34,655 nucleotides of DNA, taken from the IMG/VR virus record IMGVR_UViG_3300033985_000036, positions 1 through 34,655 of that record; one strand, written 5' to 3'. Positions 1 through 34,655 of this stretch are shown in pieces. How positions within the stretch are numbered: position 1 is the stretch's first letter; each line of letters begins with the position of its first letter. Origin of the DNA: a virus. The notes under the pieces were generated by a model. The model was given only the letters and a program-made list of their open reading frames with translations, was not told the DNA's origin and searched no databases. The translations under genes were made by a program, and so were the position numbers.

Positions 1-365
1 GTTACGGTTGCACCTACATCAGCAAAACTCTTTCTAATTCCGAGATTAACGCCTACTTTTATTTTGGCCCCGTGAATCAAAAGCGGTACATACTCCCTGG
101 AATGATCGGTACTGGGTGTTGTAGGATCGCAGCCATGATCGGCGGTAATGATCAAAACATCCTCCTGCTCTAAAACACTTAAAATTTCGGGTAAACGGCC
201 ATCAAACTCTTCCAAAGCTTTGGCGTAACCAACGGGATCATTGCGATGCCCGTACTTGGAATCATAATCTACAAGATTGGTAAATACCAGGCCTGAAGCC
301 ACCTCTTGAAAAACTTCAATAGTGCGATCCACGCCATCCATGTTATGCTTTATTGGTAGCGATCT
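1..365 (-). pseudogene. deoB: phosphopentomutase DeoB, fragment cut by the prophage
   Basis: Host gene fragment read on the minus strand from the phage end towards the window edge. The frame is open for about 121 codons and contains the DeoB signatures [53 protein letters not shown] and FADVGATV. The DHGCDP and DHSRE parts carry metal-binding residues of this alkaline-phosphatase-like family. DeoB interconverts ribose/deoxyribose 1- and 5-phosphates in nucleoside catabolism. The N-terminal part is missing because the prophage end begins near 366, where the frame soon meets a TGA; the C-terminus lies outside the window. The expected upstream half of deoB is not found on the other side of the prophage. 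Confidence 0.9.
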
Positions 366-372
366 TGTAGCC

Positions 373-422
373 GCTCAAAATTTTTGGCAAAAATTCTCAA
401 GATTTTTGGCAAAAATAACGCT
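373..422 (+). repeat. right-end tandem transposase-binding-like repeats (R1, R2)
   Basis: Two copies of a near-palindromic 20-bp element (core ATTTTTGGCAAAAAT) at 375-394 and 397-416 differ by one base and are spaced exactly 22 bp apart, about two helical turns. The first begins 9 bp inside the inferred phage terminus. In phage Mu the right end likewise carries adjacent 22-bp MuA sites. Use as transposase sites is inferred from position and repetition. Confidence 0.7.
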
Positions 423-455
423 GGTTTTCAGAACTATTTCTGAGGGTCTTTGGCT

Positions 456-1634
456 TTACTCTTGCCAATTATTTTGAGAATAACGCTCCTTGACGTGCTG
501 GTCTTTGCCCCGTTGAAAGACGCACTCGTTCAGGAGTTTTGTTTTGAAGTTATAGCTGTTGAAGTGACTCATGATGCCGAAATAGGACTGCATTGAGGCA
601 TTCACCTTGTCGAAGGCAATCAATCCCTTTTCATAGGCTTTTTGAAGCGTTTTGACCCTCCTCTTAATCTTCTTCAGGGTCTTTTTCTTCAGCTTCCTAT
701 GGGTAGGCCATATCTTAAAACCCACGAACTCAACGCCTAGAGATATGGGCCTGATAGCGGTTTTATTGTTTAAATCGAGCGCAAGTGCTGATTTCAGGAA
801 TATCCCAATATCCTCCTTAACCTTATGCAAGTATTTCTTGTCATCCGACAGGATTATTATATCATCCATATACCTGATGTAGTAGTGTATCCTCAATTTG
901 TGTTTTACATACTGGTCAAGCTCGTTCAAGTAGACGTTTGCAAAGAGTTGTGAGGTTAGGTTTCCTATCGGCATCCCTGTATCAAACAATCTCTCTTCTT
1001 CCGGGCAGTCATCGGCTTCCATTCCGGCAGGGAGTCCAAAAGCCACATCCTCACTGTTGACTATGGTTTCAAGCAGCCACATCAAGTCATTATCAGCAAT
1101 CTTCTTTCTCAGGATATCAAGTAATATCGCATGGTTGACTCTGTAAAAATACTTCGAGATATCAAGCTTCAGGTAATAGTATTTTTGACTCTTGCGGTCT
1201 ACCTGCCGCAACCAGTATTGAAGCCTGTCTGCCGCTTTATGAGTGCCTTTCCCGACTCTGCAACCATAACTATCAAAAATAAACTGTTTATCATAAAGCG
1301 GGTATAAAATCCTGTATACGGCCCATTGAACAACTCTATCTTTGAAAGGCAGTGCCATAATCAATCTCTTTTTTGGGTCATGTATAAAGAACTGCCTATA
1401 TTTGCCCACTTCATAGGTTTTATATAAAAGCTCATTTTGAATGATAATCAAGTTTTCTTCAAGCTGGCTGTTAAATTTTAATACTTCATCCCTAAAACGT
1501 TTCCCTTTTCTTGCTTCAAGGGCAGCTATGTACAAGTTTTCAAAATCAATGATTTTGGGAAACAGGTTCTTTAGTTTCTGAGACAATTTTTGCATCCCCT
1601 TGTTTTTATTAGTGCTATATGTAGCATCTTTCAT
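456..1634 (-). CDS. DGR reverse transcriptase
   Basis: A 392-residue group-II-intron-like reverse transcriptase of the diversity-generating retroelement type. Visible motifs: LKLDISKYF near residue 155 (first catalytic Asp), MPIGNLTSQLFANVYLNELD near 220-239 (the GxxxSQ form typical of DGR enzymes) and YIRYMDDIIILS near 250-261 with the YMDD catalytic box. It copies TR RNA into cDNA with adenine-specific errors, and the cDNA then replaces the variable repeat. It is the last gene of the rightmost phage block, after target, avd and TR, the usual DGR order. The ATG at 1634 has only a weak ribosome binding site. A TTG at codon 16, nine bases after AAGGGG, is an alternative start. Its 3' codons overlap the R3-like end repeat. 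Confidence 0.96.
   Translation of the reverse strand: MKDATYSTNKNKGMQKLSQKLKNLFPKIIDFENLYIAALEARKGKRFRDEVLKFNSQLEENLIIIQNELLYKTYEVGKYRQFFIHDPKKRLIMALPFKDRVVQWAVYRILYPLYDKQFIFDSYGCRVGKGTHKAADRLQYWLRQVDRKSQKYYYLKLDISKYFYRVNHAILLDILRKKIADNDLMWLLETIVNSEDVAFGLPAGMEADDCPEEERLFDTGMPIGNLTSQLFANVYLNELDQYVKHKLRIHYYIRYMDDIIILSDDKKYLHKVKEDIGIFLKSALALDLNNKTAIRPISLGVEFVGFKIWPTHRKLKKKTLKKIKRRVKTLQKAYEKGLIAFDKVNASMQSYFGIMSHFNSYNFKTKLLNECVFQRGKDQHVKERYSQNNWQE
461..488 (-). repeat. inverted end-like repeat (R3 candidate) inside the RT gene end
   Basis: On the minus strand this reads CTCAAAATAATTGGCAAG, matching the R1/R2/L1 consensus CTCAAAATnnTTGrCAAAA in inverted orientation to R1. On the plus strand it is followed by ATAACGCTC, and AATAACGCT also follows R2. 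It lies within the last codons of the reverse transcriptase gene. Confidence 0.55.
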
Positions 1635-1682
1635 TACTTACTCGATGCTTCTATAGCAATTCAATATTTTGCTTTATCAGCA

Positions 1683-1735
1683 GGGGAATGAGCCCCTTTG
1701 TTCTCTCTGTGCTATCCATAACCCCGTGAGGTTAT
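1683..1735 (-). ncRNA. structured spacer between TR and RT (DGR RNA)
   Basis: Between the template repeat and the RT gene the minus strand can form two hairpins. One has stem ATAACC/GGTTAT (1718-1735) and the other has stem GGGG/CCCC (1683-1696). In the Bordetella phage DGR the template RNA extends past TR into a structured spacer needed for priming and RT/Avd binding. These hairpins lie at the equivalent place. The exact ends of the RNA cannot be seen. Confidence 0.5.
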
Positions 1736-1756
1736 AGCCATTGACTATGAGAGCAG

Positions 1757-1868
1757 AGCGGAGCGGAAACCGATATTCGTACTGACGTTCGCACGGGAGT
1801 TGTTCAGGTTGACGTTGAACACGCCCGCATTGGAAGTGTTACCCCAATTGCCGCCACGAATCGGGAGC
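1757..1868 (-). repeat. DGR template repeat (TR)
   Basis: A non-coding 112-bp sequence that aligns without gaps to 2325-2436 (offset 568). There are ten mismatches, at 1788, 1801, 1803, 1815, 1816, 1830, 1831, 1839, 1840 and 1861. Each is T on the plus strand of TR, that is A on the coding strand. Read in the frame of the target gene, TR is rich in AAC/AAT codons (N), the usual DGR design that lets adenine mutagenesis reach many amino acids while avoiding stops. Homology ends at 1868, where non-adenine differences begin. Confidence 0.96.
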
Positions 1869-1897
1869 TCAATAGGCTCATCCCCCATAGTTTTTGT

Positions 1898-2239
1898 TTA
1901 TTTATTTGTGGCCTTCATCCAACCTCCCAACATACGCCCGATTTCGCTCAGCATCTTGCTCCAATTCTCATATTGCTTCAGTCCCAAATATTTGAATTTC
2001 GGGTCTGCTGCAACCCTTATAAAGGTTTTTAAGGTTTCCAACTCGACATCCATCTCCTGAAGAGTTGTCTTTTTATAATACTTCTTGTTTGCCGCAATCG
2101 CCAACCTCAGCAAGGTGTACATGGTTTTCTTTATTTCTGTTGCAAGCGCATACCTTTCCGATCTTGGAAACTGAAGCAGGCAGTTGTTCCCATAAACTAT
2201 CATGTCATAGATTTTTTGGTATATCTTTAATTGTTCCAT
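1898..2239 (-). CDS. avd: DGR accessory variability determinant Avd
   Basis: A 113-residue, mostly helical, basic protein matching the Avd four-helix-bundle family (S23-like fold). Features include MEQLKIYQKIYDMIVYGNNC at the N-terminus, the FPRSERYALATEIKKTM segment and a C-terminal helix with YENWSKMLSEIGRMLGGW. Avd forms a pentamer that binds the DGR reverse transcriptase and TR RNA and is required for mutagenic retrohoming. It lies between the target gene and TR, as in the Bordetella phage element. The ATG start is preceded by AGAGGGG eight bases upstream. No truncation is seen. Confidence 0.9.
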   Translation of the reverse strand: MEQLKIYQKIYDMIVYGNNCLLQFPRSERYALATEIKKTMYTLLRLAIAANKKYYKKTTLQEMDVELETLKTFIRVAADPKFKYLGLKQYENWSKMLSEIGRMLGGWMKATNK

Positions 2240-2266
2240 CTAAAATTCCCCTCTTACTTCAGGGCG

Positions 2267-2288
2267 GGGGAGAGCTATCGCTCTCCCC
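2267..2288. other. perfect hairpin downstream of the variable repeat
   Basis: A nine-base-pair perfect inverted repeat (GGGGAGAGC / GCTCTCCCC) with a four-base loop, reading GATA on the minus strand. It lies 36 bp beyond VR and 21 bp after the target stop codon. No T-run follows on the minus strand, so it is not a classical terminator. DGRs often carry a short GC-rich hairpin with a tetraloop just after VR that promotes target recognition. Confidence 0.7.
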
Positions 2289-2309
2289 GTCAGATATTCA
2301 GAAAACAGA

Positions 2310-3413
2310 TTACAGAGCAACAAAAGCGGAGCGGAAACCGATATTCGTACTGACGATCGCACGGGAGTGGCTCAGGTTGACGCCGAACACGCCCGCAGAG
2401 GAAGTGCAACCCCAATTGCCGCCACGAAACGGGAGCCTTTCTCCATAGTTACGAGCATAAAAACCGTCTGCCCCATGCGCCGCATCAATCGGAAACATAC
2501 CTAAAGCTTTGAGGAGATTCGGGATTGTTACTCCTGCCTTTGCGGTCATTGTTTCAAATGTTACGCTTGAATATCCATAATCGAACTGACCGCCCGGTAT
2601 ATACATCGGGTTTTCAACAGCGGTGTTTATTATTGGGTCTCCGCCGACATCATGAGAGGTGGTGGTGGAATCGCCAGCCGTGGTATTGTCTACTTTTAGA
2701 GTGTTGGCCGTGCCGGGGGCAACAAGGCTTCCATCCTGTAACATAGCTTTCCACAACGGACTTGCCGCCGTTTGGTCAACAGCAGCAGCCGCATCATTGT
2801 TAGGGATAATTTGTATCTCCCCGTTGTTTAGCCTCAAGCCGCCAACCCATTCCCACACGTTGCCATTGAGGTCAAATATGCCCTCGTTGGTATTGTCGTG
2901 AGCCCAACTTGCCGGGCCGCTTCCGGTTGCAACCCTGCCAGTCTTCCCGGCTCCACTGTCAAAGTATGTCTCCACGCCTTTCTCATGGGGAGCGGAATGG
3001 TCAGCTCCATAGTTATTGTTCCCCCTGGGCATGAAGCCGTTTTTCTTGCACCAAAGCGCAATTCCGGCCCACTCAGCATTTGTCATCAAATGCCATCCTA
3101 AACCTTTACTTTCACAGTAGGTTTTTACGGTGTCGAAGTTTGCGCTTACTTTTGGGTCTTTAAAGGGCAGGCTGTAGGCCCGGTCATACATAACAATATT
3201 TTGATACTTTGAGACCATCACTTCCGCTTTCTGGACTCCACTCACCAAAAACATAGGATGAGCCGCATTATCTCCACCGGCCATAACATCAATGCTCTTG
3301 AAAAACGGAATCCTCACCATGATTGAAGGGAGCCCCATATCATCAAACAAGACCGTATTTTTCCCGCCCGACAACGCTTCAACCGCTAATTTCATGTCAT
3401 CAAAATTATTCAT
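2310..3413 (-). CDS. DGR target protein, C-type-lectin/FGE-like fold, receptor-binding candidate
   Basis: A 367-residue protein whose C-terminal two thirds resemble formylglycine-generating-enzyme/C-type-lectin domains used as DGR targets. Visible are WHLMTNAEWAGIALWCKKNG, FDLNGNVWEWVGGL and the final RGGNWGC...GFRSAF block that contains VR. The variable residues sit on the expected ligand-binding surface of such folds. Residues 1-100 are probably the phage-attachment part. It lies at the end of the tail operon, overlaps the upstream gene by 8 bp and has AAAGGAGG eight bases before its ATG. It is therefore probably a tail-tip or fibre adhesin comparable to Mtd. Phage assembly is inferred from context; the fold and DGR role are well supported. 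Confidence 0.92.
   Translation of the reverse strand: MNNFDDMKLAVEALSGGKNTVLFDDMGLPSIMVRIPFFKSIDVMAGGDNAAHPMFLVSGVQKAEVMVSKYQNIVMYDRAYSLPFKDPKVSANFDTVKTYCESKGLGWHLMTNAEWAGIALWCKKNGFMPRGNNNYGADHSAPHEKGVETYFDSGAGKTGRVATGSGPASWAHDNTNEGIFDLNGNVWEWVGGLRLNNGEIQIIPNNDAAAAVDQTAASPLWKAMLQDGSLVAPGTANTLKVDNTTAGDSTTTSHDVGGDPIINTAVENPMYIPGGQFDYGYSSVTFETMTAKAGVTIPNLLKALGMFPIDAAHGADGFYARNYGERLPFRGGNWGCTSSAGVFGVNLSHSRAIVSTNIGFRSAFVAL
2325..2436 (-). repeat. DGR variable repeat (VR)
   Basis: Variable copy of the 112-bp repeat, forming codons about 326-363 of the target gene. Relative to TR it has ten substitutions, all at template adenines. They give seven residue changes: I329F, N336C, N339S, N344G, N348S, N349H and N353I (TR residue, position, VR residue). 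The part nearest the 3' end of the gene (2325-2355) is identical to TR and probably contains the initiation-of-mutagenic-homing region. Confidence 0.96.
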
Positions 3414-3753
3414 TGGTTGCTCCTCCTTTAGCCCATAATGTTATTGTCACCTTGCCCATATCAAAGGGGATGGGGACTTGCTTTTCCATTGGATTGCCAT
3501 TCTCATCCTCACCGTCAATGACGGTATCGTATGCCCTTGCCGGTATGTCTATCTGTGCAACATACCTTTTATTGAGCCCGAAGACCAGGAACCCGAACTC
3601 ATTAGTGCAAATGTCAATATGAACATCAAAGTCCCTTTCGTACTTCTCAAGGTCAAGGGTCATGATTTCATCCAGGATGACCTTTGTCCCGTCCTGCACG
3701 ATGTTGATTTTTGGCCCTTCGTTCTTTTCAACGATATTTACCTGACCGTTCAT
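3406..3753 (-). CDS. hypothetical tail-fibre-region protein
   Basis: A 115-residue acidic protein that I do not recognise. The central part (VHIDICTNEFGFLVFGLNKRYVAQIDIPARAYD) alternates hydrophobic and polar residues and suggests beta structure. It has a good ribosome binding site (GGAGGG). Its 3' end overlaps the start of the DGR target gene, so the two are probably translationally coupled. From its place between fibre-region genes and the adhesin it may be an adaptor or assembly factor for the variable protein. That role is inference only. Confidence 0.75.
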   Translation of the reverse strand: MNGQVNIVEKNEGPKINIVQDGTKVILDEIMTLDLEKYERDFDVHIDICTNEFGFLVFGLNKRYVAQIDIPARAYDTVIDGEDENGNPMEKQVPIPFDMGKVTITLWAKGGATNE

Positions 3754-3920
3754 CTTTTCAATCCCTCCGCTTTCTTAATCACTTCATGACTCCTCTGAGC
3801 AATGCACTCAGCGTATTCCCTTGTTTGCTTGTTGGCCGTTGAGCTGTTGTGTCCAAAGTCCCTCAAGACCCTGTTCGTCCTTTCTTGCCTCTCGCTGCTC
3901 TTAATTATCACGTTTGCCAT
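3750..3920 (-). CDS. small hypothetical tail-region protein
   Basis: A 56-residue basic protein starting MANVIIKSSERQERTNRVLRDFG and ending in a charged helix. The ATG at 3920 overlaps the stop of the upstream gene (TAATG), which favours this start over the in-frame ATG at 3950, which lacks a ribosome binding site. Similar short genes often follow tail-fibre genes in Firmicute phages, but I cannot assign a function. Confidence 0.65.
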   Translation of the reverse strand: MANVIIKSSERQERTNRVLRDFGHNSSTANKQTREYAECIAQRSHEVIKKAEGLKR

Positions 3921-4366
3921 TATTGAAACATACCCCCTTGGATAAAGCATTTGATTGTTGCACTCGTTGCGCTGCCTGTGTACCGGATTTTAAAGCCGTT
4001 CAGGGCCTTGTCGTACACCTCAATGTCTCCGACAAACCCGTTGGAGCTTAGAACCTCAGTGAGCACCCTGTAATTCAAGGTGTCCCTTGCCTTTTGGAGG
4101 GCAACGGTTGTCTCTGAGTTGTTAAAGGGATAGCTCATTGTATTGCTCAATGACACTTCCACAATTTCTCCTTCCAGGTCAGCTATGCTTCTTTTGGACT
4201 GCATTGCCTGTTGAATCAGAACCGAGGCAAAACCGTCAGCCCCAAGAATACCGGTCTCCATATTGTTTAAGTTTGTCGCACTGACGGGAGTCCCTTCCTG
4301 AATCACCTCTCCCGTTAGTTCGTCAACAATATGGTCTTGCCATTGTTTGAGATTGTAAGGCTTCAT
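3920..4366 (-). CDS. phage tail-fibre-region structural protein
   Basis: A 148-residue protein starting MKPYNLKQWQDHIVDELTGE. The N-terminal part (WQDHIV...G.VI..GTPVSATNLNNMETGI) resembles a segment common near the start of Firmicute tail-fibre and baseplate-attachment proteins. The C-terminal half is beta-rich (GDIEVYDKALNGFKIRYTG). GGAGGTGAGC precedes the ATG. It lies between the baseplate gene block and the DGR adhesin, so a fibre or connector role is likely but unproven. Confidence 0.7.
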   Translation of the reverse strand: MKPYNLKQWQDHIVDELTGEVIQEGTPVSATNLNNMETGILGADGFASVLIQQAMQSKRSIADLEGEIVEVSLSNTMSYPFNNSETTVALQKARDTLNYRVLTEVLSSNGFVGDIEVYDKALNGFKIRYTGSATSATIKCFIQGGMFQ

Positions 4367-4367
4367 T

Positions 4368-4676
4368 TTAGCTCACCTCCACTTCCACGAATTTATAAGC
4401 AAAGACCGAATACAGCCCTTTGGATTGAGGTTTTATAAACTCCCTGGTTGCAAGAGCCACCACATCACCGTCCTTGTCAATTAAACTGATATTGCTGACC
4501 GTTCCCGAAACGGTGTCATCCAGGTAGACGAATATCCTTATAACGTCCTGGTTTATCTCCGTTTTAAAGATATCAGCCTGCCTTTGTTGCCCGTCCAGCA
4601 GATAGGTTGCATGTGACAATGAGTCTTTCAGCCTTGTGAGCTGTTTGGTAATACCCGTTGCAGTTAATGTCTTCAT
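4368..4676 (-). CDS. hypothetical tail/baseplate-adjacent protein
   Basis: A 102-residue protein with a strong AAAGGAGG ribosome binding site. The sequence is mixed alpha/beta, with a C-terminal strand-rich half (VIRIFVYLDDTVSGTVSNIS, VVALATREFIKP). It has no catalytic motif that I recognise. It is tightly packed between the gpI/gp48-like baseplate gene and the fibre-region gene. A structural role in the distal tail is inferred from location alone. Confidence 0.65.
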   Translation of the reverse strand: MKTLTATGITKQLTRLKDSLSHATYLLDGQQRQADIFKTEINQDVIRIFVYLDDTVSGTVSNISLIDKDGDVVALATREFIKPQSKGLYSVFAYKFVEVEVS

Positions 4677-4690
4677 CCATCAAACCTCCT

Positions 4691-5527
4691 TTAGTTTGGA
4701 TATTCTCCCGCCCTTATTTGATTACAGAGAGGATAGTTGAATGTATTGCCCTCAAACTCCGTTTCTGCCTCTATTGTTGAGCTCTCATGGTTGCACTGCA
4801 CAAAGTCCGTTTCCTGATATAGTCTTTCGGATGCAGCAATCTTCCCGGTCAGAGGATAGGTGAAGCTGCCTTCTCTGTACGTCGATTCATGATTCAAGTC
4901 AGTCCTGAGCAGATAACCCACATTATCATTGTTGTAAGGCCACACCCCACAAAGGAAGGTGTTGCATAATGGATACCGGTAAAGGCCGCCCTTGAACTCC
5001 GACCTGACTTCAACCTGTGTGTATTCCTCTATCCCATAACTTGGCTTTCCGCTTGCGGGTTTGACCTTCATGACTTCCTTGTCGATAACCGCCACGTCAT
5101 TAATGCCGACTTGCTGCTTTGACGAGAGATAGACCAGGAACTCAGCCCACCTTTCAGGGTCGTGGATATAAAAGGGTTCAATCCGTGATTGCTCATACCC
5201 GAGGGCCTTCAACGCAAGGAGTATCCCCGGCTCCGTACCGGCCTTCTCAGCAATGATATTTTTCATCGAAAGCCTTGTCCTGTAGTTTTCAACACTTTCC
5301 CCCTTGAGTCTCTTCATGCGACGGTCACGCCCATGCTCTTCAAGTAAAGTGCTGCTTGCACTGATTACCATTGACTCCGCTCTGACCCGGAAGATATCTT
5401 GTTTCGTCTGGTCAAACAGCTTCCCGAGCACCTTGAAGAGTATATAAAATTGGTTTTTTGCCTTGGCGACTTTTTTGAGAGGGCCAAAGAGCAGGTAATA
5501 CATATAGTCCTGAAACTTTTCAAACAT
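4691..5527 (-). CDS. tail protein I / gp48-like baseplate protein
   Basis: A 278-residue protein placed directly after the baseplate J gene, where Mu- and P2-type phages encode gp48/gpI. The N-terminal half has the usual look of this family: a helical start, LLEEHGRDRRMKRLKGESVENYRTRL and GTEPGILLALKALGY. The C-terminal half contains repeated blocks ending in YPLCN (near 195 and 265) and YPLTG, perhaps strand repeats of a fibre-binding platform. The ATG at 5527 follows AAAGG; an upstream TTG at 5545 is in frame but less likely. The product should sit at the baseplate edge and connect fibres. Confidence 0.8.
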   Translation of the reverse strand: MFEKFQDYMYYLLFGPLKKVAKAKNQFYILFKVLGKLFDQTKQDIFRVRAESMVISASSTLLEEHGRDRRMKRLKGESVENYRTRLSMKNIIAEKAGTEPGILLALKALGYEQSRIEPFYIHDPERWAEFLVYLSSKQQVGINDVAVIDKEVMKVKPASGKPSYGIEEYTQVEVRSEFKGGLYRYPLCNTFLCGVWPYNNDNVGYLLRTDLNHESTYREGSFTYPLTGKIAASERLYQETDFVQCNHESSTIEAETEFEGNTFNYPLCNQIRAGEYPN

Positions 5528-5531
5528 ACCT

Positions 5532-6662
5532 TTACACCCTCTCAACGGTTATATTGAGCAGACCGAGCACAATCACTTTATCATTGCTCAGGATTACGTC
5601 ATCGGCAGGGGAGATAATGTCTGACTTCTTATAAACCTGAATGCCGCTTTTCAGGGCATACCTGATGTCATCTAAGTAAAGCCGGTTGAGCTCCCTGTCT
5701 TTCCTGATTTTCATCAAATCGGTGATAATTGCTTCACCTTTCTCCTGAATGCCCTCGTCGCTTGCATCCTCCGCAATATAGATGACGATATCAAAATCCT
5801 GCTCCACAATCTCCGAAGATTTCACCAGCAGGTTGTCATATGGCCCCTTTATGGTGGCGGCCTGGGCCTCAACCTTGTCAAGCAGGTCTTGAGTTGCGGC
5901 TCCCGCCGTCGAGGTCACTATGATATCAATAGTCCCCTGGCCTCGTGGATGCATATCGTCAACCCTTACAAAAAGAACGCCCTCGACTCCTTCACAAACA
6001 TTCTTGTATTTGTCAGCTATGGGCATGGTGGAGAGCTCTGCCCATGAGTTCAGGGTTCTATCTCTCAGGCTCTCGATATCCTCAAGGTCACTCCCTTCCT
6101 GAACAAGCCAGTCAGAATCATTGAATATCCTGTCAATGCCCTCAATGTGAGTGAGCGACTTGTTTATCTGTCCCGGTGGAACGTTGTATTTTGCACCTTC
6201 CTTCTCAGCCAGGACAAGAACCTTTTGGCTCAAGGAGTCCTTTTGTAGAACCGTGTCCTCGACCGCCAGGAACCGGAGCTCCTCTCCGTTGATATCCTGC
6301 TCCGTCTTGAATATGTCCCCCTTGGCTATCTTGACCGCATCTCCGGGAGCGTCCCTTTCAATGGTTACATATCCTTTTGTCTTTGTCGGCTGCTTTCTCT
6401 TCTTGGAGAAGTCTGCCGCCTTCAGCTCTAACCACACGTCTTCAGCATGGGACAGGAATACATTGTTTAGAACCTTTCTCAGGAGCTTCACCAGCTCGAT
6501 TCTAATCTGGATGACTATCATCAGCAGAGTATAGAAGATTCCCCCTGAGCTGAAGTTGGATATCCTGAAGCCCTCGTCTTTAAGTTCCTGCACGATTGAG
6601 TTTTTCAGTTCCTCTCTATCCGGCACCGGAAGGATTTCATCTAATATTTGCTCGTCAATCAT
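5532..6662 (-). CDS. baseplate J-like protein (Mu gp47 type)
   Basis: A 376-residue protein of the baseplate J family. It shows the early segment GGIFYTLLMIVIQIRIELVKLL, the WLELKAADFSKKR block, a central YVTIERDAPGDAVKIAKGDI strand region and the VEGVLFVRVDDMHPRGQGTIDIIV motif common in J proteins. It is a wedge component of contractile-tail baseplates. Its ATG overlaps the stop of the preceding gp46-like gene (TAATG). Length and order agree with Mu-like phages. Confidence 0.93.
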   Translation of the reverse strand: MIDEQILDEILPVPDREELKNSIVQELKDEGFRISNFSSGGIFYTLLMIVIQIRIELVKLLRKVLNNVFLSHAEDVWLELKAADFSKKRKQPTKTKGYVTIERDAPGDAVKIAKGDIFKTEQDINGEELRFLAVEDTVLQKDSLSQKVLVLAEKEGAKYNVPPGQINKSLTHIEGIDRIFNDSDWLVQEGSDLEDIESLRDRTLNSWAELSTMPIADKYKNVCEGVEGVLFVRVDDMHPRGQGTIDIIVTSTAGAATQDLLDKVEAQAATIKGPYDNLLVKSSEIVEQDFDIVIYIAEDASDEGIQEKGEAIITDLMKIRKDRELNRLYLDDIRYALKSGIQVYKKSDIISPADDVILSNDKVIVLGLLNITVERV

Positions 6663-7072
6663 TACGCCATCACCACCTCGACCCTGACCCTATCCAGTAC
6701 AATATCTAAGATGTACTGCTTCGAGTCATTAGTAAACTTAAACGCCACCTTGACGGATATCTTATCATCCTCAAAACTTAGCTTTGTTTGTATTGTCTCG
6801 CTATCGATTTCTTCACGCCTTGAGAGCTTCGTCCGAATCCTTTGCTCGATTTCCAGCCTTACCAGCTCGTCATCATCCGCTTGAATGAAGTCAAGAAGCG
6901 ACCATCCCCATGTCTCGTCATAGAAGAGCTCTCCCTCCTGGGACAGTGCCTCAAGCCTGATATCCTGAATAAAGCAGTCCGTATCAGAGGAGAGGGGAGC
7001 GTCACCATTGGCAGCAGCCGTCAATTGCCAATCTTCATCAAGCTTTATGTCCGTATCATATAGACCCGCCAT
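6662..7072 (-). CDS. baseplate protein, gp46/GPW-gp25-like
   Basis: A 136-residue acidic protein between the small baseplate gene and gpJ, the place of Mu gp46. It shows the family-like sequence DTDCFIQDIRLEALSQEGEL, a tryptophan-containing WGWSLLDF segment, then LEIEQRIRTKLSRREEID. Proteins of this group form the baseplate wedge. The ATG at 7072 overlaps the preceding TGA (TGATG), which is preferred to the TTG one codon upstream. Confidence 0.85.
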   Translation of the reverse strand: MAGLYDTDIKLDEDWQLTAAANGDAPLSSDTDCFIQDIRLEALSQEGELFYDETWGWSLLDFIQADDDELVRLEIEQRIRTKLSRREEIDSETIQTKLSFEDDKISVKVAFKFTNDSKQYILDIVLDRVRVEVVMA

Positions 7073-7356
7073 CAAACCACCTTCCCCACGATATAAACAT
7101 TTAGCTGGCCGTAGAGGAGGAGCACCGCCGCCACATCCCCGCTTTCAAGCACAACCTTTGACTTTACTTCAGGAATCTCAGGAAATTCAGCATTGACCGC
7201 CTTGTTTTCGTCAAGTATTTTGAGATTGTAAAGATAATAGTCCGGGTATTGCTGAACCTTTGTAACTTTTGCGTACACGGCAGAGGGGAGCTTGAAGTGT
7301 GTATACTTCGTCTTTATGAGCTTTTCAATGACGTTTTGAATCATCTGCTCCAACAT
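7072..7356 (-). CDS. small baseplate protein (gp45/DUF2577-like)
   Basis: A 94-residue protein with an N-terminal helix followed by beta-strand-rich sequence (YAKVTKVQQYPDYYLYNLKIL, SKVVLESGDVAAVLLLYGQLNVYIVGKVV), compatible with an OB-fold. It is encoded between the hub gene and the gp46-like gene, where Mu has gp45 (spike) and Firmicute phages have DUF2577-type proteins. It is too short for a full spike. A hub or spike-adaptor role is inferred. Confidence 0.75.
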   Translation of the reverse strand: MLEQMIQNVIEKLIKTKYTHFKLPSAVYAKVTKVQQYPDYYLYNLKILDENKAVNAEFPEIPEVKSKVVLESGDVAAVLLLYGQLNVYIVGKVV

Positions 7357-7368
7357 TTCTCTCCCTCC

Positions 7369-8124
7369 CTAAAAATAGATGTACGTCCTTATAAACCCCG
7401 CATCATTGGTAGTAAAGACAACTTTCTTTGTCTCGAACTCCCCGGATATCTTCGGATGCCTCACAATAATTTTCTGTGAGTGCTTGATGAAAGGCGTTGA
7501 CACCGTTTCAAGCACCCAAACCCCGCCCGGCCTCTCAAGTGAAATAATGTTCACGCCATACTCAAACTCATATACCTTCTTTTGCTCCGGCTTTTCTCCC
7601 CAGTAAAACACCCCTCCAGAGAAGAAGAACGCCTCTTTGATTTTCCAAATAGAGTGAATCTCCTCAATGACTGCTATAACGTTTTTCCTGAAGACAGGAA
7701 CAACTTTCTTCTTTTGGTAGACCTTCGAGGATATTCTCATATTCGTGATTCCCGCTTTATTTAAGCAGAACCTTAATATCTCTTGAGGAGTTGCGTCCAG
7801 GAAAGTGTTTGTGATGTACGTCTCTTCAAGGCGTATCATGTCATCCTTGAGCACAACCTCATTTGAGTAGCTGCCCTCACTCATGGGATTGACCACGTAT
7901 CCCTCAAACACCTCATCGAAAACCCCGTTATAACCGAGCTGAATCAGGGCCTTGTCCTTTTTGCTGAGGGTTATTTTCTCATTAAACTGCTGGGTAAACC
8001 TGACTTTTGCCCAATCAAAGTATGAATCTTTTGAGGAGAAAACCTCTATCTCAACGCCCTTTTGAAAGCCATAGCCCCCGATGTTGATATTGGTTTCGGG
8101 ATAAAAAAGCTCACTTGTTTCCAC
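7369..8124 (-). CDS. baseplate hub protein, gpD/gp44/XkdQ-like
   Basis: A 251-residue protein of the tail hub type. It has an N-terminal barrel-like segment (VEIEVFSSKDSYFDWAKVRF), then ISLSKKDKALIQLGYNGVFDEVFEGYV as in late-control D/XkdQ proteins, then the TPQEILRFCLNKAGI segment. It should form the hub ring below the tail tube. The start is GTG after GAGGTG. Length is at the short end for the family, because C-terminal extensions are absent. Confidence 0.82.
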   Translation of the reverse strand: METSELFYPETNINIGGYGFQKGVEIEVFSSKDSYFDWAKVRFTQQFNEKITLSKKDKALIQLGYNGVFDEVFEGYVVNPMSEGSYSNEVVLKDDMIRLEETYITNTFLDATPQEILRFCLNKAGITNMRISSKVYQKKKVVPVFRKNVIAVIEEIHSIWKIKEAFFFSGGVFYWGEKPEQKKVYEFEYGVNIISLERPGGVWVLETVSTPFIKHSQKIIVRHPKISGEFETKKVVFTTNDAGFIRTYIYF

Positions 8125-8136
8125 TTTCTCACCTCA

Positions 8137-8739
8137 CTAATAAGGCATTGCAGCAAGTTTGCTTTTGTATGCCTGGGTCTCTGCATTGTCTGTCGCCGCT
8201 GTTTTTGCGGTCTTGTCATGAAGCTTCGGAGCCGTCCCACGGCTGCTCAAATATCCCTGGTATTCGGAAGTCAGATTCGCCTTTGCCGCGCTTGCCGCCG
8301 AAGTGCCGGAAGTACTTCCCGCCTTCGTTGCAGTGATGGTCATCGGGATGTACTCCCAAAATTCAATCATGACTGTGAGCTCGTCATTTTTGCTTTGCTC
8401 TTTTGTTGTCAGGTTCTTAAACAGAATCTGTGTGATGCCCCTGGCCGCCGTGTGCTCGTTGACTATCTCGTATATGATGGGCTTTGCCTGCCCCTTTTTC
8501 TTGAAGAGGTTCTGGATTACTTCAAGCTTTTGGAGCTTTGTCAAAACCGGCCCGTCATGGAGAATCAGTTCCAAGTTAATCTTTGCGTCCTCATATCCCG
8601 TTGCCTGCTTCGGTTTCGTGCTCCTGCCTTCAACTTCTTGCTCCTCAATTAGCGCATCACCTTTTATTTCGATACTCTTGAAGAGGCCGGGGAGGACAAC
8701 CCCTCCAACTTTAACGGTACTATCATCAATGTATATCAA
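8137..8739 (-). CDS. tail protein linking tape measure and hub (gp43/DUF6046-like)
   Basis: A 200-residue protein encoded directly after the tape measure gene. The N-terminal 140 residues are beta-rich (VKVGGVVLPGLFKSIEIKGDALIEEQEVEGRS, LILHDGPVLTKLQKLEVIQNLF, LTVMIEFWEYIP). The C-terminal tail is low complexity, rich in Ala, Thr and Ser. This fits the tail-initiator or LysM-like proteins at this locus in Firmicute myophages. TTG start after GGGAGGG. The family is assigned mainly by position. Confidence 0.75.
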   Translation of the reverse strand: MIYIDDSTVKVGGVVLPGLFKSIEIKGDALIEEQEVEGRSTKPKQATGYEDAKINLELILHDGPVLTKLQKLEVIQNLFKKKGQAKPIIYEIVNEHTAARGITQILFKNLTTKEQSKNDELTVMIEFWEYIPMTITATKAGSTSGTSAASAAKANLTSEYQGYLSSRGTAPKLHDKTAKTAATDNAETQAYKSKLAAMPY

Positions 8740-8741
8740 GA

Positions 8742-11048
8742 TTATCCCTCCCCGACCGGTGTTGGCTCTCCTCCGTTGCTGTTTATATAGTCCTCAATCT
8801 CTTTCAGCAACTTAAACAGCATTTGAAGGTCTTTGAGCTTACTAATATCTGTCTGGACAATGAGCCTTTGGATGACGGTTCCATTCTCTTTCTCCTTGGA
8901 GCTTTCACTGCTTTCCGATTTCTCCCTGGTTATTTCCTTCAGATTGACTTTTTTAATGCCTTCCTGGGCCGTCAGGTCAACATGGGAGAAAGCGTTCTCA
9001 GTTGCTTCAGCGGGAAGGTTTTGAGTCTGCACCATACCGCTTGTGATTGTCTCAAACACCCTTCTCCCCGACAGGGTAAGGGAGGAGAGAGGGCCTTCTT
9101 TAGCATCCGAGAAGGGGAGTAGGTTTCTGATTTTAGCAAGGCCGCCCCTGACAGCCTCTACCGGGGCCGATATTGCGCTCTTAATTCCTTCCGTGAACGT
9201 TGTCAATATCTTTGAGCCCGATTCCCTGAACCAGGCTAAAGACCCGGTTATGAAGTCTTTAATCCATTGAATACCGCTTGCGAATATTTCCCTAATCCTG
9301 TTAAACCCGTTGACAACGCCGGTGACAGCGGAGTTCCAAGCACCCTGAAGGAAGTTAATAACCGTGTCCCAGTTTCTCCATAAAAGCACCAGGGCCGCAA
9401 TCAACGCCACAATCCCAATGATAATCCATGTGATAGGGTTAGCCAGTAAAGCAGCAGTGAAAGACCATACTGAAGCTATCAGGCCGGGCATGGCCGTGGC
9501 CGCCGTGACAACCGCCTGTCTTGCCATTGACACCAGGCTGAGCACGAAGTTTTTGACCGCCGCCGCCCCATTGACAACGGCAGCTCTCCCCATGCTGACG
9601 ATGGATGTCGCCACGTTCCTGATACTCGTTGCCGCCGTTGAAGCAAAGGTCTTGGCTGAGGCAAACCCGTTCCTTATGGCATCACCGGCATACATAGCTT
9701 GTATCCTGATAGTGGTTAGCGTGTCCGGTATTTTTCTGAGAGTAGACCAAAAGCCGGTTGCCATCTGAGCCGTTTTTGTGAACACAAGGCCCACGCCGCC
9801 GACAACAGTAATAAAAGTCCCCAAGGCCGTCAGGGTCAGCCCTATCATCATCACAATAATGGCAAGCACCTTGACGAGCTGCTGATTCCGGCTAATCCAT
9901 CCGCTTATCTTGTTGAGAACCGCTTCACCCTTGCCTAGCAGCATGTTCACCGTTGGGAGCAGTTGATTCCCGATTTCTTCTGTGACGTTGTGGATTCTCT
10001 GCGTCAGCCTGACATATTTCTCTCCTTCGGTTTCGTTGATAGCGTTCGCCATGCCCCGAGCGACCTCAATCCCTTTGCCCATTTCACCATACATGCCGAC
10101 AATATTGTTTTGCAGGTCTCCCGTTTTGTTATAGAGCAGGTCAATCAAGGCAACCGCTTCATCCGTGCCGAAGGCTTTTTGTATCTGCATCTTTTCTGCG
10201 GCATCCAATGTGCTCCCGAACTTGGCCCTGAGCGTTTCAAGAATTTCCGGCATGGACAGGAGTTGATTATTCGCATCGGTGAACCTGAGCCCCAATTCGT
10301 CCCCGGCCCTGGCCGCCGATGCCAGGAAAGCCTTGTATTTTGTTCCCGCCTCACCGCCGCTCATTGTTGCTTGCAACATGCCAAGGATGGAGAGCTGCTC
10401 TTCAAGGGGCACGTTTGCCGTGGTTGCCGATGCCCCCAAAGTCTGAATGGCCTGGGCCATGCCTGAGCCGGTTGTTTTGAACTGCTGCACTGATTTTGCT
10501 ATCCCGGCAGAGAACATCTCCCCAAACTCGATGTCGCTCATGTCCTTGTAAAAGTCCTTGTATATCCCGTACCCGGTTGCGAACAGGCTCGTCATTTCGG
10601 CAATGGTTGACTTTGTGCCCTTGGCCGTGATACCGGCAAACTCCGTGTATTTTGCAACCCCTTCATCAGTCAGAGAGGATATACCGGACTTAATGTCATA
10701 TGCCGCCGAGACGAACTGCGCCTTTGTTGTCCCGGCCCAAGTATCCGAAAAGTCTTTGGCTGCTTCTTCAAGGGCTCCAAGGTCTTTAACGCCGACCGAG
10801 GACAGTTCCCCAAGGGCTCTCCGTGTTTCAAAGGTTGCTGCCACAGGGGAGAGCACTGCGCCTGTTATCTGAGCCCCTGCCGCCGCCATTGCAATCCCGG
10901 TCTTGGTCATGTCACCAAAGGACTGATTGAGCCTGTCTATTCTGCTTACCGAGTTGCTGACTGAGCTGTTGACCCTTGCCATTGGGCCGGTCAAGTGGTC
11001 AATCATCCCGACGATTACACTTAGTTTAAAAATTGTATCTAAACTCAC
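8742..11048 (-). CDS. tail tape measure protein
   Basis: A 768-residue protein of the TP901 tape-measure type. The N-terminal part shows the conserved block AALSPVAATFETRRALGELS-like sequence, then AQFVSAAYDIKSGISSL, YGIYKDFYKDMS and LGMLQATMSGGEAGTKYKAFLA. Hydrophobic segments lie near residues 390-430 and 530-560, expected for membrane insertion during DNA ejection. It sets tail length. The GTG at 11048 is seven bases after AGGGGGTG, and is preferred to the GTG at 11060 that overlaps the ribosome binding site. It follows the tail chaperone genes, with a plus-strand gene inserted between. Confidence 0.92.
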   Translation of the reverse strand: MSLDTIFKLSVIVGMIDHLTGPMARVNSSVSNSVSRIDRLNQSFGDMTKTGIAMAAAGAQITGAVLSPVAATFETRRALGELSSVGVKDLGALEEAAKDFSDTWAGTTKAQFVSAAYDIKSGISSLTDEGVAKYTEFAGITAKGTKSTIAEMTSLFATGYGIYKDFYKDMSDIEFGEMFSAGIAKSVQQFKTTGSGMAQAIQTLGASATTANVPLEEQLSILGMLQATMSGGEAGTKYKAFLASAARAGDELGLRFTDANNQLLSMPEILETLRAKFGSTLDAAEKMQIQKAFGTDEAVALIDLLYNKTGDLQNNIVGMYGEMGKGIEVARGMANAINETEGEKYVRLTQRIHNVTEEIGNQLLPTVNMLLGKGEAVLNKISGWISRNQQLVKVLAIIVMMIGLTLTALGTFITVVGGVGLVFTKTAQMATGFWSTLRKIPDTLTTIRIQAMYAGDAIRNGFASAKTFASTAATSIRNVATSIVSMGRAAVVNGAAAVKNFVLSLVSMARQAVVTAATAMPGLIASVWSFTAALLANPITWIIIGIVALIAALVLLWRNWDTVINFLQGAWNSAVTGVVNGFNRIREIFASGIQWIKDFITGSLAWFRESGSKILTTFTEGIKSAISAPVEAVRGGLAKIRNLLPFSDAKEGPLSSLTLSGRRVFETITSGMVQTQNLPAEATENAFSHVDLTAQEGIKKVNLKEITREKSESSESSKEKENGTVIQRLIVQTDISKLKDLQMLFKLLKEIEDYINSNGGEPTPVGEG

Positions 11049-11064
11049 ACTGTCTCTCACCCCC

Positions 11065-11093
11065 TGTTAAAAATTTCTAACCTGTGCTATAGT
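11065..11093 (+). promoter_or_regulatory. extended -10 promoter for the 81-aa gene
   Basis: TGCTATAGT (11085-11093) is an extended -10 element. A weak -35 (TGTTAA) lies 17 bp upstream. It points away from the tape measure gene and towards the plus-strand 81-aa gene 24 bp downstream. Confidence 0.5.
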
Positions 11094-11116
11094 AGAGAAA
11101 AAAGGAGGTTGATGTC

Positions 11117-11362
11117 ATGTTGCTGGTAGGTCTTCTGTTTGTCCTAAAACTCATCGTCTTTGCCCTCTGCGCCGGAGTTGTCATATCCTTCATCGTCTTT
11201 GTGCCCCTGACCATTTACGTTACCCCATATTGCTTGTGGGTAGGTCATCAACACACTCTTGGCAGGCACAAGGACAAGATGAAGGAGGGCGTTTTAAAGA
11301 CCGCAAAACACGCCACAATCCTATATAAGAGCTGGATTTTAAGGAAAGAACCGACCTTTTAA
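11117..11362 (+). CDS. 81-aa membrane protein, moron-like single gene
   Basis: A plus-strand gene of 81 codons inside the otherwise minus-strand tail operon. Residues 1-35 form one long or two short hydrophobic segments (LLVGLLFVLKLIVFALCAGV, VISFIVFVPLTIYV). The rest is basic (HTLGRHKDKMKEGVLKTAKH), giving a predicted membrane anchor with a cytoplasmic tail. AAAGGAGG lies eight bases before the ATG. It has its own extended -10 promoter, and a terminator overlaps its stop codon. This arrangement is typical of morons expressed from prophages, for example for superinfection exclusion. Function is unknown. It is not an antisense shadow, because no minus-strand gene covers it. Confidence 0.85.
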   Translation: MLLVGLLFVLKLIVFALCAGVVISFIVFVPLTIYVTPYCLWVGHQHTLGRHKDKMKEGVLKTAKHATILYKSWILRKEPTF

Positions 11363-11380
11363 AGAGGCCGGTTTTCTTTA
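11349..11380 (+). terminator. terminator of the 81-aa gene
   Basis: A stem of AACCG/CGGTT, then an A/C mismatch and CCT/AGG, is followed by TTTTCTTT. It overlaps the stop codon of the plus-strand gene. Confidence 0.7.
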
Positions 11381-11949
11381 TTCTGAGAAGACTTCCGAGA
11401 CTGCCCTTGCAACCACGTTTTTCTCAAGCTCCTGGATATATCTAGCTTGGGCAAGGGCTCTCAAAAACTCCTCAATATCCATCTCTCCCACAGGTTTCTT
11501 TAGAAGAGCAGGAGGTAGATACCTGTAAATTTCAAGCGAACCGGCTTCGATGAAATTACCCTTTACCTCCTGGAGTTGCTCTTCTAAAGTAGCTTTAAAT
11601 TTATGTCTTTAGACAACCCCAGCATGTTCAGCAGTTTCTCACCGACACTGAGAGCAAGGGCCGGGTATTCCTCAAGGTCAGCCTCAAGCTTTTGATGCTG
11701 CTCTTCGATAACGTTATCTAGGACAAACGCCCTGAGTGCCTTTGTCGGGCTCTGTGCCGTGCTCTTGACATACCTGTCATAGGATGCTGTTGCGGGCTTT
11801 TGGAATAAATACACCAGTTCGACCGTTGTCGAATCATCCGGCTCAACGGTTGCGTTTACCCGGTAAAGCTTCCCATATTTGGCTTTATAGGCTTCAAATT
11901 CGTCCTTGGCTTTCGTGGTTTCTGCCGCCGTTTTGTTCTTGTCTTCCAC
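11378..11949 (-). CDS. tail assembly chaperone, predicted -1 frameshift long form
   Basis: After the short chaperone frame, the -1 frame stays open to a TAA at 11378-11380 and has no start codon with a ribosome binding site near its beginning. Its sequence (EEQLQEVKGNFIEAGSLEIY... DIEEFLRALAQARYIQELEKNVVARAV) looks like a real coiled or helical protein. A slip at A AAT TTA (11596-11602) would fuse the frames into about 190 residues. Lambda G-GT, P2 E-E' and Mu-type phages all make such a long form just upstream of the tape measure gene, where it helps coat the tape measure during assembly. The frameshift is predicted from sequence and known conservation, not shown. Confidence 0.75.
11584..11949 (-). 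CDS. tail assembly chaperone, short form (Mu gp41-like position)
   Basis: A 121-residue product lying between the tail tube and tape measure genes, the standard place for G-type tail chaperones. The sequence is acidic and helical, with VNATVEPDDSTTVELVYLFQKP in the centre and VGEKLLNMLGLSKDINLKLL at the end. The GTG at 11949 is nine bases after AGGAGG. The ATG at 11958 directly abuts that site and the TTG at 11973 precedes it, so GTG is preferred. Confidence 0.82.
   Translation of the reverse strand: MEDKNKTAAETTKAKDEFEAYKAKYGKLYRVNATVEPDDSTTVELVYLFQKPATASYDRYVKSTAQSPTKALRAFVLDNVIEEQHQKLEADLEEYPALALSVGEKLLNMLGLSKDINLKLL
11596..11602 (-). other. -1 frameshift slippery heptamer A AAT TTA
   Basis: On the minus strand the bases AAATTTA lie in register X XXY YYZ of the chaperone frame, four codons before its stop. 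Both tRNAs could re-pair in the -1 frame, which is open for about 72 more codons. Confidence 0.65.
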
Positions 11950-11966
11950 GTTCCTCATCCTCCTAT

Positions 11967-11993
11967 TTGTCAATTATTTTGAGATTAACGCTC
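11967..11993 (+). repeat. internal copy of the R3 end repeat
   Basis: A 27-bp sequence matching 462-488 at 25 positions. Its first 15 bases (TTGTCAATTATTTTG) also occur exactly in the left end at 34548-34562. It lies in the 21-bp gap between the tail tube stop and the tail chaperone frame, and reaches into the ribosome-binding region of the latter. Confidence 0.7.
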
Positions 11994-11994
11994 A

Positions 11995-12429
11995 TTAAAC
12001 GGGCTTCAAGCCGTCTCTGATGATGCCGTTGACGATGATAAAGTCCATGTCCACCTTCAGGGACTTGTCGCCCTGGGCATTCTTCTGGCTGGTCTTTGTG
12101 AAAGTAACCGTGTCCAGCTCGTCCGTCTTGGTCTTTGAGGTCTGATTGGCATAGCTCACAATGATTTTGGGGATGACGAGCTTGTACAACGAAACCCCTT
12201 TCCGCTTGCAGTAAGCAACCAGGTCATCAAAGTCATCCTTGAGTAGGCTCAACTTACCCTCCGACTTATAGTTGCCCGTGCCGTACCCCCTGGGCCTGCT
12301 GCCCTTCCCATAGGCAGCCTCTTTTTCCAGCTCATCATCATAAGAGATTTCCTGGACTTCAATCTCAAGGCCCGGAAGCTTGACCGACACGTCAGACCAG
12401 TCATAAACCTTGCCGTTTATAATAGCCAC
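11995..12429 (-). CDS. tail tube protein (Mu gpM-like)
   Basis: A 144-residue protein following the sheath gene, the place of the tail tube in all contractile-tail phages. It is beta-rich, starting AIINGKVYDWSDVSVKLPGL, with SYDDELEKEAAYGKGSRPRGYGTGNYKSEG. That last segment is typical of tube proteins of Mu-like and Firmicute myophages, where the GY.TG.Y region forms the ring contact. GTG start seven bases after AAGGAGGG. Confidence 0.88.
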   Translation of the reverse strand: MAIINGKVYDWSDVSVKLPGLEIEVQEISYDDELEKEAAYGKGSRPRGYGTGNYKSEGKLSLLKDDFDDLVAYCKRKGVSLYKLVIPKIIVSYANQTSKTKTDELDTVTFTKTSQKNAQGDKSLKVDMDFIIVNGIIRDGLKPV

Positions 12430-12442
12430 TTTTCATCCCTCC

Positions 12443-13873
12443 TTACTGTTGTGTCCTGAATGGGTTCTCCATTCCGAGGTCAATCTCGATTTCCCTCACA
12501 TGGCCGATGGGGATAAACCTGATAATAACATTGAGCTTTTCGGTCACAAGGATGTCCTGGCCTTCAGGGACAACGATTCTTCCTGAAGAAATTTCTTTTG
12601 GGGTTTTTCTAGCCATTTCATCAATAGGAATTTGAATGAATTTGGCTATCGTTTCAAGGCTTCCCTGGACATCTTCCATGTCGATGTCGCTTTGCAGTTC
12701 CTGGAGGGCCTGCTTTCTTGTTTCCCTGATAATCTTGTTTTTGACCCTAACATCTTCCGCATACCGGTAGTCAGAACCGTCAGGGCACATCATCCTTGCG
12801 TTGGTGACGTAAAAGCCCTCAATTCCTTCATACTTTCTGAATGTCAGGTATTTTGTTTCATCCAGCAGGGAGAGGTAGTCCTCAATTCCCCTGGGAAGCA
12901 GTTCAAGCATTTTGTTCTCCGCAATGCTGAAGCTTTTCACTTCGCCAATGGACTGCTGGATTTTTGCCCTGGAATACAGGCCGCATACAATCCCGGCATT
13001 GTTGATGTCCTTGACCGTGCCGTCCATCCTGGTATAGAGCGACCGGGCCGTTACAATCTGGATGTCGGTGTTTTGGAGCCCAACCCTCTCATTGACGAGA
13101 TACTGAGCGTATTCGTCAAGGGTTTCCCCTTCCTGGATGTTCCTTGCTTCAAGCACGAAAAACATCGGCTTTTTGTATATCTCGAAGAGCCTTCCCAGCT
13201 CCGTGGAGATTGCAGCCCAAAGAGCCTTTGTTGACTCTCCCACGACATGCACGTACTCAAATGAATAGTTGACAGTCCTTAACTTATCTATTGCCGTGAG
13301 CACGTCATCATTTGTCATCTGCGGAGCTTCGGTCTTCACGGTGTAGGTATCGCCTATCTTGTAGGAGTCTGCCGGAGTTACCGCATCCTCCGTGAAGACA
13401 AACTTCAAGCCGGTGGAGGGAATGTCAAGCTCCCCGTTGACTGCAAGTGTAATCTCTTCAGAGAAGGAATATCCTCCGTCCACCGAGTACCTGAGCACCG
13501 CCTGATTGAACCCGCCTGCCCCGGTAAACTTCACGATGATTTCATAGGCGTTGTTCGGTGTCCCCTGCACCGTGCATGTCCCGAGCCCCGTCCCGGCCTT
13601 CACGACTTCCCCGACCGTGCCGGGGATGGATGCAGCCACCGGCAGACAATAAATCATGCTTGACCCGTTTTCCACACTATCCATGCAGGCATCGGCAAGG
13701 GGGGAGAGCCCCAGCTTTTCCTTGATTTTTTTGGCGTTCATACTGCCAGTGATGACAATCGGCGCGTCGGACACAACGGGGGAGACCCCTATCTTGAAGT
13801 GAATCCCTTCGCCCTTGGCAGTATCCACCCCAAGCCCGCCGTCTGTGATAATGGTATTAACGTCCCTTAGCAT
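12443..13873 (-). CDS. tail sheath protein (Mu gpL / DUF2586-like)
   Basis: A 476-residue sheath protein. It starts MLRDVNTIITDGGLGV, has the FKIGVSPVVSDAPIVITGSM region, a central variable domain (residues about 95-180), and the C-terminal segment ENPFRTQQ. The order sheath, tube, chaperone, tape measure confirms the call. It forms the contractile outer tail cylinder. The ATG overlaps the end of the upstream small gene and is preceded by AAGGTG. Confidence 0.92.
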   Translation of the reverse strand: MLRDVNTIITDGGLGVDTAKGEGIHFKIGVSPVVSDAPIVITGSMNAKKIKEKLGLSPLADACMDSVENGSSMIYCLPVAASIPGTVGEVVKAGTGLGTCTVQGTPNNAYEIIVKFTGAGGFNQAVLRYSVDGGYSFSEEITLAVNGELDIPSTGLKFVFTEDAVTPADSYKIGDTYTVKTEAPQMTNDDVLTAIDKLRTVNYSFEYVHVVGESTKALWAAISTELGRLFEIYKKPMFFVLEARNIQEGETLDEYAQYLVNERVGLQNTDIQIVTARSLYTRMDGTVKDINNAGIVCGLYSRAKIQQSIGEVKSFSIAENKMLELLPRGIEDYLSLLDETKYLTFRKYEGIEGFYVTNARMMCPDGSDYRYAEDVRVKNKIIRETRKQALQELQSDIDMEDVQGSLETIAKFIQIPIDEMARKTPKEISSGRIVVPEGQDILVTEKLNVIIRFIPIGHVREIEIDLGMENPFRTQQ

Positions 13874-14081
13874 CTTTCTTCACCTTCTTTCCTCCTATTG
13901 GGGACTCTAAGAATCCCTTCAATGCCTTCTCATAATCCGCTTGAGTCACCGACTTCCCGGTCTTCCAATTCTCAGCGGCCTTCATGCCTTCAAACACCCG
14001 GTCAGGCGTTTTGTTTATCCTCTTCAGTTCCTCTATGGTGAGGAGCTCAGGAGGTTCGGCTGCGGGTTTATTCGTCGCCAT
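13857..14081 (-). CDS. small protein upstream of the tail sheath (gp38 position)
   Basis: A 74-residue charged protein starting MATNKPAAEPPELLTIEEL. It occupies the position of Mu gp38 but I see no clear DUF2635 pattern. It has helices around ELKRINKTPDRVFEGMKAAENW and a basic C-terminus. AAAGGAG precedes the ATG at 14081. The in-frame TTG at 14099 lies upstream of that site. Function unknown. Confidence 0.75.
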   Translation of the reverse strand: MATNKPAAEPPELLTIEELKRINKTPDRVFEGMKAAENWKTGKSVTQADYEKALKGFLESPIGGKKVKKDAKGR

Positions 14082-14085
14082 TGTC

Positions 14086-14574
14086 TCACTCCTTTTCAAG
14101 TGTTTGCTCTAACTCGCTCATTGTGCCGAGTGCAGAGTCTTTGTATATGCCGCCGTCAAAGGTGATTTTAACCTGGACGGCTATTTTTGCTTTTAAGATG
14201 CTGTCGTTTTCGTCCACCCAGTCAGCATCCTCGACCTCAATCCCCGTAAAATTCCCGTCAATCTCAATTCCTCTATCCAGCAGGGCAATAAAATTCTCAA
14301 AGATGCTCTCGCATTTGCTCTCTTCATACTCTCCGATGACAACCATAAAGCTTGTTTTCCGGTTGAATACCTTGACCCTCTTTCGCTTGACGCCCTCTTG
14401 GTCTACATAGATGGTTTTTGAGCCGCTTCGGGTATAGCTGTCACCTTCAAACAACACAGCTCCGACATGGCTTTCATTGGATTTCTCAAGAGTCTTCATG
14501 CTGGTATGCACTTTTGACTTAATGCCTGCATCTTTGAGCTTTTGTATCAGATACTCTTTGCATTGTCCAATCAT
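14086..14574 (-). CDS. tail completion/terminator protein (Mu gp37-like)
   Basis: A 162-residue protein with a helical N-terminus (MIGQCKEYLIQKLKDAGIKS) followed by strands (SKTIYVDQEGVKRKRVKVFNRKTSFMVVIGEYEE), resembling gp37/tail-terminator proteins. These cap the tail tube and sheath at the head-proximal end. The position between the gpG-like gene and the sheath gene supports this. Strong GGAGG site before the ATG. Confidence 0.8.
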   Translation of the reverse strand: MIGQCKEYLIQKLKDAGIKSKVHTSMKTLEKSNESHVGAVLFEGDSYTRSGSKTIYVDQEGVKRKRVKVFNRKTSFMVVIGEYEESKCESIFENFIALLDRGIEIDGNFTGIEVEDADWVDENDSILKAKIAVQVKITFDGGIYKDSALGTMSELEQTLEKE

Positions 14575-14577
14575 CTC

Positions 14578-15078
14578 TTATGCCTCCGCTATGATATCTT
14601 CGATGGTTTCCTTGATTTCCAGCATGTCCTCCTCAGAGATGCCCAAGAAAGGACGGGCAGGGATTTTGATGTTGACGGTTACTTGCTTCTTACGAATCCA
14701 TCTGCCGCCTATCTGGAAGATGAGGCCCCTGGATGTCTTGGCCCTGATTGTGACCTTTCGGCCCTTCTCTCCAAACTGGTGAGTCCTGGCATAGACCTTG
14801 TTTGTGCCTACCGCAAAACCCGTGCTGTCAGCAGTTGACTTGATGGAGTTTTTCAGCCCTGCGCTGTCCGTCAGCGTTGCGCCGCCTTCCCGGATAGCCC
14901 GGATTGATTTCTTCCAGGGCTTCCCCTCCGGGCTCTTTTGCTGCTGAAACCTTTCTCTCGTGGAAGTTCTGAGCACCTCTGCCAACGTCAGGCTTGCGCC
15001 TCTCAAGTCAACGTCTTCCAGGCCCCTCAGCTTCTTCATGAGTTTTCTTACGTCTCCCTCAAGTCTAATACTGTACAT
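14578..15078 (-). CDS. virion morphogenesis protein (Mu gpG family)
   Basis: A 166-residue protein of the Mu gpG/P2 gpS virion morphogenesis family. Hallmarks are FQQQKSPEGKPWKKS, a LTDSAGLKNSIKSTA segment, VGTNKVYARTHQFGEKGRKVTI and the final RPFLGISEEDMLEI. Such proteins join head and tail. In Mu itself gene G lies further upstream, so its place after the gp36-like gene is a rearranged but common order. Confidence 0.92.
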   Translation of the reverse strand: MYSIRLEGDVRKLMKKLRGLEDVDLRGASLTLAEVLRTSTRERFQQQKSPEGKPWKKSIRAIREGGATLTDSAGLKNSIKSTADSTGFAVGTNKVYARTHQFGEKGRKVTIRAKTSRGLIFQIGGRWIRKKQVTVNIKIPARPFLGISEEDMLEIKETIEDIIAEA

Positions 15079-15081
15079 GGG

Positions 15082-15531
15082 TTACATCCCTTTCATGCTG
15101 TCCCTTGAAAACAGCCTTGTGTTTGAGTTTGCGGAGAATCCGTTGTTTGCCTTTTTGGTGTTGTCGGTGATGCCGATATCGACAACGCCCTTCGCCACAT
15201 TCTCCAGGAACTTCACTGCGGCTTTGTACCTGTTTAAGAAGTTCTTTTCTTTCTCTCCTTCATCAATTCCAGCTCTTGAAAAGAGGTTGTAAACTGCAAT
15301 GTCCTTGCTAAATTTATTGATTACCTTCGGGGTAGGGGAGAGGGGGACGGAGTACCTTTTGACAAGATACCCGTCAATCTCCCCGTCTGCGTCCTTGATT
15401 GCATCCTCGATAATAGGTATGATTCTGGCTTCTCTTTCCGCCTCGTCCTCAATGTACTCATCACCGATTATCATGTTGAGGGCATCGGCCTTTATCATTC
15501 CCCTGACTTCTTCAACCGTGCAGTAAGACAT
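15082..15531 (-). CDS. head-tail connector (Mu gp36, DUF1320)
   Basis: A 149-residue protein starting MSYCTVEEVRGMI, with AIKDADGEIDGYLVKRYSVPLSPTPKVINKFSKDIAVYNLF, the characteristic pattern of DUF1320 proteins (Mu gp36). These form a connector ring below the portal. AAAGGG lies before the ATG. Packed with 3 bp to the next gene, as expected in a late operon. Confidence 0.92.
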   Translation of the reverse strand: MSYCTVEEVRGMIKADALNMIIGDEYIEDEAEREARIIPIIEDAIKDADGEIDGYLVKRYSVPLSPTPKVINKFSKDIAVYNLFSRAGIDEGEKEKNFLNRYKAAVKFLENVAKGVVDIGITDNTKKANNGFSANSNTRLFSRDSMKGM

Positions 15532-15545
15532 TCCGTATCATCCCT

Positions 15546-16433
15546 TTACGCAACTTCGCCAGTGCTGCCAAAGGCCATCTGCCAAAAGCCATAACCGGCG
15601 TTAGCCCTGCAATGTACTCCATAGAGGTACTGTTTCCTCATGAAGACATTCTCGTCCTTATCGTCAATCAGGGCATCGAACTTCGGAGCCTTTCTCTCCT
15701 GGAAGATGAGCGGCTTCAGGGGCTTTGTGGTACAAAGCAGGAACCATGCGTCATCACTTCCGGCCAGGTCAGGAACAACAAGCAGCTCAGCCGTGCCTTT
15801 GTAAATGTTTGTCGAGCCGTCAATCTGCTCAGCCAGGAGGATTTTTCTCCCCATTTCTTCATTGCCAGGGGCAACGACAAGCAGGTTGGGAATGAGTTTC
15901 AGGCTCCGTCCGTGTTCGTCGGTCAATGACATCATGCCGCTTCTTGCTGCCGCATAGGAGGTAGGAGAGAGCTTATTTGTGCCCTTGTTGCTGACCGTCT
16001 TTTTACCCACCTTGTGAGTGGTAGAGAAGAACGGCTGCCCGTCATAGCACTTGTTTTCAAAGCCGCCTTTCAGGAGCTCAAAAACAAGGTCATCCGGGAA
16101 TGTTGCCGTGCTTTGAGCTATATCTTGGATAACCGGATTGTAGACACCAATCTTGTCATCCTCGATGTCGTTCCGGTCAACGCCGATGGTGAGCTCAAAG
16201 TCCTTGTTCTTGATGGTGTAATCGGAGGCAGCAAGGTTTTGAATCTCCCTGTCTCCAATCCATTCCCTCATCCGGGGAATCTTTCCGAGCCATTTGTAAT
16301 TCTCTTCCCCGGTCTCGCTGGGGACTTTGGTTGCAATCTTGTCCCAAAGGACTTTTGTTTCGCTAAAGACCTTGTTGAAGATGGTCTTAAAGCCTGTCGT
16401 AATTCCGTGTAACGCCTGTTGGTTAACTATCAT
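15546..16433 (-). CDS. major head subunit (Mu gpT)
   Basis: A 295-residue major capsid protein of the Mu gpT family, including the N-terminal ALHGITTGFKTIFNKVF and the WLGKIPRMREWIGDREIQNL motif. Further segments are FVELTIGVDRNDIEDDKIG-like sequence near 80-95, GQPFFSTTH, and LLVVPDLAGSDDAWFLL. It forms the icosahedral shell. GGAGG precedes the ATG by about eleven bases. Length matches the family. Confidence 0.95.
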   Translation of the reverse strand: MIVNQQALHGITTGFKTIFNKVFSETKVLWDKIATKVPSETGEENYKWLGKIPRMREWIGDREIQNLAASDYTIKNKDFELTIGVDRNDIEDDKIGVYNPVIQDIAQSTATFPDDLVFELLKGGFENKCYDGQPFFSTTHKVGKKTVSNKGTNKLSPTSYAAARSGMMSLTDEHGRSLKLIPNLLVVAPGNEEMGRKILLAEQIDGSTNIYKGTAELLVVPDLAGSDDAWFLLCTTKPLKPLIFQERKAPKFDALIDDKDENVFMRKQYLYGVHCRANAGYGFWQMAFGSTGEVA

Positions 16434-16472
16434 AGCCTTTTTAGCCTCCTTCAGAATTAAAATGTTTTGGCA

Positions 16473-16874
16473 TTAAAGCGTTTCAACAATGACCTCACCG
16501 TTGTCAAGCCTAATCACCTTACCGGCGACGGACGTTCCCACCGCCAGCATGGTGACGGTTTCGTCATCCTTGATGTAGCAGTCTTTCATTAAGTCCGCTT
16601 CGGTCACAGGATTGGCATCGTCATTATTCCACTTGAAAACGCCCCGCCTGACTCTGACCGTCTTGGCCCCGTCTGCGCCCCCGGTGTTGTCAACAAACTC
16701 CTCAGCTCTCCCGGCAGCCTTCAGTCCTTCAGCTGTACTCCCCGGAACGGCGTACCCCGTTGCATCAAGCACAACCAGGGAGCCTTCAAAAATCTTGGCG
16801 TTGGCCTTCACCGGGAGCACCAGGGTTTTCCCGTCCTGGACTTCAACGGTGTTCCTTCCTGCTGTCAGTGCCAT
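16473..16874 (-). CDS. head decoration / capsid cement protein (DUF2190-like)
   Basis: A 133-residue protein between protease and major head genes. The beta-rich pattern (EVQDGKTLVLPVKANAKIFEGSLVVLDATGYAVPGS, LKAAGRAEEFVDNTGG, TVRVRRGVFKWNND) is typical of capsid cement or DUF2190-like proteins that stabilise the capsid. The strand-turn repeats and repeated VLDATGYA-like motif support it. AAGGATG precedes the ATG. Confidence 0.82.
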   Translation of the reverse strand: MALTAGRNTVEVQDGKTLVLPVKANAKIFEGSLVVLDATGYAVPGSTAEGLKAAGRAEEFVDNTGGADGAKTVRVRRGVFKWNNDDANPVTEADLMKDCYIKDDETVTMLAVGTSVAGKVIRLDNGEVIVETL

Positions 16875-16875
16875 G

Positions 16876-17913
16876 TTACTTCACATCCTTTCCGTATTTC
16901 TCAACGTCTTCCTTGGACACCCCGAGCATCTTGCACACGGCCATTGTGGTTTCCTCAAGCCTGCCGTCGCTCTGTTTGGTGTCTTCCATTCCCAACTCTC
17001 CCATCGGGACGGCTTGAGGGGCCTTTTCAACAAACTTCTTGAAGCCTTCAGGGTCTTTCAAGGCGTACTCCTCAGCCCATTCTTTTTGAGCCGCCGAGAT
17101 TTTGCCCGCCTTTAACGCCTTGGTCACAAGCTCCTCACTGTCCTTTTTGTCCAGCCTCTCTTTGAGCTTGTTGAACTCTGCCACCGGCACAAAGTTTGCC
17201 GGGTTCTTCAGGGCCATGATAGCGGCAGCCACGTCCTCAGTCTTTGCATCCTTACTGTCGAGCCCCAGCAGGCCGCAAATGACTTTGTTGGCAACCGGCT
17301 CCGTGCCTTCTTCCTGCTTCTTGGCTTCCTCTTTCAGCTTCTCGACTTCGCCAACGGCTGTCTTGATAGCCTGCATTACTTGCTCCTCTGTAGCGTCTTC
17401 AGCCAGGCCGAGGAGAGCCGCCAGTTTCTTTAATAAATCCATGTCCTTTCCTCCTTCTTCAAAATCATCAAGGTTTATTGAGTTTACTATCGCAAACATA
17501 CCGTCTATCGCCGGTGTGTTTGTCAACGCCACGGAATGGAGAACAACCGCCTTTTGGTCACTCTTTCTCACCAGGACAACAGGGGAGAGGTACTTGTATT
17601 CCTTGTTCTTGATGTACTCCTGGGCCTTGGGAGTCCACTCCACTTTTGCCGCAATCGCTCCGTCCCGGATGAACAAATCCTTTATCCATCCCCCGGCAGG
17701 AGCCTGAACATCCTCAAGGGTCTGATGTTCATAGTCAATAACAATGTCGATGCCCCTTTCCTTGAAGGTGTTCCTGATTCGCTCAAAGCTCTCTTTGTCA
17801 ACAATGAAGTCTCCCTTTTGCGACTTGACCTTCCCGAGCGGCAGGAGGTTGACCACATCGGGGACTCCTTCTATTGTCGAAGAGCTCATGCTTAAAACTA
17901 ATCCCTTTGCCAT
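16876..17913 (-). CDS. capsid protease with scaffold domain (Mu gpI/Z)
   Basis: A 345-residue Mu gpI-type protein. N-terminal residues 1-155 include FIVDKESFERIRNTFKERGIDIVIDYEHQTL, with the conserved DYEHQ protease motif, and the VALTNTPAIDG motif near residue 140. The C-terminal part is a lysine- and glutamate-rich coiled coil (EVEKLKEEAKKQEEG), as expected for the internal scaffold part. In Mu, Z is an internal restart of I; a possible start near MDLLKKLAALL at 17441, after GGAGG, would be the analogous scaffold. ATG at 17913 follows AGAGGTGG. Confidence 0.92.
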   Translation of the reverse strand: MAKGLVLSMSSSTIEGVPDVVNLLPLGKVKSQKGDFIVDKESFERIRNTFKERGIDIVIDYEHQTLEDVQAPAGGWIKDLFIRDGAIAAKVEWTPKAQEYIKNKEYKYLSPVVLVRKSDQKAVVLHSVALTNTPAIDGMFAIVNSINLDDFEEGGKDMDLLKKLAALLGLAEDATEEQVMQAIKTAVGEVEKLKEEAKKQEEGTEPVANKVICGLLGLDSKDAKTEDVAAAIMALKNPANFVPVAEFNKLKERLDKKDSEELVTKALKAGKISAAQKEWAEEYALKDPEGFKKFVEKAPQAVPMGELGMEDTKQSDGRLEETTMAVCKMLGVSKEDVEKYGKDVK

Positions 17914-17942
17914 GCACCCACCTCTCAATATCGTTTCTAACG

Positions 17943-17994
17943 CCGTTAGCACGCGTTATAACGGGGGTTAAATTTGTTTCAGGTATAAATACCT
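17943..17994 (-). promoter_or_regulatory. palindromes upstream of the protease gene
   Basis: The gap between gpF and the protease holds a perfect palindrome CGTTATAACG (17954-17963) inside the 22-bp quasi-palindrome 17943-17964, and a second inverted repeat AGGTAT-AA-ATACCT (17981-17994). In Mu a C-dependent late promoter (PI) lies at this spot. Activator sites or a weak hairpin are both possible. Confidence 0.35.
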
Positions 17995-18026
17995 TACCGA
18001 GTGGAAAAACTATTAAATTTGGGCTT

Positions 18027-18767
18027 TTATTTGCTCGTCTTTTTCTTTGATGCCTCTCTCCTTTCGAACGCTTTTTTGAGCGGCTCAGGATAGTCCTTCA
18101 GGTCAGGCTTAAATGGCACCTTTGCCGGATTGTTTGCGAAGTTCGGGTCAGGAAGTATGTTCACAAACTTCCCGTCAACCTCAGCGGCCTGGGGAGCCCC
18201 CGTCTCCACCTTGAGACCTCTTTCTCTGACCTGTCTTTCCGATAATGTCTTCACCCCGCACCGGCACCGGAAGCCGTTCGGGGGATACCAGATATCCCAA
18301 ACAGGGTCATCCGCTCTGAAAACCCTGCCGTCCATCGCCAAATGAGAGGGTCTTGTGTGCTTGTCGCCTACTGCGTCATACTCCCAATAGGGTCGGAGCC
18401 TCAAAACCTCCGGTGAGGTCATCTGCCTGTAGTGGCCGACCTGGTAGGATGTTTGAATGTTCGTTCTAAAGATGTTGTCGGCCTGAAAATTTGTGATGCC
18501 CTTATAACCCTTGTTTTCCAGGAACTCATTCATGCTGTCCTTGAAGTCCCTCAAGGTTGTGCCTTCTTCGATTGCCTTCAAGAGCTCGTCATGGAACTTG
18601 TTGAGTACCTGGATTTTGGAGTATCCTGAAACCGTGAAAGCCTTGTTCCTGTACTCGTCAGCCAGCTTGTAAAACTCCGAGGGCTTCAGCGGGAGCTTAT
18701 CCCCGAAGTAGCTCACCGCTTCTTCAAAGACAATTTCTTTGGTCAACAGCTCAAACAAGTCTTTCAT
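18027..18767 (-). CDS. head morphogenesis protein (Mu gpF)
   Basis: A 246-residue minor head protein. The diagnostic part is near residues 130-175: YDAVGDKHTRPSHLAMDGRV, then WDIWYPPNGFRCRCGVKTLS, containing the conserved H, D and C.C residues of the gpF/SPP1 gp7 family. The N-terminal 120 residues are helical. It is needed early in head assembly. The start overlaps the portal gene end by 17 bp. Confidence 0.94.
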   Translation of the reverse strand: MKDLFELLTKEIVFEEAVSYFGDKLPLKPSEFYKLADEYRNKAFTVSGYSKIQVLNKFHDELLKAIEEGTTLRDFKDSMNEFLENKGYKGITNFQADNIFRTNIQTSYQVGHYRQMTSPEVLRLRPYWEYDAVGDKHTRPSHLAMDGRVFRADDPVWDIWYPPNGFRCRCGVKTLSERQVRERGLKVETGAPQAAEVDGKFVNILPDPNFANNPAKVPFKPDLKDYPEPLKKAFERREASKKKTSK

Positions 18768-20322
18768 TTTCCTTCATCCTTCCGAGCATATCGGCGTAGA
18801 ACATTGCCTTTTGAAGGAGCTCATCAAGGTCTTTGATGTCCATCTTTTTATAGAGGGCCTCTACAAACTTTTCATCTTCAAGCTGCTTTTTGAGTTCTTC
18901 CAGACTTTCCGAATCGTTGAGCAACTCCATCACCGGCTCAAAAATTTTGGCAAAAACACTTGAGCTTTGGGCAGCGGCCACGTCAGCCAGCTTGTCAATT
19001 TGCGCCTGGTACTCTTTGTCAATCTCCCTGTCACTCTTGTTCTTCATAAGCTTCAGGGCCTCTTTGAGGGGCACACCGGACGCTCCTCCTGGAGGAGCAG
19101 CCACTTCTTCTCCTTCCTCCGGTTTTGGAATACTGAATTTCTTGTACAGGTGAGCCGTCGGCACCTTTAATCCTATCCTGCAAATAAGCTTTTCGTAGAT
19201 GTCAACCGTTTCCTTTTGGTCGTCTGCTTCCTCAAAGTCAAACCTGAGATACGGGATTCTCTTGTCTTCCCCGTAGTTGAAGAGCACGAGAGGACGGATT
19301 AAATCTCTTCTGAGAGTAGCGGCCAGGGCCTTGCAGTCCGCAACCGTCAAATCATGCCTTACCTCGTTATGGGTTTTTGACTGGGCATAGGAGCCGCTTC
19401 CCGAATCAGAGGTAAGGGTCTGACCGAGCACAGCCTTTGATATCTGCTCGTCACAGAACCGGGCCAGAGACTCATAGACATTGATTGAGGTTGTCTTTGC
19501 GCTTTCCTTGAACTCAATCTCCGTCCCGTCCGGGATGATACCGGCTGCATCCGTCCCAATCTGTACCAGTGCCCTCATGAGGGCCAGCTTGTCTTCTTCG
19601 CTTGCTGAGGGATTGTATTTCCCTAGCCTCAAAGGCATCCCGAAGACTTCACAAAAGCTTACCCAGTCCTTGAGGTCATAGTTCTTGAAGAGGTACATCC
19701 AGGCTACCACACGGAGCACGCCAGCCCTTGCAGGATGACCGGACTTCGCTTTGTACCGGTGGATAATAAACTTGTTTTCAGGAATCTCAATCCCGGAAGG
19801 GAAGTCCTTCGTTGTGATTTTCAGGATGTCGTTTTCGTCCCAAAACAGCCTCTTTTGATGCCTCCACTTGATATCCTGGATAGTGACTTTGCCCTCGTCA
19901 TAGGCCCAAATGATTTCACTTATGGCAATCCCTTTGCCTATGGCATCCAACAAGTCCATGAGGACATCCTCAAGGTTTTCCAGGCTCTCAATCTCCTGCC
20001 TGACAAACTCAGCAATCTCCTTGTCGGCCTCATCGTCAGAGAAGGGGATAATCTCATAGTCCAGTCCGGTGACTGCGTTCTTCCTGGTCTGAAGCTGGGA
20101 GAACAAATGAGGGTCTTTCTCTTCCATCTCCTCAAAGAGCTCCATCTGCCTCAGAACGTCCCCGGCATCGGCTTCCCTGAATATCTGCGCCAACCTGACT
20201 GGTGTCAGCCCGTTAGAGGGGTAGGTTGAATATTTGTCCTGAACCTGAGCCACCGCAATTTCAAAGAGCTCAGGTTTCTTGGTTGCTGCCTTGTCTTTTG
20301 CTTTATCGCGTTTCTTCGCCAA
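18751..20322 (-). CDS. portal protein (Mu gp29, DUF935)
   Basis: A 523-residue DUF935 portal protein. Conserved parts are YPSNGLTPVRLAQIFREADAG near the start, DLLDAIGKGIAISEIIWAYDEG near 110, and VVAWMYLFKNYDLKDWVSFCEVFGMPLRLGKY near 205. Further segments are SKAVLGQTLTSDSGSGSYAQ near 290 and a helical C-terminal tail. The portal ring occupies one capsid vertex and takes DNA from the terminase. TTG start after GGGGGTGAG. It contains a near-exact copy of the right-end repeat in its coding sequence. Confidence 0.95.
   Translation of the reverse strand: MAKKRDKAKDKAATKKPELFEIAVAQVQDKYSTYPSNGLTPVRLAQIFREADAGDVLRQMELFEEMEEKDPHLFSQLQTRKNAVTGLDYEIIPFSDDEADKEIAEFVRQEIESLENLEDVLMDLLDAIGKGIAISEIIWAYDEGKVTIQDIKWRHQKRLFWDENDILKITTKDFPSGIEIPENKFIIHRYKAKSGHPARAGVLRVVAWMYLFKNYDLKDWVSFCEVFGMPLRLGKYNPSASEEDKLALMRALVQIGTDAAGIIPDGTEIEFKESAKTTSINVYESLARFCDEQISKAVLGQTLTSDSGSGSYAQSKTHNEVRHDLTVADCKALAATLRRDLIRPLVLFNYGEDKRIPYLRFDFEEADDQKETVDIYEKLICRIGLKVPTAHLYKKFSIPKPEEGEEVAAPPGGASGVPLKEALKLMKNKSDREIDKEYQAQIDKLADVAAAQSSSVFAKIFEPVMELLNDSESLEELKKQLEDEKFVEALYKKMDIKDLDELLQKAMFYADMLGRMKENERLV
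18936..18956 (+). repeat. internal copy of the R1 end repeat, near the prophage midpoint
   Basis: Twenty of 21 bases equal the right-end repeat at 373-393, in the same orientation; the single mismatch is A for T at 18944. It lies in the 3' part of the portal gene, coding for SSVFAKIFEP, about 1.5 kb from the geometric middle of the prophage. Confidence 0.65.
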
Positions 20323-20336
20323 AGTTTCTCACCCCC

Positions 20337-22094
20337 TTAATAAGCCCCTCTTTTGAACTTCAACATCCTGCCGAGCACCGATTTATAGTCAACCTTGGTG
20401 TTGCCTTTGATGCCGAGGGCCAGCCTGACCGCCATTTCAACACCGTCCGGGCCGTCGTCGTTTTTACCCATTGGATACTCTTTAAACTGCTGTAAAAGGG
20501 TCTTGTGCTTTGCATTAAACTTCAGGTATTTGTTTTTAATAAACGGCTGCAAGGATTCAATCCTCACATGCTTGTTTTGCACGTTCGGGATTTCCTCAAT
20601 GGGGAGGTACTCTCCAACCTCCACGCTTTTCTTGACCATGATGTCCTTGAAGTAATACTGGAATTGAACCGTCTCCACCCCGAACTTATAGAACGGCTTT
20701 TTGAGGTCTCGCTTCATCCGTTTGGACATCTCAATGGCATCATCAATAATTACATCCGGTTTCCTCTTCTCGATGGAAGCCTCCACAATGTACATGTAGC
20801 CAGTCCTCAGGCTTTTAGCCAGCGCAATAATGGAGGACGTGTCACTCTTTTTGTTCTTGCCGAGAGACGGGTCATTTGCGCCTACAATGATAAACTCCGG
20901 GTCTGAGAAGTTGATTGAGCTCTCATCATAGAAGTCAAACCACTCCTCGTTAAAGGTACATGAGTCCGGGTCAATCGGGTCATTCTGAATCTCGCTGTTA
21001 AAGGCCGCTTCGCCTTCTGATATCCTGATTATCATCAGGTCATAGTAAGAGAGCTTTGCCTCCCACAAGACCTCAGTTCCTTCAAGCATTTCCTCCTTGT
21101 TTGCTTCAAAGAACTCCCGTGCGTCCTCTTGTCTCCGCTCGTTTTCAAGGTCTGTGTATATAGCCTCCCAAGCGGCCCACAGTTCTTGATTGCTTGCAAA
21201 GCTGATAACGCCCCGGTATTTGACGCAATGATACTCAGGATTCTTGAGAACCTTGGAAAGCAGGGAGTCATAGTGGAGGATAGTCCCGATGTAAACAATG
21301 TCCGTATAGGTGTCCCCGGCCTTCGATACCGCTTTATAAAACCAGTTCTCAAGCTTCTTCCGCTGCTCCGGCGTGTTGACATTCTCATCGTTTTCAATAT
21401 CGTCAAGGACGATGAGGTCAGGTCTCCAATTCCGGTGTCTCCGGCCACGGATTTTCTTGCCTGAGCCTATGGCCTCAACCTTGATGTCCGTAGAGGTCAG
21501 GATGACGCTGCTTTTCCAGACCCTGCCCTTGAGGTTTCCAAAGTCCTCAATGATGTTTCTGTTTTCCTCAAGCTCCGTCTTGATGTCCGTCAGGAAGCCT
21601 TCTGCTTGCTCCGAGCTGTCGGAAAGGATGATGGGGTAATGCTTGTACTGGTAGAGGATAGCGTGCAGCGTGTCTTTGAAAGTGAAGTTTGTTGACTTTG
21701 CGTGTCCACGGGGAGCGGCAGTTCCTCTCCTGCATCCCTTGTCCCTGGCAATTTCCTTGTGCTGGGTGAGGGGATTCTTGCCCTTCATGACTCCCTGAGT
21801 CCATATATCATCCAGCCGCTCATGGAAGGGAGGGGATTCCCGGACAAAGTAATGGGGGAGATAGGCCCTTCCGAAATATCCGAGGTCTATAGCGGCAAGT
21901 TTTTTCCTAAGACCCTTCTGGCCTGTCAGTTCTGCCCCGGCCCTGTACTCCTTCAGGAGCTTCTCTCTGACCTCAAGGTGTTGGCTGTTTCGCATCACAT
22001 AGTCTTCAAATAACCGCTTTTGGTATTCCATGTTTTGTATGAGTTCGGTGTCTTGCTCCTCTAACCGCTGGATATATTCATCAAGCTTAATCAT
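20337..22094 (-). CDS. terminase large subunit (Mu gp28-like)
   Basis: A 585-residue packaging motor. The ATPase part has TAAPRGHAKSTNFTFKD (Walker A variant, about 125-140) and DLIVLDDIENDENVNTP (Walker B plus catalytic acid, about 229). The nuclease part has FIIVGANDPSLGKNKKSDTSSI near 395, with the metal-binding Asp. It is followed by the portal gene, as in Mu. It probably cuts and packages DNA from integrated copies by a headful mechanism with host DNA at the ends, as Mu does; this last point is inferred. Confidence 0.94.
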   Translation of the reverse strand: MIKLDEYIQRLEEQDTELIQNMEYQKRLFEDYVMRNSQHLEVREKLLKEYRAGAELTGQKGLRKKLAAIDLGYFGRAYLPHYFVRESPPFHERLDDIWTQGVMKGKNPLTQHKEIARDKGCRRGTAAPRGHAKSTNFTFKDTLHAILYQYKHYPIILSDSSEQAEGFLTDIKTELEENRNIIEDFGNLKGRVWKSSVILTSTDIKVEAIGSGKKIRGRRHRNWRPDLIVLDDIENDENVNTPEQRKKLENWFYKAVSKAGDTYTDIVYIGTILHYDSLLSKVLKNPEYHCVKYRGVISFASNQELWAAWEAIYTDLENERRQEDAREFFEANKEEMLEGTEVLWEAKLSYYDLMIIRISEGEAAFNSEIQNDPIDPDSCTFNEEWFDFYDESSINFSDPEFIIVGANDPSLGKNKKSDTSSIIALAKSLRTGYMYIVEASIEKRKPDVIIDDAIEMSKRMKRDLKKPFYKFGVETVQFQYYFKDIMVKKSVEVGEYLPIEEIPNVQNKHVRIESLQPFIKNKYLKFNAKHKTLLQQFKEYPMGKNDDGPDGVEMAVRLALGIKGNTKVDYKSVLGRMLKFKRGAY

Positions 22095-22650
22095 CCTGCA
22101 TCATCTTTTCTTTGGCTCTTTCAAGCACTGATTTCAATTCCTTGGCAAGTTCCGGGTCTGACTTGATAGCGGCCATCAGCTCACTTTCCATGCCCTGAAA
22201 GGCAAGCTCGACTTTCTTTTTCATGTCCTGCTTAACCCTGTCTTTATAGACCTTTGTTCGGCTGATTGCCGTTATCAGCCTCCCGGCCTTGTCGAGGGGC
22301 ATCCGGTCAAACTCTTCCTCTGCAGTTGTCAGCTTCTTGACCAGGCCGTCCATCAGCATCATGAGCCCTGCATCCGTGTAGTCAATGTCAGGGTTTCTTT
22401 TGACCACGCTGACAAGGGCTTCCGTCTGCTTTTGGGCTTCAATCAGCCTTTGCGTTGCCGCCGTTGTCCTCATGGCATACCTGCCGACACTGCTCTTGCT
22501 GACCTCGTATCCCTGGGACTTTACCCAGTCAGCAATCTCCTGGTAGGTGTTGCTTGTGTCAACAATCATTTCGTCCACTTTGGCCCGGATTTCGTCCGGC
22601 AGGGAGTCAATTTTGGAGTTGATTCTTGTCCTTGCTCTTTCCTTGCCCAT
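22087..22650 (-). CDS. DUF3486 protein (Mu gp27), probable small terminase
   Basis: A 187-residue protein starting MGKERARTRINSKIDSLPDE, with TYQEIADWVKSQGYEVSKSSVGRYAMRT, the classic DUF3486 pattern: a helix-turn-helix followed by coiled coil. It lies directly before the large terminase and overlaps it by 8 bp, so it very likely acts as the DNA-recognising small terminase. Length is typical. Confidence 0.9.
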   Translation of the reverse strand: MGKERARTRINSKIDSLPDEIRAKVDEMIVDTSNTYQEIADWVKSQGYEVSKSSVGRYAMRTTAATQRLIEAQKQTEALVSVVKRNPDIDYTDAGLMMLMDGLVKKLTTAEEEFDRMPLDKAGRLITAISRTKVYKDRVKQDMKKKVELAFQGMESELMAAIKSDPELAKELKSVLERAKEKMMQDD

Positions 22651-22964
22651 CAGACATCAACTCCCGGGTCATCAAGCGTCCCCTCAACCAGGTCAACACC
22701 TTTCCTCGTGAGCTTGATTACTGCGTCTTTTCTGTATGCGTTATAGGCATTGACCGTCTTGTCGGTGAAGCTGATGTACCCGGCTTCCAAGAGATAATCC
22801 AAGTGTTTCGATATGTCGGGAGATACGATTAAACCGTCTGCCACAAGTGCATTGGTTATCTGTCTAAGCAGTAAAGAATTTTGATGTCCTTTGACTAATG
22901 AGCGGATGATATAACCCCTTATCGCCTTATTTTGCTTGACCTCCCGTTCTGTACGTTCATCCAT
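22650..22964 (-). CDS. winged-helix-like protein (Mu gp26 position)
   Basis: A 104-residue protein with a winged-helix-like order: helices in YIIRSLVKGHQNSLLLRQITNAL and ISPDISKHLDYLLEAGYISF-like sequence, then a wing TVNAYNAYRKDAVIKLTRKG. Mu-like phages of many hosts carry such a gene between gp25 and gp27. DNA binding, perhaps in packaging, is inferred from fold only. AAGGGGG before the ATG. Confidence 0.8.
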   Translation of the reverse strand: MDERTEREVKQNKAIRGYIIRSLVKGHQNSLLLRQITNALVADGLIVSPDISKHLDYLLEAGYISFTDKTVNAYNAYRKDAVIKLTRKGVDLVEGTLDDPGVDV

Positions 22965-22967
22965 GCA

Positions 22968-23288
22968 TCATTCCCCCTTACTATTGCCCTTGAAGTGCAG
23001 CAGCTTGTCAATCTTGCTGTCTATATTACCCATCTTGGTGTCCACGTTGTTGAGGGAGCGGATGAAGTCCTCTCTCAAAACGTAAACAAAGGGCAAATCG
23101 CTTTTTAAGTCATGGAGCTCGTCCTTGACTCCGGCAATGTCCTTTGATAGTCTCGCCTCGATTTCTTTGACCTTCATGTCGTTTTCTTTGATGCCTTCTT
23201 TGATTTCAGCCATCGTGTTCCTGAGAAAATAACCGATGACACCAATCGCAATGGCCGTGATTGTTTGTAGAATCCAACTTAATTCCAT
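22968..23288 (-). CDS. membrane-anchored coiled-coil protein (DUF2730/gp25-like)
   Basis: A 106-residue protein with one N-terminal membrane segment (WILQTITAIAIGVIGYFL) and a long heptad-like coiled coil with many charged residues (IKENDMKVKEIEARLSKDIAG). The end is NNVDTKMGNIDSKIDKLLHF. It fits the DUF2730/gp25-like or XhlA-like proteins that adjoin phage lysis genes. A spanin-like or holin-associated role is possible but not shown. Confidence 0.78.
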   Translation of the reverse strand: MELSWILQTITAIAIGVIGYFLRNTMAEIKEGIKENDMKVKEIEARLSKDIAGVKDELHDLKSDLPFVYVLREDFIRSLNNVDTKMGNIDSKIDKLLHFKGNSKGE

Positions 23289-23302
23289 ACGTCGTTATCC
23301 CC

Positions 23303-23734
23303 TTACAGACCGTTCTTGACTTCAAACACTTTTGTCTCAATCGCTTTTGTCAGATATTTTGAGAAATTCCCGAAATGCTTTTCAATCAGAGCCTTAGCCT
23401 CCGGCTTTAACGCATCGGCAATCTCGTCGAAAGCCTTCTTGGATAACGCTTCAAGCTCCGCTCTGTCCCTGACTCCGCTTTTGACCGCTTCTCTCAGGGC
23501 CTGCGCTGTTGTCTGCTCAATCTCCGTCACCGTCTTTGTTGTCAGGATTTCGATGTCTTCCAGTGCGTCAATCAAGAGTTTCCTTTGCTCCTCGTCTTTG
23601 AGCCGCTTTGTCTCAAGCTTTGCCTTTTCCGTCAGCTTGTGCAGAGCGTTAATGGCATAAGCCGCCAGCAAAGCAAGAGCCGCCATTGCAATGTCAATGA
23701 CCACCTGGTTGAAGAGCTGCTGCATTGTTTCCAC
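23303..23734 (-). CDS. holin, LLH family
   Basis: A 143-residue protein with an N-terminal transmembrane helix (VVIDIAMAALALLAAYAINAL), then a long helical charged region containing KLETKRLKDEEQRKLLIDAL and ALREAVKSGVRDRAELEALS. This is the pattern of LLH-type phage holins (PF09682-like). It should permeabilise the membrane for the endolysin encoded upstream. GTG start eight bases after AAAGGAGG. It is the first gene after the strong terminator at 23751-23790. Confidence 0.85.
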   Translation of the reverse strand: METMQQLFNQVVIDIAMAALALLAAYAINALHKLTEKAKLETKRLKDEEQRKLLIDALEDIEILTTKTVTEIEQTTAQALREAVKSGVRDRAELEALSKKAFDEIADALKPEAKALIEKHFGNFSKYLTKAIETKVFEVKNGL

Positions 23735-23750
23735 ACTTTCTCCCTCCTTT

Positions 23751-23790
23751 GAAAAAAATAAGTGTTAAGAACTATGTTCTTAACACTTAT
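23751..23790 (-). terminator. terminator between middle and late blocks
   Basis: A perfect 15-bp inverted repeat (23758-23772 with 23776-23790, loop of 3) is followed on the minus strand by seven T. It lies between the Mor-family gene and the holin. The long AT-rich stem could also be a bound dyad, but the T-run favours termination. Confidence 0.8.
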
Positions 23791-23845
23791 CATGTTAGCA
23801 GGCTTTTCCAGTACCTTATATTCAAAGCACTTCTGAAAATTACTT

Positions 23846-24199
23846 CTAAGCTGTTGCCGATTCCTTGATTTCTTCTGTATTCTCCTCCTGGCTGTAATCT
23901 AAGTCAAACAAACTTATCTGACCTTCGGCGTGACCCTCTCCGCATATCGCCCTTATCCAACGTTCACTCAGGTTGTATCTTTTTGCAAGCTCCGCGTGGT
24001 TGTAGCCGTTGAACTCTTGCTTGATACGGAGGTCTCTTGCCGGACGGAGGAAAGATTCTGCCTTCGGTATATAGATTGTCGCCCCCCCCACGAGCTCAGC
24101 AAGCTTGATAAAATTGGCAACTCCAATCTTTTCGACAATATCACGATAGATGCCTTGAGGAATCATTTCCGGTGTCAGCTCATCAATTAAGCCGTCCAC
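23846..24199 (-). CDS. Mor/C-family transcriptional activator
   Basis: A 117-residue protein matching the Mor family: DELTPEMIPQGIYRDIVEKIGVANFIKLAELVGG at the N-terminus and a C-terminal helix-turn-helix (NHAELAKRYNLSERWIRAIC). In Mu, Mor turns on the middle promoter and C the late ones; here a single such gene is seen. The GTG at 24199 is six bases after AAAGGGGGTG. The frame is open further upstream, but that part overlaps the endolysin gene end and reads as an unlikely Arg/Ser-rich peptide. It sits directly upstream of the late block. Confidence 0.88.
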   Translation of the reverse strand: MDGLIDELTPEMIPQGIYRDIVEKIGVANFIKLAELVGGATIYIPKAESFLRPARDLRIKQEFNGYNHAELAKRYNLSERWIRAICGEGHAEGQISLFDLDYSQEENTEEIKESATA

Positions 24200-24230
24200 G
24201 GCGGCCACCCCCTTTCCTGAGCTGTTTTGC

Positions 24231-25607
24231 TTAAAGCGTGTTCGCCAGGATACCCATGACCTCACCGATGGTAATTGTCTCCCCAAGCCTGCCCTCCCAA
24301 AACTCAGGGGAGTTGATAATCTTCTTCTCGACAAGCTTCTTAAAAGCGTCCTTCTGCCACTGGGGAACATTTCCGGTATCCGTTGCCTCTTTGCTTTCCT
24401 TAGGTTCCTGGAGGATTCCCTTCAGGATGCCGACGATGCTGTAACCGTATCCCTTTCCGGGCCAGGCCCAGCCCGTACCGTTGGGATTGTCCTCGTATCC
24501 GAGCCATTCAACATATTTTGCAGAGCCTCTCTTGACTAAGTGGAACCGTGGGTCAGCACACGGCTGCTTAAGGGCCTCAGTGCTTGCGTAGGCTTTCAGG
24601 TGTTGTATTTGCGCCCTTACCCCTATCCGTGGGCTTTCAAAGACGGCTGCCTCACCCTTGGCGTTATTGTTAAGTGCTCCGATGCCGCTGTAATTGTTCT
24701 GCTCAGGAAGGACGATGCCGCCATATTTGAAATACCCTGTTTCTTTCAGGGCCTGAGCCCAAGCAACGTCAGCCCTCACGCCTTCAACCTCTGCCTCCTC
24801 AATGAATACCTGTGCAAGCTCTTCAATTGTGCAGTTCGGCAGAAGAGGCTTTGCATTGCTCTTCAGGGCATAGGAGACCATCTGAGCCGCCGTTGCCTCC
24901 GTCTTGCCCATGATGAGAGTGAGCTGTTGCTCCGGCTGCGTCTCTCCCGGCTGCTCAGGAGCAGAGGAGGGAAGGGGATATACCTTGTTTCCTTTTTCGT
25001 CAAAGACGCTGTATCCTGGATTTTTGTCACATTCTGCCTTGGCGTTCTCAAGGACTTTGTAGGCCCCGACCTGAGACTTTGCGTCATCCCAAGACTTTCT
25101 CACCCTGTAGAGCCCCGAAGCAGGAGCGGCCTCCTCTTTAAGCTGACCCTTAAACCAGTTCCATTTCTCCCAGTTGTTTGAGCTCATAGTCCCTGGACAA
25201 TTCTTCCGGCTTGCGTCGTAGTGCCTCACAACCTTATCCAGGGAGATGTTATGCTTCTTCATCAGGAACTTGACAAGCTCAATAGCATTTTGGACGGCCT
25301 TGTTATAATCCCCGTCACTGTTGATGCAAACCTCAATCCCTATGGAGTTATAGTTAGTGATTCCATACTGACCTTTGCCATCCCCGCAATGCCAGGAGGC
25401 ATTTGTATCCTCCACAGTTTGGATGATTGAATGGTCATCTACAAAGTAATGGGCCGAGGCATTTCGGTTGCCACCATTAAAATACCTGTAGTGAGCGTCA
25501 GCATCCGCACCCTTGCCGGGATTGCCTGTATCATGAACGACGATATACTTCGGGTCATTGCCGGTTGAAAAATTGTATTTTATAAGCTTTTTTTCGATTG
25601 TCGTCAT
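24231..25607 (-). CDS. bifunctional endolysin: amidase plus glucosaminidase
   Basis: A 458-residue lysin with two catalytic domains. Residues about 18-150 are an Amidase_2 domain (N-acetylmuramoyl-L-alanine amidase): VVHDTGNPG, SAHYFVDDHS, ASWHCGDG, GIEVC and RHYDASRKNCPG show the zinc ligands. Residues about 160-205 form an SPOR-like linker (LYRVRKSWDDAKSQVGAYKV). Residues about 228-400 resemble a FlgJ-type beta-N-acetylglucosaminidase: VRADVAWAQALKETGYFKYGG, NNYSGIGAL, FESPRIGVRAQIQHLKAY. It cuts peptidoglycan in two places. No signal peptide is seen, so export relies on the holin. AAAAGGGGG before the ATG. Confidence 0.92.
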   Translation of the reverse strand: MTTIEKKLIKYNFSTGNDPKYIVVHDTGNPGKGADADAHYRYFNGGNRNASAHYFVDDHSIIQTVEDTNASWHCGDGKGQYGITNYNSIGIEVCINSDGDYNKAVQNAIELVKFLMKKHNISLDKVVRHYDASRKNCPGTMSSNNWEKWNWFKGQLKEEAAPASGLYRVRKSWDDAKSQVGAYKVLENAKAECDKNPGYSVFDEKGNKVYPLPSSAPEQPGETQPEQQLTLIMGKTEATAAQMVSYALKSNAKPLLPNCTIEELAQVFIEEAEVEGVRADVAWAQALKETGYFKYGGIVLPEQNNYSGIGALNNNAKGEAAVFESPRIGVRAQIQHLKAYASTEALKQPCADPRFHLVKRGSAKYVEWLGYEDNPNGTGWAWPGKGYGYSIVGILKGILQEPKESKEATDTGNVPQWQKDAFKKLVEKKIINSPEFWEGRLGETITIGEVMGILANTL

Positions 25608-25608
25608 T

Positions 25609-25923
25609 TTAATGCCCCCTTTTAATCCTGCTCATTAACTCTTCCATAATTTCTCCGCTTTCCCTTAGTTTGAGCTTATCTCTCTCGCTGTCTTCATAGC
25701 TGACATTGAGCATCCTGTTTATATGCCATAATCCTATATCCTTTGTGATTTCGGCAATCTGCCAGTTGCTTAGGCACCTAATCTTTTTCTCAAATTCCTC
25801 AGAATCCATAAAATTAGCAGTATTATTCATTTTGATTGCTTCTGATATCAGATTCTCTCTGATAAGGGAGCTCATCTCTTTAAAGATTTCAAAATCATTC
25901 AGCGTCTTATTGTTTTTGTTCAA
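25609..25923 (-). CDS. hypothetical middle-region protein
   Basis: A 104-residue charged, helical protein starting NKNNKTLNDFEIFKEMSSLI. Not recognised. It has a TTG start with GGGAGGGG ahead of it and lies just upstream of the endolysin gene with only 1 bp between them, so it is probably cotranscribed. The region FEKKIRCLSNWQIAEITKDIGLWHINRML suggests a small globular helical domain. No membrane segment or catalytic motif. Confidence 0.7.
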   Translation of the reverse strand: MNKNNKTLNDFEIFKEMSSLIRENLISEAIKMNNTANFMDSEEFEKKIRCLSNWQIAEITKDIGLWHINRMLNVSYEDSERDKLKLRESGEIMEELMSRIKRGH

Positions 25924-25937
25924 CTTAATCCCCTCCC

Positions 25938-26339
25938 TTAAAGGTTTACTATCGGAGCAATAACCTTCTCGTATAACTCTCCGACACTATATTTCGTTTC
26001 ACCCTTTGCTATAATGTCTTTTTCAAACTTCTTGATTTCCATTGCAAGCTTCATTACCTTTATGACCCCGACCTGCTCAGGAGTTATTTTGGGTCTGGGC
26101 TTTAAATTCATATCCACATCAGGAGTCATGCAGCTAATTGCTTTAAATAGATAAACACCGTCGCCAAAGGCTCCAAAATTCTCTCTAAACTCGTTAACAA
26201 CTTCAATAGCGAATTTGTTCCTGTTGAGTTTAGGCTTTACCGGAGGGAGAATTCCTTTCTCTCTCAGTTCAGTCCTTAACTCTTTGAGAGCTCGTTTCTC
26301 CTTGTTTGTGAGCTTTTTTTGCCATTTCTTTGTTGCCAT
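25938..26339 (-). CDS. hypothetical basic protein
   Basis: A 133-residue protein that begins with a highly basic segment (MATKKWQKKLTNKEKRALKE). A helical middle follows, then a C-terminal part with KITPEQVGVIKVMKLAMEIKKFEKDI. Nucleic-acid binding is possible from the charge, but I do not recognise a family. ATG at 26339 is eight bases after AGGAGG, and is preferred to the ATG two codons upstream. Confidence 0.7.
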   Translation of the reverse strand: MATKKWQKKLTNKEKRALKELRTELREKGILPPVKPKLNRNKFAIEVVNEFRENFGAFGDGVYLFKAISCMTPDVDMNLKPRPKITPEQVGVIKVMKLAMEIKKFEKDIIAKGETKYSVGELYEKVIAPIVNL

Positions 26340-26354
26340 TTTCATTCCCTCCTC

Positions 26355-27209
26355 TTAAAAGATATCCCTGAACCGGTAGTCAAGGGCCAGTGGGTCTTCG
26401 TTCTCAGCTAAGAGCATCTTGGCTAAGTACATCTTTCCGGTTTCCGGGTTCTTGGTTTTTTCAAAGAGCCTTCCGGCTGTGGCCTTGGACAAAAAGCCGA
26501 CCAGTTGATAAAAATATTCGCTTGTATAGATAATGGGCAGTTGCTTCCGGTATCGGTAATCAATAATGCCGTAGAACTCTTTAATCCAGGTGTCTTTCTG
26601 GCTTTCCTTGCAGATATCGTCCACAATCAGGATGTCACAGTTGTAAATCCGCTGCCTGATTTCGTCCACTTTGTAAGCTTCTTCCGGCTTGTTGTAGTAG
26701 GCGAACCACTCTGTAAAGCTCTGCACCCAGTTGAAGAACATAGGGAACACCCCGAGCTCTATAAGCGGATACGCTGCCGCCGTGACCAGGTGAGTCTTGC
26801 CGCATCCCGATGTCCCCAGCAGGCCCATCCACGGCGCACCCCTCAGGCCTTCTCCCCGCTTAACCCTGTCCACCAAGCTGTCAGAATACTCCTTTGCAAT
26901 CCTGTAAGCGTTGACCACTCGCTTATCCATGCCTTTAAGGGTAAAGTTGCCAAAATTCTTGTGAACAAACTCGTCGCTGATGTTGCAGGATTTCAAAAGC
27001 CTTTTCAGCTTCTTCCGCTCCTGGCAGCTACACACATAACCGACGTTTTTCTCAAGGTTGAAGATAACGCCTGAGTCCTGGCACAACTCACATTCATAGA
27101 CCCGCAAGTCTTCTCCTGAAGGCTTCTTCGGCCCGTTCATCCCTCTTTGTTCCGCTTGTGTTCTGAGCCGTTCCATGTTTTGGGTTAATACTTTTGCCGT
27201 TACTTCCAA
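26355..27209 (-). CDS. DnaC-like helicase loader (AAA+ ATPase)
   Basis: A 284-residue protein of the DnaC/IstB group. It has a four-cysteine zinc-like motif near residues 40-61 (CELC ... VCSC), Walker A GLLGTSGCGKTHL near 130-142 and Walker B NCDILIVDDICKES near 190. Further on is a sensor-like region with IIYTSEYFYQLVGFLS. The family loads replicative helicase onto DNA. Start TTG six bases after AAAAGGGGGTG; a GTG at 27218 lies inside that site. It overlaps the preceding small replication gene by 116 bp. Confidence 0.9.
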   Translation of the reverse strand: MEVTAKVLTQNMERLRTQAEQRGMNGPKKPSGEDLRVYECELCQDSGVIFNLEKNVGYVCSCQERKKLKRLLKSCNISDEFVHKNFGNFTLKGMDKRVVNAYRIAKEYSDSLVDRVKRGEGLRGAPWMGLLGTSGCGKTHLVTAAAYPLIELGVFPMFFNWVQSFTEWFAYYNKPEEAYKVDEIRQRIYNCDILIVDDICKESQKDTWIKEFYGIIDYRYRKQLPIIYTSEYFYQLVGFLSKATAGRLFEKTKNPETGKMYLAKMLLAENEDPLALDYRFRDIF

Positions 27210-27465
27210 ATGATGCACCCCCTTTTAGATTCCGCAATATTCCACGGGTATAACTCTCCCGGATATTCGGGTATTTCCTGATATGGATTGTCAGGGCCTC
27301 AATGACCAGGGCCGGGTCAAACCGTTCCCAGTATTCATATTCCCGCTCTTTGATGCCGTCAGCTATTTGCCCCGTCTTCCTGGTAAAACGCAAGGTGTCC
27401 CAGTACTGCTCAATGACCTTTATCTGCTCCGGCGTGTACCGGCAAAGCTTTTCCTTCAACACCAT
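27094..27465 (-). CDS. replication-associated small protein
   Basis: A 123-residue protein, MVLKEKLCRYTPEQIKVIEQYWDTLRFTRKTG..., with WERFDPALVIEALTIHIRKYPNIRESYTRGILRNL. That segment resembles the C-terminal domains of DnaD-like or primosomal proteins that precede helicase loaders in Firmicute phages. It overlaps both neighbours, which suggests coupled translation. The ATG at 27465 is preferred because AGAAGGA lies six bases before it. The family is assigned with moderate certainty. Confidence 0.7.
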   Translation of the reverse strand: MVLKEKLCRYTPEQIKVIEQYWDTLRFTRKTGQIADGIKEREYEYWERFDPALVIEALTIHIRKYPNIRESYTRGILRNLKGGASFGSNGKSINPKHGTAQNTSGTKRDERAEEAFRRRLAGL

Positions 27466-27916
27466 CACCGTCCTTCTTGGCAGTTTCCCTTTCGACCATT
27501 TTCTTGAGCATTTCAATGAGCTTGCTGCACTGCTCGTTGTTCAGCCACTCAAGCCGTTCAACCCCGAACATCTTTTTGACAAAACCGTTGATTCTTGCGT
27601 TGTTGTTGTTCCACCCGAGCTCACCAGTGAGCCGGTATATCTTTTGTCTTTTCGCCTTGGTGAGCTTGTTGCCCCCGGTGTCAGTCCTGCCGCTGCCGCC
27701 CTTGCCCTTGGCCGAGTCCTTCAGGGCAGAGAGGGCATGGCAAACCTTGTTGATTTCCTTCTGGCTGAGCTGCCTCATGCTGTCCTTGCCGGTCTCCCGG
27801 TATACGATGGAGTAGAGGGTATCATTGTCAAGAGCCAGCTCCGGCGACTTCGCCAGCCCCCATATGGTCTTAATAGTAAAAGTAGGGGCATAAGACCGCC
27901 CCTTGTTGTATCCCAT
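27410..27916 (-). CDS. GemA/gp16-like protein (DUF1018)
   Basis: A 168-residue protein of the Mu gp16/GemA family. The hallmark is IKTIWGLAKSPELALDNDTLYSIVYRETGKDSMRQLSQKEINKVCHALSAL (residues about 17-65). It is followed by a basic Gly/Thr-rich linker and a C-terminal domain (LGWNNNNARINGFVKKMFGVERLEWL). In Mu, GemA affects host gene expression and supercoiling. Position after gam is canonical. Confidence 0.9.
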   Translation of the reverse strand: MGYNKGRSYAPTFTIKTIWGLAKSPELALDNDTLYSIVYRETGKDSMRQLSQKEINKVCHALSALKDSAKGKGGSGRTDTGGNKLTKAKRQKIYRLTGELGWNNNNARINGFVKKMFGVERLEWLNNEQCSKLIEMLKKMVERETAKKDGDGVEGKALPVHAGADKGH

Positions 27917-27928
27917 CACACCACCCCC

Positions 27929-28441
27929 TTATTGATGCATATCCTTGAGCTTCTCCCGAGCCGTCTCGTACCAAAAGACATCCTCTTTTTTGAGCCTTGC
28001 CCCGACCTTGATAATTTCCTCCTCACCGTACTTCTTGAGGACTTCCTTGTTGACTGTCTCCACGACATTGATGCAGTCCGTCATCTTGCGGATTTTCAGG
28101 CTCTTGATGATTTCAGCAACCTTCTCCTTGGCCTTGGGGATGATGACCGACGTACTCAGCCGGAAGCCGACACTCCCAAAATTAAGAGTCATTGTCTTGC
28201 CGTCCAGCTCCTCTTTGTGTTCCGTGACAAACTCCTTGACATCCTTGCCCAGCTTGTCAATCCTGTCCTGAAGCGGCTTTGCCTCAAGTCCTGCGGATAT
28301 CTTTATGCCGTTTATTTGCCTGTTCATTTCGCCCTCGATTTCCTCAATCTGGATTTCCTTTTCGGCTATCTCTCTGAGGGCCGCATCCACTTCAGCCCAG
28401 CTCCTGAGAACCGGCTGATTCTTGATTCGCTTTCTTGCCAT
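27929..28441 (-). CDS. gam: host-nuclease inhibitor Gam
   Basis: A 170-residue Mu Gam homologue: starts MARKRIKNQPVLRSWAEVD, then long helices (EKEIQIEEIEGEMNRQING), then FVTEHKEELDGKTMTLNFGSVGFRLST, the typical beta-hairpin. Gam forms a Ku-like dimer that binds DNA ends and protects injected linear phage DNA from exonuclease. GGGAGG nine bases before the ATG. Complete and of normal length. Confidence 0.94.
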   Translation of the reverse strand: MARKRIKNQPVLRSWAEVDAALREIAEKEIQIEEIEGEMNRQINGIKISAGLEAKPLQDRIDKLGKDVKEFVTEHKEELDGKTMTLNFGSVGFRLSTSVIIPKAKEKVAEIIKSLKIRKMTDCINVVETVNKEVLKKYGEEEIIKVGARLKKEDVFWYETAREKLKDMHQ

Positions 28442-28675
28442 CTACATCAAACCTCCCTCGACGTTGACCCCCGAGACCTTCCCGTCGTGTATCTCAAAGG
28501 TCATTCCCAAGGCTTCATGCAGTGCCTGGAATACGCTGACGGGAAGCTCCTCGCTAATCCTGAAGTAGTTCTTATTCACAAATCCGGTGATTGACTCTTT
28601 AACCTCTTCCTTGCTGAATACCCCGGCTGTCAGGCCGTTCACCGCACAAGCGACCGTTTCATTTAATCCCATCAT
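28442..28675 (-). CDS. small hypothetical early protein
   Basis: A 77-residue acidic protein, MMGLNETVACAVNGLTAGVFSKEEVKESI..., between MuB and Gam. It shows mixed helix and strand with the segment FRISEELPVSVFQALHEALGM. Not recognised. Mu carries several small host-interaction genes (kil region) at this place, so a host-takeover role is possible. AAGGAGG precedes the ATG. Confidence 0.72.
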   Translation of the reverse strand: MMGLNETVACAVNGLTAGVFSKEEVKESITGFVNKNYFRISEELPVSVFQALHEALGMTFEIHDGKVSGVNVEGGLM

Positions 28676-28688
28676 TGTTCACGCCTCC

Positions 28689-29660
28689 TTAAAGCATCAT
28701 CATTTTGCTTGCCTGGTTGATAATTTTGAGAGTAATGACTTCCTGACCGGTGTCATTCATAATCCTGATAACGTTGTCCAGTGTCCTCCCCAGCAGCCGG
28801 AAACATCCCGTCTGATGGTTGCAGGCCCTGGAGACCAGCTCATTCATTGCGTCCGGCTCGACCTTGTACCCCTCAAGGTATTTCTCCACTTCCTGCCGGG
28901 TCAGCCCCTTCAGGGAAACATAGAAGTCAATCCTGTTGGCAAACCGTGTGAGATAACTCTTTATCTGAGCTTCAAGCTTCGGCTCACCGGCAATGACAAT
29001 CCCGACATCAGCCTGGTCAAAAATACCCCGGAGGATTTCCATTTTCTTCTGAGTGTACTTGCTGATGAGCTTGTCAGCCTCGTCGATGATGAGCAAATAC
29101 CCGTGATTCACGTTGAAAAACTCCCTGATTCCGTTGACCCTTTTCCAAATCGTCCCGTACGTCTGAGGAATGCCGAGGGCCTTCTCAATGGCCTCGACCA
29201 AATCCCGGCTTGACATGATATCGTCACACTCGACATAGGCCACACGGGGCAGTTTGGCGTAGTGCTTCAGAGCGTGAGTCTTGCCGAACCCCGACTTGCC
29301 GACCACAATCCCAAGGCCCATGTCTTCCTGGCAGGAGCTGCAAAGTCCAATCACACTCTCCGCATCCCGGCCCTCAAAGAACCCTCTCTTTTTTGGCAGC
29401 CTCAAAACCGGTGTTTCGGTTGCCGCCGGAGTGTCTTCTTTTTGTCCGGCCTTGCTCTTGAGGTAGTCCTCAAGCCTTGCCTCAAGCTCCGTCGTGTCGC
29501 TGTCATACTTGCCTGACAAATACCTCGATATGGTTGTCCTCGAATAGTTCAGCTCGTTTGCTAGTTCCGCTTTGGTCTTCTTGTTTACCGCCAGGTACTC
29601 ATTGACCCTTTGGGCCAGTGACCTCATTTCACCCGTGTAAATCGTCGCTACAGCTTCCAT
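28689..29660 (-). CDS. MuB-like transposition target-selection ATPase
   Basis: A 323-residue AAA+ protein. Residues 1-75 hold a helix-turn-helix (KKTKAELANELNYSRTTISRYLSG). Walker A is GIVVGKSGFGKTHALKHY near 118-134, Walker B HGYLLIIDEADKLI near 183, and a C-terminal basic domain follows. MuB binds DNA, delivers target DNA to MuA and provides target immunity. ATG at 29660 eight bases after GAGGG. It follows the transposase gene, as in Mu. Confidence 0.94.
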   Translation of the reverse strand: MEAVATIYTGEMRSLAQRVNEYLAVNKKTKAELANELNYSRTTISRYLSGKYDSDTTELEARLEDYLKSKAGQKEDTPAATETPVLRLPKKRGFFEGRDAESVIGLCSSCQEDMGLGIVVGKSGFGKTHALKHYAKLPRVAYVECDDIMSSRDLVEAIEKALGIPQTYGTIWKRVNGIREFFNVNHGYLLIIDEADKLISKYTQKKMEILRGIFDQADVGIVIAGEPKLEAQIKSYLTRFANRIDFYVSLKGLTRQEVEKYLEGYKVEPDAMNELVSRACNHQTGCFRLLGRTLDNVIRIMNDTGQEVITLKIINQASKMMML

Positions 29661-29685
29661 CACTTTATCCCTCGCTTTCTAATTT

Positions 29686-31749
29686 TTACCCAAGCTGCCT
29701 AAGCTTAGAGAGTGCATCCTGGGCCTTCCTACTGAAGAACTCGTCTTCAGCGTCTTGTTTCTGCCTGTTCTTTTTATCCCTGAGCTCTGAGGCAAACTGC
29801 TTGTCCTGCGGGAGAGCAACCACCTTGTCGCTCTTACCCTTAACCACCAGGTCAAGAGCCCCGACAACATCACCCGGAACGTTGCCCCTTTGCTCATACG
29901 GCGTTCTGAACTCCTCAAGGAGTTCCTTATCGTTTCTAAGCTGCGTATTCTGCATTTTCTTGTGTTCCTCAAGGGCCTTTTGGGAGACCTTTGGAGCTAT
30001 CAGCAAGAGCTCCTGAGATACCGCTTCACAAATCTTCTTGCCTTCCCTTGTGTAGACGTAGAGCCTTGTCACGTCTTCAGGGTCATACTTGATATCAACC
30101 TTTTCCCCGTGGTAGTTGCAAAGCTCCTGAGCCCTGTACTCGTAACCGAATTTCCTGATTCCGATGTTGTAAACCGTGACCCTCTCAGACTTCATCATCA
30201 GGATTGAAGCGTATGACTTCGGGGGAGCAGGCTTATAGTACTTGTCCTCAGCCTTCATGAAGAGCTCTATCGGAACCGTGTACTTCTCACCCTGACGCTT
30301 GAGGCCGGAGTGTTCGCGTTTGTGGTAAACTTCGTTTAACCACTTTGTCCAAAGCTCGTAAAACTCTTCCATCGTGAGGAGCTCCCCACGCTCCAACATC
30401 TTAGGGATGTCCTTCTTGATTTTGGCTGCCGTCTTGGAGCCGGTCAGAGTGCCGGTGTAGGAGAACATCCATTTTGTGAAGCTTGAGCATATCGTCCCGA
30501 AAAACCGCTCAATCTGCGCCTTTGACCAAGGCTGAAACGGCAGGCTGTTTATTTCGTCCTGAATTCCTATGCTCCGGTAAAATCCTTTAGTCTCTTCGTC
30601 GAATTGGAGCTCCTTCTTCTGCTTCCGCTCACTCCGCTTGATGCCAGTCAAATCCTTGGCGTTGTAGTCCTTGCCGTTGTCGATTAAGAGCCACTGAGGT
30701 ACTCCTCCCGGCGTGCCGTAAATCACTTTGAGCAAGGACAATTTCAAAATCTGAGAGTTGGCGTGTCGGCAGATAATGTCACCGAGGAATGTCCGGCTCC
30801 TGGTGTCCACCCAGCCCACAAGCCGGGGTTTTATTGCCGTGACCTTGCCGTTTGGATGGGTATATGCTACCCAGCAGTCAAATGTATGTTCGTCACCTTG
30901 CAGGAGGCCCAGGACCGGCAGGGACTTGGTGTCCCGCGAACCCTTCACCATCACCTTGTTTTTGTATTCCCTCATGCCCTTGGCCGCCAGGAAATGAGCG
31001 TTCTTGGCCCGTCTTTCCTCCATCAGATAGTTGATATACCTCGTAACCGTCTGATATGACGGGTATTCCCATCCTTGGAGTTCGGCCACCTGCTCAAGCT
31101 TCATGTACAGCATTTCAACCGTCCCGTCGTTGGCCGCAAAGTCCTTGTCAAACCACACGTTTTCAATATATGCCCTGACTTTATCATCCAGGGACGGGAA
31201 CGTGAATTTCTCCTTCGGCTTCCTGCACAGGGAGAGCACCTTCAGAAAATCGTAGTTATGGCCGTTTTCCTTATGGAGCCTCATGGCCCAGGCTGACGCT
31301 TCAAGGTAGTCCTTGGCGTACCGGTATAGAGTCCGCTGGCTGATGCCCAGCTCCTCCGCAAACTCCTCAGCGAAAGCCGTCCGCTCACCGTCGTTGTAGT
31401 TTAAAAACTCCTGTATCCGCTTACCTAGTTCGACTGCCTGATAATACTGCTTTGAGAAGTTCTCAAGATACCAGTTTAAGTCAACGCCTACATACCAGGG
31501 AGTTTCTTGGCCTGTCCTCTGTTCAACCACAACATCACTCCCGCTAATACTCACTTTTTCCTTGTAGCCCCGTCTTGCTTTCTTGGAGAGGGAGGAGAGG
31601 GCAACCAAAACCCTGTCCTTGCCTCCGTCCCTCTCTTCAGTCCGGGTCTTAAAGCTTCCCGGATTCCTTTGAATCCTTCGATAAAGCGTGTAATAATTTA
31701 ACCCTTCTAGTTCAGCCGCTTCTTCGAGCGTGACAAATGTTTCAGCCAA
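29686..31749 (-). CDS. MuA-like DDE transposase
   Basis: A 687-residue transposase. An N-terminal HTH (TLEEAAELEGLNYYTLYRRI) is followed by end-binding domains and the RNase-H-like core. The core has D286 (LLQGDEHTF), D357 (WLLIDNGKDY) and E414 (WSKAQIERFFGT). A beta-barrel Mu-transpos_C part (KFGYEYRAQELCNYHGEKVDIKYD) and a basic C-terminal helix that should contact MuB complete it. It performs integration and replicative transposition. The TTG at 31749 follows AAAGGGGGG; the longer frame (TTG at 31779) lacks a ribosome binding site. Confidence 0.95.
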   Translation of the reverse strand: MAETFVTLEEAAELEGLNYYTLYRRIQRNPGSFKTRTEERDGGKDRVLVALSSLSKKARRGYKEKVSISGSDVVVEQRTGQETPWYVGVDLNWYLENFSKQYYQAVELGKRIQEFLNYNDGERTAFAEEFAEELGISQRTLYRYAKDYLEASAWAMRLHKENGHNYDFLKVLSLCRKPKEKFTFPSLDDKVRAYIENVWFDKDFAANDGTVEMLYMKLEQVAELQGWEYPSYQTVTRYINYLMEERRAKNAHFLAAKGMREYKNKVMVKGSRDTKSLPVLGLLQGDEHTFDCWVAYTHPNGKVTAIKPRLVGWVDTRSRTFLGDIICRHANSQILKLSLLKVIYGTPGGVPQWLLIDNGKDYNAKDLTGIKRSERKQKKELQFDEETKGFYRSIGIQDEINSLPFQPWSKAQIERFFGTICSSFTKWMFSYTGTLTGSKTAAKIKKDIPKMLERGELLTMEEFYELWTKWLNEVYHKREHSGLKRQGEKYTVPIELFMKAEDKYYKPAPPKSYASILMMKSERVTVYNIGIRKFGYEYRAQELCNYHGEKVDIKYDPEDVTRLYVYTREGKKICEAVSQELLLIAPKVSQKALEEHKKMQNTQLRNDKELLEEFRTPYEQRGNVPGDVVGALDLVVKGKSDKVVALPQDKQFASELRDKKNRQKQDAEDEFFSRKAQDALSKLRQLG

Positions 31750-31775
31750 ATCCTTCCCCCCTTTACCCTTGGCCT

Positions 31776-31883
31776 TCAATTTGGTAAAATGGAGGGGATG
31801 AGGGGCTTCTTCATCAACGGCTTTTGAAAAGAGTGTCGCTGCTGACCGGTTGGACGCTCTTTTCTTTTGCCATTGTTGAACAT
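31776..31883 (-). CDS. possible 35-aa early peptide
   Basis: A short frame with ATG at 31883, seven bases after GGAGG, and a TGA at 31776: MFNNGKRKERPTGQQRHSFQ and so on, basic and proline-rich. It fills the gap between the coiled-coil gene and the transposase, but another short frame (19 codons) overlaps it. Coding is not certain. Confidence 0.35.
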   Translation of the reverse strand: MFNNGKRKERPTGQQRHSFQKPLMKKPLIPSILPN

Positions 31884-31897
31884 CCCCATCCCTCCGG

Positions 31898-32203
31898 TCA
31901 TGCGCCTTTTGTCACCTTTTCCTTGATTTTGTTCATACTCTCCTCAACTTTCCTGAGCTCCTCCTGGAGGTATGCGTCGATATTGTTGAGAGTCTCAATG
32001 TTGGCCTGCTTCAGGCTGATGCAGTCAAACAAGTCCTCGATGTCTTTCTGGATTTCAGCTTGAACCTGCTCGATTTGCCGTTTGAGTTCGTTCTGCTTTG
32101 CTCTCAGGATGATGAGCATGGTTTCCGGAATTACTCCTTCGCTCATTCCCATCCCGGCCTTAAGGCTGTCCAACTCAAGAAGAAAATCCTTGACATTCTT
32201 CAA
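31898..32203 (-). CDS. coiled-coil early protein
   Basis: A 101-residue protein, almost entirely helical with heptad spacing (LRAKQNELKRQIEQVQAEIQ, then YLQEELRKVEESMNKIKEKV). TTG start seven bases after AAGGAGG. It lies between the Ner-like gene and the transposase. Not recognised. A modulator of transposition or a DNA-bound dimer is a guess from location only. Confidence 0.75.
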   Translation of the reverse strand: MKNVKDFLLELDSLKAGMGMSEGVIPETMLIILRAKQNELKRQIEQVQAEIQKDIEDLFDCISLKQANIETLNNIDAYLQEELRKVEESMNKIKEKVTKGA

Positions 32204-32216
32204 AGCTATTCCTCCT

Positions 32217-32432
32217 TCACGCTATTTTTTTGACCTCTCCCAGGTCTAAGCCAAGTTCCTCCGCTATGCTGGCAAGGTACTTCTCGCCCGACCTCTCCCC
32301 GTAGAGGATTAGGTTTAAGTATTTGTTGCTGGTTCCGACCTTCTCTGCAAGCTGGACTTGTGTCATCCGTTTCTCAATCAGTGCTTTCTTGACCAGTACG
32401 CCGAAGGCCGTCAGTTGTCTCTTGCGTTGCAT
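32217..32432 (-). CDS. Ner/Cro-like helix-turn-helix regulator
   Basis: A 71-residue XRE-type protein: FGVLVKKALIEKRMTQVQLAEKVGTSNKYLNLIL gives a clear helix-turn-helix, followed by EKYLASIAEELGLDLGEV. Its size and place before the transposase gene are those of Mu Ner, which damps early transcription and opposes the repressor. ATG at 32432 seven bases after AGGAGG. Confidence 0.85.
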   Translation of the reverse strand: MQRKRQLTAFGVLVKKALIEKRMTQVQLAEKVGTSNKYLNLILYGERSGEKYLASIAEELGLDLGEVKKIA

Positions 32433-32455
32433 CAAATATCCTCCTTCCGTTGTGA

Positions 32456-32632
32456 TTACTCTTGTGTCTGCTCCTTGATTAGCTCCTCAAGGATTTCAAC
32501 CTCTTGCCGTGCCTCCTTCCATTCCTTCTCATAACCTTCCTTTGGTTTTTCCATCAGGTAATTGGCTGAGTAGCAAAGAAGATTATGGCACGCCATGTCA
32601 TGATACTTTTTGAATAAATCTGACCTTGTCAC
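32456..32632 (-). CDS. 58-aa small early protein
   Basis: A frame of 59 codons including the stop, GTG start at 32632, with AAAGGAGG correctly spaced upstream. The product is charged and helical (begins VTRSDLFKKYHDMACHNLLC; later EKEWKEARQEVEILEELIKE). Good ribosome binding site, full occupancy of the gap and compact packing with the Ner-like gene make it likely real. Function unknown. Confidence 0.7.
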   Translation of the reverse strand: MTRSDLFKKYHDMACHNLLCYSANYLMEKPKEGYEKEWKEARQEVEILEELIKEQTQE

Positions 32633-32660
32633 ACTTAACCTCCTTTCGTTTAGCCTCCCG

Positions 32661-32669
32661 TGATATAAT
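32661..32669 (+). promoter_or_regulatory. extended -10 promoter of the 115-aa gene
   Basis: TGATATAAT is an extended -10 with a consensus hexamer 25 bases before the TTG start; no good -35 is visible. It diverges from the minus-strand 58-aa gene. Confidence 0.6.
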
Positions 32670-32693
32670 GGAGTATGAAGGGAGGTGATTGAT

Positions 32694-33041
32694 TTGAATA
32701 GAATTAATCTTCACGAACTGCCAAAGGTTCTTTTTCGTGACGACCCCGAATTAACGTCCTACATACATTCAATGACTGATAACCTCACCGACTTATATGC
32801 TGGTTATCTGCCATCCTTTGAGAAATTTCTCTTTGCCTTGCCTGAAAATATCACGGTCGAAGAATTTAAAGCTCTATTGCTCGCTCAATCTGTAAAGGTC
32901 AGAGTCTTAATCGCTCTGCGGCTTAATAATTTCTTTGAGCGTGTAGCCGGGAAAGAACTGCCATCTTACAAAAGCTTTAAATCTTTCCTTGTTCAAGAGC
33001 TTTATGAGAACCACCCGGATAAGATTCGATGGTCAAAATAA
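32694..33041 (+). CDS. 115-aa plus-strand protein inside the early operon
   Basis: A gene opposite in direction to the surrounding early genes. TTG start eight bases after AGGGAGG; a GTG at 32685 is in frame but overlaps that site. The product is helical and soluble (RINLHELPKVLFRDDPELTS, then FALPENITVEEFKALLLAQS, ending NHPDKIRWSK). Not recognised. It has its own extended -10 promoter and a strong directional terminator at 33303-33340, so it is probably expressed in the lysogen as a moron or as a regulator whose RNA is antisense to early mRNA. Confidence 0.82.
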   Translation: MNRINLHELPKVLFRDDPELTSYIHSMTDNLTDLYAGYLPSFEKFLFALPENITVEEFKALLLAQSVKVRVLIALRLNNFFERVAGKELPSYKSFKSFLVQELYENHPDKIRWSK

Positions 33042-33213
33042 GCGGTTTCTCACCAGATTTGCCCTCAATCATATTAAGCAGTTTTTCCCTGACTGATTGA
33101 GCTAATGGACGACCCGTAGGCAATTCAGCAGTACATGGCTGTTTAAGAACTTGCATTTCTTGAGCAGCCTCTTTTTGATGACCTTCATGGTTCTGTAAAA
33201 GATTTTTTTTCAT
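32977..33213 (-). CDS. 78-aa early protein
   Basis: ATG at 33213, nine bases after GGGAGG, overlapping the stop of the DUF6906-like gene (ATGA). The product starts MKKNLLQNHEGHQKEAAQEM and has VREKLLNMIEGKSGEKPLIL in the middle. Its last 65 bp overlap the 3' end of the plus-strand 115-aa gene tail to tail. The coupling with the upstream gene favours a real gene; function unknown. Confidence 0.6.
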   Translation of the reverse strand: MKKNLLQNHEGHQKEAAQEMQVLKQPCTAELPTGRPLAQSVREKLLNMIEGKSGEKPLILTIESYPGGSHKALEQGKI

Positions 33214-33371
33214 TGTTTTGTTCCTCCCAACTTTCTTGTTTTGCCTGACACCTTGTGAACCACCTGGAAGCATTCTCTACAGTCTTTTACTACCAACCAG
33301 TTATCAGGATTAAGTCCAAGAGATTTAATCCTGATTTTTTGCGCCCTCGTGGGCCTCTTGCCGTGCTTCAA
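33210..33371 (-). CDS. DUF6906-like small protein
   Basis: A 53-residue protein, first gene after the early promoter: begins MKHGKRPTRAQKIRIKSLGL and continues NPDNWLVVKDC...VVHKVSGKTRKL. The pattern KHGKRPTR..K..IK..GLNP.NWLVVK....VVH..TGKTR is that of DUF6906 proteins found in many Firmicute phages. TTG start with GGAGGG upstream. Role unknown; probably small basic DNA- or RNA-contacting. The terminator hairpin of the opposite strand is embedded in its codons. Confidence 0.75.
   Translation of the reverse strand: MKHGKRPTRAQKIRIKSLGLNPDNWLVVKDCRECFQVVHKVSGKTRKLGGTKQ
33303..33340 (+). terminator. terminator for the plus-strand 115-aa gene
   Basis: A perfect 11-bp stem (ATCAGGATTAA / TTAATCCTGAT) with an 11-base loop and a run of six T on the plus strand. 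On the minus strand no T-run follows, so early transcription is not stopped. It lies within the coding sequence of the minus-strand DUF6906-like gene. Confidence 0.75.
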
Positions 33372-33416
33372 TCTCCCATCTCCCTCCGTTTGAATTAGGA
33401 ATAAATTTCCTCACCT

Positions 33417-33560
33417 CCGATAAAACTATTTATTATGTTCTGCTTTTCCGATATAATTGAGACGGATATATAAATCTATCATTTTAATTATATATCCGTA
33501 TACCGATAATGTCAAATAAAATTATAAACATTACGGATAATTTTATAGGCTATTCGGATA
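33417..33560. promoter_or_regulatory. operator region with repeated CGGATA / CCGATA motifs
   Basis: The motif CGGATA or CCGATA (either strand) occurs at 33417, 33448, 33463, 33493, 33503, 33534 and 33555. The block 33463-33498 forms an inverted repeat (CGGATATATA ... TATATATCCG) over the early promoter -10. These are likely repressor and Ner sites. Confidence 0.55.
33487..33515 (-). promoter_or_regulatory. early promoter Pe, consensus sigma-A type
   Basis: On the minus strand TTGACA (33515-33510), exactly 17 bp, TATAAT (33492-33487). Perfect consensus in both hexamers. It drives the early genes leftwards from about 33480 and lies upstream of the divergent repressor gene, with CGGATA-type repeats in and beside it. 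Confidence 0.9.
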
Positions 33561-33577
33561 TGAGAGGGGGTGTTTTA

Positions 33578-34006
33578 TTGAATTCCATTGGTAAGAGGTT
33601 TAGACAGTTGAGGAAAAGCAAGGGCCTTAATCAAATTGACTTTGCCGCTGCAATAGGGATTTCGCAAGGTACTTTGAGCGACATCGAAAAAGATAAATGC
33701 AAACCTTCAGTTGAAACGGTAATATCGGCAAGCGGATATTTCAAGGTAAGCTGCGATTGGTTGTTGACGGGTGAGGAACCTGTTCAAAAAGAGCAGCCGC
33801 CGAAATATCAACCTGACAAGCTGGGGCCTTTATCAGAACATGAAAAAGAAATGCTTTGGAAGTTCCGTCAATTGGACGCAAGAGACCAGGAGTATGCAAA
33901 GGCTAATATTGATATGTTGTATGAAAGAACGGTTAAAAAGGGAACGTCATTCGGCTTGACGAATGGAGGAACAGGGGAAGAGGCAGCCGCAAGTGAAACG
34001 GCTTAA
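33578..34006 (+). CDS. cI-like phage repressor (XRE family)
   Basis: A 142-residue repressor: helix-turn-helix in residues about 5-60 (FRQLRKSKGLNQIDFAAAIG, then ISQGTLSDIEKDKCKPSVET), followed by the FKVSCDWLLTGEEP segment typical of Firmicute phage repressors, and a C-terminal helical oligomerisation part. No Ser-Lys autoprotease motif is seen. The TTG at 33578 follows GAGAGGGGGTG. The ATG at 33509 would lie on the early promoter -35. It diverges from the early operon and should hold Pe off in the lysogen. Confidence 0.9.
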   Translation: MNSIGKRFRQLRKSKGLNQIDFAAAIGISQGTLSDIEKDKCKPSVETVISASGYFKVSCDWLLTGEEPVQKEQPPKYQPDKLGPLSEHEKEMLWKFRQLDARDQEYAKANIDMLYERTVKKGTSFGLTNGGTGEEAAASETA

Positions 34007-34021
34007 TTTTTGTCGATGTAT

Positions 34022-34044
34022 GATAGATTTATCTATCTTTTTTT
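34022..34044 (+). terminator. terminator after the repressor gene
   Basis: Stem GATAGA/TCTATC with a TTTA loop, followed by seven T, 15 bp after the repressor stop. The AT-rich stem is weak but the T-run is good. Confidence 0.65.
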
Positions 34045-34155
34045 GTTCAATTGCTTTAGCTTAAATTATTAACTTTGCAAATCCTCTAAACCCTTGTAAA
34101 TACTGCATTTGAACACGTTTTTTCTCAAGTGTGTATTTTGTTCAATTGCTTTGGC
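34041..34155 (+). repeat. direct 20-bp repeats in the left end
   Basis: TTTTGTTCAATTGCTTTAGC at 34041-34060 recurs at 34136-34155 with one change, 95 bp apart. The TTTTG(T)TCAATT part resembles the L1 core TTTTGTCAATTATTTTG. They may be further transposase or regulator sites. Confidence 0.5.
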
Positions 34156-34184
34156 CGGAAACGGCCCCGAAATTTTTAATTTCG
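34153..34184 (+). other. adjacent GAAA-tetraloop hairpin and AT hairpin
   Basis: GGCCG-GAAA-CGGCC (34153-34166) is a perfect five-base-pair stem with a GNRA loop. It is followed directly by CGAAAT/ATTTCG (34168-34173 with 34179-34184). They could be part of a transcript; no promoter was identified. Confidence 0.4.
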
Positions 34185-34310
34185 CACGCCGTCCGAACGC
34201 TGGCGTTAGATTTTGTAAGAGCCGCAAACGCTTATTTTACCTGCATTTTTCCCGCATTCATCTCCGACTTCGCACGCTCCGCACGCCTAGTAACGCCCCC
34301 GTTCGCACGC
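34183..34310 (+). repeat. CGCACGC short repeats
   Basis: The heptamer CGCACGC occurs at 34183, 34271, 34280 and 34304, often as TTCGCACGC. It is much more GC-rich than its surroundings. Protein-binding sites are possible. Confidence 0.4.
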
Positions 34311-34338
34311 CCAGCCTGTTTTCTTTCTGCCGACCGGC

Positions 34339-34426
34339 TGTTATAATTAAAAGAGAGCAGCAAAAAAGCACCTTATCCCCTTGCGCTACAAGGCTTCCAG
34401 TGCTTTCAGCCGCTCTCTTTTTTATA
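34339..34426 (+). ncRNA. candidate structured small RNA with own promoter and terminator
   Basis: An extended -10 TGTTATAAT (34339-34347) is followed by a nested hairpin. Stem 1 is AAAAGAGAGC with GCTCTCTTTT (34349-34358 with 34412-34421), plus GC/GC across one mismatch. Stem 2 is AAAGCAC with GTGCTTT (34365-34371 with 34400-34406). Stem 3 is CCTTG with CAAGG (34379-34383 with 34389-34393), loop CGCTA. Six T at 34418-34423 would end the RNA at about 70 nt. The -35 is weak. Confidence 0.5.
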
Positions 34427-34454
34427 TTTTCCAGCGGTGAGGCCGTTCTCAACT

Positions 34455-34470
34455 TTTTTGTCAACCGTTT
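34455..34470 (-). repeat. second left-end transposase-like site (L2 candidate)
   Basis: On the minus strand AAACGGTTGACAAAAAA shares TTGACAAAA with L1, 90-91 bp further inside. Spacing of L1 and L2 in Mu is also of this order. The match is short, so this is tentative. Confidence 0.35.
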
Positions 34471-34545
34471 CCGGGCCTATCCCACGATAACCCCTTTTAA
34501 ATCAAGGTTTCCCGAGGTTTCCCGGATAAACTTTTTCTATCCCTC

Positions 34546-34572
34546 TTTTGTCAATTATTTTGTTAATCCACA
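34546..34572 (-). repeat. left phage terminus with transposase-like site L1
   Basis: Read inward on the minus strand it starts TGTGGATTAAC and continues AAAATAATTGACAAAAG. It aligns without gaps to the right terminus at 366-392, including the TGT start, CAAAAT, TTG and CAAAA. The bases beyond (34573 onwards) are very AT-rich and read as a different gene. Confidence 0.7.
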
Positions 34573-34655
34573 ATTTTTATATAATCTGTATAAATCTTTA
34601 CATTTGAATCCTTTATTAAATTTTCATATTGTTTTTTTCTTTCAATAGCTTTTTC
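34563..34655 (-). pseudogene. C-terminal fragment of an unknown host (or neighbour) gene
   Basis: Open on the minus strand from the window edge to a TAA that lies 8-10 bp inside the phage terminus. The 30 residues visible (EKAIERKKQYENLIKDSNVK, then IYTDYIKIVD) are charged and probably helical. It is not the N-terminal half of DeoB, and base composition is far more AT-rich than the deoB flank. The last few codons come from the phage end, so the host gene was truncated there. Confidence 0.5.

Follow-up and report, generated by a model that had tools for sequence, protein, structure and literature searches.

Evidence for a complete, recently active DGR in a Mu-like transposable phage with a Firmicute host

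The viral DNA analysed here (IMG/VR record IMGVR_UViG_3300033985_000036, positions 1 to 34,655; this whole stretch of 34,655 nucleotides is referred to as the window) almost certainly carries a complete and recently active diversity-generating retroelement (DGR) of the BPP-1/TaqVP type. The carrier is a Mu-like transposable phage with a Firmicute host, and the DGR occupies its right end. The parts of the DGR lie on the minus strand in the order target gene (3413–2310, with the variable repeat, VR, at its end), GATA-loop hairpin, avd (2239–1898), template repeat (TR, 1868–1757), a 122-nt spacer and reverse transcriptase (RT, 1634–456). Judged from sequence, this amounts to a complete DGR: a C-type-lectin target with its VR, a GRNA hairpin, avd, TR, a structured spacer and an intact RT.

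The TR (1757–1868, minus strand), which is noncoding and contains nine in-frame AAY codons, and the VR (2325–2436, minus strand) are both 112 nt long. When 1868–1757 is set against 2436–2325 the two align without gaps and with exactly 10 mismatches, all ten at an A of the minus-strand (coding) TR, leaving no non-adenine mismatch in the window. Since only 23 of the 112 TR bases are adenines, the chance of ten random differences all falling on A is 2.0e-8. Seven codons are changed: ATT>TTT (F), AAC>TGC (C), AAT>TCT (S), AAC>GGC (G), AAC>AGC (S), AAC>CAC (H) and AAC>ATC (I). An earlier, sequence-only reading of this DNA had given the same placement and length of the repeats, the same gap-free pairing with ten adenine-only differences and the same seven replacements, and the alignment bears it out in each respect. 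Similarity between the repeats breaks off sharply at both edges. Searched from end to end with the TR, the window yielded no copy beyond these two and no second VR, and a scan of IMG/VR with two N-masked TR patterns revealed no additional TR copies.

The target gene (2310–3413, minus strand) closely follows the baseplate and tail genes and encodes 367 aa; the VR, which forms the C-terminus of its product, stops a few codons short of the stop codon. Pfam assigns the product to FGE-sulfatase (E 1e-6), and residues 5–365 match the Thermus aquaticus prophage variable protein TaqVP (PDB 5vf4, E 8.9e-79), a full-length sequence match. The avd gene (accessory variability determinant; 1898–2239, minus strand) encodes 113 aa matching Pfam bAvd (E 3.7e-35) and the PHROG ‘Avd protein of DGR’ (E 9.1e-40). 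The RT gene (456–1634, minus strand) is intact, and its 392-aa product matches RVT_1 (E 1.8e-23) and PHROG 1423 (E 2.8e-144), has chain 8ub7, ‘Reverse transcriptase’, as its best match in the PDB (E 2.3e-52) and aligns with both the IGNLTSQ and YMDD motifs present. The YMDD reverse transcriptase and Avd protein proposed earlier are thus both found intact.

Behind the VR, beginning 37 nt past it, stands a hairpin, GGGGAGAGC-GATA-GCTCTCCCC (2267–2288, minus strand), with a GRNA loop and a 9-bp stem, which is missing behind the TR. GC-rich hairpins with 4-nt GRNA loops, located 4–34 nt behind the VR, are known from phage DGRs (Guo et al., PMC3240598); GATA fits this loop, although the distance of 37 nt lies slightly beyond the published range. 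Among the elements compared, a GRNA hairpin was present behind 10 of 16 VRs and behind no TR. In a search restricted to exact stems, it was not found for BalMu-1, Lagaffe or three other elements (L022, L023 and L024), while the hairpin of L038 carries a different loop. The spacer between TR and RT (1635–1756, minus strand), with its main stem-loop at 1737–1716, is predicted to be a structured part of the template RNA. A consensus structure drawn from seven relatives has 28 pairs, 12 of them changed on both sides, with 98.4% of cells paired as compared with 40–56% when the fold is slid. Covarying stems, together with the loss of pairing on sliding, are as expected of a functional template RNA.

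A near-identical prophage in Desulforamulus putei DSM 12395 (loci L004, L047 and L048) allowed a close comparison. The two phages share about 96–97% DNA identity over long stretches and their RTs are 98% identical, but the D. putei prophage is inserted in other host DNA and its VR differs at 15 sites. Of the 23 adenine sites 14 are affected, against a single one of the 89 remaining sites (Fisher p 4.7e-11); the TR differs at 1 of 112 sites. Divergence is 9.4% in the rest of the target gene, 8.8% in avd and 5.1% in RT, and the spacer has diverged by 2.5% as against 5–9% in the flanking genes. An alignment of related prophages had been put forward in the sequence-only reading as a check; run against D. 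putei, it gave a near-constant TR and a VR that turns over at adenine sites. The single TR change, a C>T at position 73, is not at an adenine, and the same change is found in the matching VR; the VR must therefore have been rewritten from the TR after the window and D. putei lineages split.

More distant relatives give the same picture. At non-adenine sites each VR has 0–1 mismatches to its own TR, distant relatives included, as compared with 1 (between the window and D. putei, which have almost the same TR) or 9–26 to the TRs of other lineages. Pooled over 15 elements, 182 of 188 TR/VR differences are at TR adenines, A being changed to G 73 times, to T 64 times and to C 45 times; the many non-adenine differences in related copies that would have spoken against adenine-specific change were not found. 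An RT scan of IMG/VR yielded two relatives only. These comparisons indicate repeated and recent homing of the DGR within this lineage. The lack of any non-adenine VR/TR difference in the window implies that homing postdates most neutral change; it suggests that the last homing in the window's own copy was recent, and this copy is probably still active today.

Could the repeats have arisen in some other way? As both copies specify one lectin tip, and diversifying selection can act on hypervariable tips, a plain duplication, with copies drifting apart through selection on the protein, might be envisaged. Such selection would not, however, spare every non-adenine site, nor would it be expected to confine 182 of 188 changes to TR adenines, and each VR tracks its own noncoding TR at the remaining sites. 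The comparisons across relatives refute this explanation, and we give it practically no credence. We hold it just as improbable that the RT comes from a retron or group II intron and lies near the repeats by chance. Relatives of the RT are annotated as ‘retron-type’ or ‘group II intron’ RTs and Pfam gives RVT_1 only, but PHROG 1423 and 8ub7, the chain closest to it in the PDB, are better matches than the RTs of group II introns, and the order target–VR–avd–TR–RT, with its spacing, is kept in ten or more relatives. Both identities were rejected on these grounds.

The DGR might instead be real but idle, its VR left over from past homing and now subject only to ordinary mutation. Counter-evidence to activity comes from two relatives whose RT genes (L005:10001–11182 and L011) contain in-frame stop codons, two in the Ch109 prophage and one in the Thermincola MAG prophage, showing that DGRs of this type do die; moreover, several intact phage DGRs exhibited no read variation upon sequencing (PMC11792537). 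In spite of these stops, the changes in the Ch109 and Thermincola MAG VRs are adenine-only or nearly so, and the stop-bearing RTs would represent either recently dead elements or MAG errors. For the window, an idle element is unlikely. Its RT and Avd are intact, no VR/TR difference departs from an adenine, and the adenine sites of the VR have turned over relative to D. putei although the TR differs once and the neighbouring genes by 5–9%. The earlier description of a full and recently active DGR is thus supported by the intact RT and Avd, by the D. putei comparison and by the adenine-only differences, and we retain recent activity as the preferred reading.

The phage genome that carries the DGR spans 34,207 bp (366–34572), from a right end, TGTAGCC..., at 366 to a left end, ...CCACA, at 34572, giving termini of the TG...CA type. 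At the right boundary (365/366) the homology of three relatives ends, each in different host DNA, and four phages, each with a flank of its own, share the identical right end GGCTACA. The left end was placed by comparison with homologous relatives whose 5-bp duplications match; two relatives have 5-bp target duplications at both ends (ATAAC and ATAGG). The corresponding 5-mers in the window, AGATC (361–365) and AAAAT (34573–34577), are mismatched, as might result if this copy were rearranged or if several insertions had been joined in assembly. On the minus strand, the phage encodes a MuA-type transposase (29686–31779; Pfam Mu-transpos_C and DDE_2), a MuB-type transposition ATPase (28689–29663; PHROG ‘DNA transposition protein’, E 2.1e-65; AAA_22/TniB), a Mu-type portal protein (18751–20322; Portal_Mu, E 1.5e-119), a Mu F-like head protein (18027–18767; Phage_Mu_F, E 1e-20) and a Mu gpT-like major head subunit (15546–16433; Mu-like_gpT, E 8.7e-103). 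With these genes, and the duplications in the two relatives, the Mu-like carrier suggested previously is confirmed; its gene content and ends identify it as a transposable Mu-like phage. The host is a Firmicute among the clostridia-related bacteria.

Host DNA flanks the phage on both sides. One flank is 365 bp of a Metalloenzyme-superfamily gene, which we take to be phosphopentomutase-like, and the opposite flank measures 83 bp; the two do not resemble one gene. Among 113 genomes from the order to which D. putei belongs, the 365-bp flank reached 72% DNA identity at best, one short stretch excepted. Near the right phage end lie two TTTTTGGCAAA repeats (374–416); two 22-bp repeats with TTTTTGGCAAAAAT occupy this same interval, and near the left end TTTGTCAA occurs at 34457 and 34547. 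The end-proximal repeats with TTTTTGGCAAAAAT and TTTGTCAA are possible transposase binding sites.

What can be read from the DNA itself is the anatomy of the DGR, its adenine specificity, the hairpin, the conserved stem in the RNA and the turnover of the VR between relatives; for RT priming, the cDNA mechanism and a receptor role we infer from the DGR family. By analogy with that family, the TR would be transcribed together with the structured spacer, and an RT–Avd complex would reverse-copy the TR to cDNA, making errors at template adenines. The GC-rich 3′ end common to both repeats, together with the GRNA hairpin that follows the VR, would direct this cDNA to the 3′ end of the target gene, where it would displace the resident VR. 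The resulting variation in the lectin-fold protein would alter what the phage binds. Judging by gene position and known relatives only, the target most likely binds a receptor or has some other place on the virion surface.

The Ch109 prophage (loci L049 and L050) has a second VR (L049:12032–12143), about 23 kb before the TR, in an ORF of the early/lysis region. All 12 of its differences from the TR are at adenines, and it has a GGCA-loop hairpin with an unrelated stem sequence; one TR thus appears to serve two targets in this prophage. The ORF (L049:10767–12158, from a Bacillota MAG) adjoins an amidase gene, and its upstream part resembles nucleoside 2-deoxyribosyltransferases, below the Pfam cut-off. 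It may be two genes rather than a fusion because an internal ATG is preceded by GGAGG. Two VRs have been reported for phage Lagaffe and others (PMC11792537). A further DGR-like pair (L038:803–919 and 1020–1136) has 15 of 15 differences at adenines, with its TR and VR set just 217 nt apart, a spacing not shared by the other relatives.

A wider reading would couple homing with replicative transposition in this phage lineage, a single induced cell giving rise to many differently diversified copies, and would have one TR serve two distant targets, a virion protein and an early/lysis-region protein, as the Ch109 sequence suggests. We consider this combination quite doubtful. If true, one copy could diversify while many transposed copies sit in a cell, an idea already voiced in the sequence-only reading.

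The same reading had held the presence of a DGR in a transposable phage to be noteworthy in itself. This is not borne out, because Mushu, the hankyphage and BalMu-1 are already such phages. DGRs in Mu-like phages of Firmicutes were reportedly the subject of work by Toussaint in 2013. We conclude that the system is real, well supported and of a known type, a DGR in a Mu-like phage having been described before, and that the picture of where DGRs occur is unchanged by it. Rather, the window adds a well-preserved member to the DGR-bearing transposable phages and provides, with D. putei, a clean natural comparison, in which two near-identical phages combine one TR difference with heavy adenine-only VR turnover. 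As this closest relative resides in a named strain, activity should be measurable in culture.

Read-level measurements of VR variation have been made in two transposable phages with DGRs, Mushu (PMC5883640, PMC11792537) and the hankyphage (PMC6199706, PMC12135933). Faecalibacterium phage Mushu is likewise a Mu-like phage of Firmicutes, with an Avd-type DGR comprising RT and TR/VR, and its transposase is the nearest known to that of the window (53.5% identity over 99%). Bacillus phage BalMu-1, also Mu-like and with a Firmicute host, has the same order of baseplate genes, target, avd, TR and RT, an RT that is 59.5% identical, and 120-nt TR and VR repeats in which adenines account for 10 of the 11 differences; it differs in having no perfect GRNA hairpin within 90 nt of its VR and in having lysis genes to the right of RT. 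The Bacteroides hankyphage is transposable and its DGR acts on a tail fibre through 117-bp repeats with 14 adenine mismatches, but its host belongs to another phylum and its VR lies in a very large ORF (residues 2188–2225); silencing of its repressor induces both replicative transposition and DGR activity (PMC12135933). The Thermus aquaticus prophage DGR (TaqVP, 5vf4; PMC6328139), although from another host, offers a full-length homologue of the target, whose lectin fold bears the VR at its C-terminus, and has the same gene order as the window.

Follow-up and report, generated by a model that had tools for sequence, protein, structure and literature searches.

The window analyzed here, the whole 34,655-nt stretch formed by positions 1 to 34,655 of the IMG/VR record IMGVR_UViG_3300033985_000036, carries a transposable phage and matches a Desulforamulus putei DSM 12395 prophage with 96.7% identity over 30.2 kb. 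Its extent, as defined by the outermost end-sites, is 366 to 34572 (34,207 bp). This phage and its relatives share with Mu the TG...CA termini with a 5-bp target duplication, a MuA-type DDE transposase with a MuB-type partner, a Gam protein, and head genes of the Mu type, including the portal gene that houses the site at the center of this study (Table 1). The MuB-like ATPase additionally has an N-terminal HTH domain and could itself show a sequence preference.

Table 1. Termini, end-sites, and principal genes of the phage in the window
Feature	Position	Strand	Remarks
Right terminus, TGTAGCC + R1	366-393 (R1, 373-393)	+	Outermost base 366, R1 7 bp in; same layout in chromosomal relatives
R2 end-site	395-415	+	22 bp from R1, further in
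R3, right sub-terminal site	459-479	-	Opposite orientation; overlaps end of reverse transcriptase gene
Interior site, baseplate	7205-7225	-	In 94-aa baseplate gene (7072-7356), codons L-K-I-L-D
Interior site, tail	11964-11984	-	Between tail-tube gene (11995-12429) and next tail gene (ORF 11584-11973)
Portal gene	18751-20322	-	Portal_Mu, PF06074, E=1.5e-119; phrog_113
Interior site, portal	18936-18956	+	Codons V-F-A-K-I-F-E-P, minus-strand reading
Interior site, holin	23344-23364	-	Near 3' end of holin gene (23303-23734)
MuB-like AAA+ target-capture ATPase	28689-29663	-	phrog_296, DNA transposition protein; PDB MuB 8xvb, 4.5e-4
DDE transposase, MuA/TnsB type	29686-31779	-	Mu-transpos_C, DDE_2; PDB TnsB, 1.2e-8; MuA 4fcy, 5.2e-7
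Left terminus, TGTGGAT + L1	34545-34572 (L1, 34545-34565)	-	Outermost base 34572, L1 7 bp in

Termini of the phage

Reading inward, each terminus consists of TGT and 4 further bp followed by a 21-bp end-site, L1 or R1. When termini are placed by this rule, 12 of the 16 genomes checked have an exact 5-bp target duplication on both sides, to which G006 can be added, where the duplication also matches but lies across two contigs; no such duplication is seen in the remaining four, three of which are virus records and the fourth the window. Because these duplications are exact in chromosomal relatives, the termini, and hence the transposase end-site, are established by sequence. The flanks of the window outside the termini (1 to 365 and 34573 to 34655) differ beside the phage and contain no target duplication, as would be expected of packaged or replicating transposable phage DNA as opposed to a resident prophage. 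As in Mu, with its L1-L3 and R1-R3, several transposase sites of about 22 bp lie near the terminus, and the oppositely oriented R3 is also found in three relatives (G001, G002, and G006). The reverse transcriptase whose gene R3 overlaps (456 to 1634, minus strand; PF00078) is part of a diversity-generating retroelement with a template and a variable repeat of 112 bp (1757 to 1868 and 2325 to 2436), in which 10 of 10 differences fall at template adenines; its target gene (2310 to 3413) has an FGE-sulfatase domain.

Interior copies of the end-site

The sequence GCTCAAAAATTTTGGCAAAAA at 18936 to 18956 equals R1 in 20 of 21 bases on the same strand and R2 in 18 of 21. At up to three mismatches, R1 recurs in the window only here (one mismatch) and at R2 (two mismatches), apart from itself, and 300 dinucleotide-preserving shuffles of the window yielded no such place. 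The preliminary description of this DNA had reported a near-exact, co-oriented copy of R1 inside the portal gene and had considered chance unlikely, all of which these data bear out. It had further placed the copy close to the prophage center, which is correct as to position (18.6 kb into the 34.2-kb phage) but gives the center a distinction it does not have, as it is only one of several positions so occupied. The 21-bp consensus TCTCAAAATNNTTGRCAAAAA has eight places in the window at up to three mismatches, where 100 shuffles lead one to expect about 0.06, a count that is not independent, since the consensus was picked after viewing the window's own repeats, so that the independent tests are those on relatives. 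These places are R1, R2, R3, L1, and four interior copies in or beside the baseplate, tail, portal, and holin genes; the same motif makes both termini and the interior sites. The likely start of ORF 11584-11973 lies just downstream of the tail site, which is the most widely conserved of the four, and of 18 genomes in which a holin homologue can be detected, 6 have the holin site.

To examine relatives, portal-centered loci were taken from the best 80 of 337 confirmed IMG/VR relatives and from the window, giving 81 loci that were not de-replicated. They contain 109 places with up to four mismatches to the motif against 18.2 in shuffles, clustered at about -3 kb, +1.35 to 1.45 kb, and +8.2 to 8.8 kb from the portal start. 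The portal gene itself carries a site at this threshold in 35 of the 81, co-directional with transcription in 28 and opposite to it in 7. Across about 30 near-complete genomes, the sites recur after the MuB stop codon, near the 3' end of the holin gene, in the C-terminal region of the portal gene, directly after the tail-tube stop codon, and in the LKILDK codons of the baseplate gene; none of these genomes has all of the recurrent sites in strong form. Many relatives lack the portal site or have only a weak version of it. Five genomes (G010, G040, G041, G022, and G033) have few or no interior sites by PWM, and their motif may differ; G026 has no tail site and only a weak portal site, and G056 has no syntenic site.

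The classified phage Mushuvirus mushu (FP_Mushu) has the same architecture, with a transposase that is 54% identical, a portal site at 17221, and a tail site at 24274; it differs in having TTGAG-type termini in place of TTGAC and in the smaller number of interior sites found. In still more distant elements (L313/L314 of G020 and L309-L312 of G057 and G058), in which the transposase is only about 25% identical, the motif still stands after the tail-tube gene, and in G020 and G057, the end sites (R end) are related to it. These cases hint that the array may be older than this transposase clade.

Several simpler accounts of the motif were considered. A motif of the host at large is ruled out, as matches in the genomes concentrate in the prophage: at up to two mismatches, all six in G001 lie on the prophage contig within one 23-kb stretch, and seven of nine lie inside the prophage in both G002 and G006, with a reversed control pattern giving zero to three matches per genome in 12 genomes. 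A promoter with TTGACA as the -35 box was rejected, since the R sites have TTGGC, the Mushuvirus clade has TTGAG, and either orientation is found for the portal site. An RNA element is disfavored by the orientation flips and by the identity with the termini.

The preliminary description had compared the portal site with the gyrase site at the center of Mu, which helps pair the Mu ends, and had suggested that it may instead be a transposase-binding site aiding synapsis or regulating packaging or transposition. The resemblance extends to the presence of a central element in a transposable phage; unlike the strong gyrase site of Mu, the center here is occupied by just one of several end-motif copies, in variable orientation. 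With four interior sites at conserved gene positions, and with both orientation and exact codons differing between relatives, a unique central synapsis site finds no support. The closest surviving form of this idea is architectural: transposase at interior sites would bridge with the ends, compacting the phage domain and aiding synapsis or replication. The sites are indeed spread out, with one near the center, and Mu is reported to be a chromosomal domain of its own (PMC7350765); given the central site that so many relatives lack or have only weakly, and its unfixed orientation, we regard an architectural role as improbable, although it is the least improbable of the alternatives to be weighed here.

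Selection on the DNA and co-variation with the termini

Three of the four interior sites in the window are coding, and the peptides at issue are conserved, raising the possibility that L-K-I-L-D-K and F-A-K-I-F-E-P, combined with AT-rich codon use, yield look-alikes by chance. Synonymous codons were resampled with each genome's own usage, taking the best place in each gene. In the window, this gave p values of 0.0015 for the portal, 0.0018 for the baseplate, and 0.0013 for the holin gene; in most lineages carrying a site, p was about 0.0003 to 0.01, and for the baseplate site in particular, it was at most 0.01 in most relatives that carry it. Because resampling takes the best place in each gene, a cleaner test is one that ignores site presence and compares codon columns over 55 non-redundant portals (co-directional class). 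One leucine column is CTC in 32 of 39 sequences against 12.7 expected (p=3e-10), and a further column is AAA in 22 of 27. Two columns are NTT (44 of 55 sequences for one and 40 of 52 for the other), and no other of the 99 Leu/Ile/Val columns shows as strong an excess, so that both of the most codon-biased columns of this kind in the portal gene lie within the site. In the class to which the window belongs (7 non-redundant sequences of 9), neighboring codons are biased on the other strand (GAG in 6 of 7, AAA in 6 of 6, and TTT in 7 of 7); of these columns, those for TTT and AAA are unbiased in the other class. That the codon excess at the site is the strongest in the portal gene contradicts an origin in chance and protein constraint, as do the resampling values and the non-coding tail site, and we consider this origin exceedingly improbable.

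A separate portal leucine column, at an alignment offset of -256 codons from the site region and in a conserved A-L-M stretch, is CTC in 35 of 54 sequences against 14.4 expected; a second motif was not evident there in the 20 sequences inspected.

A gap-free protein alignment places the two alternative portal sites side by side; therefore, a site was lost, and a new one in the reverse orientation arose at almost the same spot, and it seems that location matters while orientation does not. The preliminary description had named conservation at synonymous positions of related portal genes as one point to check and free synonymous variation in close relatives as grounds for refutation. This test did not refute it, as the relatives' portal genes show codon bias toward the motif; among close relatives, the window's portal site does vary, in a spacer column in G001 and in one motif column in G006. 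These codon patterns support the view that the portal site is a transposase end-site copy of functional appearance, conserved beyond the needs of the portal protein. More broadly, selection at the DNA level on the interior sites, as probable transposase end-sites, is well supported.

The interior sites also track the termini. Position 16 of the motif was left free, and interior syntenic sites at up to two mismatches were collected in 45 genomes. Recognizable termini and at least one interior site are present in 26 of them, and the majority base at position 16 is concordant in all 26; since near-duplicates (the window and G006; G004 and G023) were retained and the switch is one event on the tree, these are not 26 independent tests. 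Genomes with C at the termini have 53 C and 1 T at interior sites, and those with G have 8 G and 1 T. In the one switch, seen in the clade that includes Mushuvirus mushu, the termini went from TTGAC to TTGAG, and the terminal sites and up to three interior sites moved together. Individual genomes add smaller correspondences: L1 and the tail site of G007 are identical over 21 bases, and CACAA is common to the termini and two interior sites in G035 and G028. As the interior sites equal the termini and co-vary with them, we think it very probable that their binder is the transposase.

The main competing candidate for a binder is a repressor. The stoperators of cluster A mycobacteriophages are asymmetric sites bound by the repressor across a temperate phage. 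By analogy, the scattered sites would be occupied by the lysogeny repressor, or by the transposase in a repressor's role, with late transcription blocked in the prophage. The present sites resemble stoperators in being asymmetric and scattered through a temperate phage; most are co-directional with transcription, two places lie directly before a Shine-Dalgarno-like sequence, and the precedent is established (PMC9283540). They differ from stoperators in that the motif makes the ends for transposition and is absent from the repressor's own operator region: among 18 genomes examined, the 280 bp 5' of the repressor gene are without the motif (score below 10) in 14 of 15 usable ones, G021 reaching 12.8, with G040, G016, and Mushuvirus mushu left out because the chosen ORF is probably not the repressor alone. 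Moreover, most of the genomes with the motif in common have repressors that are only about 26 to 44% identical to one another, and the portal site flips between the two orientations counted above, so that a fixed orientation relative to transcription is lacking. The repressor is thus an unlikely binder, and silencing of this kind is the least credible of the functional alternatives, narrowly behind the one that follows.

The sites might instead serve as a sink or dosage control, titrating the transposase or holding it near the phage DNA, with copy number limiting transposition. All sites do share the transposase motif, and each genome has several extra ones, a substantial addition to those at the ends. 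A titrating role would not call for fixed gene positions, yet the sites keep theirs over transposase identities of 50 to 60% and persist within coding genes; we therefore hold a sink to be unlikely as well.

A possible role in self-immunity

The reading we favor, at about even confidence, is that a conserved interior array of end-sites is bound by the transposase and gives the phage immunity against its own transposition. In Mu, end-bound MuA drives MuB off the DNA in its vicinity, which becomes a poor target. During lytic transposition, the MuA-type transposase of the present phage would similarly bind single interior sites and, once bound, would stimulate the MuB-like ATPase to leave the DNA nearby, constituting cis-immunity. 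Interior sites could thereby extend a cis-immunity of about 5 kb over most of the phage, which would then not transpose into itself. Being single, without the paired R1-R2 arrangement of the terminus, they should not act as ends.

The distances in the window are compatible with such a range. The gaps between sites are 11.2, 4.4, 7.0, 4.8, and 6.8 kb, and for 96% of the phage, a site or an end is at most 5 kb away, against 29% when the ends are counted alone. Even spacing is significant on its own in G021 (p=0.003) and G002 (p=0.009) and not in G004, G009, G035, G019, and G044; only 2 of 15 genomes have better coverage than random placement gives (p<0.05), and several genomes show large gaps between sites. 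Evenness of spacing is accordingly suggestive only.

Mu itself offers both the mechanism and a caution. Mu cis-immunity is strongest around 5 kb, reaching the bulk level at about 7 kb in one assay and decaying out to 25 kb in another; its range was considered insufficient for the 37-kb interior, where another mechanism acts (PMC7350765, PMC2837660). This interior protection works without MuB clearance (PMC2837660). By the same method as used here, Mu has no interior copies (0.03 expected); it thus differs from the present phages, its interior being protected by a separate, MuB-bound mechanism (PMC2837660). Since the Mu interior is protected without MuB clearance and without interior sites, immunity does not require such sites. 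In BalMu-1, the interior has no further copies of that phage's R1/R2 pair at up to four mismatches, and from the D3112 and B3 records, no credible end motif could be recovered for an interior-site search. With interior copies lacking in Mu and BalMu-1, the array seems to be particular to this clostridial group and not general among transposable phages. No description of interior transposase-site arrays in transposable phages was found in open-access PMC titles and abstract beginnings, and subscription journals may hold one.

That self-immunity is the function for which the sites were selected is a proposition to which we give close to even chances. In its fullest form, to be held a little more tentatively, the clade would place its transposase site within essential genes of its own at intervals of a few kilobases, relaying MuA-MuB cis-immunity genome-wide as a tag of "self" unlike the solution adopted by Mu. 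An interior array that can be removed by synonymous recoding would make directly testable how a transposable phage avoids destroying itself by self-insertion. The sites further present a DNA code for regulation, superimposed on coding sequence, that can be tracked over deep divergence, and through them, the specificity of a transposase may be read from genomes.
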